DNA from: Promethearchaeota archaeon Loki_b32
GTDB lineage: Archaea; Asgardarchaeota; Lokiarchaeia; Sigyniarchaeales; SOKP01
Direction of reading: 5' to 3'
Assembly: GCA_005223125.1 (NCBI GenBank)
Contig: NJBH01000011.1
Location: 1-64,000 of the forward strand
Length of the DNA: 64,000 nucleotides
Positions within the stretch are counted from its first letter, which is position 1; each line of letters starts with the position of its first letter. Positions 1 through 64,000 of this stretch are shown in pieces. The notes under the pieces were generated by a model. The model was not told the origin of the DNA, ran no database searches, and was given only the letters and a program-made list of their open reading frames with translations. A program made the translations under genes and the position numbers.

Positions 1-1
1 T

Positions 2-103
2 GGAAAGGTAAATTCAGAGTCTGATTTCAATGAAAATTCCTTTGAAAAAACTAAATTTATTCAGGAAATTATTAATACCTTTCTTTATCTGCAATTTAGT
101 TAA
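2..103 (+). CDS. 3' end of a protein-coding gene cut by the window edge
   Basis: The first 33 codons read open in one frame from the window edge to a TAA at 101-103. The peptide is polar and then ends in a short hydrophobic stretch (INTFLYLQFS). Nothing in it identifies a family. It converges on the oligoendopeptidase gene, which fits a normal gene end, but a chance open frame of this size cannot be excluded. Confidence 0.4.
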   Translation, partial: GKVNSESDFNENSFEKTKFIQEIINTFLYLQFS

Positions 104-149
104 AAAAAAAATCAAATTTAGATAGATTATATAGAAATATTAACTTTAG

Positions 150-1949
150 TTAGTTCATTAATTCTTCCAATTGATTTACGAATTCTTCATATTGCTTAAT
201 TCCAAGTTCCCAAAATTCAGGTTTGGTTATATCTAATCCTACAATTTTACCAAGTTCCTTGGGTGAAACACTACCCCCACTTGCGAGAAGTTTCTTAAAT
301 TTTGGAGCAAAATCTTTTCCTTCAGTTTTATAGACTTGATACAATGCGTATACAAAAAGTTGAGCATAGACATATGGATAATTATAAAACCTAAAACCAA
401 CTCGGTAATAATGAGATTTCATAGTCCATTCCCATATTAATTCATCAAAAAAATCAACTGAATCTCCGTATATTTTATCTCTACCAGCAACCCATAATTT
501 CGAGATAGTTTGACCATCCAAATATTCATTATTTTTTAATGCGTTGTACATATCCTCTTCGAACCAATATCGGGCACTAACTTGGAATGCAGCCATTCCC
601 GCATCATCTAGAACATGTGCTAAAATTGCTTTTTTGAAACTATCAGAATCAGAAGTCTCTAATAACAAATCAGTCATTAACAATTCACCAAAAGTTGAAG
701 CACATTCGGCAGTAGTATACCCCGGATGTAAATTCAAATAAGTTTGTTTATCAGTGGCTAAATAATCGTGGATAGCATGTCCAAGCTCATGAGCTAAGGT
801 ATAAATTTCCCCTATTTGACCAGCAAAGTTCAATAAAATGAACGCAGATTTTCCTTTATACCAAGAAGCGCAATATGCTCCATTTCTTTTTCCCATCCTG
901 ATGCTAGCATCTATATGACGTTTTTCAAACATGTCTATTGCAATTTCTGCAAATTCTTTATCAAAACCTTCATAAGCTTCTAAAATTAGCTTTTTTGTTT
1001 CATTCCAGGAATATTTCTTATCTGGCATTTCGAGAAGGGGAGCAAGAACATCGGCATAATTTAATCTTGGTAAATTCAAAAGTTTTGCTTTAAGTTTTAA
1101 AAATCTTTGATAAACATGAGCATTCTCTTCGACTGTTTTCATTAAGCTTTCAATAATTTCTTGTTCTGTATCATTAACTATTAGACTATGATGTAAAGCA
1201 TTATTATATTTTCTTCTATCTACAGTTTTCATCCAATCACTACAGATATTTCGTAAAGCTGTAGAAAAAATATATTCATCTTTCCCTAAAGTACTATATA
1301 TTGATTTATCAGCTGAAATCCGCGTTTCTCTGTCTGGATGACTTAATAGAATATATGCCTCTCCATATGATAAAATTTTTTCTTCACCTTCAACCATGAC
1401 ATGAAATTGACGAGTATTAAGCCATTTTCCCTGCAGTTGACTCCATTGACTGATACCATACTGATCTTTCTCCAAAATTAATTGTTCTTCTACTTCGGAT
1501 AATAGGTGGGGATAAGCTCTTGCAATCTTCTCTAGATAATGTTTATAATTTTGTAATGCTGGATCATTAAGTAAATCTTTATTCTCAAAAACAAATTTCC
1601 CAACTTCTAATTCCAAAAATGTTAGTTTTTTATTAACATCAGTAAGAAATTCTATAGTTTTGTTTTTCAAAGCTTCATGTTCAGTTATTTGCATATCTGC
1701 ATCATACAAAATATGAGCAAATGTAAGGAGTTCATCTAATTTTGCTTCAAATTCTTCTTGCCTTTGGAATAACTTAGAAAGGTCACTCGCACTGAATTCA
1801 GGAGGTTTTATCTTTCCTTTATAATCCTTAATAAATTGTTCAACTTGCTTTTTTGAATCCTCTATTAATTTTTCTATTTTTGGATCATCAGGACCAGTAA
1901 ATAATTTGTTTAGATCCCAAGCAATTTCTTCTTTTGTCATTTTAATCAC
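150..1949 (-). CDS. pepF: Oligoendopeptidase F (M3 family zinc metallopeptidase)
   Basis: A 599-residue cytoplasmic zinc peptidase that would cleave short oligopeptides during peptide turnover. The gluzincin site HELGHAIHDYL lies at about residues 385-395; its two histidines and glutamate are the expected zinc and catalytic residues, and the conserved downstream stretch TTAECASTFGELLM supplies the third zinc ligand region. Length matches bacterial and archaeal PepF (about 600). The start ATG at 1949 is preceded in frame by another M (MIKMTKEE), so initiation could be three codons later. It is a single gene, convergent with the fragment before it and followed upstream by GMP synthase in the same direction about 95 bp away. 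Family assignment is firm; substrate range is not visible. Confidence 0.95.
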   Translation of the reverse strand: MIKMTKEEIAWDLNKLFTGPDDPKIEKLIEDSKKQVEQFIKDYKGKIKPPEFSASDLSKLFQRQEEFEAKLDELLTFAHILYDADMQITEHEALKNKTIEFLTDVNKKLTFLELEVGKFVFENKDLLNDPALQNYKHYLEKIARAYPHLLSEVEEQLILEKDQYGISQWSQLQGKWLNTRQFHVMVEGEEKILSYGEAYILLSHPDRETRISADKSIYSTLGKDEYIFSTALRNICSDWMKTVDRRKYNNALHHSLIVNDTEQEIIESLMKTVEENAHVYQRFLKLKAKLLNLPRLNYADVLAPLLEMPDKKYSWNETKKLILEAYEGFDKEFAEIAIDMFEKRHIDASIRMGKRNGAYCASWYKGKSAFILLNFAGQIGEIYTLAHELGHAIHDYLATDKQTYLNLHPGYTTAECASTFGELLMTDLLLETSDSDSFKKAILAHVLDDAGMAAFQVSARYWFEEDMYNALKNNEYLDGQTISKLWVAGRDKIYGDSVDFFDELIWEWTMKSHYYRVGFRFYNYPYVYAQLFVYALYQVYKTEGKDFAPKFKKLLASGGSVSPKELGKIVGLDITKPEFWELGIKQYEEFVNQLEELMN

Positions 1950-2043
1950 TTTATAAAAATAAGATTTTATAGGATCTAATTAATGTACCAATTAAAATCT
2001 ATTAGAAAAAAATTAATACTTGTTGCTAATTAGATCATATGTT

Positions 2044-3603
2044 TTATTCATATTCTATTGTACTCGGGGGTTTATTTGATATATCATAAACCACTCGGTT
2101 AATTCCTTTAACCTCATTAATTATTCTTGTACTAATCTTTTCTAAAAGCTCCCAATTTAATTTAGAAAAATTAGCTGTCATTGCATCTACTGATTCGACA
2201 ACTCGAATAGCACATATATATTCATAGGTTCGAAAATCTCCCATAATTCCAACAGTTTTCAATGGTAAGAACACACAGAAAGCTTGCCAAAGATTTTCAT
2301 AAATTCCCGCTTTCTTAATTTCATCAATTAATATCTCATCAGCATCTCTTAATATATTAAGCTTATCTTTATTAATTGGACCAATAATTCTAACTGCTAG
2401 ACCTGGACCTGGGAAAGGATGTCTTGTAATTATTTCTTTAGGAACACCCAATTTCACACCAATTCTTCTAACTTCATCTTTATATAAATCTTTCAAAGGT
2501 TCGATAATTTCCAACATCATATCATCAGGTAAAGTTAAATTGTGGTGTGATTTAATTTTCGCAGAAGCTTTACTTGTAGCACTTGTTTCTACACGATCAG
2601 GATAAATGGTACCTTGTGCTAAATACTTTATATCAGGATTTGCTTGTTCAAGCTTAATAGTTTTGTTTTCGAAAACTTCAATAAAAGTGTGCCCAATTAT
2701 TCGGCGTTTTTCTTCTGGATCTTCAATATCTTTAAGTCTCTCTAAAAAAAGATCTTCAGCATCTATGTAATGGAAGTTTTTAAATTTCAATTTGCTTTTA
2801 AAAGTTTCTTGGACTTCACTTTCCTCATTTTTTCTCAATACTCCGTTATTTACAAAAATGCAATGCAATCTATCCCCTATAGCCTTCTGGAGTAAAACAG
2901 CAACTACTGAAGAATCTACACCCCCACTTAATCCTAAAATAACTTTATTCCTTGAACCTACATATTTTTTGATTTTTTCAATCGAATCATCTATCCAACC
3001 CTCTAATTTCCACTCTTTTTTACATTGAGCAATTTTATAGATAAAATTTTCAAGAATTCTATTACCTTTTGGGGTGTTGGAAACTTCTGGATGAAATTGA
3101 ACTCCATATAAAAATTTTTCTTGGTTTCCAAAAGCAGCAATGGGACACGTGTCTGTTTTCGCATAAATTGTAAATCCTTCAACCAATTCTGTAATTTGAT
3201 CTCCGTGTGACATCCAAACTACCTCTTCTCTTAAAAGTGAATCAAATAATAAATTGGGATCCAATATTTTAAGTATTGCTTTCCCGTATTCCTTGGTTTC
3301 TTTGCTTTTGATTTTCCCTCCCTGATGATACATAATTAAATGATGGCCATAGCAAATTCCTAGAACCGGAATTTTGTTTTCAAGTGTAAATGTGAAAAAT
3401 TCTTGTTTTAATTTTGGGCTATTATCTTCATAGACACTGCTAGGACCTCCAGAAAGAATAATAGCTCTAGGATTAACTTTCCTTAGGTTTTCAATGTTGA
3501 CATTAAAGGGTAAAATTTCAGCATAAACTCCCAAATCTCTTATTCGACGTGTAATTAAATGTGCATATTGTCCGCCAAAATCTAATACGATAATAATATT
3601 CAT
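2044..3603 (-). CDS. guaA: GMP synthase (glutamine-hydrolysing), single-chain
   Basis: Converts XMP, glutamine and ATP to GMP, the last step of guanine nucleotide synthesis. Residues 1-190 are a class I glutamine amidotransferase with nucleophile Cys in GICYGHH (about residue 80) and the HPEV histidine/glutamate near 170. Residues about 200-390 are the ATP pyrophosphatase domain with the PP-loop SGGVDSSV near 225, and the C-terminal dimerisation domain ends in the typical KPPSTIEYE. At 519 residues it is complete. Many Euryarchaeota use two separate subunits; here they are fused as in bacteria and eukaryotes. The ATG at 3603 begins directly at the amidotransferase core. Confidence 0.97.
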   Translation of the reverse strand: MNIIIVLDFGGQYAHLITRRIRDLGVYAEILPFNVNIENLRKVNPRAIILSGGPSSVYEDNSPKLKQEFFTFTLENKIPVLGICYGHHLIMYHQGGKIKSKETKEYGKAILKILDPNLLFDSLLREEVVWMSHGDQITELVEGFTIYAKTDTCPIAAFGNQEKFLYGVQFHPEVSNTPKGNRILENFIYKIAQCKKEWKLEGWIDDSIEKIKKYVGSRNKVILGLSGGVDSSVVAVLLQKAIGDRLHCIFVNNGVLRKNEESEVQETFKSKLKFKNFHYIDAEDLFLERLKDIEDPEEKRRIIGHTFIEVFENKTIKLEQANPDIKYLAQGTIYPDRVETSATSKASAKIKSHHNLTLPDDMMLEIIEPLKDLYKDEVRRIGVKLGVPKEIITRHPFPGPGLAVRIIGPINKDKLNILRDADEILIDEIKKAGIYENLWQAFCVFLPLKTVGIMGDFRTYEYICAIRVVESVDAMTANFSKLNWELLEKISTRIINEVKGINRVVYDISNKPPSTIEYE

Positions 3604-3806
3604 GATCTTCCTAATCTGAACGAGTTTTAGAATCTGAATTGAATATTAAGTTGATTTAATTTAGATTATATTTAATAAATTGAAATTGTTTAATTCTTAA
3701 TATTAAAAAAGTGTTTTAACAAATTAATTTTTTCAATCAGATTTTTAAAAAAATAGAAGCTATCGATTTAACAAGTTTTTTAGGAGAATTACTTTTTCTG
3801 TCCTAA

Positions 3807-3960
3807 TTTTTTTTAAAATCTATGAATATTTGATTAATTATTTTTCTAATTTTAATTTTTGACAAGAAAAATTTTACTTATTTGCATAAGGCAAATTTCA
3901 ATTTTCAAATCTTTTTTTAAAATCTATGAATATTTGACTAGTTATTTTTCTAATTTTAAT
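3807..3960. repeat. Imperfect direct repeat, two copies of about 50 bp
   Basis: Positions 3807-3857 and 3912-3960 are nearly identical: both contain TTTAAAATCTATGAATATTT followed by GA(T/C)TA(A/G)TTATTTTTCTAATTTTAAT. The copies start about 104 bp apart. They lie in the 476-bp non-coding gap between GMP synthase and the next gene, upstream of the latter's promoter. No gene is seen in the gap. The repeat could be a duplicated regulatory site or simple local slippage. Confidence 0.75.
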
Positions 3961-4027
3961 TATAAAAATTTTTCTTATCTATTAGTGCAAATTTTATGTA
4001 TCAATTCTTTTTTATTTCTTATCAAAA

Positions 4028-4039
4028 GGTTTATATTTA
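4028..4039 (+). promoter_or_regulatory. Probable TATA box for the 4080-10082 gene cluster
   Basis: GGTTTATATTTAG resembles an archaeal TATA element and lies about 45 bp before the first start codon, leaving room for a transcription start near 4060 and a short leader. Confidence 0.4.
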
Positions 4040-4079
4040 GAGAGAAAACTTAAAAATTCTTTCTATAGACAGTGAATGG

Positions 4080-4703
4080 TTGAAAATAATAGAAGTTCTT
4101 GAAATAAAACCTGTAAAGAATAAAAATATAAATTTTTATTTAATAAGAGATGGAGTATTAAATCAAGAATTGCTCGATAATCTTAGCAATATTTTGAAAA
4201 ATGAAAAATTTCGATTCGCAATTATTGATTTTAATGATTTCCAATCCAAAAAACTATATGAAACTCCCTTACATCTTTTTTTGGACAAATTTAAAATCCC
4301 TTATTATAGTGTCGATATCCCTCAACATGTGCGAGATCCCTTATGTGTAGAGATCTTAGAAAAAGAATTATTAATTAATGAGTTAGAAAATGAATATGAA
4401 GATTTAATTTCTGATCCTGAACAAGAGGAATCATTTAAAGCTCAGAATTTAGACTCTTGGATTAATTTATTAAAACAAGAAGTAAAAGATAAAAAGGATT
4501 ATTTAAAACTAACGTTAAAGCCACAATGGGTAGTGAAAAAAGTCTTAGATATTGTAAAAATGATTAAAACCGATAGATTCTCAATTATGCATTTTACTCA
4601 CGAGGAGATTTTCACAGAATTGAAAGAATTGTTTGAGAAGTATAATATCAAGGTCATTAAATTTGATGTAAATAAAAAAAATTTAAAATCTATTCTAATT
4701 TAA
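4080..4703 (+). CDS. Stand-alone paralogue of the N-terminal domain of the downstream dehydrogenase
   Basis: A 207-residue protein with no recognised family. Its first residues (EVLEIKPVKNKNINFYL) match the start of the next gene (QVLELKPLKNKKLKIKL), and both then carry a 'KFKIPYYSVDIPQ/EGIPYSLVDIPE' stretch near residue 75-90 and a similar alpha/beta end, so this is a free copy of that N-terminal domain without the NAD(P)-binding half. The start is uncertain: TTG at 4080 is the only canonical option, while ATA at 4089 is the codon that aligns with the neighbour's ATG. Only 16 bp separate it from the next gene, which has a strong AGGAGG site at 4706-4711, so the two are surely co-transcribed. 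A regulatory or scaffold partner of the dehydrogenase is an inference. Confidence 0.8.
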   Translation: MKIIEVLEIKPVKNKNINFYLIRDGVLNQELLDNLSNILKNEKFRFAIIDFNDFQSKKLYETPLHLFLDKFKIPYYSVDIPQHVRDPLCVEILEKELLINELENEYEDLISDPEQEESFKAQNLDSWINLLKQEVKDKKDYLKLTLKPQWVVKKVLDIVKMIKTDRFSIMHFTHEEIFTELKELFEKYNIKVIKFDVNKKNLKSILI

Positions 4704-4719
4704 AAAGGAGGTTAAAGGT

Positions 4720-6384
4720 ATGCAAGTTCTAGAATTAAAACCTTTAAAAAATAAAAAATTAAAAATAAAATTGGTTGAGAGTGAATTTCCAGTTGATTGG
4801 TCATTAGAAGTACCAAATAATCAAACTGAAGTTCTAGGGGATACTTTTTTTATATCTAGGCAATATTTGGCATTAATTACAGATTTAATAAAAAAAGAAA
4901 GACCTGATTTTGTTGTTGAAGATAAAGGAATACGACCATTTGTAGAAACAAATGGAGATGATGAATTCGTAAAAATATTTAGCGAGGAAGGAATCCCTTA
5001 TAGTTTAGTTGATATCCCTGAATATGCTTTAGATTATATCTCCCTGCCCCTAACTAATAAAAAAGAACTTATTGAGAAATTTGACGTAGAAATTAAAAAC
5101 TATAAAGAAAAGCGGACGGTTTATTATAATGACCTTCATTTCCAGCAATTGGTATTATGGAAGCAATATTTAAAAGATGAGTATAAAGAAGAAGAAAATG
5201 AAATTAGATATAAAATACGTGAAGCATGGATGATGATGGGGATTCTTAAATTTGCTAAATTATTGGACAAGAGACATCTGGTTACTTTGTTTATATGTGA
5301 TAAAAGACATTTTGAGGGGATTCTTTTTTTAGCAAAAGAATTAGATATCGAATGTGACATTATCAACATTAAGAAAATAGCTAAAAATTTTGATAAAGCG
5401 ACTTCAGTTTCGGGGATAATGAAGAAATCAGTTATTGAAATCATGCCAATTAAAATAAAGAAGAAGCCTAAGGAAGAAAAAATAATATATTTTTTTGATA
5501 CTGATGAATATTGTTCTCCATTTGATACTAATATGGGATATGATGCGGGTTTTGATGTGGTTCTCCCTTTCCCCAGGATGACTGCGGACAGAGTGGAAAA
5601 GCTAGTACAAGATGCCATGTTTTCACGAAGGATGGGTGCACCTACAGTCTATTTTATAGGAGGGTCAAATGTTGAAGAAAGCGACAAGATTGCAGATGCT
5701 GTTTTGAATGCTCTTGTACCACCATTTGAATCCCCTGTGATTATAGACCCCCGTGGAGCACATACAACAGCTTCTGCAATTGTTGCTAAAACTATAGAAA
5801 TAGCAAGAATGCATAGAATAAATGCTTTAGCTAATAAAAAACTAGTAATATTAGGTGGGACTGGACCAGTAGGACAAATTTGTGCATTAATCGGATCAAA
5901 ACTTCAAGCAAAAGTGTATATTACTTCTCGTCGGGAAAAGGCCGTTAAAAGTATAGCTGAAGAACTTATGAAAAAAGCAGGAAAGGGTGCCTCTCAGATA
6001 AATGGTGTAGTTGTTATTACTGATGAAGAAAAATTTGAAGTTTTAAAAGATGCGGATATAATATGGTCTGTAGGTAAGGCAGGTATTCAACTGGTGTCAA
6101 AAAAATTGATGAAAAGACTTCCTTCAAATAAAATTGTAGTAGATTTAAATCTCGTTCCCCCTTATGGTATTGAGGGAATAAAACCAAATTTTAATAATAA
6201 AGAGTTCTGTTCAGGAATTTATGGGATTGGTGCGTTAGAAATAGGACGTCTTAAATATAAAATAGAAAATAAGATCCTTAAAGAGGCTACCACAAGAAAG
6301 GGCAAAGTAATCTTTGATTATAATATTGCCTTTAGATATGCAGCAAAAATGATTCTCGGCAGTGAAATTGAGATTATACATTAA
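4720..6384 (+). CDS. MtdA/MtdB-like methylene-tetrahydropterin dehydrogenase with extra N-terminal domain
   Basis: The C-terminal 300 residues (about 255-554) match NAD(P)-dependent methylene-H4MPT/H4F dehydrogenase: an opening 'YFFDTDEYCSPFDTNMGYDAG', a substrate-site region ending DPRGAHTTA, the dinucleotide motif LGGTGPVG near residue 380, SRREKA after the next strand (a pattern that would suit NADP), and VDLNLVPPYGIEGI followed by GIYGIGALEIG. The reaction is reversible oxidation of methylene- to methenyl-tetrahydropterin in the C1 pathway. Residues 1-245 are an additional domain shared with the gene upstream and absent from the roughly 290-residue classic enzymes. It precedes flavin-dependent electron-transfer subunits, which suggests that its NAD(P)H feeds them. 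Pterin identity (H4MPT or H4F) cannot be read from sequence. Confidence 0.88.
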   Translation: MQVLELKPLKNKKLKIKLVESEFPVDWSLEVPNNQTEVLGDTFFISRQYLALITDLIKKERPDFVVEDKGIRPFVETNGDDEFVKIFSEEGIPYSLVDIPEYALDYISLPLTNKKELIEKFDVEIKNYKEKRTVYYNDLHFQQLVLWKQYLKDEYKEEENEIRYKIREAWMMMGILKFAKLLDKRHLVTLFICDKRHFEGILFLAKELDIECDIINIKKIAKNFDKATSVSGIMKKSVIEIMPIKIKKKPKEEKIIYFFDTDEYCSPFDTNMGYDAGFDVVLPFPRMTADRVEKLVQDAMFSRRMGAPTVYFIGGSNVEESDKIADAVLNALVPPFESPVIIDPRGAHTTASAIVAKTIEIARMHRINALANKKLVILGGTGPVGQICALIGSKLQAKVYITSRREKAVKSIAEELMKKAGKGASQINGVVVITDEEKFEVLKDADIIWSVGKAGIQLVSKKLMKRLPSNKIVVDLNLVPPYGIEGIKPNFNNKEFCSGIYGIGALEIGRLKYKIENKILKEATTRKGKVIFDYNIAFRYAAKMILGSEIEIIH

Positions 6385-6406
6385 AATTCTTTAAAGAATT
6401 TTTTTA
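6385..6406 (+). terminator. Hairpin followed by T-run
   Basis: AATTCTTTAAAGAATT is a perfect self-complementary 16-mer directly after the dehydrogenase stop and runs into seven T residues. It may terminate or attenuate transcription between the dehydrogenase and the NfnA-like gene. Confidence 0.5.
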
Positions 6407-6474
6407 ATAACAAAATCTTTTTTTATTGGATTATTCTAACTTAGCAATATAATACTTATTGAAAGTGATTCATA

Positions 6475-7356
6475 TTGCCTTACAAGATAATAGAAAAAAA
6501 GCAACTAGGGAATAGTGATACGTTATATGAGATGGTGCTAAACACACCTTTAATTGCTAAAAAAGCATTTGCAGGGAATTTTGTATTAATTAGAATTAAT
6601 GAGAAAGGAGAAAGAATTCCTCTAACCATTGCAGATTATGATCGAGAAAAAGGAACAATTACTTTAGTAATTCAAGTTATTGGGAAGTCTACATTATTAC
6701 TTTCCCACCAAAATGAAGGTGATGAAATCCTAGATGTTGTTGGGCCTTTAGGAAACAAGATACATATCAAAAAATATGAATATCCAATAATTATCATTGG
6801 TGGTGGTGTTGGAATTGCTCCATGTTATCCTCAAGCAATGGAATTGAAGAAAGTTGGAAATAAGATCATTTCGATTTTAGGGGCTCGTACGAAGGATCTC
6901 CTCTTTTGGAAAGATAGGATGGCCGCTGTAAGTGATGAGGTAATTATTACTACTAATGATGGAACTGATGGCATTGAAGGTTTTGTGACTACTCCATTAA
7001 AAGAAATACTCAAAAAAGAAAAGATAAGCCTCGTCATTACTATTGGCCCTCTGATTATGATGAAAAATGTAGTCTTACTTACTAGTGGTATAGAAGGATT
7101 ACCTAAGGTAAAAACGTTTGTATCATTAAATACAATAATGGTGGATGGCACTGGCATGTGTGGAGGTTGCCGGTTTTCCACTTTAGATGGTGATATATAC
7201 TTTGCTTGTGTTGATGGCCCTGATGTTGATGGTCATATAGTAGATTTTGATAATCTTTTAAAACGCGCTGATAGATTTGTAGATCAAGAGAAAAATAGTT
7301 TGGAATGTTATGATCCTGAATGTAAAGCTTTAGAAAAATTAAATAATGGGAGTTGA
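6475..7356 (+). CDS. nfnA: NfnA/PyrK-like FAD and [2Fe-2S] subunit
   Basis: A 293-residue ferredoxin-NADP reductase-type protein: FAD-binding barrel (RIPLTIADY near residue 45), NAD-binding fold with GGGVGIAPCYPQ near 105, and a C-terminal [2Fe-2S] motif DGTGMCGGCR near 225 plus a further Cys in the tail. This is the architecture of NfnA (the NADH-side subunit of electron-bifurcating NADH-dependent ferredoxin:NADP oxidoreductase) and of PyrK. The neighbouring NfnB homologue decides for NfnA. The start is TTG at 6475, with a weak upstream AAAGTGATT as ribosome site. Its TGA overlaps the next gene's start region, so the two subunits are translationally coupled. Confidence 0.9.
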   Translation: MPYKIIEKKQLGNSDTLYEMVLNTPLIAKKAFAGNFVLIRINEKGERIPLTIADYDREKGTITLVIQVIGKSTLLLSHQNEGDEILDVVGPLGNKIHIKKYEYPIIIIGGGVGIAPCYPQAMELKKVGNKIISILGARTKDLLFWKDRMAAVSDEVIITTNDGTDGIEGFVTTPLKEILKKEKISLVITIGPLIMMKNVVLLTSGIEGLPKVKTFVSLNTIMVDGTGMCGGCRFSTLDGDIYFACVDGPDVDGHIVDFDNLLKRADRFVDQEKNSLECYDPECKALEKLNNGS

Positions 7357-10082
7357 ATTTTAAAATGAAAAATCAAACACCATTAATCAAAATTTTAAAT
7401 GAAAACAGAGAAAAAATACTAAAAGCTGAAAAATATAACGATACAGAATTAGAAAGTTTTTTTGAATCATTAACACAAGCAGAAATTCAAAAACAAACTA
7501 TTTTACAAAGAATAAAAGAATTAGGAAAAATTAATATTGAAAGATTGGAAAACGAATTAGAAATTTCAAATCAAGATTTAAATCTAAATATTGAATATTT
7601 AAAAGAATTAGGTCTTCTGAAAGAGGTTGGTGAAAAATCAAGGTTTTTTCAAGAAATCCTCGAAAAGAATGAGATCGAAGGTTTATTTCCCACTGTCACA
7701 ATAATTAGAGATGTTAATTTATGTTGTGGCTGTAGTTTATGTGTTTCAATATGTCCTGTAAATGCGATTGAATATTTAGATGATACTTTTAAAATAAATG
7801 AAGATTTATGTTTTAAATGCGGATTATGCTTTGCGTGTTGTCCAAGATCTTTTTTTCCCAAGTCATTGAAAAATAAGATGGAGGACAATGATTCTGAGGT
7901 CAAGTTCTTAGATCAATTAAATTATTACCGTGAGATTTACACTGCACATACAAATGATGATAATATTAAGGAAGTGGCTCAAGATGGAGGTATTGTAACA
8001 ACATTACTTAAAACTGCTTTTCAAGAAAAACTTATTGATGGAGTTTTAACTGTTGGAGCTTCAGATATACCACATAAACCCTTACCTCTTTATATTGAAA
8101 ATGAAGATGATCTTCTTCGAACTGCTGGAACAAAATATGCAAATTGTCCCAGTTTTAAAATATTGCATCAATCAAAAAGCTATAATCGTATTGCTGTTGT
8201 TGGAACACCATGTATGATGCAAGCACTTAAAAAAATCTCATTTTATCCTATGAATAAGCCATATTATAACAATATACAGTTTAAAATTGGCTTATTTTGT
8301 ATGGAATCCTTTGATTATAACCAAATTGTGGAGCTTCTAGAAAATGAATTTCAGAAATCCCCAAATGATGTAAAAAAAATGGATATTGATAAGGGGAAAT
8401 TTTATCTATTTAATAAAGATGGAACTTCTCTAAATATACCTCTCAAAAAAATAAAAAAATACGGAAGACTGGCGTGTTTCTTCTGTGATGATTTGACAGC
8501 AGAACACGCAGATATATCAGTGGGGTCTATAGGGTCTGATTCTGGTTGGTCCACTGTTATCATTAGAACTAAAAACGGTGCGGAATTGTTTCAAAAAGCT
8601 GTGGATCGCAACCTAATCGAAAAAAAGGAAATTAAAGAAGAAAATAAAAGCTTTGTCTCTCTTAGTCGTATTGCTAAATCTAAACAGAAATTCTATATAG
8701 AAGGTCAAAGACCTAAGATGATTGAACAGGATCCAAAAGAGAGAATAACAAATTTTAACGAAGTATCTCTTGGCATAAAAGAAGAGATAGTGAAATTAGA
8801 GACTCAGAGGTGTTTACAATGTGGAAGACCACTTTGCATAAATGGATGTCCTGTAAATATCAATATTCCGGAATTCATTAGATTATTGAAAATTGGCAAA
8901 ATACAAGATGCCCTTCATACAATTAAAAAGGATAATCTATTGCCTGCTATTTGTGGAAGAGTATGTCCTCAAGAAGTACAATGTGAAAAAACATGTTTAT
9001 TAAATTCTCTTGGAGAACCCATTTCAATAGGGTATTTAGAAAGATATTTAGCAGACTGGGAAAGAAAAAATCAGTTAAAAGAATGCCCCGATTGTCAAAC
9101 GCCTAATAACATTAAAATTGCTATCATAGGTTCAGGTCCATCAGGTTTAACTTGTGCTGGAGACCTTGCGATGATGGGCTATGATGTTACAATATTCGAA
9201 GCATTCCATGCGGGTGGAGGTGTATTAGTATACGGTATACCCGAATTTAGATTACCAAAAGAAATTGTAGCAGATGAGATAGAAACCTTAAAAATGCTAG
9301 GAGTGAAAGTTGAATATAATAAAATAATTGGAAAAATTTTAACAATCAATGACCTTAAAGAAATGGGATTTAAAGCATTTTTTATCGGTGTGGGCGCAGG
9401 ATTACCATCTATAAGAAAGATCCCAGGGATCAATCTAAATGGTGTACTCACTGCAAATGAATTCCTTACACGGGCAAATTTAATGAAAGCTTATAAATTT
9501 CCAGAATATGACACTCCTATAAAAATAGGAAAAATCATTACAGTCATTGGAGGGGGTAATGTAGCTTTAGATTCTGCTCGTGTTGCACTACGACTCGGTG
9601 CCGAAAAAGTTATCATAGTATATAGACGAACTGAAGCTGAAATGCCCGCAAGAAAAGAAGAATACCACCACGCAGTAGAAGAGGGAATTAAATTTCAATT
9701 TTTAACAAATCCAGTAAGGTTCCTAGGAAATGATGAAGGAAATGTTAATCAGATTGAGGTTCTTAAAATGAAGTTGGGCGAACCTGATGCTTCTGGAAGA
9801 CCAAGACCAATTCCAATAGAAAATTCAGAGTATTTAATTAATTGTGATACTGTTATTATAGCTATTGGTGCTAATGCTAATCCAATTCTAACAAATTCAA
9901 TTCCAGAATTAAAAACTTCTAAATGGGGTTATATTGAAGCAGATGATGATGGAAATACAAACTTAGAAGGAATTTTTGCTGGTGGAGATATTGTATCTGG
10001 TTCGGCGACAGTTATCAGTGCGATGGGTGCTGGACGCAAAGCTGCAAATGCAATCAATCTATATTTAAAATCAAAGTATTAA
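7353..10082 (+). CDS. FrhB-like F420 domain fused to NfnB-type flavin/iron-sulfur subunit
   Basis: A 909-residue fusion. Residues 1-115 are helical and charged, possibly a winged-helix-like segment. Residues about 123-166 are two [4Fe-4S] ferredoxin motifs (CCGCSLCVSICP and CFKCGLCFACC). Residues about 190-440 are an FrhB/FdhB/FpoF-type F420-reducing flavoprotein domain (QDGGIVTTLL, GTPCMMQAL, CFFCDDLTAEHADISVGS). Residues about 475-909 are NfnB/GltD-like: CLQCGRPLCINGCP, CGRVCPQEVQCEKTC, FAD site IIGSGPSGL near 591 and NADPH site VIGGGNVALDSARVA near 731. A F420H2/NADPH/NADH/ferredoxin-linked complex with NfnA is inferred. Start is TTG at 7353, in a TTGA overlap with the NfnA stop, or ATG at 7365. 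Confidence 0.9.
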   Translation: MNFKMKNQTPLIKILNENREKILKAEKYNDTELESFFESLTQAEIQKQTILQRIKELGKINIERLENELEISNQDLNLNIEYLKELGLLKEVGEKSRFFQEILEKNEIEGLFPTVTIIRDVNLCCGCSLCVSICPVNAIEYLDDTFKINEDLCFKCGLCFACCPRSFFPKSLKNKMEDNDSEVKFLDQLNYYREIYTAHTNDDNIKEVAQDGGIVTTLLKTAFQEKLIDGVLTVGASDIPHKPLPLYIENEDDLLRTAGTKYANCPSFKILHQSKSYNRIAVVGTPCMMQALKKISFYPMNKPYYNNIQFKIGLFCMESFDYNQIVELLENEFQKSPNDVKKMDIDKGKFYLFNKDGTSLNIPLKKIKKYGRLACFFCDDLTAEHADISVGSIGSDSGWSTVIIRTKNGAELFQKAVDRNLIEKKEIKEENKSFVSLSRIAKSKQKFYIEGQRPKMIEQDPKERITNFNEVSLGIKEEIVKLETQRCLQCGRPLCINGCPVNINIPEFIRLLKIGKIQDALHTIKKDNLLPAICGRVCPQEVQCEKTCLLNSLGEPISIGYLERYLADWERKNQLKECPDCQTPNNIKIAIIGSGPSGLTCAGDLAMMGYDVTIFEAFHAGGGVLVYGIPEFRLPKEIVADEIETLKMLGVKVEYNKIIGKILTINDLKEMGFKAFFIGVGAGLPSIRKIPGINLNGVLTANEFLTRANLMKAYKFPEYDTPIKIGKIITVIGGGNVALDSARVALRLGAEKVIIVYRRTEAEMPARKEEYHHAVEEGIKFQFLTNPVRFLGNDEGNVNQIEVLKMKLGEPDASGRPRPIPIENSEYLINCDTVIIAIGANANPILTNSIPELKTSKWGYIEADDDGNTNLEGIFAGGDIVSGSATVISAMGAGRKAANAINLYLKSKY

Positions 10083-10170
10083 TCATTAAAAAAATTTGAT
10101 TTGATTCTTTTTAGATTTATTAATTTTCCCACAGCAGATTTAGAATGTATTTAATTTTAATAATCGATAA

Positions 10171-10182
10171 TTTTATATATTT
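10171..10182 (+). promoter_or_regulatory. Probable TATA box for the first glutamate dehydrogenase
   Basis: TTTTATATATTT lies about 60 bp before the ATG; an AGGAGT ribosome site follows at 10227-10232. The spacing suits an archaeal promoter with a short leader. Confidence 0.5.
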
Positions 10183-10241
10183 CTAAAGAAAATTCAAATT
10201 AATTTTTCATAATATAAAAAAACATTAGGAGTAAAATTAAA

Positions 10242-11492
10242 ATGACTGAAGAATTAGATCCTTTTAAAATTTCTCAAAAACAACTATATGAGGCTTGTAA
10301 AATTAGCGGGTGCGTTAGTGATGTTTATAATGCTTTAAATGAACCAGAGAGATTTGTTGAAGTAAAGCTCCTTATGAAAATGGACGACGGTTCGTTAAAG
10401 ACGTTCAAGGGCTTTCGATCTCAATACAACTCTGCGAGAGGTCCTATGAAAGGAGGTATTAGATGGCACCCTGATGAAAGTGCTTCCCTTGTAAAAGCTT
10501 TATCAGCTTGGATGACTTGGAAAACAGCATGTGTAGATATCCCATTAGGCGGCGCGAAAGGAGGAATAATATGCGATCCAAGAACTATGAGCAATCGAGA
10601 GCTTGAAACTCTCGCAAGAAGTTATATAAGGCAACTTGCAGATTTTATTGGGCCCAATATTGATGTACCAGCACCAGACGTTTACACAAATCCTCAAATT
10701 ATGGCATGGATGATGGATGAATATGAAAAAATCATGCGTAAGCACGCTCCGTCGGTTATTACAGGCAAACCTTTACCTTTAGGTGGTAGTGCAGGACGTT
10801 TAATTGCAACTGCTAAAGGAGGTGCTTTTTGTATTAGAGAAGCAGCAAAGGAAATTGGATTAAATTTAAATGGCGCAAAGGTTGTTATACAAGGATTTGG
10901 AAATGCAGGATCATGGGCTTCTAAAATCTTAACAAACGATTATAATTGTAAAATTATTGGAATATCTGATTCAAAAGGAGGAATATACAATAAAAATGGT
11001 ATTGATCCTACTAAAGTTTTAGTTCAAAAAAAGGAAACATCATCAGTTTTAGGTTTAAAAGATGCTCAAGAGATATCAAATAAGGAATTATTAGAATTAG
11101 AATGCGATATTTTAATTCCTGCTGCTCTTGAAAATGTTATAACACGCAAAAACGCGCAAAATATTAATTGTAAAATAATAGCGGAACTCGCTAATGGGCC
11201 AACTACTCCTGAAGCTGATGAAATTCTATTTAAGAATGATGTTTTCGTAATTCCTGATTTTTTATGTAATGCAGGAGGAGTTACTGTTTCCTATTTTGAA
11301 ATGGTCCAAGGATATTATCAATATTTCTGGACTGAAGGGGAAGTTCTTACTGCTTTAGATCGAGTGATGACTAATGCATATCGTTTTGTTGTTGATAAGG
11401 CAAAAGAATATAACACTTATAATCGAATGGGAGCTTATATAATATCACTTAACAGGGTTATAGAAGCAATGAGATTACGTGGTTGGTTATAA
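10242..11492 (+). CDS. gdhA: Glutamate dehydrogenase, copy 1
   Basis: A 416-residue hexameric-type Glu/Leu/Phe/Val dehydrogenase interconverting glutamate and 2-oxoglutarate plus ammonia. Catalytic and substrate-site motifs are intact: [28 protein letters not shown] (three active-site lysines), VPAPDVYTN (catalytic Asp), the Rossmann motif [10 protein letters not shown] near residue 220, and [12 protein letters not shown] with the substrate Ser. ATG at 10242 has a good ribosome site. It is the most divergent of three tandem copies at the N-terminus and C-terminus, and has its own promoter, so the three may be separately regulated. Cofactor preference is not certain. Confidence 0.95.
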
Positions 11493-11755
11493 CTTTTTAA
11501 AATTAAAAAGAAATATGAAAAAAGAATTTTAATTATTGTTTCGAAATATATCTTATAAAATTTCAGAACACTCCTTTTTCATTGAATAATAATTTTTTTG
11601 AATTTAATTTAAAAAATTTTCAGAAATTTAACATTTTATTAAAAAAATTCCAATTTGTTACTAATATACTTGAGTTTTATTAAAAATCATTTAGTTTTAA
11701 ATATTTTCAAAATATTAAATAATTATAAAGAAAAATAATTCAAATTGAAAAAATT

Positions 11756-13009
11756 TTGCTTGATATTAATCCCTTTGAAAGTGTTAAAAAAAAACTTGAT
11801 ATTGCTGCAAGATTAATAGAGTTAAATCCAAATACCTTAGAATATCTGAAAAAAGTAGAGAGAGCTTTAATAGTTTCTATACCTATACTTATGGATGATG
11901 GTTTTCTTAAAATTTTCGAAGGTTATAGGGTTCATCATTCTACTTTACGAGGCCCAGCAAAAGGAGGTATAAGATATTCACCTGATGTTACTCTTGATGA
12001 AATGAAAGCTTTAGCGTTTTTAATGACATTTAAAACAAGTCTTTTAAACATACCCATGGGAGGATCTAAAGGAGGAATCTGTGTAGAAACTAAAGATCTA
12101 TCAGAGAGAGAATTAGAAAGATTAACTCGAAGATACACTGCTGAAATTATTAATATGATTGGACCAAGTATTGATGTTCCAGCACCAGATATGTATACTG
12201 ATTCAACCACAATGGCTTGGATTATGGATACATATAGTATGCAAAAAGGGCGAACTATTCCAGGTGTGGTAACTGGTAAGCCAATTGAAATTGGGGGGTC
12301 AATAGGAAGAATGGAAGCTCCTGGAACTGGAATGTATTATATCCTTGATCACCTTTACCAAAAACTAAATTATTCTTTGACTGAAATGAAAATAGTTATT
12401 CAAGGTTTTGGGAAAGTGGGATCTACTGTTGCTAAGCAATTATGTGACCGTTCATGTAATATCATTGCAGTTTCTGAAAAAGAAGGGGGGATTTATTCAC
12501 CAGATGGATTGGATATTAATGAAATATTAAAGTGGACACAAAAAGGGAATTTATTAAAAAATTACGAAGGAAAAGATATTACCCCAATTACAAATAACGA
12601 ATTGCTCAGTACAAAATGCGATGTTTTAATTCCTGCTGCTGTGGAGAATCAAATTTATAGTAAGAATGCAGACAATGTAGATTGCAAAATTATATTAGAA
12701 GGTGCAAACAGTCCAACAACTTCCCAAGCCGACCGTATCTTAAATGAGAAAGGAGTAATTATCGTTCCAGATATTCTTGCAAATAGCGGAGGTGTATGTG
12801 TTTCATATTTTGAATATATTCAAGATATACATAGCTATTTCTGGGGATTAGATCGTGTTAATAGAGAAATGAAAAATATTCTTATTAAAACTTTTGAAGA
12901 TGTCTATAAACTTTCAAAGGAAATGCATGTCTCACTTAGAACTGCAGCATTTGCTATTGGTGCAAAGAGATTAGCGAAAGCTCACGAATTAAGAGGTTTA
13001 TTTCCATAA
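11756..13009 (+). CDS. Glutamate dehydrogenase paralogue, copy 2 (divergent motifs)
   Basis: A 417-residue homologue of copies 1 and 3. The catalytic lysines and Asp are kept (RGPAKGGIRY, MTFKTSLLNIPMGGSKGG, VPAPDMYTD), but several family-constant positions differ: SKGG for AKGG, GKVGS for GNVGG in the nucleotide fold, ANSPTTSQAD for [10 protein letters not shown], and LANSGG for LANAGG. It could therefore have altered specificity (another amino acid), reduced activity, or be a regulatory hexamer partner; these are inferences. Start is TTG at 11756, chosen because the INPF(E/K) stretch that follows aligns with copy 3. It is preceded by a 263-bp AT-rich gap without a gene. Confidence 0.9.
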   Translation: MLDINPFESVKKKLDIAARLIELNPNTLEYLKKVERALIVSIPILMDDGFLKIFEGYRVHHSTLRGPAKGGIRYSPDVTLDEMKALAFLMTFKTSLLNIPMGGSKGGICVETKDLSERELERLTRRYTAEIINMIGPSIDVPAPDMYTDSTTMAWIMDTYSMQKGRTIPGVVTGKPIEIGGSIGRMEAPGTGMYYILDHLYQKLNYSLTEMKIVIQGFGKVGSTVAKQLCDRSCNIIAVSEKEGGIYSPDGLDINEILKWTQKGNLLKNYEGKDITPITNNELLSTKCDVLIPAAVENQIYSKNADNVDCKIILEGANSPTTSQADRILNEKGVIIVPDILANSGGVCVSYFEYIQDIHSYFWGLDRVNREMKNILIKTFEDVYKLSKEMHVSLRTAAFAIGAKRLAKAHELRGLFP

Positions 13010-13100
13010 TTTATGATATTCGAATCTTAAAATTTGAATAAATTTAAGTTATAAATAGAAATTGATATGATTTTAAAAAAAAAATTGAGAGTGAATTAAA

Positions 13101-14351
13101 ATAGCAATAAATCCTTTTAAAATGGCACAAAAACAGATAGATATAGTATCTGAAATAATGGGCTTAGATTCTAATATTAGACGATATTTAAAAAGAGTTG
13201 AACGTTCATTAATTGTTTCAATTCCGATTATGATGGATGATGGTAAATTACAAATTTTTGAAGGGTATAGAGTTCATCATTGCACAGTAAGAGGTCCTGG
13301 AAAAGGAGGTATACGATATTCCCCAGAAGTCAATTTAGATGAGGTAAAAGCTTTAGCTACTTGGATGACTTGGAAGTGCAGTCTTTTAAATTTACCATTA
13401 GGAGGCGCAAAAGGAGGAGTATGCGTGGACCCTCGGAAATTATCTAAAAATGAATTAGAACGACTCACGAGGAGGTATACTTCTGAAATAATTAATATCA
13501 TTGGTCCTGATATTGACATTCCTGCTCCAGACGTTAACACCAATGCTCAAGTTATGGCTTGGATTATGGATACTTACTCAATGAATAAAGGAAGGCCTGT
13601 TCCTGGAGTTGTTACTGGAAAACCAATAGAAATAGGTGGATCAGTAGGCAGAGAGAGTGCTACTGGGAGGGGAATGTTCTATGTACTTGAAGCATTATGT
13701 AATAAGCTAAATTATGATTTAAAATCGATGAATATTATAATTCAAGGATTTGGGAATGTTGGAGGATGGATTGCTGATATATTATATACCTATGGTAGTA
13801 AAATATTGGCAGTTTCAGATATCACTGGAGGAATTTATTCAGAAAATGGATTAGATATTAAAGAATTATTAGAATGGAGAAATCAAGGAAAATTTTTACG
13901 AGATTTTCAGAAAACTAATTATAAACACATTGGTAATGATGAATTTTTCAGTATAAAATGCGATGTTTTGATTCCTGCAGCTCTGGAGAATCAAATAACT
14001 AAAGTGAACGCAGATCAAATAAATTGTAAGATTGTTTTAGAAGGTGCAAATGGTCCCACAACTCCAGAAGCGGATAAAATTTTGCATAGTAAAAGTATTT
14101 ATGTCGTTCCAGATATTTTAGCTAACGCTGGTGGAGTTTGTGTTTCCTATTTTGAATATATTCAAGATATCCACAGTTATTTTTGGGATTTAGATCGCGT
14201 TAATAAAGAGCTTAAAAAAATTATTGTAAATGCTTTTGAAAATGTATTTACAATTTCAAAAGAGAAAAATTTACCCCTAAGGGAAGCTGCTTATATTATA
14301 GCTCTTTCTCGTGTAGCAAAAGCTGTTGAATTTAGAGGTTTTTTTCCATAA
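13101..14351 (+). CDS. Glutamate dehydrogenase, copy 3, apparently starting at ATA
   Basis: A complete enzyme with all active-site motifs ([58 protein letters not shown]). The first ATG (13122) lies inside the conserved N-terminus; alignment of AINPFKMAQKQIDI with copy 2 (LDINPFESVKKKLDI) and copy 1 places the start at ATA 13101-13103. An in-frame TGA sits at 13092 with no ATG, GTG or TTG between. GAGAGTGA just upstream, and the shared 'AATTAAA-start' context with copy 1, support initiation at ATA. With that start the protein is 416 residues, equal to copy 1. Use of the internal ATG would lose seven residues and cannot be excluded. Confidence 0.9.
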   Translation: MAINPFKMAQKQIDIVSEIMGLDSNIRRYLKRVERSLIVSIPIMMDDGKLQIFEGYRVHHCTVRGPGKGGIRYSPEVNLDEVKALATWMTWKCSLLNLPLGGAKGGVCVDPRKLSKNELERLTRRYTSEIINIIGPDIDIPAPDVNTNAQVMAWIMDTYSMNKGRPVPGVVTGKPIEIGGSVGRESATGRGMFYVLEALCNKLNYDLKSMNIIIQGFGNVGGWIADILYTYGSKILAVSDITGGIYSENGLDIKELLEWRNQGKFLRDFQKTNYKHIGNDEFFSIKCDVLIPAALENQITKVNADQINCKIVLEGANGPTTPEADKILHSKSIYVVPDILANAGGVCVSYFEYIQDIHSYFWDLDRVNKELKKIIVNAFENVFTISKEKNLPLREAAYIIALSRVAKAVEFRGFFP

Positions 14352-14399
14352 CTTATATAAGTTTATTCAATTTCCTTTTTTCTTTTATCATAATTTATT

Positions 14400-14672
14400 T
14401 TATCCAAAAATTGGTACTAAGATCAATAGAAAAAGGATTGAAAGTCCTAAATGAACTAGTGCAAAAGTAGCTCCTATTTTAAATAAACGTTTATAATTTA
14501 GGTTTTCTACCCCTGAATCGCGTGCAATTTTCAATGTCATCATATCACATGCTGCACCTTGAGGTATAAAATTACCTCCTAGATTTATACCAATTATAAA
14601 CGCAAAAAGCAGTGGAACTGTTGAAAAATTAAACGTATCTATTAATATTCCTATTAAGGGGATAAATATCAA
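14400..14672 (-). pseudogene. 3' fragment of an SLC13/ArsB-type permease
   Basis: Ninety codons match the last 90 residues of the intact permease at 16005-17300 almost perfectly, including GGNFIPQGAACDMMTLKIAR and the closing hydrophobic helix. Homology stops abruptly at about 14672, where the glutamate synthase fragment begins in the opposite orientation. The fragment lacks the other membrane segments and cannot work as a transporter. It records duplication of the permease 3' end. Confidence 0.9.
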
Positions 14673-15095
14673 ATATTTAAGGGTTTAGCATTAGGTGTTC
14701 CCTATTTTAAACTAGCGGGTATGGCTAGAGCACCACTTGCAGCTGCAATGGTCGGAAAAACTATAGGGAATAGTATAGATAATGGGGAATTGTCTGTATA
14801 CATTTCACGTTTTGGAAGAACAAAAGAAGAAATTTTTCTAACTGCTCCTGAGCTTCGGCATAAATTTGGAGATAAATTCGATTCAATACCTCTAGGTGCA
14901 ATTGGATTATATACTTATATGACTAGACTTGAGCAAGGACTTAAACAATTGATGTGCGGAGCAAGAAAATTTACATTAGAATATATTTCTAGAGATGACA
15001 TCGCATAATTAACACATGGAGCTGAAGAAATAACTGGAATCCCATTTATAATGGATTACGATAAAGAAGAAGCTGAAAAAATTCTTGATTCTTAA
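14673..15095 (+). pseudogene. 3' fragment of archaeal glutamate synthase (FMN-binding domain)
   Basis: From about 14679 the frame reads KGLALGVPYFKLAGMARAPL, then GAIGLYTYMTRLEQGLKQLMCGARKF and ISRDDIA, typical of the C-terminal end of the FMN-dependent GltB-type glutamate synthase. A TAA at 15006-15008 interrupts the frame; after it the expected tail (LTHGAEEITGIPFIMDYDKEEAEKILDS) continues to a TAA at 15093-15095. The 5' part of the gene is missing. So this is a truncated, stop-containing relic. Its position beside three glutamate dehydrogenases suggests that this locus changed its way of assimilating ammonia. Confidence 0.88.
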
Positions 15096-15219
15096 TCTTA
15101 AAAATTTACTTTTTTTTTTATTGTTTGGAGTATTTGAAATGCTTAAGAATGAAAATCTTTATAAAAAAAATATTAAGGTTAGTTAAAACCTTCTCCAACC
15201 TTATGATTCAAATGGTTAA

Positions 15220-15405
15220 ATCTACGATCCTGACGGAATCACTCATAGAAAGAAGTTTGACTACTTTTTAATTTTACTTAATGTATTAAATGATGATAAA
15301 AAAAAATTGATCTTTAATTACAGTGATGGAAAAAGTAGTAGTAGAGAATTAACAGAAATTCAATCAAAATTCTCATCTTTTATATCTGATGAGATTTTTT
15401 TTTAA
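15220..15405 (+). other. Open frame of 61 codons without a start codon, possibly a gene remnant
   Basis: After an in-frame TAA the frame reads YDPDGITHRKKFDYFLILLN, continues through DDKKKLIFNYSDGKSSSRELTE and ends at TAA 15403-15405. Composition looks protein-like but no ATG, GTG or TTG opens it. It overlaps the end of the Lrp gene on the other strand. It could be the tail of another decayed gene. Confidence 0.3.
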
Positions 15406-15854
15406 GTTTTAAAATTTATTTTATGAGACATTTTAAAAATATCTATAAAACTTGACACATTTATCTTTGGTCTGACTCCTTCAATCGTCTTGATCTTTTC
15501 GTTGATAAATCTCCAGAGAGACTTTTCATCTTTAGTAATCACACTTGCTATGACATCATGATCACCAGTTGTTATCCCAACTAGCTGAACTTTATTATAA
15601 GAAGCAATTTTTTCTGCAACTTTATTCATTTTTAAAGGATCTACAGAAAGACCTAAGATCGCAACAGTTTCGAAGCCTGCTTTCATTGGGTTTATATTAG
15701 TATCTTCTTTCTTTATTATACCCTCATCTAGCATTCTTTGAACTCTATTATGAACACTGCTTGCTGCCATTTTGACTTTTTTACCTAATTCTTTATACGA
15801 AATTCGGTAGTTATTCTGTAGAATATTTAGGATCTTTTTATTAATATCATCCAT
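15402..15854 (-). CDS. Lrp/AsnC-family transcription regulator
   Basis: A 150-residue feast/famine regulator. Residues 1-60 form the winged helix-turn-helix (DDINKKILNILQNNYRISYKELG, AASSVHNRVQRM), and residues 70-145 the RAM ligand-binding domain (VAILGLSVDP, VQLVGITTGDHDVIA). It would bind DNA as a dimer or octamer and sense an amino acid. Its location between the glutamate dehydrogenases and the permease suggests control of amino-acid metabolism or transport, but no operator can be assigned. The ATG at 15854 is preceded by GTGATT as ribosome site. Confidence 0.92.
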   Translation of the reverse strand: MDDINKKILNILQNNYRISYKELGKKVKMAASSVHNRVQRMLDEGIIKKEDTNINPMKAGFETVAILGLSVDPLKMNKVAEKIASYNKVQLVGITTGDHDVIASVITKDEKSLWRFINEKIKTIEGVRPKINVSSFIDIFKMSHKINFKT

Positions 15855-16004
15855 TTAAATCACATTGAATATTTTTTTTATTTTTATATATTATTCAGTA
15901 TTATGTTTTTTTAAAAGTTCTTTTTTTAAATTTCATACAATTAAAAACGATAAGATCCGAATTATGAAAAAGAATACACCATTTTTCTTATTTTATATTT
16001 TCTT

Positions 16005-17300
16005 TTATCCAAAAAACGGAACTAAGATCAGTAGAAAAATTATTGAAATTCCTAAATGAACCAGTGCAAAAGTAGCTCCCATTTTAAATAATCGTTTATA
16101 ATTTAGGTTTTCTACCCCTGAATCGCGTGCAATTTTCAATGTCATCATATCGCAAGCTGCTCCTTGAGGTATAAAATTACCTCCTAAATTAATGGCAATT
16201 ATGAATGAAAACAACAAAGGAACTGAAGAAAAACCAGCATCAATCAATGCTCCTATTATAGGGATGAATATTAATGCTGTTGGCGTGTTAGCGACGACTC
16301 CTGAGATGAAACTGACGATTATGAGTAAAAGAAACGATATAAGAAAGGGATTAAGTGCCTGGAAAGGAATTGCCGCAAAGATGTCTTCAAATCCGGCTTT
16401 TGAAAGACACCCTATTACAACATATAGACTTATAAAGAAAAAGATTATCTCCCATTCAATATCTTTTAAAAGTTCACTCATAGGTTTTTTCGTATATCTT
16501 TTATTTGCCAAAACTAAAATTAAAGCAGAAATCATAGCAGTTAAATATAATAAGGGAAGGATCGCAAAACAAACAATCGTTATAATTATTGCAATACTAT
16601 TGAAATAGAACATCCTTTTATTCTTAATCATAATATCCGTATTTATTAAATCAATAACGTATTTCTTTTGAATTTCCTCTATTTTTGGTTCTTTTCTTAA
16701 AATAAATCTATCCATTAAGAAAATTGTGGCAAATAATAGGAAAAATGAAAAAACCCAAAAATATTGAATGAAATATGCAGTATCAAGATTAAATGCTGTA
16801 GAGATTATAATATTTTCTCCACTCGAGAAGGGAGTAATAATTGAGCCAATATTAATACAAATAGTCATTCCTAATAGATAAGTCCCAGCTCTTATTTTTA
16901 AGAAATGACAAAGTCTAACAACTATAGGAGCTAAGATCAAAACCACTACAACATCACTTATTACAGCTGCTAAAAGAGTAGTGATTGTACATAGGAGCCA
17001 GAAAAAGATTCTTTGTTCTCCCTTTGATATTTTAAAAAGTTTAACCGCTAAAAATTCTAAAATATTAGAATCCTGTGCTATTTTTGTTATAAGACTCATA
17101 CTTAATATAATAATAATTGCTTCCCATCGAATAAAGCCAATAAAACCCTCAATACCTATACCTTTTATCAATCCTGTTATTGTAGCAGCAGTAAAACAGC
17201 ATATTAAAGAAATAGCTACGAAATCAAGATTAGATTTCGAATAACTTAAAATGATTAAGGCGAATAATATGAAAATTATTATAAGGAGTACGAGGTCCAT
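16005..17300 (-). CDS. SLC13/ArsB/CitM-type membrane transporter
   Basis: A 431-residue integral membrane protein with about ten hydrophobic helices. The two inverted-repeat half-site motifs of the ion-transporter superfamily are visible: NIGSIITPFSSGENIII in the middle and SGVVANTPTALIFIPIIGAL near the end, followed by GGNFIPQGAACDMM. Relatives transport dicarboxylates, arsenite, sodium/protons or other anions; the substrate cannot be told. The start ATG at 17300 opens directly with a helix. A near-identical copy of its last 90 codons lies at 14400-14672. Confidence 0.88.
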   Translation of the reverse strand: MDLVLLIIIFILFALIILSYSKSNLDFVAISLICCFTAATITGLIKGIGIEGFIGFIRWEAIIIILSMSLITKIAQDSNILEFLAVKLFKISKGEQRIFFWLLCTITTLLAAVISDVVVVLILAPIVVRLCHFLKIRAGTYLLGMTICINIGSIITPFSSGENIIISTAFNLDTAYFIQYFWVFSFFLLFATIFLMDRFILRKEPKIEEIQKKYVIDLINTDIMIKNKRMFYFNSIAIIITIVCFAILPLLYLTAMISALILVLANKRYTKKPMSELLKDIEWEIIFFFISLYVVIGCLSKAGFEDIFAAIPFQALNPFLISFLLLIIVSFISGVVANTPTALIFIPIIGALIDAGFSSVPLLFSFIIAINLGGNFIPQGAACDMMTLKIARDSGVENLNYKRLFKMGATFALVHLGISIIFLLILVPFFG

Positions 17301-17473
17301 TGTTTTTATAAGTTAATTGTTAGAAGTCAATTAATAAGTTAAATAAATAACTTCTAATAAATCTATTTAAAATGAGTGTATTTTATCTTTAGGATAAACT
17401 AATTGAAGGTCTTAACTGGATTGCATAAATATCACTTTAAAATTTAGATAAAGGATAGTATATTTTATTTTAT

Positions 17474-18319
17474 TCATTTTATTAGAAAAAGTTGTAACAA
17501 AAATGTAAATAAATTCAAATCATTTAAGAGGTTAAAGTTTGACATTAAATAGTCAAAAATATTCTCTTTAATAAAATACTTTAAACTTGGAAAATACCCT
17601 TCTTCTTCTTTCAGAATTTCAACAATTCGCCTAATTAAACCTAATATCTGCTTTTCTACAATGAACATATCACAATTCATCGGATCGATATTAATGATAT
17701 TAAATCCTATCCTTCTTCCAAATGTTATTTTACTCAATTCAGGATTCTTTTTGACGATCTCCAGGTCTGAATAGTGTTTAAACATTTGCTCAATTTTTAC
17801 ATATATAATCTCTCTTTTCTCTTTAGATAAATCTCCTTCTATTACATTGATAACTAAATTTAATATTTGTTGATATATTCCTAAAATATCAAAAAATTCG
17901 GCAACAGTTGTAATGCGTTCTGCTTGCTTCCACTGAGTATAATACTCATCAATAACATTCTCAAATGGTTTGTAGATTTCAACATTTCCAGCCCATTTAG
18001 TCCCCCAGCGATTTCCTTTATGAGCATATTGCTGAATAAATGTATAACGTATCACGTCTAAACGAGCTCTTAATGTTTCAGCGGTTACATCTTTAGAATC
18101 TGCTCCTATAAATAGTAAATTTGTATCCTTGTCACTTATATAAACCCACCGAAGTCCTCCCATTTCTATAGATTCTATTCCTTGTTTGAACTCAACTATT
18201 GTAAATTGATTTAGAGCCGTTAAAAGCCCCGATACTAAGTCTTCATTTATGGGAAAATCCATATAAGGCTTGTAGACAAGTGTGATGCCAGAATCGCTCT
18301 CCATAACCCAAATATTCAT
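17474..18319 (-). CDS. Longin-like domain protein, copy 1
   Basis: A 281-residue soluble protein. The first 110 residues (MNIWVMESDSGITLVYKPY, ALNQFTIVEFKQGIESIEMGGLRWVY, LLFIGAD) have the strand order of a longin/roadblock-type domain found in many Asgard proteins linked to small-GTPase biology. The remaining 170 residues are helical (EYYTQWKQAERITTVAEFFDILGIYQQIL) and have no known name. It has a paralogue of the same length at 40541-41386. It is followed downstream by the permease and preceded by an SRPBCC-like gene only 78 bp away, a likely co-transcribed pair. Membrane traffic or GTPase function is only inferred from the fold. Confidence 0.8.
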   Translation of the reverse strand: MNIWVMESDSGITLVYKPYMDFPINEDLVSGLLTALNQFTIVEFKQGIESIEMGGLRWVYISDKDTNLLFIGADSKDVTAETLRARLDVIRYTFIQQYAHKGNRWGTKWAGNVEIYKPFENVIDEYYTQWKQAERITTVAEFFDILGIYQQILNLVINVIEGDLSKEKREIIYVKIEQMFKHYSDLEIVKKNPELSKITFGRRIGFNIINIDPMNCDMFIVEKQILGLIRRIVEILKEEEGYFPSLKYFIKENIFDYLMSNFNLLNDLNLFTFLLQLFLIK

Positions 18320-18397
18320 TTTTTAACCCTTGTTTTTCAAGATATTCCAATAAATGTTAATTTTTCATATTAATTAATGTATCGTATCTGAATACTA

Positions 18398-18886
18398 TCA
18401 TAAATCATTCAAAGAGTTTGTTTTTAACCATCGCTCCAAATTTCGTAGCATATCAGTAATTTTAGTTCTCAATGTGAGCTCTGCTGCGCTTCTTCCGATT
18501 AATCCAAGAAAATCACTGCTTAACTTAAAGCTGTTTATAAACACACCTATTTTTGATTTATTATCCGAAATTGCCTTTATCCGCATACGACCCTCTAATT
18601 CTCTAACATCCTTGTTATTTCGTACATTTAATTCAATTAATAGTCCTTTTCCACCTTCCTGTTCACCCATATCTTGTAATACTAATTCTCCTTCCATTTC
18701 TATTTTAATATTGATAATCTCTTCCGTTATTTTAGTGTATAATACATTTGGGGCTATAAATTTAGCATCCATGTGTTTAGCAGGGTTAACAGTTAGCCAA
18801 AATTCTGGTTTATAGACCGCTTTTATAAGTGAATCTTTATTGCAGTTTTCTATTTCCACAACTTTAGAAATTATGTTATTTGACAC
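18398..18886 (-). CDS. SRPBCC/START-like lipid-binding-fold protein (tentative)
   Basis: A 162-residue protein with alternating strands (KVVEIENCNKDSLIKAVYKPEFWLTVNP, IINIKIEMEGELVLQDMG, KGLLIELNVRNN, LEGRMRIKAI) and a long C-terminal helix (TLRTKITDMLRNLERWL), the order of a helix-grip SRPBCC domain. No catalytic motif is apparent. It has the same direction as the longin gene downstream. The call rests on secondary-structure pattern, not on a specific family match. Confidence 0.55.
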   Translation of the reverse strand: MSNNIISKVVEIENCNKDSLIKAVYKPEFWLTVNPAKHMDAKFIAPNVLYTKITEEIINIKIEMEGELVLQDMGEQEGGKGLLIELNVRNNKDVRELEGRMRIKAISDNKSKIGVFINSFKLSSDFLGLIGRSAAELTLRTKITDMLRNLERWLKTNSLNDL

Positions 18887-19054
18887 AATACATACAATTT
18901 TATTTATTTTTTTATATAGTTATACGAATGAAAACTTATTAGCTTTAGCCTCAGTCTTCCAAGATTTAATCATATAGGAATCATTATGAGTTTTTTTTCA
19001 TCATAGGCTATAAATAAGGAAATTAAATCATTAACAAAAAAACAGTTATTAAAA

Positions 19055-19258
19055 TTAAGTAGCTCGGAATAGTTTACTTTCTTCAATACCAATTTCTTCT
19101 TTACAGTGAGGACAAATCCACACTTTATCATTTTTTTTAACAGAATTAATACAGTCATGGCATATAGCAATATCACAAATACAGTAATGAGTAGATTCCA
19201 TTGATGCTTCACAACTTTTTCCACAGCTGTAACAAATAGGAGGGGGTCGTTCTGACAT
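19055..19258 (-). CDS. RING-like/treble-clef zinc mini-protein
   Basis: A 67-residue protein with eight regularly spaced cysteines: CYSC, then CIC eleven residues on, CHDC, and CPHC. The spacing C-x2-C, C-x-C, C-x2-C, C-x2-C suggests two zinc sites in a RING/treble-clef arrangement. RING-type proteins in Asgard archaea are of interest because of their ubiquitin-like systems, but no E1/E2 gene is near, and a simple zinc-binding function is equally possible. ATG at 19258. Confidence 0.7.
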   Translation of the reverse strand: MSERPPPICYSCGKSCEASMESTHYCICDIAICHDCINSVKKNDKVWICPHCKEEIGIEESKLFRAT

Positions 19259-19354
19259 TTTTAAAATAATATCCAGTTTTAAATTATTCTTTATTATACT
19301 TTTAATTTTAAGTATTATATATTTTAATTATTAAATATAATTTTTCTCAGATAT

Positions 19355-19549
19355 ATGGATAAAATACAATCAACAATTCGGTTATTAGCGCTATTTAGTA
19401 TTTTTTTTATATATAAAGTGATTACGGGAGTTATTGAAAATAATTCAAATGAAATTATTATATGGTCATTAATTACGATTGTTTATATGATTTCGCTTGT
19501 TATAATGTATTTTTTTATTAGATTGAGGGAGAAAGAACAGAAGATTTAA
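19355..19549 (+). CDS. Small membrane protein with two transmembrane helices
   Basis: Sixty-four residues with hydrophobic segments at about 9-26 (LLALFSIFFIYKVITGVI) and 33-55 (IIIWSLITIVYMISLVIMYF), joined by an acidic loop and ending in a charged tail. No family is recognised. A TATA-like stretch (TATTATATATTTT) precedes it. It is convergent with the coiled-coil gene three bases away. Confidence 0.55.
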   Translation: MDKIQSTIRLLALFSIFFIYKVITGVIENNSNEIIIWSLITIVYMISLVIMYFFIRLREKEQKI

Positions 19550-19552
19550 GTT

Positions 19553-19831
19553 TTATTTCCTTTTCTTTAGAAAATCCGGAATCATTCCGTCAATTCCGAG
19601 ACTCTTCAAAACAGTGTCTCTTATATTCAACTGAATTGTTAAGTCAGACATTATTTTCATAGTATCCTCTAATGCTTTTGAAAATTTTTCACTTGCCTCT
19701 TTTATTGTTTGGGAGGTTAACTTTAAGGATTCTCTAATGGCTAAATTTGTCTCATGTAATTCATCTGTTAATTTTTCTATGCTACTTCTCATTTCAAAAA
19801 GTTCTTCTTTTAACTCTTTTATTCCTGCCAT
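19553..19831 (-). CDS. Small coiled-coil protein
   Basis: Ninety-two residues, nearly all heptad-like helix (IKELKEELFEMRSSIEKLTDEL, KEASEKFSKALEDTMKIM) with a short basic end (DFLKKRK). It probably oligomerises. No catalytic or DNA-binding motif is seen, and no function can be given. Confidence 0.65.
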   Translation of the reverse strand: MAGIKELKEELFEMRSSIEKLTDELHETNLAIRESLKLTSQTIKEASEKFSKALEDTMKIMSDLTIQLNIRDTVLKSLGIDGMIPDFLKKRK

Positions 19832-19964
19832 TTTTTTCTTCTCTGCTCGTTCTTAACCTATATAAATATTTAATATTTATTAAAATTGATAAATTATTGC
19901 TAAGGATAGCGTGTTTTGAATTCAAATTGAAAATAAAAAAAAAAGATTTTATTATATTATAGAA

Positions 19965-20066
19965 GGTTGAGTCCAAAAATACTTACGTCCCAAATCCATA
20001 ACGCAAATCCTTGAACAAAACAAAAAATCATTACAATAAAAGCAATTGGGAGCCAAGACATGAACT
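19965..20066 (-). pseudogene. Third copy of a membrane-protein 3' end (fragment)
   Basis: On the minus strand this encodes SWLPIAFIVMIFCFVQGFAL followed by WIWDVSIFGLNLL-like sequence, the last roughly 30 residues of the membrane protein at 23573-24256. It is closest in DNA to the fragment at 21800-21949. Homology ends near 20066, and the following bases match nothing nearby. Confidence 0.8.
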
Positions 20067-20149
20067 TAACCTTTAAAACTCGGAGAGACTACCAGTTTCG
20101 TAATTTTCAACAAAAATTATATGACATATGATAAAAATAAGGAGGAGAA

Positions 20150-20380
20150 TTATAAAATTAGTCTGAACCTTTTTAAAATTCCGTTATCAATTTTAAAGTC
20201 TTGAATTGGGACTGTGTGAGGTGTATAATTGGAATATAGAAATGTTTTTGGAAACCAAAAAGATTGCCTATCTGTAAGCTTTACGAGAACAGATCGCGGT
20301 GTTTCAGATACATAGAATCCTTTCACAATGCTAAAAGGTTCTCTTGAGTCTGGACTTTTTTTAACAGATGTGGATAACAT
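20150..20380 (-). CDS. Small protein resembling the C-terminal domain of the 30629-31354 protein
   Basis: Seventy-six residues. The segment from about 30 on (SETPRSVLVKL, SFWFPKTFLYSNY, IDNGILKRF) lines up with the C-terminal domain of the 241-residue protein at 30629 (ESPKALLITL, EFWIPKSTIHSTY, WIIEKNKIL). This looks like a small beta-rich module that exists free or attached. Its function is unknown. ATG at 20380. Confidence 0.65.
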   Translation of the reverse strand: MLSTSVKKSPDSREPFSIVKGFYVSETPRSVLVKLTDRQSFWFPKTFLYSNYTPHTVPIQDFKIDNGILKRFRLIL

Positions 20381-20482
20381 AAATATAAAATGAATTTTTT
20401 AAGTTTTAATAATAAACAGTGTAGAAAATTAATGATCTCAAAAAAATAAAAAAATATTAACCGATTTCTTCTTTTTTTATTC

Positions 20483-21334
20483 CTATTTAAGAAGTCTTAA
20501 TCTCTTTCTGAAATCTTCTCGTTCTTTTATTCCAACATTTATCAAGAGTACAAATTTATCTATCTCAATAGTCCAAGCATTATTAACTTCGTTAGGCTTT
20601 CGATTTTCCCAAATATCATCAATATTTTTAAGGTGATTAGATAAATCAGTTAGAATATCTTTTGAGATATTAAATTCCTCGTGAGAAGGATATAGCTCAT
20701 TTAAATTTTTCTCATTACAAAGGTTGATTAATATTTCAAGACTATCTATTACTTGTGCAAGATATTCTTTTGAAGGAAGAAGAACCATACCATAACGAGC
20801 AAGATCACCAGGGAAAAGTTCACCTTTATCTGTATATAAAGAAATAGATCCTGGAGAATGTCCTGCATTATGAATGATTTCAACATCGATACCACCTAAA
20901 CTAAAGACTTCTCCACCATTTAAGGGAGTTATTCTTTTCGCAGGAGGTAAGATCAAATTTATATCAGTGTAGCGATTTAAAATCGTATTTGGAGCATCTT
21001 TTAGGAAAGACAAATTAAGAGGTCTTGAAATTAGTCTGCGTTCTTTCTTATGAATAAAAATATTATCAAATTCGCCATTTGCTCCTATATGATCCCAATG
21101 AAAATGAGTATTAACTACATTTAATTTTTTTCCATTAAGTAATTTATCAATAACAGGTTTAAGTGGAAAAAGACCACAGCCCGTATCAATTAATAAGCAC
21201 TCATTATTTCCTATAATCAAGTATAAATTTGTATATATCGTGAAATAACGAGGATCAATCTCATCAAACTTTTCTCTAATTATAATTAAATGATCCTTTT
21301 GTTGAATTATTTCATAATAGTTTTCCGAATTCAT
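20483..21334 (-). CDS. Metallo-beta-lactamase-fold hydrolase
   Basis: A 283-residue MBL-fold enzyme with the signature NTHFHWDHIGANGEF near residue 75 (His-x-His-x-Asp-His), the metal ligands in GHSPGSISLY and FPGDLA downstream, and SHEEFN as the last histidine. The fold and GHSPGS motif are like glyoxalase II-type and related thioester hydrolases. The true substrate is unknown. ATG at 21334. It stands alone between fragment-rich spacers. Confidence 0.9.
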   Translation of the reverse strand: MNSENYYEIIQQKDHLIIIREKFDEIDPRYFTIYTNLYLIIGNNECLLIDTGCGLFPLKPVIDKLLNGKKLNVVNTHFHWDHIGANGEFDNIFIHKKERRLISRPLNLSFLKDAPNTILNRYTDINLILPPAKRITPLNGGEVFSLGGIDVEIIHNAGHSPGSISLYTDKGELFPGDLARYGMVLLPSKEYLAQVIDSLEILINLCNEKNLNELYPSHEEFNISKDILTDLSNHLKNIDDIWENRKPNEVNNAWTIEIDKFVLLINVGIKEREDFRKRLRLLK

Positions 21335-21730
21335 ATTAATCTATTTTTTTTTATATTTATTTGATATATAAAGCTTATGAAATTAAAGAAATCATCAAAA
21401 AAGCTATTTCAAAAGACAAGATGTAATAAAATTTATTTTTCAGATTTTTCTCTATTTCAATTCTTTTCTAATTAAAATCTTAGAAACTGTATAAATTCGA
21501 ATTGCAATAAACAATTATTCTAAAACTAGAAATAAGTCTTTTAAAAAAAAGGGTGATATAAAACTCTTTATCTCTTTAACTAAATAATCAATTCTTCCTT
21601 CCTGTCCTTTTGTCATAATTATCCCTCAAGAAATGATAATCAAGCAGGTAATATAAAATTGTTTCGAATTTCTTCTAAAATAAATGAGTTCCAATTGAAA
21701 GGTTCCCTAAAATTGTAACTATAGCTTCTG
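21335..21730. other. Gene-free AT-rich spacer
   Basis: About 395 bases upstream of the MBL gene. I see no supported coding frame, RNA fold or repeat beyond a probable promoter (TTTATTTGATATATAAAG around 21355-21373) for the MBL gene on the minus strand. Confidence 0.5.
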
Positions 21731-21949
21731 GATGCATTGATTTAGCGGTTTGGCACCCCCTTAGGTAGGTTGATAAAAAAAAAAAAAAATTAATATATAT
21801 TATAATAGATTGAGTCCAAAAATACTTACGCCCCAAATCCATAAAGCAAATCCTTGAACAAAACAAAAAATCATTACAATAAAAGCAATTGGGGGCCAAG
21901 ACATGAACTCAGAAATCTTCTGGAGAGTACCTATATAAAATTTCGCTGT
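21731..21949 (-). repeat. Duplicated segment: membrane-protein tail plus downstream flank (partial copy)
   Basis: Positions 21731-21949 repeat 23461-23725: both start GGATGCATTGATTTAGCGG, share TTAATATATATTATAATAGA and then the 3' end of the membrane-protein gene. This copy lacks about 35 bp of the flank. Its coding part (21800-21949, minus strand) gives TAKFYIGTLQKISEFMSWPP to the stop and then breaks off at 21949, where the tRNA-deacylase fragment begins. Confidence 0.88.
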
Positions 21950-22157
21950 GTCGGTTTCGCCATTAGGGCTTATTAATGACACTAAAAACAAAACGATCTT
22001 CATGGTGGATGAAGAAGTATGGAATGCTGAGGAGATTTGTTGTCACCCAAATATTAATACAGAAACTCTCCAGATTCTACGTACTGACTTTCAAAAAATC
22101 ATTAAAGCAACCAAAAATCTAATAGAAGTTAAAAAATTACCATTTTTAGAAGAATAA
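21950..22157 (+). pseudogene. 3' fragment of a YbaK/ProX-type aminoacyl-tRNA deacylase
   Basis: The frame reads VSVSPLGLINDTKNKTIFMV, then DEEVWNAEEICCHPNINTET and LRTDFQKIIKAT, matching the C-terminal third of the YbaK/ProX family of tRNA-editing domains (SPFGLLND, HPN-N-T, DF-K). The catalytic N-terminal part is missing; the sequence upstream is the inverted membrane-protein tail. A GTG near the junction could start translation, but the product would lack the fold. Confidence 0.82.
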
Positions 22158-22175
22158 GTAAAAAAATTGATATCA

Positions 22176-23300
22176 TTAGTCTGATGTCACGTAATTAACT
22201 TGCCTATCTTTTAAGTATTTAAGGATATATCTATAGTTTTCTTCCTCTACTCCAACATATTCTGGAGGAGATATTCCAACCCTATTAAATTTTCCATCTA
22301 ATACAAGATTTGCCACTGCTGAACAAGTATACCCTGTAGTGCGCGCCATTGATATTGTATCTGTTTCTTTATTGTATTCATCATAAAGATCGTAAATATA
22401 GGTCTTTTCTGCTTGGTTTTCTTGACCTTTAATTAGTATTCGCATGATAGTAAAATCTGCTTCACCGGGTTTTAATTTCCATTTTGGAAATAGTAATTTT
22501 GCAGTGACATCTATCGGTCTTATTTTTATCCCCTTTACATCAATTTTATCATACGAAAAGAATCCACTTTCCCGTAAAACTCGTAGATACTCAATGCATC
22601 CTGGATATCGTAGTGTTTTTTCAATCATATTTGGAATTTTCATAGTATCTATGAGTGATCTTAGTCCATCGGTGTTAAATGCTTCTAGTGTTCCCACTTC
22701 TTTGAAATGGATTAATTCAGGATCTGATAATGCTTCTTTAGTAATTGTGTGAGAATTTTCAACATATCTTGCGAGCCGAGTATATTCTTCAATAACATCA
22801 ATTGGGGAAAAAACTGATTTATATTCATACGGCCATTCACGTATAACTGGTAAACCACCAACATAACAGATGTATTTATCCACTACCATTCTTTCATTAT
22901 GGTAGCCGAGAATGATATTTCCCATACCGGGTGCAACACCACAATCCGTAACAGCGACAACACCATGTTCTTTTGCAATTTTATCAAGGTCTAAAGCATT
23001 TTCTGGGAAAAATGAAATATCAACAATGTTTTTTCCTGCTTCAATGACTGCCTTTACCATTGAATACCCCATAAATCCTGGAACTGCCCCAATAATAAGA
23101 TCGAAATCTTTTACGATTTCATGTATAACTTCTTTTTTTGAAAGGTCGGCTTTCAATGTGTCAATATTATTTCTTGTTTTTAAAATTTCCAATGATTCTG
23201 GGTTGATATCAACAGAAGTAACTCGGAAATTTTTACTTAGATCTATGGCAATAGCATTTCCTACTAAACCCGCTCCAAAAACAGCAATTTTTTTTTCCAT
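22176..23300 (-). CDS. Saccharopine dehydrogenase-family protein (lysine 6-dehydrogenase-like)
   Basis: A 374-residue NAD(P)-dependent enzyme. Rossmann motif GAGLVGNAIAIDL at residues 8-20, an acidic residue after strand 2 (VTSVDINPESLE, favouring NAD), VTDCGVAPGMGNIILGY near 117, and the substrate domain with TVEAFNTDGLRSL-like and RYPGCIEYLRVLRE motifs. Relatives are lysine 6-dehydrogenase, saccharopine reductase and carboxynorspermidine synthase; the length (about 370) is closest to lysine 6-dehydrogenase. The exact amino-acid substrate remains open. ATG at 23300. Confidence 0.85.
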   Translation of the reverse strand: MEKKIAVFGAGLVGNAIAIDLSKNFRVTSVDINPESLEILKTRNNIDTLKADLSKKEVIHEIVKDFDLIIGAVPGFMGYSMVKAVIEAGKNIVDISFFPENALDLDKIAKEHGVVAVTDCGVAPGMGNIILGYHNERMVVDKYICYVGGLPVIREWPYEYKSVFSPIDVIEEYTRLARYVENSHTITKEALSDPELIHFKEVGTLEAFNTDGLRSLIDTMKIPNMIEKTLRYPGCIEYLRVLRESGFFSYDKIDVKGIKIRPIDVTAKLLFPKWKLKPGEADFTIMRILIKGQENQAEKTYIYDLYDEYNKETDTISMARTTGYTCSAVANLVLDGKFNRVGISPPEYVGVEEENYRYILKYLKDRQVNYVTSD

Positions 23301-23359
23301 AATATAAATTATTCAGAATCTGTAAATAATGTTTTATATATGGAGAGAAAATATTAAAC

Positions 23360-23473
23360 ATGGTCGATTCGATTGTAACCAGAACCTTGGGAGTAGATTT
23401 TATTTATTTTGACCTTATCTTTTTATCAATCTGGATATTTTTTCTCATTAGGAAGAGATACTGGATGCATTGA
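23360..23473 (+). pseudogene. N-terminal fragment of a membrane protein cut at the duplicated segment
   Basis: ATG at 23360 opens MVDSIVTRTLGVDFIYFDLI, then FLSIWIFFLIRKRYWMH and TGA at 23471. The hydrophobic helix and positive after-stretch look like the start of a membrane protein. The frame is lost exactly where the repeat unit beginning CTGGATGCATTG enters, so the rest was probably replaced by the duplicated segment. Confidence 0.5.
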
Positions 23474-23725
23474 TTTAGCGGCCTGGCATCCTCTTTCGGC
23501 ATCGGAGTAGACTTTTTCTATTATAGGAGCCACTTTAGGTATATTGATAAAAGAAAAAAAAATTAATATATATTATAATAGATTGAGTCCAAAAATGCTT
23601 ACACCCCAAATCCATAACGCGAGACCCTGAACAAAACAGAAGATCATTATTACAAAAGCAATTGGAGGCCAGCTTAAGAATTTTGATATTTTTTGCAGTG
23701 TGCCAATATAAAATTTAGCTGTAAG
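23461..23725 (-). repeat. Duplicated segment, full copy (flank and 3' end of the intact membrane-protein gene)
   Basis: This is the parent-like copy of 21731-21949. The flank 23461-23560 also reads on the minus strand as IPKVAPIIEKVYSDAERGCQ followed by AAKSMHP; between the two copies three of four base differences in this stretch are synonymous or conservative in that frame, so the flank may itself be an old coding piece that I cannot name. Confidence 0.75.
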
Positions 23726-24256
23726 TCCAACAACAACCGCCACTATAATAAATATTATCACAAGTATCCATTTTGGATTAATAAAATTCCCTATTTCTTG
23801 AACTGCCGTATCTGGAACGATCAATGTTATGATGATTGCTGTAGCAGTACTCGCTAGGAGTCCAATAATGCTAGATAACGGAAGATCTGAGATAGGTTTG
23901 AATGCCATTGTTATACCGATCACGATCAAGAATATACTTGTGAAATGATTGGCATGATTTTCAGTAACATCTCGATATTGAAAACTAGGAGGTATATCTA
24001 GAATTAATGACATAACACCACTCCAAATAACAAAAACTCCAAGAATCAGCCCTAGATATGACATACCACGTAAAAATTTAGTAACATTAAACTCCGCTTC
24101 CTCTTCTACTTTTCTTTTTTTAAATGATCCTCGTCGTTTTCTTTCAAAGCCTAACCATGTAATCGCCATCGCACCACTTAACACCATCATGATTGCTGCT
24201 GATTGAGCAACCCAATCAAAAAATCCTCTAATTACATCCCAATAATCGAATAGCAA
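23573..24256 (-). CDS. Integral membrane protein, six or seven helices, unknown function
   Basis: A 227-residue protein with hydrophobic segments near residues 18-35, 68-92, 105-125, 130-150, 160-180 and 195-222, a basic loop (FERKRRGSFKKRKVEEE) after the first helix, and a C-terminus FGLNLL. No family is recognised. Two truncated copies of its 3' end lie at 21800-21949 and 19965-20066. The only ATG that gives the first helix is at 24256. Base use is similar to its neighbours. Confidence 0.75.
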   Translation of the reverse strand: MLFDYWDVIRGFFDWVAQSAAIMMVLSGAMAITWLGFERKRRGSFKKRKVEEEAEFNVTKFLRGMSYLGLILGVFVIWSGVMSLILDIPPSFQYRDVTENHANHFTSIFLIVIGITMAFKPISDLPLSSIIGLLASTATAIIITLIVPDTAVQEIGNFINPKWILVIIFIIVAVVVGLTAKFYIGTLQKISKFLSWPPIAFVIMIFCFVQGLALWIWGVSIFGLNLL

Positions 24257-24405
24257 TTAAATCACTTTTATGAAATTTATGAATTAAATAAATGTTAGAT
24301 TTTGTTTTTAAAAATTTACTGCAAATTTGGTTAAAATAATAGTGACAATATATTTATTTCCTTACTTGTTTTTTTATCTAAAAAACATAATAAAATTCAC
24401 TAACT

Positions 24406-24579
24406 ATGTCAGAATGGAAAAATAAGTTAGATAACGATACTAATGATACTTATTACAATAAAATCTCTTGTACCGGTTGAGGTATTATTGATGGTGTTAT
24501 TAACAGTATAAGAAATCTTAAAAAACGCAATAAAAAAAACAAACAAACAAAAATTAAATCCAAGAATCTCAAGGAGTAG
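24406..24579 (+). CDS. Candidate 57-residue selenoprotein A (in-frame TGA at codon 25)
   Basis: ATG 24406, TGA 24478-24480, TAG 24577-24579. The reading frame gives an acidic N-terminus (SEWKNKLDNDTNDTYYNKI), the motif SCTG-[TGA]-G, a hydrophobic IIDGVINSI and a lysine-rich tail. If TGA is selenocysteine, Cys at codon 22 and Sec at 25 form a C-x2-U redox pair. A second tiny ORF with the same layout lies 200 bp on, and both have a similar hairpin 27-29 nt after the stop. A TATA-like AATATATTTAT is near 24347. Lokiarchaeota are known to encode selenocysteine with downstream SECIS elements. An alternative is a 24-residue peptide ending at TGA, or chance. Confidence 0.5.
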
Positions 24580-24594
24580 ATTATTAAATCTTAG

Positions 24595-24632
24595 GATCTC
24601 CTCTTATGAATTCCGTGAAGAATTCGAGATTA
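24595..24632 (+). promoter_or_regulatory. Candidate SECIS-like hairpin A
   Basis: Stem GAATTC (24608-24613), loop CGTGAA, stem GAATTC (24620-24625); GATCTC before and GAGATT after can extend the stem around a 5'-side bulge. It shares TAGGAT, TTAT, TTCCG, AAGAA and GAGAT in the same order with hairpin B. The helix between any AUGA/GA core and the loop is shorter than in eukaryotic SECIS elements, so the match to a known SECIS class is not proven. Confidence 0.45.
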
Positions 24633-24787
24633 ACATAAAAATTTCTAATTTTATTAGGGATTAAGAATTAACTCAAAAATCCTTATAAAAAATTAAATCT
24701 CACAATCTACATTTTATATTTTATAATCGCCGCTCTTTTATCTTTTCCTTGCTATACTACAAATAGATAGTTAAAGGTTAAATAACA

Positions 24788-24946
24788 ATGGAAGAACAGG
24801 AAGATTATTTAGATCTTGAATTTGATGATGATTGCTACAGTACAACTTGAAACATGCTTAGTATGTGGTATAAAAGAGCTAAAAAACTCCGAAAAATACG
24901 TGAAGCACAAGAAAAAAAAATGAAAATAAAACTCTCAAATAATTAA
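24788..24946 (+). CDS. Candidate 52-residue selenoprotein B (in-frame TGA at codon 21)
   Basis: ATG 24788 with AAAGGTTA upstream, TGA 24848-24850, TAA 24944-24946. The frame gives an acidic N-terminus (EEQEDYLDLEFDDD), CYSTT-[TGA]-NMLSMW and a basic tail (YKRAKKLRKIREAQEKK). The arrangement acidic, Cys/Ser/Thr, TGA, hydrophobic, basic is the same as in ORF A, and the following hairpin is also alike. Both features recurring side by side make TGA readthrough more likely than two independent accidents. The function is unknown; a small membrane-peripheral redox peptide is a guess. Confidence 0.5.
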
Positions 24947-24954
24947 ATCATTAA

Positions 24955-24998
24955 ATGGTAGGATTTAATTATAAGTTCCGCAAGAACTTTGAGATACG
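24955..24998 (+). promoter_or_regulatory. Candidate SECIS-like hairpin B
   Basis: Stem AAGTTC (24973-24978), loop CGCAA, stem GAACTT (24984-24989), preceded by TAGGATTTAATTAT and followed by TGAGAT. The base-paired stem differs from hairpin A while the loop-proximal TTCCG...AAGAA is kept, which is what a conserved RNA structure would show. Confidence 0.45.
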
Positions 24999-25021
24999 AA
25001 AAATTTTATTCTTTATATTTT

Positions 25022-26383
25022 TTAAGGTTTTCCAGGACCCTCTCCAACTTTGCGATAAATAAATCCTTTTTCTTCAACCAGCTTTTTATCAAAAATATTT
25101 CTACCATCAATAATGATTGGTGTTCTAACTTTTTTTCTTAGATCATCAAGATCAATATTGTAATATTCTTTATGATTTGTGGCAAAAATGAGAACGTCTG
25201 CATCAGAGATAGCTTCATTAAAATCACTTGTTAATGAAGTAAGTTTATAATCTCTTTCATTTACATAGGGATCGTGAGCTATGTAGATAATATTATGAGA
25301 ATGATATCGCCCTTGTAATATTTTTATAATATTTTCTGTAGGTGTGTTGCGTGTGTCATCAGTATCTGCTTTATATGAGACACCTAAAAGAACTATTTTT
25401 ATATTGTCAACTAATTTATGGGCTTCTATAAATACATCTTCCATTAATTCAACCATATGATTTGGCATATAGTCATTTAAATTTCGTGAATTTTGGATGA
25501 GTTTAATTTTCTCTTTATTTTTCTTATTTGTATATTTTTCAAAACCATGTAAAAGTAACCATGGATCTTTCGTGAGACAATGACCACCTACGCCGCTACC
25601 AGGGTAATGCATCATTCTATCGTGCCTTTGGTTAATCAACTCAATAATTTCATAGATATTTCTGTTAAAATCCTCGCAAAGTAAAGCCATTTCGTTAGCA
25701 AATGCTATATTGACATCTCTATAAGCATTTTCAATACATTTTGTTAATTCTGCTGTGAGAGTATCCGTCACTTGAATTTCTTTTTTAACAACCTTTTCAT
25801 ATAAGAATTTTGCTCTATTATTTGCTTCTATACAACCCCCTCCAATTACTCTGGGAAAATCAATAATGTATTCTAATAATTTACCTGGCATGACACGCTC
25901 AAAAGAAAAGACAAGATAAAATTCTTGGCATCTTTTAAATCCACTTCCTTCTTCTAAAATCCCTTTTACGACGTTTTCAGTCGTACCAGGAGCAACTGTT
26001 GATTCAAGAATGATTGTTACTCCCTTTTTTAAATGTTTTGAGATCTTTTGAGAAACTTCGAGCAATGATGCATATCTAGGGATATTATCATCATCTACGG
26101 GGGTCTGAACATCAATTAAAATAAAATCTGCTGCATCGACAACATCATAGTTATCAGTGACTTTGAATTTTCCATTTTTAACAACTCTCGTTATTAACTC
26201 GCCTAAACCAGGCTCCTCTCCTTCGAAAGGATTTTTCCCCTGATTAAGCCAATCAATTTTCCACCCCGATCTTTGGGATCGTCGCTGAATTCCGGTTACA
26301 TAAAAATCATCAACATCAGCAAGTAATGCAGCCATGGGAATACCAACATAACCCATTCCAATAACAACAATATTAGTAGGCAT
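25022..26383 (-). CDS. Nucleotide-sugar 6-dehydrogenase (UDP-ManNAc/UDP-Glc dehydrogenase family)
   Basis: A 453-residue enzyme that would oxidise a UDP-sugar to the uronic acid with two NAD. Motifs: NAD fold IGMGYVGIPMAALLA at residues 7-21, LESTVAPGTTENVV near 125, PGKLLEYI and PRVIGG near 170, and the catalytic cysteine in GSGVGGHCLTKDPW near 267. The Cys context GGHC is closer to WecC-type UDP-N-acetylmannosamine dehydrogenase than to UDP-glucose dehydrogenase. It would supply acidic sugars for surface glycans or protein glycosylation. No glycosyltransferase is intact beside it. Confidence 0.9.
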   Translation of the reverse strand: MPTNIVVIGMGYVGIPMAALLADVDDFYVTGIQRRSQRSGWKIDWLNQGKNPFEGEEPGLGELITRVVKNGKFKVTDNYDVVDAADFILIDVQTPVDDDNIPRYASLLEVSQKISKHLKKGVTIILESTVAPGTTENVVKGILEEGSGFKRCQEFYLVFSFERVMPGKLLEYIIDFPRVIGGGCIEANNRAKFLYEKVVKKEIQVTDTLTAELTKCIENAYRDVNIAFANEMALLCEDFNRNIYEIIELINQRHDRMMHYPGSGVGGHCLTKDPWLLLHGFEKYTNKKNKEKIKLIQNSRNLNDYMPNHMVELMEDVFIEAHKLVDNIKIVLLGVSYKADTDDTRNTPTENIIKILQGRYHSHNIIYIAHDPYVNERDYKLTSLTSDFNEAISDADVLIFATNHKEYYNIDLDDLRKKVRTPIIIDGRNIFDKKLVEEKGFIYRKVGEGPGKP

Positions 26384-26487
26384 TTTCAGTCTAACGTTTT
26401 TAGATTTAGTATTTAAACTGTTAAGTTTAAAAATAACTCATTATTGAAAAAATTTTATAAAAAAAGAAGAGATAAAAATTGAAAATA

Positions 26488-26566
26488 TTATTTCGGTTTC
26501 TTCTTATAAGATGTACCTTTTACGGCTTTAAATATACTAGCTATTATTGCTAATTTGAAATTAAAT
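26488..26566 (-). pseudogene. Possible C-terminal remnant of a gene
   Basis: On the minus strand a frame without a start reads FNFKLAIIASIFKAVKGTSY then KKKPK and TAA at 26488-26490. It resembles the basic tail of a membrane-associated enzyme, but no family can be named. It fits the many 3'-end fragments in this window. Evidence is weak. Confidence 0.2.
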
Positions 26567-26632
26567 TAATATAAACCATAAAAAAGATAATAAAATTTTT
26601 GAAATTTTGGTGAAATATTGAGTTTCCTAATT

Positions 26633-27019
26633 TTAACGTTTTAGAATTTCTTTTATTCTGCCTAAGAGTTCTTTACCTGAGAATGGTTTCGTAATGTAGG
26701 CATCAGCGCCTAATTTTTTTCCCTTTTGAACATCTTCATTAAAACTTTTTACAGTAAATAAAACAACAAGAATATCCTTAAACTTTTCATTGTTTTTAAC
26801 CTCTTCAAGAACAGTGTAGCCACTTCGGCCCGGCATCATAATGTCAAGTAGTATAAGAGCAATTTTATCGTAATTTTCTTCCACCATTTTCATGGCTTCT
26901 TTCGCATTGCTACTTGTGATTGTATCAAAATCACCCAATTTCAAAAATTTTTCTGTAAGATTGACGATATCAGGCTCATCGTCAACTATGAGAATTGTAT
27001 TTTTCATTTTAGCAGACAT
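26633..27019 (-). CDS. Stand-alone response regulator receiver (CheY-like)
   Basis: A 128-residue single receiver domain. Acidic pocket VDDEPD at residues 12-17, phospho-acceptor Asp in LLDIMMPG near 59, Thr/Ser in VLFTVKS near 88 and Lys in YITKPF near 110. There is no output domain, so it must act by protein contact with a kinase or a target. No histidine kinase is in the window. ATG at 27019 (MSAKMKNTILIVDDE; a second ATG follows four codons later). Confidence 0.93.
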   Translation of the reverse strand: MSAKMKNTILIVDDEPDIVNLTEKFLKLGDFDTITSSNAKEAMKMVEENYDKIALILLDIMMPGRSGYTVLEEVKNNEKFKDILVVLFTVKSFNEDVQKGKKLGADAYITKPFSGKELLGRIKEILKR

Positions 27020-27136
27020 AACAAATCCTAACCATTCAATTTTTTGTCTTGATTTGTGTGTAACAATTTTTATCTATAGTATATTGAATTTAGTCAGTTA
27101 TTTAAATGAGCTTATTTTTTACATTTGTGATCATCA

Positions 27137-27796
27137 TTGGTAAGAAAAAATCGACTTCCTAAATTCCCAGAGGATTATTTAAATGATAAGGTAGAAGAAT
27201 ATGATAGTTCGAAATGGATGGAGCGAAATCAAAAGAGATCTACCTTATATAGTTTACAATACCTTATAGACAAGAAATTAAATGATAGGGAAGATAGTGG
27301 GATTGAAATGGGTGTGTCACCCTTAATTTTAGATTTAGGATGTGGTTCAGGATTTTCATCGGTAATTTTAATTGAAAATGGTTTTAGAGTAATTGGTATA
27401 GATATTCTTATTGATATGTTATCAAAAGCAAGGGAAAAGAAAAGGATTTTTAAGGAGTATAAAGCTTTAGAACTTATATTAGCTGATATTAATAATCTAC
27501 CAATTAGGGTCAATTCAATTGATCACATAATTTCAATATCATCATATAATTTTATAATACATGGGATGGAAAATTTTGGTGAAAAAGTAAAGCTCATAAA
27601 TGACACAGCAAGATATTTGCATAAAACTCTGAAAAATAATGGTAGAATTATAATTGAGTTTTATCCTAAAGATGAGATGGAATTAAAAATGTTTAACAAA
27701 TCGTTTATTAATAATGGATTTAGTGGATTTATGGTAAAACAAAATCCAAAACAGAAATCAGGTCAAACATATTTATTATTGAAGAAAAAATCGTAA
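27137..27796 (+). CDS. Class I SAM-dependent methyltransferase, Bud23-like
   Basis: A 219-residue enzyme with SAM motif I LDLGCGSGFSSVIL near residue 65, acidic motif II GIDIL and motif III LADINNLPI. The N-terminal pattern (PEDYLNDKVEEYDSSKWMER followed by a helix) resembles Bud23/WBSCR22, which methylates the small-subunit rRNA in eukaryotes; that closer placement is tentative. TTG start at 27137 with GTGATC upstream. Two bases separate it from the radical SAM gene, so they form one transcript. It is divergent from the response regulator. Confidence 0.75.
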   Translation: MVRKNRLPKFPEDYLNDKVEEYDSSKWMERNQKRSTLYSLQYLIDKKLNDREDSGIEMGVSPLILDLGCGSGFSSVILIENGFRVIGIDILIDMLSKAREKKRIFKEYKALELILADINNLPIRVNSIDHIISISSYNFIIHGMENFGEKVKLINDTARYLHKTLKNNGRIIIEFYPKDEMELKMFNKSFINNGFSGFMVKQNPKQKSGQTYLLLKKKS

Positions 27797-27798
27797 TT

Positions 27799-28944
27799 AT
27801 GGGAACATGTAAGTTTTGTGGGAAAACAGAACAAGATATCTCTGAGGTTCTACAAGTATGTAGAAATTGTATTTTAGCAGGAGATTGGGACAATAAAATT
27901 AAACCCCATATATTAAATGTTCATAAACAAGTTCGTCAGCTTGTAGAATTACCAGAGAAACCTCCTAAAGCAGAAAGACCAAATATTAAACTGAAATGTA
28001 ATTTGTGCCTAAATGAGTGTTCTTTATCAGAAAATGACATTAGTTATTGTGGTTTGAGAAATATTCCCCTTAGAAACTCGGGGCAATTACCTTATCCCTC
28101 AAAATCGAAAGGTTATATTCATGGGTATATAGATTCAAATCCTACTAATTGCTGTAATAGTTGGTTTTGTCCCGCGGGGACTTCGTCTGGCTATCCAGAA
28201 TATTCGAATTATGAAGGCCCTGAATTTGGCACATACAGTTATGCTGCGTTCTTGTATGGATGTTCGTACAATTGTTTAAGCTGTCAAAACTCGTCTCATA
28301 AGCTTTTTTCAAAAAGGCATTTATTTGATGTTGAAACGTTAGTTAATCAAATAGTTAAAAATAAGAAAATCACGTGTTTATGTTATTTCGGTGGTACTCC
28401 AGAAGTCCAACTACCATTTTCAATTAATTTAGCTGAGAGAATTCTTGAAAAAATTAAGGATGAGAATAAATCACGAAAGTTTAGGATATGCTATGAAATG
28501 AACGGAACGGGCAATAAAGATCTAATGGAGAAATGTATACAAGTGGTTATAAAATCAGGTGGTAATATTAAATTTGATTTAAAAAGTTTCAATGAGAAAT
28601 TAAATTTAGCAATGTGTGGTGTCAGTAATAGTAGAACACTTGAAAATTTCAAATCTCTAGCAGAAAATTATTTTGATACGCGGGGAAAAGACATGCCAGA
28701 ATTAAGTGGTTGTACATTAATGGTTCCAGGTTATGTCAACCATGAGGAAGTAGAGTTAATAGCAAGATTTATTAGTGAGATAGATCCTGAGATTCCCTAT
28801 AGCCTTTTAGTGTTTCATGGTGATTATCAAATGAGGGATTTACCTATTACTCCTCGAAAACAAGCTTTAAAATGCTTGAATATTGCCCAAAAATATTTAA
28901 AGAGAGTTAATCTGGGAAATAAATTCTTATTAGGTTTTTCTTGA
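27799..28944 (+). CDS. Radical SAM protein of the PflA-like type with zinc-finger N-terminus
   Basis: A 381-residue protein. The [4Fe-4S]/SAM motif is GCSYNCLSCQN (C-x3-C-x2-C) near residue 155, followed by FGGTPEVQ (the GGE-like SAM-binding motif). The N-terminus has paired cysteines (CKFCGKTE, CRNC, CNLCLNEC) that probably bind zinc or an extra cluster, as in PflA-related radical SAM proteins of archaea. It may be an activating enzyme or modify RNA or protein; the target is unknown. Translational coupling with the methyltransferase hints at a joint modification pathway. Confidence 0.85.
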   Translation: MGTCKFCGKTEQDISEVLQVCRNCILAGDWDNKIKPHILNVHKQVRQLVELPEKPPKAERPNIKLKCNLCLNECSLSENDISYCGLRNIPLRNSGQLPYPSKSKGYIHGYIDSNPTNCCNSWFCPAGTSSGYPEYSNYEGPEFGTYSYAAFLYGCSYNCLSCQNSSHKLFSKRHLFDVETLVNQIVKNKKITCLCYFGGTPEVQLPFSINLAERILEKIKDENKSRKFRICYEMNGTGNKDLMEKCIQVVIKSGGNIKFDLKSFNEKLNLAMCGVSNSRTLENFKSLAENYFDTRGKDMPELSGCTLMVPGYVNHEEVELIARFISEIDPEIPYSLLVFHGDYQMRDLPITPRKQALKCLNIAQKYLKRVNLGNKFLLGFS

Positions 28945-29053
28945 AATTGTTATGAATACAGAAAACATTTACCAAAAGAATATAATCGATTAAAATGTAA
29001 ATAAAAAAAAAGGAATCGAATTATTTGGATAAAACTAGTTATGCCATAGTTAA

Positions 29054-29137
29054 CAACGATTGATTTTTTACCAAATGTCTAATAATGTCTTCAGAAATCT
29101 GTTCTACATTTGGAATAGAGACATTATCTAATCGTTG
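29054..29137 (+). ncRNA. Candidate pseudoknotted RNA element upstream of S10
   Basis: Three perfect complementary pairs occur within 84 nt: CAACGATT (29054-29061) with AATCGTTG (29130-29137); CCAAATGT (29071-29078) with ACATTTGG (29106-29113); ATAATGTCT (29082-29090) with AGACATTAT (29119-29127). Order a-b-c-b'-c'-a' means b and c cross, an H-type pseudoknot inside a closing stem. Strand is unknown. It lies in a 416-bp gap without genes, about 220 bp before S10; leader-type autoregulation, a free RNA or a decayed mobile-element end are all possible. Confidence 0.5.
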
Positions 29138-29360
29138 TCTCAAAGTTGTATTGAAAATTTTATAAAAAAAATAATATTTTACATATTTAAAGTTAAGTTT
29201 ATGCAAAAAAAATTATAATACTTTAGGGCTCATCCTCAAATGAGTCATTGAAGATTAGATAAAAAAATTTATTTAATAGGAAATATTATCGATATCACAA
29301 TATTGAAAAGAATTTTTGATTATAACGTAATTTTATCCTAAATTTTGTGGTGAGTAAAAA

Positions 29361-29666
29361 ATACAAAAAGCACGCATACGGTTGTCATCGACCCAATTAG
29401 ACGCATTACAATCAGTATGCGATTCTGTTATTCACATTTGTTCTACTCAAGGGATTCGGAAAAACGGACCTATTCCTCTTCCTACGAAACGCCTTAAAGT
29501 TCCTGTATTAAAAGCTCCTTCTGGTCAAGGTACTGCTACCTGGGCTAAATTCGAGATGCGTATTCATAAACGGTTATTTGAAATAATAGCGAACGAAAGA
29601 AGCATGCATCTCATCATGAAAATTCAGATTCCTGAATCAGTACTCGTAGAGATTGAGTTAATGTAA
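29361..29666 (+). CDS. rpsJ: Small-subunit ribosomal protein uS10, apparently starting at ATA
   Basis: A 101-residue S10 with the conserved core GPIPLPTKRLKVPVLKAPSG, GTATWAKFEMRIHKRLFEI and IPESVLVEIEL. The first canonical start, TTG at 29382, would remove the first beta-strand (QKARIRL), which every S10 has. ATA at 29361-29363 fits the family length, follows GGTGAGT by six bases, and an in-frame TAA at 29355 excludes a longer form. S10 sits alone here, away from elongation factor 1A, its usual archaeal neighbour. It is convergent with the bactofilin gene. Confidence 0.93.
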   Translation: MQKARIRLSSTQLDALQSVCDSVIHICSTQGIRKNGPIPLPTKRLKVPVLKAPSGQGTATWAKFEMRIHKRLFEIIANERSMHLIMKIQIPESVLVEIELM

Positions 29667-29683
29667 TTATAACACTTATTAGT

Positions 29684-30445
29684 TTATAACTCATCTAATT
29701 TAATTTGGATTGACTCATTAGTTAGTTTTGCTTTTTTATCAATCTCAATATTATCAACATAATAAACAGTTCCAAGAATTTCAGATCCTTGACCAATTGT
29801 TACAACCTTACCTTTAATATCTCCTTCTACATGAGTTTTGATGATATCTACATTATTTTTAGCGAGTATACTTCCATGAATTTTGTAATGCTGTTTTTTT
29901 ATTTTTTCTCTTGAAACTCCAAAAAGAACATCCTCAGCTACGACATTCCCTTCAATATAAGTCGATCCATCAATAGTAATATTTTTCTCAGAAGATAGAT
30001 TCCCATTTATTTCTGAAGAACCACTTAATTTAATTCCTTGTTCTCCCCTAACAAAATGTCCTGCTTTAAAACTTCCCGAAGCTATTAAAGATCCTTGGAT
30101 ATTAATAACATTACCTATTTCTGCTGAACCAGAGAAATCGGCATCCTCCTCTCCAGTAAGAAATCCAGCAATATTAAATGAACCCGAACTACTAATATCC
30201 CCATGTACTGTTATATTCCCAGACCCTTTTATGACTCCCGATGAAGTAAGTCCATTACATTCTAAATCCCCATTAATTATTCCTGAGCCTGAAATTCGTA
30301 GAGATTTATTAACTTTTCCTCCTGAGATTTTAGTAGATCCAGAAGCACTAACATGTTCTTCGAATTCTTTTAAATCACCAGAGCTACTTATCACGGCTCT
30401 TTTCTCATTTTGCTTATTGGAATTATCCTCATTTTTCTTAATCAT
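29684..30445 (-). CDS. Bactofilin-like polymer-forming protein
   Basis: A 253-residue protein of short glycine- and serine-rich turns (SGSGIINGDL, SGSFNIAGFL, SGSSEINGNL) with hydrophobic positions every five to seven residues, the pattern of a beta-solenoid as in bactofilins and DUF342/DUF583-like cytoskeletal proteins. N-terminal 25 residues are charged and disordered. Such proteins assemble filaments without nucleotide. Presence is compatible with Asgard cell-shape functions; there is no signal peptide. ATG at 30445. Confidence 0.78.
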   Translation of the reverse strand: MIKKNEDNSNKQNEKRAVISSSGDLKEFEEHVSASGSTKISGGKVNKSLRISGSGIINGDLECNGLTSSGVIKGSGNITVHGDISSSGSFNIAGFLTGEEDADFSGSAEIGNVINIQGSLIASGSFKAGHFVRGEQGIKLSGSSEINGNLSSEKNITIDGSTYIEGNVVAEDVLFGVSREKIKKQHYKIHGSILAKNNVDIIKTHVEGDIKGKVVTIGQGSEILGTVYYVDNIEIDKKAKLTNESIQIKLDEL

Positions 30446-30628
30446 ATTAATTCGCTTGGAAAAAGTATTTACTATTAAATAACCGCAAATTTAATAAAAC
30501 TTTTTCTTTTTTACTGAACTTTTAGAAAATATCCTTTAAGTAATTACTCAGATTTAAATCAATAAATTGATATAATTTTACTAAATAACAGTATTTTTGC
30601 TTTAAAAACGTTTTACAAGTGAATTAAA

Positions 30629-31354
30629 TTGGCTGATTTTCATACTAAAACTTTTTATGGACAAAAAAGAAGTGTCAGAGTTACAAGTCCCTCCAAACAA
30701 GTTCCCTATATATTCTTAAGTTGTTTAAATAGAAAGAATGATGGTTCTTGGGAGAAACCTTCTGAAGGAGAAGGTAAAACAGTAAGGTTATCAATTGAGG
30801 AAATTATCTGCATCTTAGAGGTTCTTTATAGGAGAAGTGCAAATTGGAGAGGGTATCATGTTTTTAAAGAACGCAAAACCGAGATTTATGTAGGATGGGA
30901 GGATGAATCTCGTCAAGTTTTACAGATTAAAATAGGCGAATATGTAAAGAAACTTCGATTTCCAAATTTAAATTTCATGACACTACTTTTGGATCATATA
31001 CTTAAAGAAAAAATTGAATTTGCTACAAGTGGTACTTTTGAGACTAAAACTATAAAAAAAGCAGAGCTAGATGAAGAAGCTGAATATGGTCTTTTTTCAG
31101 AACATATAACTGCTATAGATGGTTTACACATAGTAGAAACTACAGAATTTAGTGTTTCAAGAAATATAGTTGAAATTAATGCAAAAATAAAGGTAGAAAG
31201 TCCTAAAGCATTATTGATTACTCTAGATTCGGGAGAGGAATTTTGGATACCAAAAAGTACTATACATAGCACTTATGATGTTACCGAAAAAAAGAAATCT
31301 CAAATAATGCTTGTAGATAAATGGATTATAGAAAAGAATAAGATTTTAAAATAA
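30629..31354 (+). CDS. Two-domain protein of unknown function
   Basis: A 241-residue protein. Residues 1-110 contain strands and a helix (FYGQKRSVRV, YIFLSCLNRKNDGSW, RLSIEEIICILEVLYRR, TEIYVGWEDESRQVLQIKIG), vaguely like a small nucleic-acid-binding fold; no motif secures this. Residues 150-241 form a separate beta-rich domain shared with the 76-residue protein at 20150-20380. TTG start at 30629 with AAGTGAATTA upstream. No partner is obvious. The gene precedes the inositol-phosphatase-like gene with 90 bp between. Confidence 0.6.
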   Translation: MADFHTKTFYGQKRSVRVTSPSKQVPYIFLSCLNRKNDGSWEKPSEGEGKTVRLSIEEIICILEVLYRRSANWRGYHVFKERKTEIYVGWEDESRQVLQIKIGEYVKKLRFPNLNFMTLLLDHILKEKIEFATSGTFETKTIKKAELDEEAEYGLFSEHITAIDGLHIVETTEFSVSRNIVEINAKIKVESPKALLITLDSGEEFWIPKSTIHSTYDVTEKKKSQIMLVDKWIIEKNKILK

Positions 31355-31445
31355 AAAAAAAACTAAATTCTTTAAGTTTAAGAAAGAATAAATAATAATA
31401 ACTAATTTTTACTTCCCTATCTAATTACTGTTCAATTTGATTTTA

Positions 31446-32276
31446 ATGGATTTCAGTATTGATTTTTTAAAACAACTTGCTACAAAAGTATATGATGTAG
31501 TAAAACCCCTTTTAGGGACAAAAGAAGCAGCTCAAAAATCTAAAAGAGGAGCGGGGGGAGATATTTCGATGCATATTGATCTTGTCGCGGAGGATGCCAT
31601 TGTCAAATTCTTAGAAAAAGAAAATATGAATTTATTGTTAATAAGTGAAGAATTGGGAGAAAAATATATTGGAGATCCAGAAAAAGCAAAAATAAACCAG
31701 AATGTATTAATTGTAGACCCCTTAGATGGATCCAATAATGCTGCGAGAGGAGTGCCATATTACTCTGTTTCGATAGCTTATGCAGTTGGAAATAGAGTAA
31801 GTGACATTAAAAAAGCAGTAGTACTTAACCTAATTACAAAGGATATTTATTGTGCAGAAAAAGGAGGAGGAGCTTACTATAATGATACACCCATTTATGT
31901 TTCTGATTTGGATCTTTCACAAAAATGCTTTTTTGAACTTAATCTTCCCATGAAAAACCTAATGAAGAATTTACAGAAGTTAACTCCGCTTATAAAAAGA
32001 TTTCATAGAATAAGAATATTAGGAAGCTGTGCTTTAACCTTATGTCAAATAGCAAGTGGTAATATGGAAGCCTTCATCAACTTGAGAGAAAGTAACCGTT
32101 TAGTAGATGTGGCTGCTGGAATGCTAATTCTTAAAGAAGCTGGGGGAGAGATCTTCTCTTTAAATGGAGGTAATATTGATATTGAACTATCTATAGATGC
32201 GAAGTTTCCATTTATAGCTTGCAATGCTGTATTGGTTTCACTTTTAAAAGAAGAATTAAAGTTAAAAAAATGTTAA
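31446..32276 (+). CDS. Inositol monophosphatase/fructose-1,6-bisphosphatase family enzyme
   Basis: A 276-residue Mg-dependent sugar phosphatase. Motifs: ISEELG near residue 65 (Glu ligand), VDPLDGSNNAARG near 95 (Asp-Pro-x-Asp-Gly-Ser metal site) and RLVDVAAGMLILKEAGG near 218 (third metal Asp). Archaeal members act on inositol-1-phosphate, fructose-1,6-bisphosphate or NADP; the choice cannot be made here. I start at ATG 31446; a TTG at 31437 would add three residues. Confidence 0.9.
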   Translation: MDFSIDFLKQLATKVYDVVKPLLGTKEAAQKSKRGAGGDISMHIDLVAEDAIVKFLEKENMNLLLISEELGEKYIGDPEKAKINQNVLIVDPLDGSNNAARGVPYYSVSIAYAVGNRVSDIKKAVVLNLITKDIYCAEKGGGAYYNDTPIYVSDLDLSQKCFFELNLPMKNLMKNLQKLTPLIKRFHRIRILGSCALTLCQIASGNMEAFINLRESNRLVDVAAGMLILKEAGGEIFSLNGGNIDIELSIDAKFPFIACNAVLVSLLKEELKLKKC

Positions 32277-32342
32277 TTAGAGATATTTCGTTCATGACTT
32301 TTTACTAAAATTATTTATAATAATTTATATAAATATTTACTA

Positions 32343-33503
32343 ATGAATTCAAGAGAAAGAGTAAAAATTACTTTAAATCATGAAGAACCAGATATGGTTC
32401 CAATTGATTTAGGTGGGCATCAATCTGGAATTCATATAAAAGCATACAAAAAGCTATTAGATTATCTGGAAATTAAAAATAGCGATATTCAGTACTGTGA
32501 TTTTGTCCAACAAATAGCATTACCATGTGAAGAATTATTGGAGAGTTTCAATGTGGATATAAGATATGTCCGCCCTTTAGGTGGGATGGTAAATGTAAAT
32601 GACTTCCAGCCACAATATGAGGGAAAATACGTAGGAGTCTACGATCAATTTGGCTGTTTTTGGGGAAATGACGCAAACAAAGATTTAGATGAAATTTTAT
32701 ATTATGATCCTGTTATTCATCCATTTGCTGATTTTAAAGCTGTTCAAGAGATTGAAAATTATGATTGGCCAAATGGAAAAGATAAAACTCCATTTAAAGA
32801 ATTAAGGGAGTATGCAAAAAAATTGCGCGAAACTACTAATTATGCTTTATCAACACCTCCTACGGGATGCGTATATGAATATACTACTTTTCTTTTTGGT
32901 TTTACAAAAGTACTAAGATTTTTACATCCAAAACCAGAATTAATTGTTGCTGCTATGGAAGGGCTTTTGAAATACTGGATTGAATATAACATAACTTTTT
33001 TAAAGGAAGTAGGTGAATTTTTAGATGTTATTTGTGTTAATGGAGATTTAGCTGAACAAACAGGGCCAATTATGAACTTGAAAATATATGAACAAATTAT
33101 AAAACCAGTCGAGAAAAAACTATCAAAAAAAATACATGAGCTAGCAGATGTTAAGATAAATTATCATTGTTGTGGCTCTACTCCTTTATTCATCCCCCAT
33201 TGGGCAGAAATCGGGTATGATATCTATAACCCTGTTCAAATTTCCGCTTATGATATGGAACCATGTAGTTTGAAAAAACGCTTTGGAAACATGATTACTT
33301 TTTGGGGAGGTATGTGCAATACACAAGGAACACTTCCTTTTGGGACTCCTAAAGAAATAAAACAAGAAGTTAAGAGAAATTTTGAGTGTTTCAAACCTGG
33401 TGGTGGATATATAGCAGCAAATATTCATAATATTACTGCAGAAGTTCCACCTCAGAATATTGTAGCTATGTTTGATGCTGCTAATGAATTTAGGAACTAT
33501 TAG
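32343..33503 (+). CDS. URO-D-fold methyltransferase-like protein, copy 1
   Basis: A 386-residue TIM-barrel protein of the uroporphyrinogen decarboxylase/MtaA-CmuA group. The N-terminus (SRERVKITLNHEEPDMVPID) is typical; the zinc-binding HxC motif is present as YHCCGS near residue 274 with a second Cys in GGMCNTQGTLPFG near 325. Members with these residues move methyl groups between corrinoid proteins and thiols or pterins. No heme pathway gene is nearby, so methyl transfer is more likely than decarboxylation. It is convergent with copy 2. ATG at 32343, TATA-like ATAATTTATATAAAT upstream. Confidence 0.85.
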   Translation: MNSRERVKITLNHEEPDMVPIDLGGHQSGIHIKAYKKLLDYLEIKNSDIQYCDFVQQIALPCEELLESFNVDIRYVRPLGGMVNVNDFQPQYEGKYVGVYDQFGCFWGNDANKDLDEILYYDPVIHPFADFKAVQEIENYDWPNGKDKTPFKELREYAKKLRETTNYALSTPPTGCVYEYTTFLFGFTKVLRFLHPKPELIVAAMEGLLKYWIEYNITFLKEVGEFLDVICVNGDLAEQTGPIMNLKIYEQIIKPVEKKLSKKIHELADVKINYHCCGSTPLFIPHWAEIGYDIYNPVQISAYDMEPCSLKKRFGNMITFWGGMCNTQGTLPFGTPKEIKQEVKRNFECFKPGGGYIAANIHNITAEVPPQNIVAMFDAANEFRNY

Positions 33504-33531
33504 ATATAATTAAATTGATATCTTAAAAATT

Positions 33532-34707
33532 TCAATCTGGTATATTAATAGGATAATTTCCATACTTTCTTTTAATATTTTGCATTGCCTCAAAATGTTC
33601 TACAGGTATAACTGGATTTATTGAGTGACCAGAAGCAAAAATATAGCCTCCTCCAGGTGCTAATTCACGAATTAATTGTTTTGCATAAGTTTCAATTTCA
33701 TAGATCTCTCCATAAGCTAACATTATTGGACTTACATTTCCACAGAATGTAATTTTATCTCCATATTTTTTATGTAATTCAAAAATATCATAATCTGGAT
33801 TTGCAGTAGTTGATTCAACTGGATTTATTACATCTACTCCACACGCAACTATATCTTCAAAGATTTCAAGTAGATCACCATCAGAATGTAGAAATATTTT
33901 ACAATCTTGTTTATGAGCTGCATTACAAATACGTTTCAGCCAAGGAAAAACATAAGTCTTGTAATTTCTTGGACTCATGAATAAACCATTTTTAAACCCA
34001 TAATCATCGTAGAGAAGTATTAATTGAGCGTCATTTTCGGCTAATATCTTTACAATTTCTAAAGTAAACTTACCTCGATCATCAAATACTTTTTTTGCTT
34101 GCTTTTGTTTTGCTAATATTCTTACAAAGTTTTCTAATCCAAAACCTTGCCAGGAACATTCCATCAAAGCACCCGTAGATGGAATCGAGAACACATCATT
34201 ATTTAATTCCTCTTGTGCTTGCCGTCCTGCTAAAAAATTATTTAACCTAGCTTCCCAATAAGGATCTAAAGGTTCCCAGCTTTCATAATCATCAAAATCT
34301 TTAAAGTATCCTCCATGATATCCCAAAATAACTGTTTTATCTTTTTCATAAACTTCAAACTTCATAATACGTCCATATTCATCAATATAACCTTCACCAC
34401 TTTCTAAAAGTATACGCGGATATATTGAAGCAAAGCTAACTACAATATCTATTTCAGCTCGGCGGAAAAATTCGTAAGATTTAAGATTACCCCTTTTGAG
34501 TATTTCTATATTTTTTATACCTTTTAAATAAAGCTCTTGTCCAGCTTTACCTAATTTACTTAACTTTGCTAGAATATCTCTAAAACCTTGATCAGTTGGA
34601 AGATTGTAATGATTAATTATTGAATTATTAGAGATAATTTCAAAAGCAGGAACTCTATCAGGTTCTTCATGATTTATTACTTTTAAAACTCTTTCTGGTG
34701 CTTTAAT
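33532..34707 (-). CDS. URO-D-fold methyltransferase-like protein, copy 2, start at ATT or damaged
   Basis: The frame is open from 34725 to the stop, but holds no ATG, GTG or TTG before 34365, which would cut off 114 conserved residues. Alignment with copy 1 (SRERVKITLNHEEPDMVP against KAPERVLKVINHEEPDRVP) puts the start at ATT 34705-34707, giving 391 residues. GGGGAT lies upstream. Alternatively, the ATG five bases upstream (34712-34710) is the original start and one base was lost. The zinc HxC of copy 1 is replaced by LHSDGD, so chemistry may differ. Decarboxylase-like or methyltransferase function is inferred from the fold. Confidence 0.75.
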   Translation of the reverse strand: MKAPERVLKVINHEEPDRVPAFEIISNNSIINHYNLPTDQGFRDILAKLSKLGKAGQELYLKGIKNIEILKRGNLKSYEFFRRAEIDIVVSFASIYPRILLESGEGYIDEYGRIMKFEVYEKDKTVILGYHGGYFKDFDDYESWEPLDPYWEARLNNFLAGRQAQEELNNDVFSIPSTGALMECSWQGFGLENFVRILAKQKQAKKVFDDRGKFTLEIVKILAENDAQLILLYDDYGFKNGLFMSPRNYKTYVFPWLKRICNAAHKQDCKIFLHSDGDLLEIFEDIVACGVDVINPVESTTANPDYDIFELHKKYGDKITFCGNVSPIMLAYGEIYEIETYAKQLIRELAPGGGYIFASGHSINPVIPVEHFEAMQNIKRKYGNYPINIPD

Positions 34708-34807
34708 TTCATATCCCCGAAATCTTTAATTTATACTTAATTATAATTTATGTTACAAGTATTTTTTTTGTAAATAAAAGGTTATTCTCAAAAAAAGCTG
34801 TGGTTTC

Positions 34808-35413
34808 ATGACTGAGTTGAAACGATTAAGCAGAGAATTTTTTACGAAAGATACAAAAAATGTTGCAAGAGAATTATTAGGAAATTATTTAGTTAGAGAA
34901 ACAGAAAAGGGACATATGATTGGGAAAATTTTGGAGGTAGAAGCTTATCTAGGTCCTGATGATAAAGCAAGTCATTCTTATAATTATAGGAAAACGGAGA
35001 GAACAAAAGTCATGTATATGAAACCTGGAACTCTTTATATTTATTTGATATATGGATTATACTATTGTTTAAACGTTATAACCGAGCCAGAACAAATGCC
35101 CTGTGCTGTATTGATCCGGCAACTCTTTCCTATTGATGGAATTGAATTAATGATTGCCAATAGAAATGTTAAAATTGGAAAAAAGTTTAAAAATTTAACA
35201 GATGGTCCGGAAAAGCTTTGTATTGCATTAGATATTACCAAAGATAAATTTAATGGTAAAGATTCATGTTCATTGGAATCAAAATTATATTTTGCTCAAG
35301 GAGAGAAAATCCTAAAAGAAAAAATCTTATTTAATAAGAGAATAGGAGTTGGTTATGCTGAAGAAGATAAAGGCCGTCTTTTACGGTTTACTATAAAAAA
35401 CGAAATTGCATAA
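34808..35413 (+). CDS. 3-methyladenine DNA glycosylase (AAG/MPG family)
   Basis: A 201-residue base-excision repair enzyme. Conserved features: LSREFFTKDTKNVARELLG at the start, the catalytic Glu in ILEVEAYLGPDDKASH near residue 45, YIYLIYGLYYCLNVI, and TDGPEKLCIALDI. It removes alkylated purines from DNA. Length matches the family. ATG at 34808. The gene is divergent from copy 2 of the URO-D pair; no operon partner. Confidence 0.94.
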   Translation: MTELKRLSREFFTKDTKNVARELLGNYLVRETEKGHMIGKILEVEAYLGPDDKASHSYNYRKTERTKVMYMKPGTLYIYLIYGLYYCLNVITEPEQMPCAVLIRQLFPIDGIELMIANRNVKIGKKFKNLTDGPEKLCIALDITKDKFNGKDSCSLESKLYFAQGEKILKEKILFNKRIGVGYAEEDKGRLLRFTIKNEIA

Positions 35414-35563
35414 ATTTTTTCATAATTTCTTTTTTTTCATAATACAAATTTGACATTAATGGATAAATTTATATATCTGTATTCTTCGTCTTTCTATGTA
35501 AGTTAGGGTTTAAGGTAACATATTTTAAAGAGAAATTACTGAATATTATACTGAGGTGATTTT

Positions 35564-36025
35564 ATCCCTAAGGACGCATTAAAGTTTTTTCACGCATATG
35601 TTAAAGAAATGATTGATATAGGTGGGAGTAATTTACCAAAAGCAATTTCTACTAAATCTGGGTCAAAACTGGGAAAATTATATAAAGAAAGAGGATTAAC
35701 TGTAGATATCGGGATTGCTTTAAAACAAGTATATTCTGCACTTAAAGCAAAACCATTGATAAAAAAACTAAATGATGATACATATGAAGTGATTATTAGA
35801 TACTCAAAAAAATTCTGCCCTATAGGAGGGGCTCATAATCCCTCCCGAGCTCCGATTTTTCAAGAGAATATTTGTATTCCTTATACACGGGGTTTTTTAA
35901 ATGAACTTTTTCCACAATTTACGTTTGAAGCAGAAATTTTAAATTGTATACCACTTAATAATCAACATACTTGCCATTACATTCTAAAAATCAAAAATAA
36001 GAAGAATACAGATCACATAACTTGA
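35564..36025 (+). CDS. V4R-like protein, copy 1, apparently starting at ATC
   Basis: A 153-residue protein homologous to the next two genes. The first ATG (35609) lies 15 codons inside the conserved N-terminus. ATC at 35564 is the codon matching the ATG of copies 2 and 3 (PKDALKFFHAYVKEMIDIGG against NKDSLKFFQAYIKEMIDIGG), an in-frame TGA lies at 35552, and GAGGTGAT ends four bases before it. The C-terminal half has FCPIGG, ICIPYTRGFLNELFPQF and a closing Cys/His strand, a V4R/hydrocarbon-binding-like pattern that may bind a small hydrophobic ligand or metal. Confidence 0.75.
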   Translation: MPKDALKFFHAYVKEMIDIGGSNLPKAISTKSGSKLGKLYKERGLTVDIGIALKQVYSALKAKPLIKKLNDDTYEVIIRYSKKFCPIGGAHNPSRAPIFQENICIPYTRGFLNELFPQFTFEAEILNCIPLNNQHTCHYILKIKNKKNTDHIT

Positions 36026-36196
36026 CTTGAAGGTTTTTTCTAATTCAATTCATGAAATTTTTCTTTAAAAATCTTAGAAACGCTCCTTTCCTTTTTTATT
36101 ATCAAATAAATAATTCTGATAACAAGTCTTAAATAATTTAAAGTGGAGATTAATCTAGATTTTTCTTAATTATTTTAAAATATACATCTCAAACTT

Positions 36197-36655
36197 ATGT
36201 CAAAAAATAAGGATTCTTTAAAGTTCTTTCAAGCATACATTAAAGAAATGATCGATATTGGAGGAAAAAATTTACCAAAAGCCATCTCTAGTAAATCGGG
36301 GGCAAAATTAGGAAAAATGTATAAAGGAAGAGGATTAACTTTGGATATTGGAGCTGCATTAAAACAAATTTATACTGCATTGAATGGAAAACCAGTGATA
36401 AAACAATTAGATGAGAATAGATATGAAGTAATCGTAAAATTTGCAAAGAAATTTTGTCCAATCGGGGGTTCAAACAATCCATCTCGAGCTTCAATTTTTC
36501 AAGAAAACATTTGTATTCCCTACATGCGAGGATTTTTAAATGAGATTTTTCCCCAATTCACGTTCGGAGAAGATATCTTAAATTGTATTCCCCTGAATAA
36601 TCAAAAGACTTGCCATTTTATTTTAAAGATCAAAAATAAACAACATATCAGTTAG
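36197..36655 (+). CDS. V4R-like protein, copy 2
   Basis: A 152-residue protein closely similar to copy 1 over its length, with FCPIGGSNNPSRASIF, ICIPYMRGFLNEIFPQF and NQKTCHFILKIK. Cysteines near residues 92, 111 and 144 are common to copies 1 and 2 and could bind metal. The 171-bp spacers between the three genes share AAATAATTCT(G/T)ATAA...AGTCTTAAAT elements, so promoter regions were duplicated along with the genes. Start is ATG at 36197. Function is unknown. Confidence 0.75.
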   Translation: MSKNKDSLKFFQAYIKEMIDIGGKNLPKAISSKSGAKLGKMYKGRGLTLDIGAALKQIYTALNGKPVIKQLDENRYEVIVKFAKKFCPIGGSNNPSRASIFQENICIPYMRGFLNEIFPQFTFGEDILNCIPLNNQKTCHFILKIKNKQHIS

Positions 36656-36868
36656 TTATCATGTAAATTTTACAAGGATAATAATTTTATAGTAAAATAA
36701 AATTAGGGTATTTCCTAATTCACTTTATAAACTCTTTTATTTAAATCTTGAAAGCTCTAAATATTTGATTTATTTTCAATTAAATAATTCTTATAAAAAG
36801 TCTTAAATACTTTAATGTTGAGATTTAACTATATTTTACTTTATCAATAAAATAAACACAATAATAAA

Positions 36869-37327
36869 ATGCAAAAAAATAGAGATGCTTTAAAATTCTT
36901 TCAGGCGTATATTAAGGAAATGATTGATGTCGGTGGTATTAATCTTCCTAAATCGATCTCTGCCAGCTTAGGTGCCAAATTGGGTAAATTATTAAAACGA
37001 CGCGGAATATCTGGATTAGAGAATACTCTAAAAAGAATATATAATGTTCTTAATGCTAAGACTCAGATAAAAACAATAGATGATAATACTATGGAAATAA
37101 CTTTGCGTTATCGATCACGTTTCTGTCCTCTTGGAGGAGAATATAACCCTGATAGGGCTGAACTTATTCAAAATACAATATGTATCCCTTATACAGTAGC
37201 AATTTTGAATATTTCTCATCCTGAGTATAAATATAGTGCCAAAATAATGGAATGTATTCTTAATTCCAATCAAAAAAATTGTAAATATCGACTAGTAAAA
37301 GAACTGAAAAGCATTGACAATAATTGA
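36869..37327 (+). CDS. V4R-like protein, copy 3 (more divergent)
   Basis: A 152-residue paralogue. The N-terminal third is conserved (RDALKFFQAYIKEMIDVGG), as are FCPLGGEYNPDRAELI and ICIPYTVAILN, but the RGFLNE(I/L)FPQF segment is changed, suggesting a different ligand or partner. ATG at 36869. It ends against the 3' end of the SRP RNA on the other strand. Confidence 0.72.
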   Translation: MQKNRDALKFFQAYIKEMIDVGGINLPKSISASLGAKLGKLLKRRGISGLENTLKRIYNVLNAKTQIKTIDDNTMEITLRYRSRFCPLGGEYNPDRAELIQNTICIPYTVAILNISHPEYKYSAKIMECILNSNQKNCKYRLVKELKSIDNN

Positions 37328-37344
37328 GGAGGTTTTAAAAAACC

Positions 37345-37652
37345 TGAACCTCGATGTCAATCCTAATATTATGACCAAATTATCTCATACCCCTCCACTG
37401 CCTTAACCATGAAGCGTGAACACCTATAGTTACGAATGCTTCCTCCCGGACCTGTTCGGGTTTCTAATTACGAGCTTATACCTTTCCTACAAAAGGTACT
37501 ACTCTGACACCCACCATCATGGGGACAGCTTCGACGGAATACAAGATTGGATAATATTACTCATGAGAACTGAATTCAGGCAATTTCCACTATTGAGCAT
37601 TTTGTGGTCGACCCAGCAAGGGGCTTCAAGCATTGCCCAAGTTGCTCGATAA
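37345..37652 (-). ncRNA. 7S signal recognition particle RNA
   Basis: On the minus strand the domain IV hairpin reads ACAGGTCCGGGAGGAAGCA (about 37438-37456), the universal SRP54/Ffh-binding motif with a GGGA tetraloop. The 5' part contains GGGC...GCCC and further hairpins suited to the Alu domain. GC content is clearly higher than the surroundings, as expected for a structural RNA in an AT-rich archaeon, and AT-rich TTTAATATTTAATA about 30 nt upstream could be the promoter. The roughly 300-nt size fits archaeal SRP RNA. Exact ends are approximate; the T-run near 37345 may end it. Confidence 0.88.
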
Positions 37653-37740
37653 TTTTAAAGTATTATTAAATATTAAATTTTTCATTTTCAAAAAATTGGT
37701 TGAATTCTCCTAATTATCAAATAAATCATGAAGTATCGAT

Positions 37741-37905
37741 TTATTTTCTCGAAATAATTTCTTTTTTAATCTCTCTTCTTCTAATTATTGAGAGAAACTC
37801 TTTTGTATCCGGAAAGACGTAAATAAGATCTTCACCATCATCCTCTATAGTAATCTCTTTATAAAATTTCCCTTTAACCTTAGTATTTAAATCATTCAAA
37901 ATCAT
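37741..37905 (-). CDS. Small acidic/basic protein, 54 residues
   Basis: ATG at 37905 opens MILNDLNTKVKGKFYKEITI followed by EDDGEDLIYVFPDTKEFLSI and a basic end; TAA at 37741. It looks like a strand-turn-helix mini-domain. No family is recognised. It sits just upstream of the SRP RNA on the same strand. Confidence 0.5.
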   Translation of the reverse strand: MILNDLNTKVKGKFYKEITIEDDGEDLIYVFPDTKEFLSIIRRREIKKEIISRK

Positions 37906-38000
37906 GAATTAAAAATACAAGATAAAGATTCATAAAAACGTATAGCACGGTGATAATATGAAGATTATTAGAAAAAGAGAGACTGAAAATAAAGATTATA

Positions 38001-38858
38001 TTAGTTTACGAGGATTTGATCTAAAAATGTTTTTATTTGATGATTAGCAGATTTTCCATGATTAAATAAACCATTTAGATAACCATTAAAGAAAACCTTA
38101 ATTTCAGAGTTAAGATCTTTTATGTCAGCATAATTATATTGTGATTTTAATTTCTTACCATTAACTATTGGTTTTACATGTTTTTCAATTAAACTCAATG
38201 TAAAATTCACGACTGCATGATTGACATTTTCTTTATCATCAGAAGATAACTCATAATTTCCTTGAATAGTATGTTTTCTAATTTCGTTTAATTCTAATAA
38301 CAATTTCTCTAAATCTGATGATAATTTCAATAGTTTTATTTTTGAAGATAAATCTTCACCATTATTATTGGGAAGTTGAGCATCGCAATATTTCTCTATA
38401 TTCGCATAGAATCGGACTAAAAGCTTAAATGTGTCTTTAATTTCATACATACTTTCCCAAATATTTAGATCTATACCAGTAAGAGATTTTTTAATATTAG
38501 CTTTAACTTTTTCAATAACTCCTGATAAATACTGTGAATAATCCTCAAATGGAAACCCAAAATAATAATTATTATATTTTTCTTTAATATCTTTATTTGT
38601 TAAACTCTGAGATTGGATTTTTTCTTTTTTCACGACTTCTTTCATAAATCTTAATACGAAATTACAATTAGGACAGTAAGTAATCCAAGAGCTGAGAATG
38701 ACTTCGGGGGGCTTTACTCCACTAGAACTTATATATCCATTAAAACCTGACAATAATCCTCCATTTGAAGAAGTAAAAGTGGCTTCCTCAGGGTAAAAAG
38801 TCCTTGGAATAAATTTAATACTGCATAGTGGGCATTTTAGTTTTTCTTTTTTATTCAT
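38001..38858 (-). CDS. DUF2225-like zinc-ribbon protein
   Basis: A 285-residue protein with two Cys pairs at the N-terminus (CPLCSIKF near 9 and YCPNCNFVLRF near 60), which form a zinc ribbon with a long insertion, then a helical domain with GNYELSSDDKEN. This layout resembles DUF2225 proteins of unknown role. It has no membrane segment. ATG at 38858, followed by a 209-bp intergenic region shared with the divergent dehydrogenase. Confidence 0.65.
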   Translation of the reverse strand: MNKKEKLKCPLCSIKFIPRTFYPEEATFTSSNGGLLSGFNGYISSSGVKPPEVILSSWITYCPNCNFVLRFMKEVVKKEKIQSQSLTNKDIKEKYNNYYFGFPFEDYSQYLSGVIEKVKANIKKSLTGIDLNIWESMYEIKDTFKLLVRFYANIEKYCDAQLPNNNGEDLSSKIKLLKLSSDLEKLLLELNEIRKHTIQGNYELSSDDKENVNHAVVNFTLSLIEKHVKPIVNGKKLKSQYNYADIKDLNSEIKVFFNGYLNGLFNHGKSANHQIKTFLDQILVN

Positions 38859-39067
38859 GACTCTTCAAAAAATGTAATTATGTATCCAATAATTGATTAT
38901 ACAATAACACAATTGCTAGTATAATTGGTTCTATAAATACAAGAATAATATGTAGACCATATTCCTTTGAATTAGTCTATTAATAAAAATACAAAAAAAA
39001 AGTAACATTAATAGTTATCACATTATAAGCATAATAATAGAAGAAATTTATATGGAAAAATTCCAAA

Positions 39068-40174
39068 ATGTCAGAAGATATAGTATATGTGGATGCTAAC
39101 ACTCTTGAAAATTTTATGAGAGATGTTTTTATAGGACTTGGTGTCCCAGAGGAAGATGCTACTATCATTGCTGATGTATTAATTACATCAGATAAAAGAG
39201 GTATAGATTCACATGGGATACAGCGGTGTAAAATGTATTATGACCGTATTAAGGAAGGAATTTATGAAGCAATTACAAAAATTGATATTATAAAAGAGGG
39301 CCCTACTACAGCTCTTTTAGATGGAAATTGTGGAATAGGTCATGTAATAGCTCATAAGGCAATGAAGATGGCAATCGAAAAAGCAAAAAAGTATGGATTA
39401 GGAGCAGTAGCAGTAAAGAATTCTACTCATTTTGGCATTGCAGGCTATTATTCGCTTATGGCAATAGAAGAAGGTATGATTGGGATAACAGTTACCAATG
39501 CAAGACCCTCTATACCCCCCACATTCGGATGTGAACCAATGTTAGGAACAAATCCTTTGACTGTTGGAGCTCCTACTGATGAGAAATTCCCTTTTCTAAT
39601 TGATTGTGCCACATCAATTATTCAAAGAGGAAAAGTTGAAATTAACGCTCGGATTAATAAACCACTTCCAGAAAATACTGTAATAGATGATAAAGGTGAG
39701 ATCATGACTGATCCTAATAAGATATTAGACGAAATGCTAGAAAGAAAAGCATCTTTATTGCCATTAGGAGGAAAAGGTGAAGAAACAGCGGGTTACAAAG
39801 GATATGGTTATGCAACAGTTGTAGAACTTCTTTCAGCCGCCTTACAAGATGGAATTTACTTGCGAGATACACTAGGAATAGTTGAAGATAATCAAAAAAG
39901 ACTAAAGGTAGGTCATTTTTTTCTAGCAATTAATGCAGAAAGCTTTATTGGAGGGGATTCATTCAAAAAAACTGCTGGTAACATAATGAGGGATTTGAGG
40001 GGGTCAAGAAAGATTCCTGGAGTTGGGCGGATTTACACAGCGGGAGAAAAAGAATACATAGCAGAAAATGAGAGAAAAAAATCTGGTATCCCTCTTAATA
40101 AAAGTCTACAAAATGATATTAAAATCATGCAAAACGAACTCGGGCTAAAAAAACATAAATTTCCTTTTTCTTAG
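39068..40174 (+). CDS. Ldh2/malate dehydrogenase-family NAD(P)H oxidoreductase, copy 1
   Basis: A 368-residue member of the Ldh2/MDG2/YbiC family of 2-hydroxyacid dehydrogenases (malate, lactate, ureidoglycolate, sulfolactate). Motifs: DSHGIQRCKMYYDRI near residue 50 with the catalytic His, GHVIAHKAMKMAI, NSTHFGIAGYYS near 120, TNPLTVGAPT and GYKGYGYATVVELLS near 240. It is non-Rossmann in fold. The substrate cannot be told. A paralogue lies at 61076-62215. ATG at 39068. Confidence 0.88.
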   Translation: MSEDIVYVDANTLENFMRDVFIGLGVPEEDATIIADVLITSDKRGIDSHGIQRCKMYYDRIKEGIYEAITKIDIIKEGPTTALLDGNCGIGHVIAHKAMKMAIEKAKKYGLGAVAVKNSTHFGIAGYYSLMAIEEGMIGITVTNARPSIPPTFGCEPMLGTNPLTVGAPTDEKFPFLIDCATSIIQRGKVEINARINKPLPENTVIDDKGEIMTDPNKILDEMLERKASLLPLGGKGEETAGYKGYGYATVVELLSAALQDGIYLRDTLGIVEDNQKRLKVGHFFLAINAESFIGGDSFKKTAGNIMRDLRGSRKIPGVGRIYTAGEKEYIAENERKKSGIPLNKSLQNDIKIMQNELGLKKHKFPFS

Positions 40175-40340
40175 TTTTTATTAGTATTAAGGAATCTATA
40201 TTACTTTTTGTATAATCCAAGAAAACAATTACATATTTCTAAATTATTATTTTTAACAAGTGCTAAAATTTTTATATTAGTTAACTAATCTATAAGTTAT
40301 GGGCAAAAATTTTGTTGAAAAGCCTTGTATAATATATAAT

Positions 40341-40464
40341 GGCTCCTGTCAATCCCCTGGATTTTTGTCTTTTGGTTGTTGTGTAATTAATTACACACAA
40401 GAATAACCTACTCTGCCTTTTGAAATTTTATGCCTCTCATTGAGGCTTGTTGGCAGGAGCTACC
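40341..40464 (-). ncRNA. Unidentified structured RNA, copy A
   Basis: Read on the minus strand: closing stem GCTCCTG...CAGGAGC, a first hairpin GCCTCaatgaGAGGC, a purine-rich internal region, a second hairpin around TGTGTAATTAATTACACA, then the core CCAAAAGACAAAAATCCAGG, then the 3' half of the closing stem. Copy B at 46763-46882 has the same order with different stem bases but an identical core, which supports a conserved fold. A TTTAAAAT box sits about 33 nt upstream on the minus strand. It lies between convergent genes, so it is probably its own transcript. Confidence 0.7.
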
Positions 40465-40540
40465 TTTATTAATTTGAACTTTAGAACTATTTTAAAGTTA
40501 AAAAAGAAGATCTAAATCTCTATAAACGCTATTATTATCT

Positions 40541-41386
40541 CTATAGTAAAAGAAAAGTTCCTAACAGATATGTATCTAAATTCAAATCTTTTAAGAGTTT
40601 CATATTGTTATAAAGATAAGCATAAATATTTTCCTCGCTAAAATATTTAAAACAAGAGTTGTTCCCTTTTACTTCCCTTAAGATATTTACAATTTGAGTA
40701 AGTATCATTTTTAGATTTTTAATAACCAAATTAGTATCACTTTTAATTAGATTAATGTCTTTAATGTTAAACCATGATTCTTTGCTAAAAGAAATATTCT
40801 TTAACTCTGGTTTATTTTGAAAATCTTCATGGTTTTTGAAATTTTTACAAAAGTATTCAATTTTGTTTAGAATTAAACTTTTAGATTTACTATACATTTT
40901 ATTTTCAATAATATTTCTTAACATTATAAGGATTTTTTGAAAGATACCCAAAATATCAAAAAAATCAGCTACTTGTGCCAGATCTTCCACTTCTCCCCAT
41001 TGACTATAATAATCTTCGATTTCGTTAAGAAATGGCAAGAATACATTAATATCTCCGTCCCAAGTATGTCCTTTTTTTTCCCATACAGGATCAAATTCTT
41101 TTATAAAAGCATTTTTAATGACATTTAATCGTCCTAAAAGAAGCTCAGTCTTTATATGTTTTGTATCAGCTGCAACAAAAAGTAGATTATATTTTTCTTC
41201 TAATATATAAACCCACCTTAAACCTCCCATTTCTATAGAATCCAATGATTCTTTAAATTCAACCATTGAAAAGTGATGAAATGCTGTTAAAAACCCAGAA
41301 ACAATATCTTCATCAGCATCCGTTTTCAAAAAAGATCTATATAATAATTTAACTCCAGATTCGGCATCTAATATCCAAATTATCAT
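40541..41386 (-). CDS. Longin-like domain protein, copy 2
   Basis: A 281-residue paralogue of the protein at 17474-18319 along its length: MIIWILDAESGVKLLYRSFL, ALTAFHHFSMVEFKESLDSI-like region with EMGGLRWVYI, and VADFFDILGIFQKILIML in the helical half. Equal length and shared motifs in both halves mean that the longin-plus-helical unit is a defined family. ATG at 41386. The structured RNA follows its 3' end. Confidence 0.8.
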   Translation of the reverse strand: MIIWILDAESGVKLLYRSFLKTDADEDIVSGFLTAFHHFSMVEFKESLDSIEMGGLRWVYILEEKYNLLFVAADTKHIKTELLLGRLNVIKNAFIKEFDPVWEKKGHTWDGDINVFLPFLNEIEDYYSQWGEVEDLAQVADFFDILGIFQKILIMLRNIIENKMYSKSKSLILNKIEYFCKNFKNHEDFQNKPELKNISFSKESWFNIKDINLIKSDTNLVIKNLKMILTQIVNILREVKGNNSCFKYFSEENIYAYLYNNMKLLKDLNLDTYLLGTFLLL

Positions 41387-41547
41387 ATTACGAATGAAAA
41401 AAAATAGCTTCTCTTTAGGAGATAAATATATTACTCTTTTAAATTATTTCTAAATATCTTTAGAAAAAAAATATAGGGTTTATATACATTGAAGCGTCAG
41501 TAATTATATTTTATACATTGCCTTTTGAAATTGCTACATCACATTCT

Positions 41548-42555
41548 TTAATGAATATCCAAAAAATGTTCAATTTTGCTTAGTTTAAACAAGAGCCAAG
41601 ATTTGAATTGTTTAAAATCTAATAATGAGGGAATTTCAGAATACTCCGATAAATTATCATAAAGTACATCAATAACAGAATTTATAAGCCCGATAGCTTT
41701 AGGTCTAATTAAGACAATTTTATCCATCGATGATGTTTTAGAGTGTGCTTCTCTGTACTGTGATATAAATTCACATGCTCGTTGGATTATCATAATAGTC
41801 TGATTATCAAAATTTTTTTCAATACAGGCGTAAAAATCTCGTAATTCGGCGTCTTTATAGGGAATTTTCCAATCTTTCATAATTCCAACCCATTTGCCTA
41901 GAGAAATTGACTTTTTTTTCATAAGATCTCCGAACTTATTATTAAATTCTGGTGAAGTGTTTTTTCTTCTAAATTTACTCTGATATAATTCTGTTAATGG
42001 TCTAAGACAGGAGGAAAGTTTATCGTTAAGAATAGTCTCAAGACCCTTTGAATAATTATTAATAACGCTAGAAGCATCGAAATTAGCAGAATTTTGAAAT
42101 TGGTTAAAGATTTGATCTCCAGATGTAAACATCTTTCGAATTTCAAGATTAGAAATTTTATGGATCTTTAAACCATTTAACTGCTGTAAATTATTTTTAA
42201 ATTTATCAATTATATCTTCTATAAGATCAAGTTTGGTGTAGAACCAATCTCTAAATTCTTCTGGTTCTTCATATATAGAAGGAATAGATTCTGCTGGATG
42301 CGTGATTTCTTGAATCTTCAATGTGGGAATTTTATGTGGGGAACACTTGACCTGAGAAGGACTTTTTACTTTATTTAATATTATCTCAAAATCTAATTGG
42401 TCCGCTTCTGTTAAAGAATAATGAGATATATTCATCTGAGCCCATTCCTCAATAAACTCTTGTGGTATTCCTTTATTCCAATGATGATTACGTAAATAGT
42501 TAAATAATTTTTGCGGATCATATAACTCTTGCAATTCTAAATGTGACGGATTCAC
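41548..42555 (-). CDS. Helical protein of unknown function
   Basis: A 335-residue, mostly helical soluble protein without Cys clusters, P-loop or membrane segments. The N-terminal third is rich in Pro and Glu (YDPQKLFNYLRNHHWNKGIP), and the remainder is long helices. GTG start at 42555, overlapped by GAGG as ribosome site. No family is recognised. The gene is in the same direction as its neighbours but has separate spacers. Confidence 0.65.
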   Translation of the reverse strand: MNPSHLELQELYDPQKLFNYLRNHHWNKGIPQEFIEEWAQMNISHYSLTEADQLDFEIILNKVKSPSQVKCSPHKIPTLKIQEITHPAESIPSIYEEPEEFRDWFYTKLDLIEDIIDKFKNNLQQLNGLKIHKISNLEIRKMFTSGDQIFNQFQNSANFDASSVINNYSKGLETILNDKLSSCLRPLTELYQSKFRRKNTSPEFNNKFGDLMKKKSISLGKWVGIMKDWKIPYKDAELRDFYACIEKNFDNQTIMIIQRACEFISQYREAHSKTSSMDKIVLIRPKAIGLINSVIDVLYDNLSEYSEIPSLLDFKQFKSWLLFKLSKIEHFLDIH

Positions 42556-42661
42556 CCTCTTACTACGGTATTCATGTAAGAAACTTTAATTTGTATTTAA
42601 GGATGAATTATAGATCTGATAAGAGTATATAAACAAAAAAATGAAATTTAAAATTCAAAAA

Positions 42662-42889
42662 TTAGGAAAAATCATCATCCAGAAATTTTTTTATCTTTTT
42701 TCGTTCCTCCTCATCAAAAGCCTCTGCAAAGGCATCTAATTCATCTTCTGCTAAAATATTTTCCTCGTCAATGACGCTTTTGATATCTTCAATAAAAAAG
42801 GATGACCCACACTCAGCACATTCGATATGGGAGACAAAAACAAAAACATTTTCAGACTTACAACGTGGACAGTAATATTCCTTTGGCAT
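42662..42889 (-). CDS. Zinc-ribbon protein with acidic tail
   Basis: With start ATG 42889 it has 75 residues: CPRCKSENVFVFVSHIECAECG forms a C-x2-C...C-x2-C ribbon at residues 7-28, and the rest is acidic helix (EDELDAFAEAFDEEERKKI). Upstream ATGs exist in a hydrophobic frame extension, but the short form begins at the natural ribbon start (MPKEYYCPRC). Similar ribbons occur in transcription or ribosome-associated factors; the role is unknown. Confidence 0.65.
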   Translation of the reverse strand: MPKEYYCPRCKSENVFVFVSHIECAECGSSFFIEDIKSVIDEENILAEDELDAFAEAFDEEERKKIKKFLDDDFS

Positions 42890-43117
42890 TCTTAAAGTAA
42901 AAAATATACATAATTGGATAATTATTATTATTGAAACTGAGAATATAAAACTATCATCATAAAATATTATGGAAATAAATAATGGGGATTTAATGAGAAA
43001 TCTCATCACCAATCAATAATTTATTATTTCTTTAAGAAATCTTCCCTATTTAAATGAAAATTGAATAAGACCTACATGACTTTTTTCTTTAAACTTTTAA
43101 ATATATATCCTGATTTC

Positions 43118-43411
43118 TCATGAAAAGATTACCGTTTTTAAGATATTATCTTTAAATTCTTCCCGTAATGCATTTTTTGTCACTACATCTACTTTACATT
43201 TAAATTCTTCTTCGAGAAATAAAGAAAGCCCAATGAAATCAAAAAGATCTGCTCCTTCCTCAAAATCGGCAAGTATATCAATATCACTGAATTCCTGAGG
43301 TTCTCCGTTTGTATAGGAGCCAAATAATCCTAATTCTTTCACTTTATATTTCTTTTTTAAATCTGGTTTTAGGTTAGTTAGCCTTCTAAGAATTTCTTTT
43401 TTATTAAGCAT
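43118..43411 (-). CDS. MNT-type minimal nucleotidyltransferase (antitoxin-like)
   Basis: A 97-residue protein with LFGSYTNGEPQEFSDIDILADF: the GS-x10-D-x-D signature of the MNT family, with Lys-rich N-terminus and a third acidic residue in VDVVTK. MNT proteins usually pair with a HEPN toxin and add AMP to it. No HEPN gene lies on either side, so this one is an orphan or its partner was lost in the neighbouring decayed zone. ATG at 43411. Confidence 0.88.
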   Translation of the reverse strand: MLNKKEILRRLTNLKPDLKKKYKVKELGLFGSYTNGEPQEFSDIDILADFEEGADLFDFIGLSLFLEEEFKCKVDVVTKNALREEFKDNILKTVIFS

Positions 43412-44130
43412 CTTTTACAAATCATTTAGTATTTTGTTATTTTAAATATACCATTTTTAATATTTTAATGATAACATGTTAAGAATTTAATGATAAAATT
43501 ATGGATTCTCCTATTTTAAATTAGTATTTAGAATTATAGAAGGGGAAAAAGATATCTTATGATGAAAGAATAGATTTTTAATATTTTAATTCAGAAATAT
43601 TTATTTCAAATCTAAATTACAACACTTTTGGTTTAAATATTAAGAAATTTACCAATAATATTGATTCTCTCCTTAATGTGATATAAAAATAATTTTTGAA
43701 AAAATAGAAATTGAATTTTATGATAAGATAGAACTAAAATTTATAATCCATATAAAGAAAATTAGAAAAGGCATTTTAACGAGTAAAGAACACTAAAATT
43801 AAAGATTTGAAAAAATGAACTAGCAATCCGTGGGAGATATATACTGTTCATTATAATATGGATTTCCCAAAGGAAGAATTTGTCTTAGAAAACATACCCC
43901 TCAGATATTGGGTTAATATTATCTAAGTGTTGGTGATAAACTTAGTTCCCAATATAGGCATTTTTTGACAGGTGATGATTAAAATGCAAAATTTCTAGTC
44001 ATTTACATTACTCACAAAAAACCACCCCTCAAAATTTATGAGTAGACGCTTTCTTTTCATCAATTATTTTTTGAGGAAAATGCATAAAAAGGGTAGTCCT
44101 CATTTTATGTTAATTAGGTAAATAAAAGAA
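43412..44130. other. Decayed gene-free stretch
   Basis: About 720 bases of AT-rich DNA. Around 43830-43920 a frame with NPWEIYTVHYNMDFPKEEFV and LENIPLRYWVNII between stops looks like old coding sequence but cannot be named. TTGGGTTAATATTATCTAAGTG and a later ACCCCTCAAAATTTATGAG are not convincingly structural. No intact gene is seen. Confidence 0.45.
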
Positions 44131-45367
44131 GTGATCAAAGCATTGGCGACATATAAAACACTTCAAGAGAGTGGACTATTCCCTACTATATCACATCTCA
44201 ATTGCGATATTTGTGGATCTTCTAATATTATAGAAAATCTTGAGGGATATGTGTGCCGGGATTGTGGAATTGTATTAGGAAATTCAAAAATTACAATACG
44301 ATAGACCTTATAATGAAGATTTAATCCAATATGCCAAGGGTGTAGGCAAAACACAGATAGGAACGAGGCGAGAAAGAATAATCTCGCCTCTTTCTATCAA
44401 ATTACAAAGAATAAACAAATACAATTCTATAACCACCAGTGAACGAGCAGTAATTGAGGGAGCCCGTATTGAAGTAGCGAGGATCTTTAATTATTTAGGT
44501 TTAGATGGATATGATGCTTTAAAAGAAATGGTTCTAGATAAGTTCAAAAAAATTAGAGCGAAATTTAGACAGGGTTCAAAATATAAAAACATAGAAAAGC
44601 TAGTTTCAATTACGATTTATTTCTGTCTTAAGCTTAGGAATGTATCTATTAATCCATACGAATTGATTGAAATTTCTAAAATTTCAAAAAAAGAGTTCAA
44701 TGATTTCATTTTGCAGCTTCAAAAGTTCTTACCAGAATATGGTGAACGTAATAGACAGGAATATATTTCCCAGAGAATTCTCGAAATTTCTGAACATTTT
44801 GATTTAGGAATGCCATTTTACTTTCTTTCGAAGAAGATTTTGTATAGGTTATGGCAAGGAATTAAAAATACAACTGATAATGTAGTTGCTGGATTAATAA
44901 GTTCAATCTCTATTTTATGTTCGTATAAAGAAAAGGTAAGTGTAAGTTCCATTTGTAATCGTTTAGGTATTAGAATGAGTACTGTCTAGGCACAGGTTAA
45001 GAAAAAGATTTTTCAGAGGTTTAAAGTTGTGGGATTTGTAAGTTTAATAAAATCGTCCGATTTCTTAGTGAAAATAATAAATAAATTAGGGATTTTAGAA
45101 GAACCAGGATTAAGAGATTAGGAAGATGGAGGAGAAATCATTCTCGGAAATGCTTCGAAAATATTTAATATTCATAATGATTTAGATTACTATTATTTTG
45201 CACTACCAGGAAAAGAAAAATACCCTATATTTCTTTTTCTTAAGGTTTATGATTCTCCGTTAGATTTTAATTATGAAAGACGTCCTAAAATTAAAGGTGA
45301 TTCATTACTCGATTTTGAATTATATAAGTATTATACATCTAAAGACCCTCCTTTATTAGGGATTTAA
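44131..45367 (+). pseudogene. Transcription factor B (TFB/TFIIB-like) pseudogene
   Basis: GTG 44131 opens a frame with a zinc ribbon (CDICGSSNIIENLEGYVCRDCGIVLG). Near 44285 the frame shifts by one base, continuing as EIQKLQYDRPYNEDLIQYAK, then PLSIKLQRINKYNSITTSER and cyclin-fold repeats. In-frame TAG codons lie at 44987-44989 (after RLGIRMSTV) and 45119-45121; the frame then runs to TAA 45365-45367. An active TFB needs ribbon and both core repeats on one chain. Three lesions show decay. It is an Asgard-like divergent TFB paralogue; the functional copy must lie elsewhere. Confidence 0.85.
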
Positions 45368-45487
45368 CTTTTCCTTAGTGTTTTACTATAAACTATAAAC
45401 TCTAATTTTTCACTTTTTTTTTTATTTCCTTTTCTATAAATTTGAGTTAATGCATTATTCTTTTTTTATTTAAATTTACATGTTCTA

Positions 45488-46183
45488 ATGGAAAACATCC
45501 ATATCCGTACAAGAAAAGATGAAGATGTAAAGAAATATCTCAAACCAATGTATATTTACAAAATTGGAGTCGATCTAACAAGTTTAATGGAAGACGTTTA
45601 TAAGTTAATAACTATGGTTCTCGAAGAACGATTACACTATCTTTCTCAGTTAAACTTTTTAGAAACTAAAGGAGAACATTTACATACTAATATCATACGA
45701 AAAGATTTACTCAAATTAAATACAGAGTTAGTAAGGCTATTACAGAGTAATGGGGATAAAACCGGAGTATATAGTGCCCTCTCTATCAATGCTCAAGCAT
45801 TAATCCTTTACCACATGCTAGAATTAGTAGAGCAACAAGGTTTAGATGTTTTATTAGATTATTTTATAAAACTTAGCAAGGATGCAAAAAAGAAAAATAG
45901 CTCAAAAGCTGCCAAGATATTAGCTTCTGATGGACGATTGCAAAGAATTTATTTAGAATTAAAAAAAAATGTTGAATTTTCTCCTGAAAACCTTATTCAT
46001 CCGAAGTATCATGTATTAGTTAAGATAATTTCAGAACAATTACAGAATAATCCCTCCTCTCGGATTTTAGTATGTGTAAAATTAAGAAATTCAGTAAAAA
46101 ATATCGTAAATAGACTAAAAGAAATAAAAACGATAAAACCAAAACGTTTTGTAGGTCAAGCAACAAAATTTTTACATATCTGA
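45488..46183 (+). pseudogene. Internal fragment of Hef/FANCM-type helicase
   Basis: The 231 codons match the middle of Hef: IHIRTRKDEDVKKYLKP, the helical insertion domain, then the second RecA-like domain start (HPKYHVLVKIISEQLQNNPS, SRILVCVKLRNSVKNIVNRL, RFVGQAT). The P-loop and DEAH domain, helicase motifs V and VI and the ERCC4 nuclease are absent. The frame stops right after FVGQATK, where minus-strand sequence of another origin begins. ATG 45488 is thus only an internal Met. It is a relic rather than a working protein. Confidence 0.82.
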
Positions 46184-46189
46184 AAAATA

Positions 46190-46355
46190 ATCCTTTTTTG
46201 ATTGCTTCTTTTTGGATCTCACGTAGTTGAAATATTTTTCCTTCAAAAAGTACACGTAGAATACGCTTATCATTAATAAATTTAAAAATATCTCTGTTTG
46301 TGGAACATTCTATTTTTTCTTTCTCAAGTTTATCAGAAAAATCTCCTAGAGTTAT
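46190..46355 (-). other. Open frame without start, remnant
   Basis: The minus strand reads GDFSDKLEKEKIECSTNRDI, FKFINDKRILRVLFEGKIFQ and LREIQKEAIKKGLFF without a canonical start. It looks like protein and abuts the Hef fragment. No family is recognised. Confidence 0.35.
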
Positions 46356-46368
46356 TATATATCACCTA

Positions 46369-46677
46369 TTAGTATGGATTTGTCCATTTTTTCATAATTT
46401 CTGAAAACGTCTCTGAATCTCTCGATATCTCTATACTTTTAATGACTCCTATATTTCTAACTTTTAACTCTAAATTAATATAACAGATTAAACTATGAAG
46501 AGGTTCTCCATGTAAATGAATATGAGGGAAATATATATTCGGATTCCCTTGTTTTAAGATATAATATTCAATTCCAAGCTCAATTTCTTTATTACATAGC
46601 GGACATATAACCTTTTGTGCCTGTCGTTTAACTTTTCTGAGATCCTTAATTCTACCAAAAACGATAACGATTGTATA
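46369..46677 (-). pseudogene. Zinc-containing small-protein gene lacking a canonical start
   Basis: The minus-strand frame after an in-frame TGA (46678) reads KVICPLCNKEIELGIEYYIL, FPHIHLHGEPLHSLICYIN and IEISRDSETFSEIMKKW to a TAA at 46369. Two cysteines and several histidines (CPLC, HIHLH) could bind zinc. No ATG, GTG or TTG is suitably placed. It is either broken or another user of a non-canonical start. Confidence 0.45.
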
Positions 46678-46762
46678 TCACTTTCTATTTTTTATGAATA
46701 CAACAAATATCAAGGAAATTTAAAGGAAAAAAATATGAAAATATTCTTATTTTTAAGAAAAG

Positions 46763-46882
46763 GTCACTCCCGCCCCATTAACGCAAGTATGCGTCGAAAA
46801 TATTTTAGGAGGAGGGCGAAATCAGAGTGTAGAAAACTACACTACCAAAAGACAAAAATCCAGGGTATAGGGTGGGAGTGGA
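46763..46882 (+). ncRNA. Unidentified structured RNA, copy B
   Basis: Closing stem CACTCCC (46765-46771) with GGGAGTG (46874-46880) plus CCC/GGG next to it, hairpin ACGCAagtaTGCGT, purine-rich region, hairpin AGTGTAGaaaaCTACACT, core CCAAAAGACAAAAATCCAGG, 3' closing stem. Stem bases differ from copy A at 40341-40464 while pairing is kept. GGAAATTTAAAGG about 35 nt upstream resembles an archaeal BRE/TATA. No coding frame here is credible. It lies between the gene graveyard and the HerA-like gene. Confidence 0.7.
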
Positions 46883-47038
46883 ATTTATTTTAAATTCATA
46901 TTGAATATTCTTGAAAATTCTTGCCATTACATGTATAATGAACTCAATTTAACATTTATATATGTTGTTTATAATTAGAAAATTCCAAGACTCTATTTTT
47001 TTCTTTATAAATACTAAGTTTAATCTTCATCAATACAC

Positions 47039-50000
47039 ATGACGGAACAAAATCTTCTAGAAAAGAAACAAAATCACAAAGATGAAAAATCTGATACCAT
47101 CAATTCTAGTGTATCTGAAAAATTACTTACTCCTAGTATTGTTAAAGAAGGATTTACAGTGATCAAAGGAATTGGACCTTCTGTGGCGAAAAAGTTGACT
47201 GAAGCTAAAATCGATTCAATAGAAAAGTTAGCACATCTCTCACCAAACACACTTACATCTTCAATTAATGGTATTGGTGTAGCGTCAGCTCAGAAGATCA
47301 TAAATGGCGCAAAGGGGCATTTATCTTTAAAAAAATTAAATGATTTTTCACCATCGACTGAAGATGATGATAATAACGAAATAGAGAGTTCTAAACTCGA
47401 AGTTTATAAAGAAACTAAAGATGATGACATTAATAAAAGCCATTCTAACGATCTGAAAGGACCTCAAGGAAGATCTAATCGATGGTTCGAAGATAAATTT
47501 AAAAAGTTAAAGACAGCAACATGGTACCCTCCGGCTAATTTAGCTCCAGATATAGAGATTATGGCTGAGGAATTATTAGAAGATGAAGAATTAATAGAGA
47601 TTAAAGATAGGGAGGAATTGAAACTGACAAGATTGGAGAGTGTTAGAAATTTTCTCGAATCAGATACAGGTGTACCGTTAATAGAATCAATAAAAAGACC
47701 TAGAGTAGATGAAATATCAATACATTTGGATGAACCAGCAGACTTTATAGAAAGTATGAATCATGAACAAATCAATAATTTAAAAGATAATATAACTACG
47801 ATTCTTGAATCCGGTGAATTTCACATTATTACAAGGCTTCCTTCATTAAAGCCTGTTTTTATGAGGATTGACTTATTAGCTTTAAAACTCATCAATGTTG
47901 ATGATTTCTTAGAATTAATCTGTATTATACCTGTAAAGATTTGTTCTTTAAAGGGACCTCTAATAGTCTCGGAAGATGACATTAGTTATCATCCACTAGA
48001 AGACTATGAAAAAAATATCCACATTGATAATCAATTATTAATTGGATTGAAGATGGTTAACCTAAAGTATATTTATCGATCACCTTTTTGTTTGTTTGGG
48101 AAATTTCTTGAGAGTCTTAATAATCATAAGATCTCCTATAGCTACACGTTAAAAAATCAACCAATTAACTATCATGAGTTCTATAAATTTGGATTAAAAC
48201 ACATTCATGAAAAATTAAAAGACTTTATTTTATTTAGTTCCGAGCATGGAATAAAAAGTGAAGCTGATGCAGAACAATGGCTTGGATATCGCTCTGGAAT
48301 GTGGTACAGCACATTAACACTTACCGTTAATTCATACACATTTAAAAAATCTATCAATGATTGTAATTTCGACCAATTGGAAGAAGATTTATCTAATAAA
48401 ATTGATACTCTCAGGGGGGCATTTAACTCAAACTTTCAAAATTATGAAATTGAAGATTTAAACTCACAGGTGTTAATATCGGGATACCTTTTTACTGCCC
48501 TGAAAAATAACTATTTTAGGCTAAACGGTTCACATCTTAATTATTTGATGGTTCAAGGAGCAAATCTTTCACCATTGACAACTATAGCGGATATCCTTAG
48601 AAAAGGAATTGATACAATGATAGCTGCTGAATTTAATACCCCATTATATTTAGAGAATTTTATAACCATAGGACATACGAGAAATACGGAAGTGTTAGAA
48701 AATGAAGTTAACTTTGGATTTACGAGAGAACAGACAAAAAATCTTTTAATTGTGAATGGTACGACAATAAGTAGGGATTATGCTGCCATGAAGATTGTCT
48801 CTGAATTAATAAAAGCTCAAATCCCTTCTTTGGTATTTGATTTTAATGGCACATGGTCAACCTTAATTAGCTATTTCAAAAATTCAGACTTTCAAAAAGA
48901 AATTTTGCATTTTAAATTAGGGAGTGCGTTTACAATAGATCCTTTAGTCTCTGATATAGCATATGATACTGATAATACCGGATTCCTAGAATATATGCTT
49001 GACGCTTATGGAATGGCTTTTAAAAAGGATCAAAGAATTATTGATATGTTTCGAAATACAATAAAGAAAAATCCTGGATTGGATCTTCCATCAATGAATT
49101 TAGATTTGCAGACTCAAAAAGATTGGGAAAAAAGCCCAATAAATGATTCATTACTGAATCTTTTTTCAGATTTCACTCAGCAAGATCTTACTTTTTTTCA
49201 AGGATTTCAAGGAGATATTAAAAATAAAATAACCAGTCATGATTTTGTTACCAATAATAAAACTGTTATTATCGACCTATCAATTATACGAGATCTTGAT
49301 AAGAAACTATTCTTTGTATTTCTAATTCTCTCAAAAATAATTCATTATATCAAAAATGATGAGCAATTTATCAAAAAAACTATTGTAATTCCAAATATTG
49401 ATATCTATTTTGATTCTCGCTATTTAGATCTAAAAATGAACTATGGAAAAATCAATTTATTTTTAGATCCCCTCATTGAACGCGAATTTGGCTTAATTTT
49501 TCTCGCAAACCAAATTAGGTATCTCCATCCCAATTTATTTAATTATTTTACTAACATCATGACATTCCGAGCAACAGATCATCGTGATGTTACAACTTTA
49601 GGCAGTTTGTTAAACCTGCAGGAGCTTGAAGGAATTGGGTATTATACACTAACCAGAAATCAGACCTATCAGATAAAATATCTAAAAAGCTTGAAGAATA
49701 ATGAAGTGATTGTAAGAAGAGATGATATCTACCAGCCTTTTCCGGCAATAATTGATTGGGAAGATATTAAAAAGATAAAAAAACTAACATATGAAGAGAT
49801 TGTACTATTTATGGAACAACATGGTTATAATTTAAAATATACTGAAAGGAAGATATTAGAACAAGCAAAAAAAACAATATTTGATATAGATTTAGGACAT
49901 TATATTTTATATTTAGAAGAAGTGATCAAGTTTTTAGATGAGGTACAGAATTTTGACCAAGTTGGGAATCTTTATGCTTCAAAGCTTAAAAAACAATTAA

Positions 50001-50725
50001 AAGAAATTGTATATCCTAAAATTTCACAGAAAACCCAAAACAAAGAACGAATAAAGAATATTAGAGATAGATTGTTTGAGATTTTAATAAAGCATGGATA
50101 TTTAGTTGAAAACCATCCTAGACGCGCTAGCGGTTCTGAAGCCCTCAGAACTTCGTATTCTGTAGGACTTCGCTATCAGGAAGCACTCAAGGATTACTAT
50201 AAGATTAAAGGAAAAGCTTCTGCAAATATTAATGTAGAAGTACTGGAAAAAGGTATTGGAGAGCAAGATGACTTAACTCATTTGTTTCAGGAACAACCCT
50301 CCCGAAAATATATTATTCAAAAGGAAAACCTAAAGCAAGCCTTGGCTCGTGAGTTTAGTGATCTTAACTATGATATTTTCAATATCTATCTATTTATCAA
50401 GAAAAATGATTACCAAAATGCATTAAGAATTGAACATGGGTTAATTAATAAATTTCTGATGAATGTCTATAAGCATTTTTATAATATTGATATCTCACCA
50501 GAACCGGAGAAACTAACCACTTTCTTAACTCATTTAACAAATATTGAAGGATTCCCTTTCACAGACCATGAACTTATGGAATATGTCGAGAAATATCAAG
50601 TCATTGAGATCGAATCTGAAAGCATAGAAGCACGAGTCGAACAAGTATATCATCAAATTTATAATTTCTTTATTAAAATACAGAATTATATCTATGAAAA
50701 TGATGAAAAAAATGGAAGATTCTAA
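47039..50725 (+). CDS. HerA/VirB4-like protein with helix-hairpin-helix and degenerate P-loop
   Basis: A 1228-residue protein. Residues about 38-90 are a pair of helix-hairpin-helix motifs (IKGIGPSVAKKLTEAKIDSI, INGIGVASAQKIINGA). The centre (about 560-860) follows a HerA-like ATPase: NLLIVNGTTISRDYAAMKIV sits at the Walker A position but lacks GK(S/T), and LVFDFNGTWSTLI corresponds to the LVFDPHGE(Y/W) motif. It thus probably cannot bind ATP in the usual way. The C-terminal 350 residues are helical. A structural or DNA-bridging role is inferred. The next small gene overlaps it by 32 bp. Confidence 0.75.
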   Translation: MTEQNLLEKKQNHKDEKSDTINSSVSEKLLTPSIVKEGFTVIKGIGPSVAKKLTEAKIDSIEKLAHLSPNTLTSSINGIGVASAQKIINGAKGHLSLKKLNDFSPSTEDDDNNEIESSKLEVYKETKDDDINKSHSNDLKGPQGRSNRWFEDKFKKLKTATWYPPANLAPDIEIMAEELLEDEELIEIKDREELKLTRLESVRNFLESDTGVPLIESIKRPRVDEISIHLDEPADFIESMNHEQINNLKDNITTILESGEFHIITRLPSLKPVFMRIDLLALKLINVDDFLELICIIPVKICSLKGPLIVSEDDISYHPLEDYEKNIHIDNQLLIGLKMVNLKYIYRSPFCLFGKFLESLNNHKISYSYTLKNQPINYHEFYKFGLKHIHEKLKDFILFSSEHGIKSEADAEQWLGYRSGMWYSTLTLTVNSYTFKKSINDCNFDQLEEDLSNKIDTLRGAFNSNFQNYEIEDLNSQVLISGYLFTALKNNYFRLNGSHLNYLMVQGANLSPLTTIADILRKGIDTMIAAEFNTPLYLENFITIGHTRNTEVLENEVNFGFTREQTKNLLIVNGTTISRDYAAMKIVSELIKAQIPSLVFDFNGTWSTLISYFKNSDFQKEILHFKLGSAFTIDPLVSDIAYDTDNTGFLEYMLDAYGMAFKKDQRIIDMFRNTIKKNPGLDLPSMNLDLQTQKDWEKSPINDSLLNLFSDFTQQDLTFFQGFQGDIKNKITSHDFVTNNKTVIIDLSIIRDLDKKLFFVFLILSKIIHYIKNDEQFIKKTIVIPNIDIYFDSRYLDLKMNYGKINLFLDPLIEREFGLIFLANQIRYLHPNLFNYFTNIMTFRATDHRDVTTLGSLLNLQELEGIGYYTLTRNQTYQIKYLKSLKNNEVIVRRDDIYQPFPAIIDWEDIKKIKKLTYEEIVLFMEQHGYNLKYTERKILEQAKKTIFDIDLGHYILYLEEVIKFLDEVQNFDQVGNLYASKLKKQLKEIVYPKISQKTQNKERIKNIRDRLFEILIKHGYLVENHPRRASGSEALRTSYSVGLRYQEALKDYYKIKGKASANINVEVLEKGIGEQDDLTHLFQEQPSRKYIIQKENLKQALAREFSDLNYDIFNIYLFIKKNDYQNALRIEHGLINKFLMNVYKHFYNIDISPEPEKLTTFLTHLTNIEGFPFTDHELMEYVEKYQVIEIESESIEARVEQVYHQIYNFFIKIQNYIYENDEKNGRF

Positions 50726-51089
50726 CATAAATCAGCAAAATCTTAATGAAATACTAGAAAAGTTAGTATTTGATGATGGAGATCTTACAAATCTGAAGGT
50801 TTCAATTGATAAGATGATTACTGGCCAAATTTCGAGAAGACAATTTCGAGAAACAATCATTGAAAGTAGATCAAGAATTATTGAGAGAATAACTGAATTT
50901 ATTCCTTTTTATCTCAGACAAAAGAAAAAAGATGATGCCCTAAATAAATTCGCAGAACCCGACAATCATATGAATAATTCAGAATTAGAGGAGCAGTTAA
51001 ACGAGAAGAATAGATTCATTGAAGAAGTGGGAATAAAAATTAGTAATATTTACGAGAAGATGAGACATAAATTTAAGATCAATGTCTAA
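50694..51089 (+). CDS. Small helical partner of the HerA-like protein
   Basis: Up to 131 residues, mostly charged helix (SKMITGQ-like, RRQFRETIIESRSRIIERIT), no motif. The start overlaps the end of the HerA-like gene: ATG 50694 or, more probably, ATG 50712 (MEDSNINQQ). The overlap implies coupled translation and so probably a common complex. No family is recognised. Confidence 0.65.
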   Translation: MKMMKKMEDSNINQQNLNEILEKLVFDDGDLTNLKVSIDKMITGQISRRQFRETIIESRSRIIERITEFIPFYLRQKKKDDALNKFAEPDNHMNNSELEEQLNEKNRFIEEVGIKISNIYEKMRHKFKINV

Positions 51090-51262
51090 GTTCTTAGTTT
51101 TATACTGATAAAGGCTAATTTTTCGAGGCCTTTTTCTTAAATATTTAAAGGAAAAAAAGACTGACTTCTCTAACCTTTTTTATTTAAATATACTTGCGAA
51201 TTTTGTAGTTAAATCGTTATTAGACTCTCAAAACAAAGAAAAAACTAAAAAAAGTATATATT

Positions 51263-53200
51263 ATGTTATCAGAAGAAATTATTACAACCTCGACAGTATC
51301 ACTAAACGAATTATTCCCTAATTTTATAAATCAATTCATAAAACCCTTTGAGAACGTTATTGATCCAGATATTCATAATGGGATGTATCTTGATTTTGAA
51401 CTTTGTGATAGGGCTCAAAAACACAAAGTAAATCCTATTCTTCGACTTGCGAGAGTAGATGATGCTGAAGAACTTGTTGGAATTTATAAGGAATTATATA
51501 ATGGTACATACCCTTACAAAGAAATGGAAGATCTTGATGAAGTCAGAAAAATGATTCGAGATCCTTCTATACAATGGATAATTTACCAAGATCCTTCGTT
51601 GAATATAGCAGGTTTTATTACATTTGTGTTAGATTTTGATAATAAAAGGGGGTATATTCGAGGGTTTATGCTCAAAAAAAAATATCAGGGGCATGTTGAT
51701 ATCACAAAAGCGATGATCGGTTCTATGATCGGGATGATTCATAAGTTTAAAGATGATATTTATGTGTGGTATGTAGAAAATCGAACTGCTCATTCAAAAT
51801 CACAGTATTCAATGTACGTCTGTGGAATCGCTCCAATTGGTTTTTATCCAAATAAAGATGTGTTTTTAGGTAAAGTAGAGTCTGACTTGATGCAAATTTG
51901 TTATGATGTACGAGTATTGAAAAATCTTCGTGCAACCTCAACTCCAACAATAATATCTCAAGTTGAAGATTGTTATTTATATTCCGATGCGAGATATAAC
52001 TTAGGTAATTATGAAATCCAAGTACCAGGAATTATTTTAGATCATAAAAAAATTTCTCATCTTAAGAAAAATATAAAGAAGAGCGTTAAGAAAGATAAAT
52101 TTGGATATGAGACAATTACGTTTACCATTCCTGAGTCAGATTCATTTTTTGAGTTTCTTTATACTCCTCAAGTACAAAACTTTGAGAAGTCCAAGTATCA
52201 TGTCAATAATCTCGAAGAATTATATGTGTTTATTAAAGAATTTATGAAGACTGGTAAGAGATTAGGAATTCGCTATTGCGAAGCATTTATTTCTGCTTAC
52301 GAACCTGCTCATCAAAATATATTTTATAATGCGGGACTAGCTCCAAGAGGATATATCCCAAGTTGGATTTATAATAAAAGTACAGGTGTTTTTGAAGACC
52401 AAATTTTATTTAATTGGTTTGATGGTAAGATAAGTGAAAGTATTCAGCTTATTGATGAGGGTTTAGAACTTTTGGATGTATTGAACTTAGATAATATAGA
52501 ACCCGTTAGGAATGTTCTTGAAGAGAGAGAGTTCCTAGATAAATTTCCCTTATTTTATTCGTTTAAAGAGAAGATCTCTAATGTATGGAATTATCCTAAA
52601 ACCATAAAAATATCATTAATGACAGGGCTAATGATATACCTTGCGATGCTTATAGGAAGTATAGTAGTTGCAGATTTCTTTGGATTTAATATCGTATCTC
52701 ATACGATAAGTAAACTTGGTACTATCTATTCAACTCCTGTGCCAATGATGTTCGATAGTGCTTGTGTGTTAGGCGGACTTACTACAATGTTGCTATATTG
52801 CTATTTATCTATGAAAATTCGGCTTTCTACTGAGAATATAAAAGAAGGGTGGTTCTTTCTTAGGGCATCTCGATATGCAACAATTATTGGGGTTATTGGT
52901 AGTATTGGAATAATGCTTGTTGGGATATTTAGCTTAGATCGTAAAGGTCCACATGGAATTTATCATAGCTTTTCCACAATAATCGCTTTTGGAGGGTTTG
53001 CAATCGCATTACTTACATTCGGAGTAATAATTTTCCGGCGATATACCAAGATGCTTAAGTTACTAGGATTAAACGGGATTATACCTCTCGCTATGTTCAT
53101 TTTTAACTGTTTGCTTCCCTCTCCGGTGTTAGAGTGGATATTACTATTTTCCATTCTAACAACATTAATTCCCTTGTTTTGTTGGGTATCTTTTTGGTAA
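51263..53200 (+). CDS. GNAT-like acyltransferase domain fused to a multi-helix membrane domain
   Basis: A 645-residue fusion. Residues about 54-200 resemble a GNAT fold (RLARVDDAEELVGIYKELYN, IAGFITFVLDF, RGFMLKKKYQGHVDITKAMI) and residues 200-420 a second GNAT-like half (FYNAGLAPRGYIPSW). Residues about 455-645 have six transmembrane helices with SIVVADFFGFNIVSHTISKL, close to the DUF998 pattern. An enzyme anchored to the membrane, acylating a lipid or protein, is an inference. The GNAT part is shared with 59762-60919. ATG at 51263. Confidence 0.72.
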   Translation: MLSEEIITTSTVSLNELFPNFINQFIKPFENVIDPDIHNGMYLDFELCDRAQKHKVNPILRLARVDDAEELVGIYKELYNGTYPYKEMEDLDEVRKMIRDPSIQWIIYQDPSLNIAGFITFVLDFDNKRGYIRGFMLKKKYQGHVDITKAMIGSMIGMIHKFKDDIYVWYVENRTAHSKSQYSMYVCGIAPIGFYPNKDVFLGKVESDLMQICYDVRVLKNLRATSTPTIISQVEDCYLYSDARYNLGNYEIQVPGIILDHKKISHLKKNIKKSVKKDKFGYETITFTIPESDSFFEFLYTPQVQNFEKSKYHVNNLEELYVFIKEFMKTGKRLGIRYCEAFISAYEPAHQNIFYNAGLAPRGYIPSWIYNKSTGVFEDQILFNWFDGKISESIQLIDEGLELLDVLNLDNIEPVRNVLEEREFLDKFPLFYSFKEKISNVWNYPKTIKISLMTGLMIYLAMLIGSIVVADFFGFNIVSHTISKLGTIYSTPVPMMFDSACVLGGLTTMLLYCYLSMKIRLSTENIKEGWFFLRASRYATIIGVIGSIGIMLVGIFSLDRKGPHGIYHSFSTIIAFGGFAIALLTFGVIIFRRYTKMLKLLGLNGIIPLAMFIFNCLLPSPVLEWILLFSILTTLIPLFCWVSFW

Positions 53201-53209
53201 TAAGAATAG

Positions 53210-53374
53210 TTAAACATCAATACATAAATCTTTCGAGATTAGAAGCAATGCGATCTTATTAGAGATCGATCTTTTAATTTGACTTTTTTTAAGTTTAATC
53301 ATTTGATAAATCTCATCTCGAGAGAGACCAGTATCCTTAATTATTATTAAAATGGAATCCTTAAATTTCATCAT
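53210..53374 (-). CDS. Mini-protein resembling the N-terminal helices of archaeal RPA-like OB proteins
   Basis: Fifty-four residues: KFKDSILIIIKDTGLSRDEI, YQMIKLKKSQIKRSISNKIA, LLLISKDLCIDV. This matches the helical N-terminal segment that precedes OB folds in archaeal single-strand-binding proteins (the LSREEI...LI(A/S)KELGV pattern). The OB fold is absent. It may be a truncated gene or an independent module. Start ATG 53374 or 53371. Confidence 0.5.
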   Translation of the reverse strand: MMKFKDSILIIIKDTGLSRDEIYQMIKLKKSQIKRSISNKIALLLISKDLCIDV

Positions 53375-53584
53375 TACATTGAGATAGCAATAAATCTAAA
53401 TTTTGTCGTGTGTTTCATACCAACATTTATTTATTTAACAATGGATACTGTTTTGATTTATTAAATTTTATGTATAAAATTATTTATATCTACTATTCGC
53501 TTGTATTACCCTAAATATAATTAATTATTTAGTAGATATGCAAAAAGAAAGGTTTCTTTCAAAATAACATTTTATAGAATTCCC

Positions 53585-54403
53585 TTAGTTCTTTCTTTTG
53601 TATAAACCAAAGAAGATTATTAAAAAAACAAAAATGTCTACTAATTCAGCTAATATGATATACATTGCAACTTCACCTAAAATAAGTTGTATTATTGGTC
53701 TAAGAATGTTTGAGAGTAAATATAAAAAAAAACCAATTGCTAAAATTCCTGGCTTGACGACCTTAAGACGCTTTAATCTGTATGCTAAGAAAAAAATATA
53801 TACAATTCCTATCAATGAGGGAATAACAATTCCAGGTAGAATCCTACCTATAATTGTAGTATTTGGAGCTATAATAACTACAAATGATTCAATACAAACA
53901 ATAATTAGTATTATTACCATTCGCAATTTATTCATATATTCTGTATTTTTTAATATTTGAAACCTATCTTCCAAATTGAAAAAGATAATTTCAAGACCAA
54001 GGAAAATTAAAGGGGCTACTTCGAATATAATAATAAAAAATCTGAATTTTAAAAATATTAAAACAACATCGTCATTAAAAGTAAAAAAGGTAAGATCCCA
54101 AAGTAAATCAATTGCCTTTCCAAAAATTAGAATAAGGAAGAACAATCCTAATAAGAAGGGGATATCTGACAAATATTGAGCTTCTTGTTTAAACCATTTA
54201 TGAAATAAATAAAAAACTGTTATAGATAAGATCAAAATTCTAATGGATATTACCAATAGGACTTCAAATGCGCCTTCATAGGCTTGAAAGGCTTGGATAA
54301 TAAGTGACCAATTAATAAAATATAAAACAATAACCCCAATAATCGCTAAAATAAAGCATGTGAGTAATATTAATTTATAACGTTCCTTTTTTGATAATTC
54401 CAT
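53585..54403 (-). CDS. Integral membrane protein with about eight helices
   Basis: A 272-residue polytopic protein with hydrophobic helices throughout and short charged loops (YRLKRLKVVKP, FNLEDRFQILKNTEYMNKLR). No transport or enzyme motif can be seen. The first residues (MELSKKERYKL) are basic and likely cytoplasmic. The 53375-53584 spacer is otherwise empty. ATG at 54403. Family unknown. Confidence 0.75.
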   Translation of the reverse strand: MELSKKERYKLILLTCFILAIIGVIVLYFINWSLIIQAFQAYEGAFEVLLVISIRILILSITVFYLFHKWFKQEAQYLSDIPFLLGLFFLILIFGKAIDLLWDLTFFTFNDDVVLIFLKFRFFIIIFEVAPLIFLGLEIIFFNLEDRFQILKNTEYMNKLRMVIILIIVCIESFVVIIAPNTTIIGRILPGIVIPSLIGIVYIFFLAYRLKRLKVVKPGILAIGFFLYLLSNILRPIIQLILGEVAMYIILAELVDIFVFLIIFFGLYKRKN

Positions 54404-54480
54404 ATTTATTGATTTAGATTGCTCCTTTTAAATTGAACTAAAAAAAAAAAGTAAATTAAAAAAGAAAAAAAAACAGTATT

Positions 54481-55650
54481 TTATTGTGGAACTGCCTTAA
54501 CTTGTTTAGTTCTTCTTTTTTTCCTGAACATATTGATATTAGTCTCAATTTGTTCCCGATTAGGATCTTTTTCCAACTGTTCTTGGATATGATTTAACAT
54601 CTCTTCTTGAGACACTCCTATCTGATTGAAAAAGGCGGTGACTTCTCTATGCTTAAATTTATTTTCAAGAATTAAGGGTGCAGATATTTTCAAAGTTCTT
54701 ACCCATTTTTTTCGTTCTTCGGGATTTTGGCGTACAAGCTCAGCATATTGGTATGCATAGAGAATTCCACTGTATCGATTGAAATCATAGAAGGTTGCGG
54801 CATGGACCACGTTGCAATTAGTAAGGAGCGGATCGGCATGTCCCCTTTTGATATAATTTTTAGATTCAACAAGTTCAATAATATCTTGTTCCCGATATGG
54901 TATTACATGGTAAGGAAGTAAGACTCGTGGAAGGTCTCCATTTTCAATCTCTTCGTCAGTTAAATACCATTGATTATCACTATCATCAAAGAATGGAGTA
55001 TCGAGAATTTCGGGTTTCCATTCTTTTATGACCTCCTCTTGAGGCATTTCATAAAAGTATCTGAAGATCTGGTCCGGTGAATATCCAAATAGCACATAAG
55101 GAATCTCTCTTCTTATCGCTTCTTTCACCACGATACTATGAATCAAGTCAGAACAATAATCGCAGATATACCGTGCTAAGAATGTTTCATTCGAATTATG
55201 GTTAAAAAAGTGGTATTTATATAACTTGGTAAAGGTGGGTATACATTCTTCAATTAGTACATGATCCACATTTATTTGAGTTAGAGTATCTTTCATATTA
55301 TCCTTAGCAATATCTGTCATAAAACCTGTATCTGAAGTTACTGCTAGAGGGTTCAATCCCAAATCATTTACCAGATGATCTAAAAGAGCTGTAGAATCTT
55401 TTCCACCTGAATATCCTAAAATGCAATCATAGGGTATCTTTCCATGATTTTGCTGCATTTGTACCACAACTATATTCCAGTTTTCGAGGGCAGTTTGTCT
55501 TCTCTCAGTACCAATTACTTTACGAGACCAATTAATATTTTTATGGTCAGGATCGCTACAAAAATCGCACATACCCTCAGGATTTAAATTAACCCCCAAA
55601 AATCCATCAGGAAGAATGCATTTAATACATATTTTTTGTTGTTCAATCAT
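54481..55650 (-). CDS. PP-loop ATPase related to N-acetyl-sugar amidotransferases
   Basis: A 389-residue adenylating enzyme. N-terminal zinc knuckle CIKCILPDGFLGVNLNPEGM then CDFC, PP-loop LGYSGGKDSTALLDHL near residue 80, and a second Cys pair in RYICDYCSD near 165. The zinc-plus-PP-loop layout is that of PseA/WbpG-type amidotransferases acting on N-acetyl sugars, and of other ATP-dependent amide- or thiol-forming enzymes. With the uronic-acid dehydrogenase at 25 kb it could act in glycan synthesis, but the distance makes this speculative. ATG at 55650. Confidence 0.78.
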   Translation of the reverse strand: MIEQQKICIKCILPDGFLGVNLNPEGMCDFCSDPDHKNINWSRKVIGTERRQTALENWNIVVVQMQQNHGKIPYDCILGYSGGKDSTALLDHLVNDLGLNPLAVTSDTGFMTDIAKDNMKDTLTQINVDHVLIEECIPTFTKLYKYHFFNHNSNETFLARYICDYCSDLIHSIVVKEAIRREIPYVLFGYSPDQIFRYFYEMPQEEVIKEWKPEILDTPFFDDSDNQWYLTDEEIENGDLPRVLLPYHVIPYREQDIIELVESKNYIKRGHADPLLTNCNVVHAATFYDFNRYSGILYAYQYAELVRQNPEERKKWVRTLKISAPLILENKFKHREVTAFFNQIGVSQEEMLNHIQEQLEKDPNREQIETNINMFRKKRRTKQVKAVPQ

Positions 55651-55716
55651 TAAATCACAGTTTTTTACAAAATTTTATTCCTAGTTGTAATGAACGTATT
55701 TAAAGGAAAAATAGGT

Positions 55717-57371
55717 CCATTTTTTTGATTGGATACAAAATTCAGTGATGGTGAATTGATCTGATCATAATTTGCACCATAATCATTGAGAATAAGAATT
55801 TCCCAAAGGGAATGAATTGGAACACCTTGATTTCCGATGGAAAATAATTTAGAGATGGCGAAAGATTTATAGGGAGCTTTTCCCTTAATATAATTATGCT
55901 AGTAACCAAATTAAGAGAAAGATTAGCTCCCATTAAGATAGAACAACCCACCCTAAATAAATTTTTTCCTAATTTACCTAAACTTAAAAATAATAGTCTA
56001 CTGGCAGAATTGGAAAGGAGAGAAGCATTATCTAATGATAAAGGATATACGATAAGATTGAGAAGGAGTGGAATGATATATATTAAAGAAACACATTGCC
56101 TTACATGTGGTTCCCGATTGATTAAAAATGGATATAATGACAGGATTGCGATTTTAGATAATGGGCTAGGGAAACATGAGTTTCGCATTCAGAGAAAGCG
56201 TTGTCCTAGATGTGGAGAAATCAAACCTGACTATTCGAAGATTGTGCCAAAATATGGCAATTACCATGAGAATTATAGACGAAGGGCACGACAACATTAT
56301 ATGGAAGGATTGATGCCCTCTCAAATTCAACGAGTGTTCAAAATTGATTTTGGTATAGAGACTTCATTAACCACTCTTGTTAATTGGATAAATGGGGTTG
56401 CCAAACCACTTAGAAAGACATTAAAAGAGACCCCCGTGCCATCTAGTGGATATTGGGGATATGACGAGATCCATTTAAGAATTAACAAAGAAAGGATGTA
56501 TGCCATTGATACTGTGGATGTGAACACCCGATTTGTTCCAGTGGCTAAAATTTCACCTAATATGGGGCGCAATGAGGGAAGAGAAGTGTTAATGGAGGGA
56601 AGGAGGGGTAAAAACCTGTGGATAAATGGATTAATGAAAGATTGTACCACAAACTTAGGCAGACTCTTTAAAACTAAAAGTTTTAAGCATATAATTCAAC
56701 AGAATTGCTTAACACATGTAAAGTGGACAGTTTCTAAGCATGTGAAAGCGTTTGCGGGATTGTCTAAACAATCAAAAAAACCTGTACCTAAAGAATGGCG
56801 CTGGCTCTTGAAACGATTCTATGATCTAATTGATTCTAAAGATGAGACAGATGCGTATATTAAATTAGAGATCATACGTAGAACAGTGGAACGATTGAAA
56901 GGAAAGAAATTAAAAGAGCTTCATACTGCATTAAAGCAGCTGGAATCATGGTTTCCGAAAATTATTGCCCATCAACGGAATCCCTTCATATCAACCACGA
57001 ATAACCTCTTAGAAGCGTTCCATAAGAAATATACCTATTATCCATCGTTTAAACGGAGCATGATGACTCCTGAAGGAGCGCAGAGAGTACTTGATTATCG
57101 TGTATTTAGACACAATTTTGGTGAATTTCCCGAATATAAAAAGTTGTTACAAACAAAGTATGAAAACTTCAAGATAATTTTAACAGAAATTCCTGATGGT
57201 CGAGTAATGGGAGGGCACCATCATTATTTTAAGAGCGAATTTAGAAAATTTGATAAGTGGTACGGAAATTACCAACAACTTTGGCACGAGTATTTCGCAA
57301 TTTTTTAAGAAAATGGGCTTTGGAAAGATTTAAATCATATCACTGGGTTTTGTAACTACCCAAAAAAATGG
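55717..57371 (+). mobile_element. Insertion sequence with 34-bp imperfect terminal inverted repeats
   Basis: The left end 55717-55750 and the reverse complement of 57338-57371 agree in 27 of 34 positions: CCATTTTTTTG then differences, ACAAAA, two differences, CAGTGAT. The 1655-bp element holds one transposase gene. No target duplication is visible. Immediately after the right end a TTACAAAATTAAGTGAT resembles the left end of a related element. Confidence 0.85.
55896..57308 (+). CDS. DDE transposase with N-terminal zinc ribbon
   Basis: A 470-residue transposase. Cysteines CLTCGSRLIKNG and RCPRCGEIKP at about residues 70-110 form a zinc ribbon. A helix-turn-helix follows (MPSQIQRVFKIDFGIETSLT). 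Catalytic Asp in GYWGYDEIHLRI near 193, second Asp in NGLMKDCTTNLG near 252 and Glu in STTNNLLEAFHKKY near 372 complete DDE. The frame is intact, so the element may be active. The exact IS family was not resolved. Internal ATGs exist; ATG 55896 fits the distance to the left end. Confidence 0.9.
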   Translation: MLVTKLRERLAPIKIEQPTLNKFFPNLPKLKNNSLLAELERREALSNDKGYTIRLRRSGMIYIKETHCLTCGSRLIKNGYNDRIAILDNGLGKHEFRIQRKRCPRCGEIKPDYSKIVPKYGNYHENYRRRARQHYMEGLMPSQIQRVFKIDFGIETSLTTLVNWINGVAKPLRKTLKETPVPSSGYWGYDEIHLRINKERMYAIDTVDVNTRFVPVAKISPNMGRNEGREVLMEGRRGKNLWINGLMKDCTTNLGRLFKTKSFKHIIQQNCLTHVKWTVSKHVKAFAGLSKQSKKPVPKEWRWLLKRFYDLIDSKDETDAYIKLEIIRRTVERLKGKKLKELHTALKQLESWFPKIIAHQRNPFISTTNNLLEAFHKKYTYYPSFKRSMMTPEGAQRVLDYRVFRHNFGEFPEYKKLLQTKYENFKIILTEIPDGRVMGGHHHYFKSEFRKFDKWYGNYQQLWHEYFAIF

Positions 57372-57550
57372 ATGCTTACAAAATTAAGTGATACTGAGGG
57401 ATGGTAATTGCAAATTTTCTCTCTATAAGCATTAGTAACAGCTTGAATGAAGACAATTATTCTAAAAAAAATAATTTTTGAGATAATTGAGAATTTTAAA
57501 AAAAAAAATAAAGTGTAATTTAAATTAATTCTTGGAATTTTATAAGATAT

Positions 57551-59488
57551 TTATTCCCCTGTAATTGCTCGTCTCCTTTTACGCAAAGCAAATATTGCTA
57601 TACCAACTCCTACTACACCGGCTATTGACACAACAATAATTACGATCATTATGACATTATCAGAAGGACCTGTATCCACTAATTCAACTATAAGTGTATT
57701 TTGTTCCTCAATATTATCTACTTCATCGATTGCTTGATACGAGATAAGAATATCGCCATATGTATATTGAGATAAGTTAAAGGGGGTACTATACTCAAAC
57801 CAATCGGAATCATTAAATTTATATCTAATCACAGACACACCAGATCCACCCCCATCATCAGCGGTTAATGTAAAAGTTGTCGATTTATTCACCATATTAG
57901 GTTCTTTATGTACAATGTATGATATCGATGAGGTTGGCGCAATAGTATCTTTACGGACAGTTACTTCAGCATACCCCTCATTACCTAAGGTATCATTCCC
58001 AGAGAATCTAATGGTCACCGTGCCATCTCCTTTCTTGTCCCATTCTGTTTGATTGATTATTCCAGTTAATCCGCTAAATATAATATTGGTTATTCCTCCA
58101 TCTAAAGTATACCAAGTAGTTTTTAATAACGGTTCAATAATGGAAATATTGAAGTTTGGGCTTACACTTCCAATAAATTCATTTGGAGTAGGAGAATTTA
58201 TTATAATGGTTGGAACTACATCGTCGATGAATGTATACATTATCTCATAATCGGTACCCCACGGACCAGCAGTATCATCATCCCACACCACATGAACGTT
58301 TCCTAGACTATCTACTGCAATTGAAGGGTAACCACTATAACCATCATTCCAATATACACCCCCAAATCCATCGGAGATCACTGTCGCATTAGACCACCCA
58401 GCTGAAGAAGAATAGTTCACATACATTATCTCTGAATCGGTACCCCATGGACCATCAGTATAATCATACCATACCACATGAACGTTTCCACTATTATCTA
58501 TAGCAATTGAAGGGCATTCACTCCAGCCATCATTCCAATATACACCCCCAAATCCATCCGAAATTACTGTCGCATTAGACCACCCAGCTGAAGAAGAATA
58601 ATTCACATACATTATCTCAGTATCAATTCCCCATGGACCATCAGTATAATCATACCATACCACATGAACGTTTCCATTATTATCCACCGCAATTGAAGGC
58701 CTCTCACTATTACCATCATTCCAATATACACCCCCAAATCCATCCGAAATTACTGTCGCATTAGACCATCCAGCTGAAGAAGAATAATTCACATACATTA
58801 TCTCAGTATCAATTCCCCATGGACCAACAGTAAGATCCTCCCATACCACATGAACGTTTCCATTATTATCAATGGCAATTGAAGGGTAATAACTATTACC
58901 ATCATTCCAATATACACCCTCAAATCCATCCGAAATTACTGTCGCATTAGACCATCCAGCTGAAGAAGAATAATTCACATACATTATCTCTGAATCGGTA
59001 CCCCATGGACCATCAGTATAATCATGCCATACCACATGTAAATTCTCGCTATTATCAATGGCAATTGAAGGGTAACAACTATCACCATCATTCCAATATA
59101 CACCCCCAAATCCATCCGAAATTACTGTCGCATTAGACCACCCAGCTGAAGAAGAATACTTTACATACATTATTTCATCATCGGTACCCCATGGACCAGC
59201 AGTAGGATCCCACCATACCACATGAACGTTTCCATTATTATCAATGGCAATTGAAGCGTCATAACTATAACCATCATTCCAATATACACCCCCAAATCCA
59301 TCCGAAATTACTGTAGCATTGGCATAATTCGAAGAACTTGTTTTAACAGTAATAGATTCACCAAAACCACCAATTTTATATGGAGGTTCCGATATATCAA
59401 ATTTAACTATCGAAAAAACACCGAAAATGAATACTAGATATATTAAAATAGATATGGATCTAACTTTATGTTTCATTTTTTTATTCAA
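57551..59488 (-). CDS. Secreted/anchored surface protein with six 62-residue repeats
   Basis: A 645-residue protein. Residues 1-30 are a signal peptide or anchor (MNKKMKHKVRSISILIYLVF). From residue about 55 to 430 a 62-residue unit recurs (SNATVISDGFGGVYWNDG, PSIAIDNNGNVHVVW, GPWGTDSEIMYV), like BNR/Asp-box beta-propeller blades. Two Ig-like domains (about 440-600, with TIIINSPTPNEF and APTSSISYIVHKEP) follow, then a transmembrane helix and a basic tail (RKRRRAITGE). It should be held by the C-terminus in the membrane and bind glycan or protein outside. ATG at 59488. Confidence 0.88.
   Translation of the reverse strand: MNKKMKHKVRSISILIYLVFIFGVFSIVKFDISEPPYKIGGFGESITVKTSSSNYANATVISDGFGGVYWNDGYSYDASIAIDNNGNVHVVWWDPTAGPWGTDDEIMYVKYSSSAGWSNATVISDGFGGVYWNDGDSCYPSIAIDNSENLHVVWHDYTDGPWGTDSEIMYVNYSSSAGWSNATVISDGFEGVYWNDGNSYYPSIAIDNNGNVHVVWEDLTVGPWGIDTEIMYVNYSSSAGWSNATVISDGFGGVYWNDGNSERPSIAVDNNGNVHVVWYDYTDGPWGIDTEIMYVNYSSSAGWSNATVISDGFGGVYWNDGWSECPSIAIDNSGNVHVVWYDYTDGPWGTDSEIMYVNYSSSAGWSNATVISDGFGGVYWNDGYSGYPSIAVDSLGNVHVVWDDDTAGPWGTDYEIMYTFIDDVVPTIIINSPTPNEFIGSVSPNFNISIIEPLLKTTWYTLDGGITNIIFSGLTGIINQTEWDKKGDGTVTIRFSGNDTLGNEGYAEVTVRKDTIAPTSSISYIVHKEPNMVNKSTTFTLTADDGGGSGVSVIRYKFNDSDWFEYSTPFNLSQYTYGDILISYQAIDEVDNIEEQNTLIVELVDTGPSDNVIMIVIIVVSIAGVVGVGIAIFALRKRRRAITGE
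58250..59340. repeat. Tandem 186-bp coding repeat, six copies
   Basis: The string CCATCATTCCAATATACACC recurs at about 58341, 58527, 58713, 58899, 59085 and 59271, an exact spacing of 186 bp (62 codons). The copies are nearly identical in DNA, especially the middle ones, which shows recent homogenisation or expansion. Confidence 0.92.
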
Positions 59489-59761
59489 CTCTTATATAGA
59501 CAATAAATATTGTAATTAATAAGCCTACAAAATATTAGGCTTAGGCATTGAAATTTTAATGTCGATAATTTTATGTTATAGTAATTCAAATTTAAATATT
59601 TTTATATTTTTGTCAAATTTGAGGTGGTATTTAAAAAAGGAGTATTTTATTTTGGTATATCTCTCATCACTGAATTTTGCACCCACCCGGGTTTTTTTCT
59701 TTAAATAGAAATAGTCCGGTATAATCTCAATATTTTAATTAATATCTGATGAGAGAATATA

Positions 59762-60919
59762 ATGGTTCAAGTAGTTGAAAAAATAGATATTGACCATGTA
59801 AAAATAAAAGAATCATACAATCTATGTGAAATTAAGGAAGCATTAGAATGTCTACTTTATGTCCCTGATATTCTGGTAAAGTCCAAAGTAATTTCTGAGC
59901 TTCTACGATATATAGAATCTGGATTTTCAGATCCAAATTATACCATTATCCCGTTTATAGGTTATTATAACTCAGAGATGGTTGGATTTGTTGTTGCTCA
60001 CATTGATCCTTATTATACAAGCTATAGTCGAAAAATTGGAACATTCGGATGGCTTCATGCCGATACATTAGATGTATGTAGAGCGTTGATGAGGGAATGT
60101 AAGAGGGTCCTTAAGGAAAATAGAATAAGAAAGATCAGAGGAAGCATTAACTTTCCTAAAAACTTGGGAGGTTTTGGTATTCAATTTAAAGGGTTTGAGG
60201 AGCAAATACTTTATGGTGTGGCTTATAGCGATCCTAATTCGCAAACAATAGATTATTTAGGTTCACTCGGATTTCAAAGAGAATCAGAATATTCATGTGT
60301 GTATGTCGCCCAGAAAACTTGGAACAAAGGAAAACAAATTGATAAGAATATTGAGTTTAGGTACGTATCATTAAAGGACCTATATGACTATGCTGATGAA
60401 ATACGAGACCTTGCAAATAACTCCTTTCATGAAATATTACCTGATGCATCAGGAAGGAATAGGATTATCGAATTTTATAAAGCTTTTGAGGAAATTCCCC
60501 GATCTTTTTATAAAATTAATACCAATTTCAACCCACATTTATATTCTGATGTTCCCCAATTTATCGAGGCATGGGAAACGTGTGATCTTAACAGAATAGA
60601 GCCGTTTGCCCCAATGGCATTTGACAAAAAAACGGGAGAATTAGTCGGAATATTGTTAGGTTTGCCTGATTTATTTGAAGCTTGGAAGGGTAAAGCGATT
60701 ACACGATGTAACGTAGATACTGCAATGGTAAAGGAGGGATACTTTGGAAAAGGGATCTTCTCAGCTCTTAATAATATTGGGCAATTAACATGTAGTTTAT
60801 ATGGTGTAGATTATTTTGAAGGAACAGCAATCTGGACAAACAATTCGCGCGCAATTGACACAATCTTTCCTCATTGTGAACCAATTAGAAAACATTATGT
60901 AATGCAAAAAAGGTTGTAA
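59762..60919 (+). CDS. GNAT-like double-domain protein
   Basis: A 385-residue soluble protein. The N-terminal half (YNSEMVGFVVAHIDPYYTSY, LHADTLDVCRALMRECKRVL) and the C-terminal half (GELVGILLGLPDL, NVDTAMVKEGYFGKGIFSAL, FEGTAIWTNNSRAI) have GNAT-like strands and acyl-CoA loop positions. It is related to the N-terminal part of 51263-53200. The substrate is unknown. ATG at 59762 with GATGAGAGAA upstream. Confidence 0.72.
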   Translation: MVQVVEKIDIDHVKIKESYNLCEIKEALECLLYVPDILVKSKVISELLRYIESGFSDPNYTIIPFIGYYNSEMVGFVVAHIDPYYTSYSRKIGTFGWLHADTLDVCRALMRECKRVLKENRIRKIRGSINFPKNLGGFGIQFKGFEEQILYGVAYSDPNSQTIDYLGSLGFQRESEYSCVYVAQKTWNKGKQIDKNIEFRYVSLKDLYDYADEIRDLANNSFHEILPDASGRNRIIEFYKAFEEIPRSFYKINTNFNPHLYSDVPQFIEAWETCDLNRIEPFAPMAFDKKTGELVGILLGLPDLFEAWKGKAITRCNVDTAMVKEGYFGKGIFSALNNIGQLTCSLYGVDYFEGTAIWTNNSRAIDTIFPHCEPIRKHYVMQKRL

Positions 60920-61075
60920 TTTTTCTCTTTATTTTGAATTGTTATTAAAAAAAAATCAAGAATTTAATAAGTAGAGTTTCAAATCACTAACTTTCACCTT
61001 ATCTTAAATATGGTTTTAATTAAATAGAAAGTATCCTAAATAATCTCTATCACAATTTTTTCTTACTGAAATATT

Positions 61076-62215
61076 ATGGTAGAAAAAGCAATAGAACAAG
61101 CGCAACAACGTTCATCAGATGATATTCTATATATTAAAGCTGATATTCTCAAGAGTTTTATGAAAGATGTTTTTATAAGTCTCAAAGTTCCAGAACAACA
61201 TGCTGAAATTATTGCAGATGTACTTATAACATCAGATTTAGAAGGCATTGACTCTCATGGAATCCAGCGATGTAAAATGTACTATGATCGGATACGAGAG
61301 GGAATTTATAATCCTAAAACAGAGATAGAAATTGTTAATGATAACAAATCTACTGCCGTTATTGATGGAAAATGTGGTATGGGACATGTAATTGCTTATA
61401 AAGCTATGAAATTAGCAATTGAAAAAGCAAAAAAATACGGTCTTGGTGCTGTAGCAGTTCGCAATAGCACTCACTTTGGGATTGCCGGATATTATTCACT
61501 AATGGCAATAAAAGAAGGAATGATAGGTTTTGTTACTACAAATACACGACCATCAGTTCCACCTACATTTGGTGTTGAGCCAATGTTGGGTACAAATCCT
61601 CTAACATACGGAGCACCTACTGATGAGAGTTTTCCTTTTTTATTAGATTGTGCTACATCAATTATTCAAAGAGGTAAAGTGGAGGTTTATAATCGTATTC
61701 ACAAACCACTTCCAAGTGGAGTAATCATTTCTAATAATGGTAATTCTAAAACAGATCCTAATGTAGTTTTAGATAAATTGGTTAAACGTTCTGCTGCATT
61801 ATTGCCTCTAGGAGGCGAAGGTGAGGATACTTCTGGTCATAAAGGATATGGATATGGTACTTTTGCGGAGATCTTATCTTCAGCATTACAAGATGGAGTA
61901 TATCTTAAAGACACTGCAGGGGTCATTGAAGATGGTCAAAAAAAGTTAAAAGTAGGACATTTCTTCTTAGCTATTAATATCCAAAATTTCATTCCAATTG
62001 AGAAATTTCAGAATATATCTGGTAATATCATGCGAGATTTGAGAAGTTCTAAGAAAGCGCCAGGGAAAGAAAAAATCTACACTGCCGGGGAAAAAGAATA
62101 TAATACTGAAGCTGAAAGAAGAAAAAATGGTATTCCGGTAAATAAAAGCATACAAAAAGATATTAAAACTATGCAAAACGAACTGGGATTGAATAATTAT
62201 AATTTTTCATTTTAA
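61076..62215 (+). CDS. Ldh2/malate dehydrogenase-family oxidoreductase, copy 2
   Basis: A 379-residue paralogue of 39068-40174, with DSHGIQRCKMYYDRI, NSTHFGIAGYYSLMAI, TNPLTYGAPTDE and GHKGYGYGTFAEILS. It has an 11-residue N-terminal addition (VEKAIEQAQQRS) compared with copy 1 and scattered substitutions around TNPLT and NTRPS, so specificity may differ. ATG at 61076. It is convergent with the CDF transporter; only 13 bp separate the stop codons. Confidence 0.88.
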   Translation: MVEKAIEQAQQRSSDDILYIKADILKSFMKDVFISLKVPEQHAEIIADVLITSDLEGIDSHGIQRCKMYYDRIREGIYNPKTEIEIVNDNKSTAVIDGKCGMGHVIAYKAMKLAIEKAKKYGLGAVAVRNSTHFGIAGYYSLMAIKEGMIGFVTTNTRPSVPPTFGVEPMLGTNPLTYGAPTDESFPFLLDCATSIIQRGKVEVYNRIHKPLPSGVIISNNGNSKTDPNVVLDKLVKRSAALLPLGGEGEDTSGHKGYGYGTFAEILSSALQDGVYLKDTAGVIEDGQKKLKVGHFFLAINIQNFIPIEKFQNISGNIMRDLRSSKKAPGKEKIYTAGEKEYNTEAERRKNGIPVNKSIQKDIKTMQNELGLNNYNFSF

Positions 62216-62228
62216 TTTACAGTAGATA

Positions 62229-63668
62229 TCAAAAGAAGATTCCTTTTTTTTGTTCTTCAATTGGCTCAGAATGAAGAAAGATCGTATCTAAATTATCAAT
62301 CCCCAATTTATCTCTTATTTTAGTTTCTAATTCAGAAATATATTCATGAGCTTGTGAAATATTTAATGAACCATCAAAAAATACATGAAGCTCTAAAACA
62401 CAATAATCTAATGTGGCCCAAAATTCTAATTCATGATATCCCTTAACATGAGAATGAGCTCTTAAAACTTCTTCTACATTCTCGCTTATTTGTTGTATCA
62501 TTTCTGGTCCTACATCCGCACATTTTATTTGATCTGGTATAGAAACTTCACTTTGAGTATGACCTTCTATATGTGTGATAACTCTTGATATAAGAGGTGC
62601 TTGTTTTTTTATCTCATCTTCAAAATGAGAGGATAGCTTATGAGCTTCCATAAGTGAAAGCTTTTCATCGACCAACACAACTAAAGAAATAAAGTATTCA
62701 TTTTTAATACGAAAAATGTTAAGATCTTTAAAGTTTATTATTTTTGGGTATTCAGATTTCATTGAGAAAATCAAATTTATTAATCCTTCACCAATTGATT
62801 TTTCACTTGCTATAGGATTCATCTCAACGATACAATCCACTTCATATAGAGGAAAGATCTTTTCATTCATGGTTCTTATGGACTTAATAATTTCATTGGC
62901 ATGGACAATAGAAATATGATCCTCCACAGATAAATGTACCTCTAAAAATAATGATTTACCACTCGTTCGTATTTTTATATCATGTACACCAATAACATGA
63001 TCTAAAACAAAGATTTTTTGCCTTAATTCTTCAATAATTAATAAATTTATAGGATTTGTATCAGTAAGTTCTTTTACTCCTGTTTTGGCTAATTTAAATG
63101 CTCCAAATATAATCCAAATAGATATTATTATACTAAGTACAGGATCGACAAATGATACATTAAAAAAAGCAAATATAAGACTTAATATTACAATAATTGC
63201 TCTCATTGAATCTTGAAACAGATTTAACCCTTGAATCTCCATAGTCAAGCTTTTTTGTTGTTTTCCTTTTGAAATAAGAATTCTTGAGAATACCAAATTA
63301 ACCATAAAGGAGATTATTAATATAATTAAACCAATTTCTGGGTTTACAATTTCATATTTACTTGTCAATATTGCTTGAATAGCGTTGTAAATTAATAAAA
63401 CATAAATATTCATTAGGATGATTCCTTGAATTAGGGCACCTAAAGAATCTGTTTTCTTATGACCATACATATGTTCATAATCCGCAGGTTTTTGACTGTG
63501 ATACAAAGAATATAAAGTTATACAGACGAATAATATATCAGTAAGAGTATCTGCTGTCTCAGAGAGAAAACTTAAACTCCCGGTAATTAAAACACCAATT
63601 ACTTTTAATAAAGACTGAAAAAGCACTACAAAAACAGTTAAAAATCCAAATTTGATTTTAATATCCAT
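62229..63668 (-). CDS. Cation diffusion facilitator with extended cytoplasmic tail
   Basis: A 479-residue metal/proton antiporter. The first 200 residues have six helices with metal-site acids SETADTLTDIL in helix 2 and GHKKTDS in the loop to helix 3. The usual cytoplasmic dimerisation domain (ferredoxin-like, DHVIGVHDIKIRTSG) is followed by two more copies of that fold (FKDLNIFRIKNEYFISLVVL and KGYHELEFWATLDYCVLELH), making the tail three times the normal size. Likely metals are Zn, Mn or Fe. ATG at 63668. Confidence 0.9.
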   Translation of the reverse strand: MDIKIKFGFLTVFVVLFQSLLKVIGVLITGSLSFLSETADTLTDILFVCITLYSLYHSQKPADYEHMYGHKKTDSLGALIQGIILMNIYVLLIYNAIQAILTSKYEIVNPEIGLIILIISFMVNLVFSRILISKGKQQKSLTMEIQGLNLFQDSMRAIIVILSLIFAFFNVSFVDPVLSIIISIWIIFGAFKLAKTGVKELTDTNPINLLIIEELRQKIFVLDHVIGVHDIKIRTSGKSLFLEVHLSVEDHISIVHANEIIKSIRTMNEKIFPLYEVDCIVEMNPIASEKSIGEGLINLIFSMKSEYPKIINFKDLNIFRIKNEYFISLVVLVDEKLSLMEAHKLSSHFEDEIKKQAPLISRVITHIEGHTQSEVSIPDQIKCADVGPEMIQQISENVEEVLRAHSHVKGYHELEFWATLDYCVLELHVFFDGSLNISQAHEYISELETKIRDKLGIDNLDTIFLHSEPIEEQKKGIFF

Positions 63669-64000
63669 CTCTCAACAGTTTTTAATGAGTATTGAATTTT
63701 TAATTTATTAGAAATTAATAATAAAAAAGGTTTATAAATAATTATCTTTAACTAAAATCTACTCATCGTAGATATTACATATTGGAAATTTCATGCTTTT
63801 TTTAAGTTTTAAAACAAAAAGTCATTTTATTAAATCAAATAACTAAATAGACATTTATGTTGATAATATTTTAGTATTTTCACTCTTTTTAAAAATTGGA
63901 CTAATGAAGTTATAAATGAAGTATTTATTTTCTATTAATTATACAAATTTCAGCAATTTAAAAGTAAAAGAAAATTATGGTGGATCATAAGAATTCCAAG
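63669..64000. other. Gene-free end of window
   Basis: AT-rich spacer. A TTTATAAATAATTA stretch near 63731-63744 could be the promoter of the CDF gene on the minus strand. I see no coding frame, structured RNA or repeat in the remaining bases. Confidence 0.5.

Follow-up and report, generated by a model that had tools for sequence, protein, structure and literature searches.

Two small genes, ORF A and ORF B, lie in tandem in the window (the whole 64,000-nucleotide stretch of DNA analysed here, part of contig C64 of a 4.13 Mb assembly that is 95.5% complete), and comparative sequence analysis strongly supports reading both as candidate selenoproteins. We put at about 90% the probability of the whole explanation: tandem mini-selenoproteins in which UGA would be read as selenocysteine (Sec) by way of the archaeal machinery and a three-way-junction SECIS, with a redox role the likeliest. 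It is built on conservation of frame and UGA, on an exchange for Cys that is accompanied by loss of the RNA element, on RNA covariation, on the presence of the machinery and on the absence of the canonical SECIS core; what we infer is the insertion of Sec, the identity of the element as a SECIS and the redox role.

Tandem genes and conservation across the TGA

ORF A (MSEWKNKLDNDTNDTYYNKISCTGUGIIDGVINSIRNLKKRNKKNKQTKIKSKNLKE) ends with TAG and ORF B (MEEQEDYLDLEFDDDCYSTTUNMLSMWYKRAKKLRKIREAQEKKMKIKLSNN) with TAA, and the only in-frame interruption of each is one TGA (Table 1). The sequence-only reading had described two small ORFs of 57 and 52 codons about 200 bp apart, with in-frame TGA at codons 25 and 21, respectively, and a C-x2-U motif in ORF A. 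They are present as described, with a spacing of 208 nt and the TGA at those codons, and homologues of A usually have C-T-G-U at this place. The "hydrophobic stretch" that was ascribed to both ORFs is better described as an amphipathic helix. The pair is flanked on one side by a divergent gene for a 227-aa membrane protein and on the other by a convergent gene for UDP-glucose/GDP-mannose dehydrogenase; the latter adjoins the A/B locus in most loci examined.

Table 1. Features of the A/B locus (positions in the window)
Feature	Position	Strand	Evidence
ORF A, candidate selenoprotein, 57 residues	24406..24579	+	44 aligned homologues, TGA in one column in all
ORF A UGA (proposed Sec codon), C-T-G-U (CxxU) motif	24478..24480	+	column invariant, 44/44
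RNA element A, three-way junction, proposed SECIS	24564..24632	+	R1 57.2 bits, R2 64.1 bits; covariation
Element A lower stem, AATCTC / GAGATT	24565-24570 / 24626-24631	+	
Element A hairpin 1, stem AGTAGATT/GATCTCCT and flanking pairs, 12-nt loop ATTAAATCTTAG	24573..24604	+	compensatory changes relative to B-type elements
Element A hairpin 2 (the hairpin of the sequence-only reading), GAATTC-(CGTGAA)-GAATTC	24608..24625	+	
ORF B, candidate selenoprotein, 52 residues	24788..24946	+	29 homologues: 28 TGA, 1 Cys TGT, same codon
ORF B UGA (proposed Sec codon), C-Y-x-[ST]-[ST]-U (C-x4-U) motif	24848..24850	+	homologue alignment
RNA element B, three-way junction, proposed SECIS	24930..24997	+	R1 82.2 bits, R2 75.2 bits
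Element B lower stem, TCTC / GAGA	24933-24936 / 24991-24994	+	
Element B hairpin 1, ATTAAATC-(ATTAAATGGTAG)-GATTTAAT	24942..24969	+	
Element B hairpin 2, AAGTTC-(CGCAA)-GAACTT	24973..24989	+	

Family A, sought with a 44-sequence profile, is found in 46 of the 228 genomes of the phylum, all of one taxonomic family and each with an internal TGA. Family B, for which a translated B that continues past its TGA served as query in a tblastn-type search, is found in 27 of the 65 genomes of the taxonomic family, nearly all with one internal TGA. (A match to B in genome G097, at E 2e-4, is short, has 2 TGA and is not counted; a peptide-pattern scan of genome contigs with B found the Cys form alone because the pattern required Cys codons.) Homologues keep the frame across the TGA, which occupies the same codon in 44 of 44 aligned A genes and in 28 of 29 B genes, the sole exception being a Cys codon in a gene that has lost the RNA element. 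The motif of family A is usually YCTGU-[GA]-I-[IV]-DGII, in which Sec and the preceding Gly are invariant; that of family B approximates DDDCYxTSU-x-[ML][LI]-x-MWYxRAxKL. Conserved residues flank the TGA on both sides (for example D29 in A and, after the TGA of B, the invariant W of MWY), and no Met past the UGA is conserved in family A. Values of pN/pS, 0.24-0.54 before the TGA and 0.54-0.61 after it, are below 1 on both sides and fit coding on both, but alone they are weak evidence, since synonymous sites approach saturation. The genomes of the relatives are largely metagenome assemblies, so that some of these sequences may be wrong. Judged on the sequences, the recurrence of A, B and the element in relatives is far beyond chance.

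Comparison of the A and B profiles gives E 6e-5 at a probability of only 66%; the two are treated as likely duplicates because their RNA elements are clearly homologous, and the tandem genes are thus probably related by duplication. Neither has a Pfam or NCBIfam match above curated cut-offs or a sequence relative in the PDB. By sequence comparison with Pfam, NCBIfam, the PDB, the seven selenoprotein families discussed below and the open literature exclusive of preprints, A and B are the founding members of two previously undescribed small-protein families, both from one family-level group of Lokiarchaeota.

One natural replacement of the Sec codon separates the element from the gene. In Ca. 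Lokiarchaeota 9R3_44 (G023; JAHLWP010000015.1), of the same genus, B has TGT (Cys) at the Sec codon, is in-frame throughout and ends with a TGA stop; in its 3′ flank the element is reduced to the remnant AAGTTCTATAAGA. Its neighbour there, the A gene, retains TGA and element alike. Presence of the element thus follows the UGA rather than the gene or the locus: every B gene with TGA has one, and the Cys form does not. This is the only Cys replacement in B, and a Cys form of A is not found among the 44 aligned homologues.

Gene content varies among the relatives. The single-contig, 3.3 Mb genome G029 has three copies of B (C1:2131880, 191271 and 190236; L013, L035 and L036), two of them about 1 kb apart and each with TGA and element, a possible copy-number expansion. 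An A gene in another genome (L082; G057:C112) is apparently frameshifted just before the UGA, with the RNA element intact, which could be an assembly error or a recent pseudogene. Three genomes of the same genus (G019, G020 and G032, 92-99% complete) have SepSecS and no A, B or convincing element, an apparent lineage-specific loss of the pair.

A three-way-junction RNA element downstream of the UGA

The sequence-only reading had pointed out a hairpin 3′ to each ORF and the shared motifs TAGGAT, TTCCG..AAGAA and GAGAT. All of the motifs are present at both ORFs. The hairpins correspond to hairpin 2 and half of the lower stem of a larger structure; hairpin 1, the larger of the two, and the other (5′) strand of that stem had been missed. 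In the 5′ to 3′ direction the complete element has first the lower-stem strand AAUCUC, within the last part of the coding sequence. A short linker rich in A leads to hairpin 1, another short linker separates this from hairpin 2 (AAGUUC-CGCAA-GAACUU), and the strand GAGAUU then closes the lower stem. Hairpin 1 has 8-11 bp and an 11-12 nt, A-rich loop ending in UAG, with a consensus near AUAAAAUGUUAG. The almost invariant letters are AAA and UAG in the loop of hairpin 1 and UCUC in the lower stem.

The pairing holds up in alignments made without regard to structure. When 29 elements are aligned by MAFFT, blind to structure, the proportion of paired cells is 94.6%, against at most 53% in slid controls, and 15 cells show double-sided compensatory change, against 4.2 when shuffled. 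A model-fitted alignment of 75 elements, which leans towards the structure, has double-sided changes in 14 of 19 pairs (137 cells vs 34.6 shuffled). RNAalifold, given an independent structure-blind alignment of 75, returns the three-way junction at -25.5 kcal/mol vs -1.4 +/- 1.3 for column-shuffled alignments (z about -18).

The element occurs in 47 of the 65 genomes of the taxonomic family. Its strong matches in the 228 genomes of the phylum fall at A and B loci only, which rules it out as a general repeat or terminator. (The short sequence motif TTCCG-N(1-3)-AAGAA-N(2-5)-GAGAT likewise occurs at these two places only in the 4.13 Mb genome, a weak result alone because the backwards control also matches twice.) Weak R1/R2 matches elsewhere (L087, L088 and six more) have no TGA-containing ORF of the A/B families and are treated as chance. 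A weak R2 match in G010 (L182; G010:C163:5074-5139; E 0.004) has no recognisable A gene beside it, although G009, a genome from that genus, possesses A; the match might be a decayed copy of the element.

The position of the element tracks the UGA and is largely independent of the end of the ORF. The distance from UGA to element is 76-86 nt (SD 2.6) in B and 65-91 nt (SD 4.4) in A, where 65 is one outlier and the range is otherwise 76-91. The stop codon may precede the element by up to 13 nt or fall as much as 38 nt within it, and the stop-to-element distance has an SD of 10.8 in B and 10.4 in A. At one locus (L009; G025:C54) A and B both end with TGA close to the start of the element. UGA may serve there as Sec codon and as stop in one mRNA, and distance to the element may decide between the two.

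Proposed decoding of the UGA and the class of the probable SECIS

The genome encodes SepSecS, which is found in 63 of the 65 genomes of the taxonomic family, and EFSec (SelB), the SecS and SelB called for in following up the sequence-only reading, together with two tandem selD genes that each contain a UGA (L103 and L104; G000:C16:9975-12157). A tRNA-Sec was not located in the assembly: matches to RF01852 are Gly, Arg and Leu tRNAs, the best full-length one (L001) being rejected for its apparent anticodon UCC, and none was found in the stretches scanned with ARAGORN. Such searches may miss the gene because a T-arm intron has been reported in lokiarchaeal tRNA-Sec in the Secmarker paper (PMC5330540).

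The proposal, then, is that the in-frame UGA of A and B would be decoded as selenocysteine by the cell's archaeal machinery (SepSecS, EFSec, SelD). Decoding would be directed by the three-way-junction element, about 80 nt after the UGA and overlapping or just past the end of the ORF, which on comparative sequence grounds is probably the SECIS of A and B. Two other readings of the UGA itself can be set against this. The UGA could be a true stop, leaving A and B as peptides of about 20 residues and the element as an unrelated regulatory or stability element; UGA is an ordinary stop elsewhere, and both G025 genes end with it. Yet the protein after the UGA is conserved across genera, in A with no conserved Met from which it could begin, the frame of the Cys form stays open past this codon and the element keeps its distance to the UGA and not to the end of the ORF, all of which makes termination extremely improbable. 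Reading of the UGA as an amino acid other than Sec (for example Trp or Cys, by a suppressor tRNA) with stimulation by the element is scarcely more plausible. The identity of the inserted residue is one that we infer, and nothing specific speaks for a different one; the Cys replacement in one homologue, the CxxU and Cx4U contexts and a genome that encodes enzymes of Sec synthesis and decoding as well as other UGA genes speak for Sec.

Two types of Asgard SECIS have been described (Huang et al. 2024, PMC11227280; the same two in a 2026 review, PMC13188914): eSECIS-like, with an AUGA_GA core, an upper stem of 7-15 bp and an A-rich apical loop, and eaSECIS-like, with GAA_A. Like Asgard eSECIS of types I and II, the element has a 3′ location, a long upper stem and adenines early in the apical loop, and it occurs in the same organisms (in this genome canonical examples stand at FlpD and SelD). 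Hairpin 1 falls within the eSECIS ranges, which for the loop are 8-20 nt with early adenines. In contrast, the element has no AUGA_GA quartet, its extra hairpin makes a three-way junction, its UCUC/GAGA lower stem is almost invariant and its distance from the UGA is nearly fixed. With the eaSECIS of methanococci it shares the 3′ gene end and the archaeal Sec pathway, but neither the GAA_A bulge nor the three consecutive G/C pairs of the upper stem is conserved. The sequence-only reading had already remarked that its hairpins match neither the archaeal nor the eukaryotic SECIS; this holds for the complete element, a three-way junction without either core.

Canonical SECIS were sought directly. 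A strict scan for [AG]UGA-stem-loop-stem-GA of 371 kb (both strands) from the genome itself and other loci gives exactly two matches, behind two UGA-containing FlpD genes, and the same scan of 181 kb at A/B loci gives none, even with AA also allowed at the 3′ side. A looser scan recovers one SelD SECIS and misses that of the other SelD copy (by eye a type II-like form); at A/B loci it finds no more matches than in shuffled sequence (2 loci vs 4.6). Neither scan thus places a canonical SECIS elsewhere in the A/B transcripts. No conserved GA_GA is seen in the alignment of elements, and an Rfam scan of the 64-kb window gives no match. The two FlpD/MvhD genes of the genome (L099, G000:C36:76577-76942; L100, G000:C50:18860-19228) have two in-frame UGA each and a canonical AUGA..GA SECIS; the AUGA motif of L099 is overlapped by an additional UGA, at the gene end.

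It is fairly probable, on this evidence, that the element represents a new class of SECIS: a three-way junction without the GA quartet, held at a nearly fixed distance of about 80 nt, existing beside the canonical kink-turn SECIS and serving two mini-families. Such an element would keep the long stem and A-rich apical loop, with the side hairpin and junction replacing the AUGA_GA kink-turn core. The alternative, that A and B are selenoproteins served by an Asgard eSECIS whose kink turn is kept as a k-junction and which is recognised as canonical SECIS are, is unlikely, but it has points of contact with the data. In a k-junction the non-bulged strand of the kink turn carries an additional helix (PMC10573300), and hairpin 2, on the 3′ strand, would be so placed were the AUGA side the bulged one. 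Hairpin 1, at about 9 bp with an 11-12 nt loop, AAA early and UAG last, is similar to the SECIS of FlpD in this genome (9-bp stem, loop ACAAAUUCUAG; loops of the new elements are such as AUUAAAUCUUAG). A three-way junction in which one strand bears an additional helix is common to the element and to k-junction RNAs (for example the TPP riboswitch; PMC10573300). Tandem G.A pairs are diagnostic of those RNAs, however, and no conserved ones are visible at the junction of the element: in its 5′ linker a single A is conserved and the rest varies, and hairpin 1 runs on at its 3′ side as Watson-Crick pairs or U/C/A.

Possible function and wider bearing

CxxU at the start of a helix is a redox arrangement seen in many selenoproteins. 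Sec of A and B would pair with a Cys 3-5 residues earlier (up to 8 in three A proteins) and is predicted to stand at or barely within the N-terminal part of a long helix that is amphipathic and rich in Lys and Arg. In AlphaFold2 models, made from single sequences for the window's own A and B and of low-to-moderate confidence, A (mean pLDDT 69) has a long helix at 24-56 that starts at Sec, and B (mean pLDDT 83) has a helix at 14-51 with Cys16 and Sec21 in its first turns. A and B might tentatively be viewed as small thiol/selenol redox carriers or peroxide-reactive proteins, a suggestion that draws on the CxxU motif and the single-sequence models because no known protein family or solved structure matches. 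Since the genes are tandem, their products may work jointly.

The eukaryotic SECIS is believed to have arisen in Asgard archaea. One organism of this group appears to use kink-turn and three-way-junction SECIS side by side, which would make it a natural test of what archaeal decoding needs. Published Asgard surveys have recognised seven selenoprotein families (SelD, FrhA/VhuU, HdrA, FrhD/VhuD, Prx-like, AhpF-N-like and DsbA-like; PMC11227280) and rely on either the AUGA_GA core or the GAA_A bulge in their searches for SECIS. A and B share with known archaeal selenoproteins a UGA-encoded Sec in a redox-type Cys/Sec motif and the archaeal Sec pathway, but they have only 45-60 aa and stand outside those seven. 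Two more families, too small for homology searches and with a SECIS that these surveys would overlook, would mean that selenoproteomes are under-counted.

Elsewhere in the window, positions 35609-36025, 36197-36655 and 36869-37327 encode three tandem related proteins of 138-152 aa, which have FCP[IL]GG and ICIPY motifs in common and are without a Pfam match.
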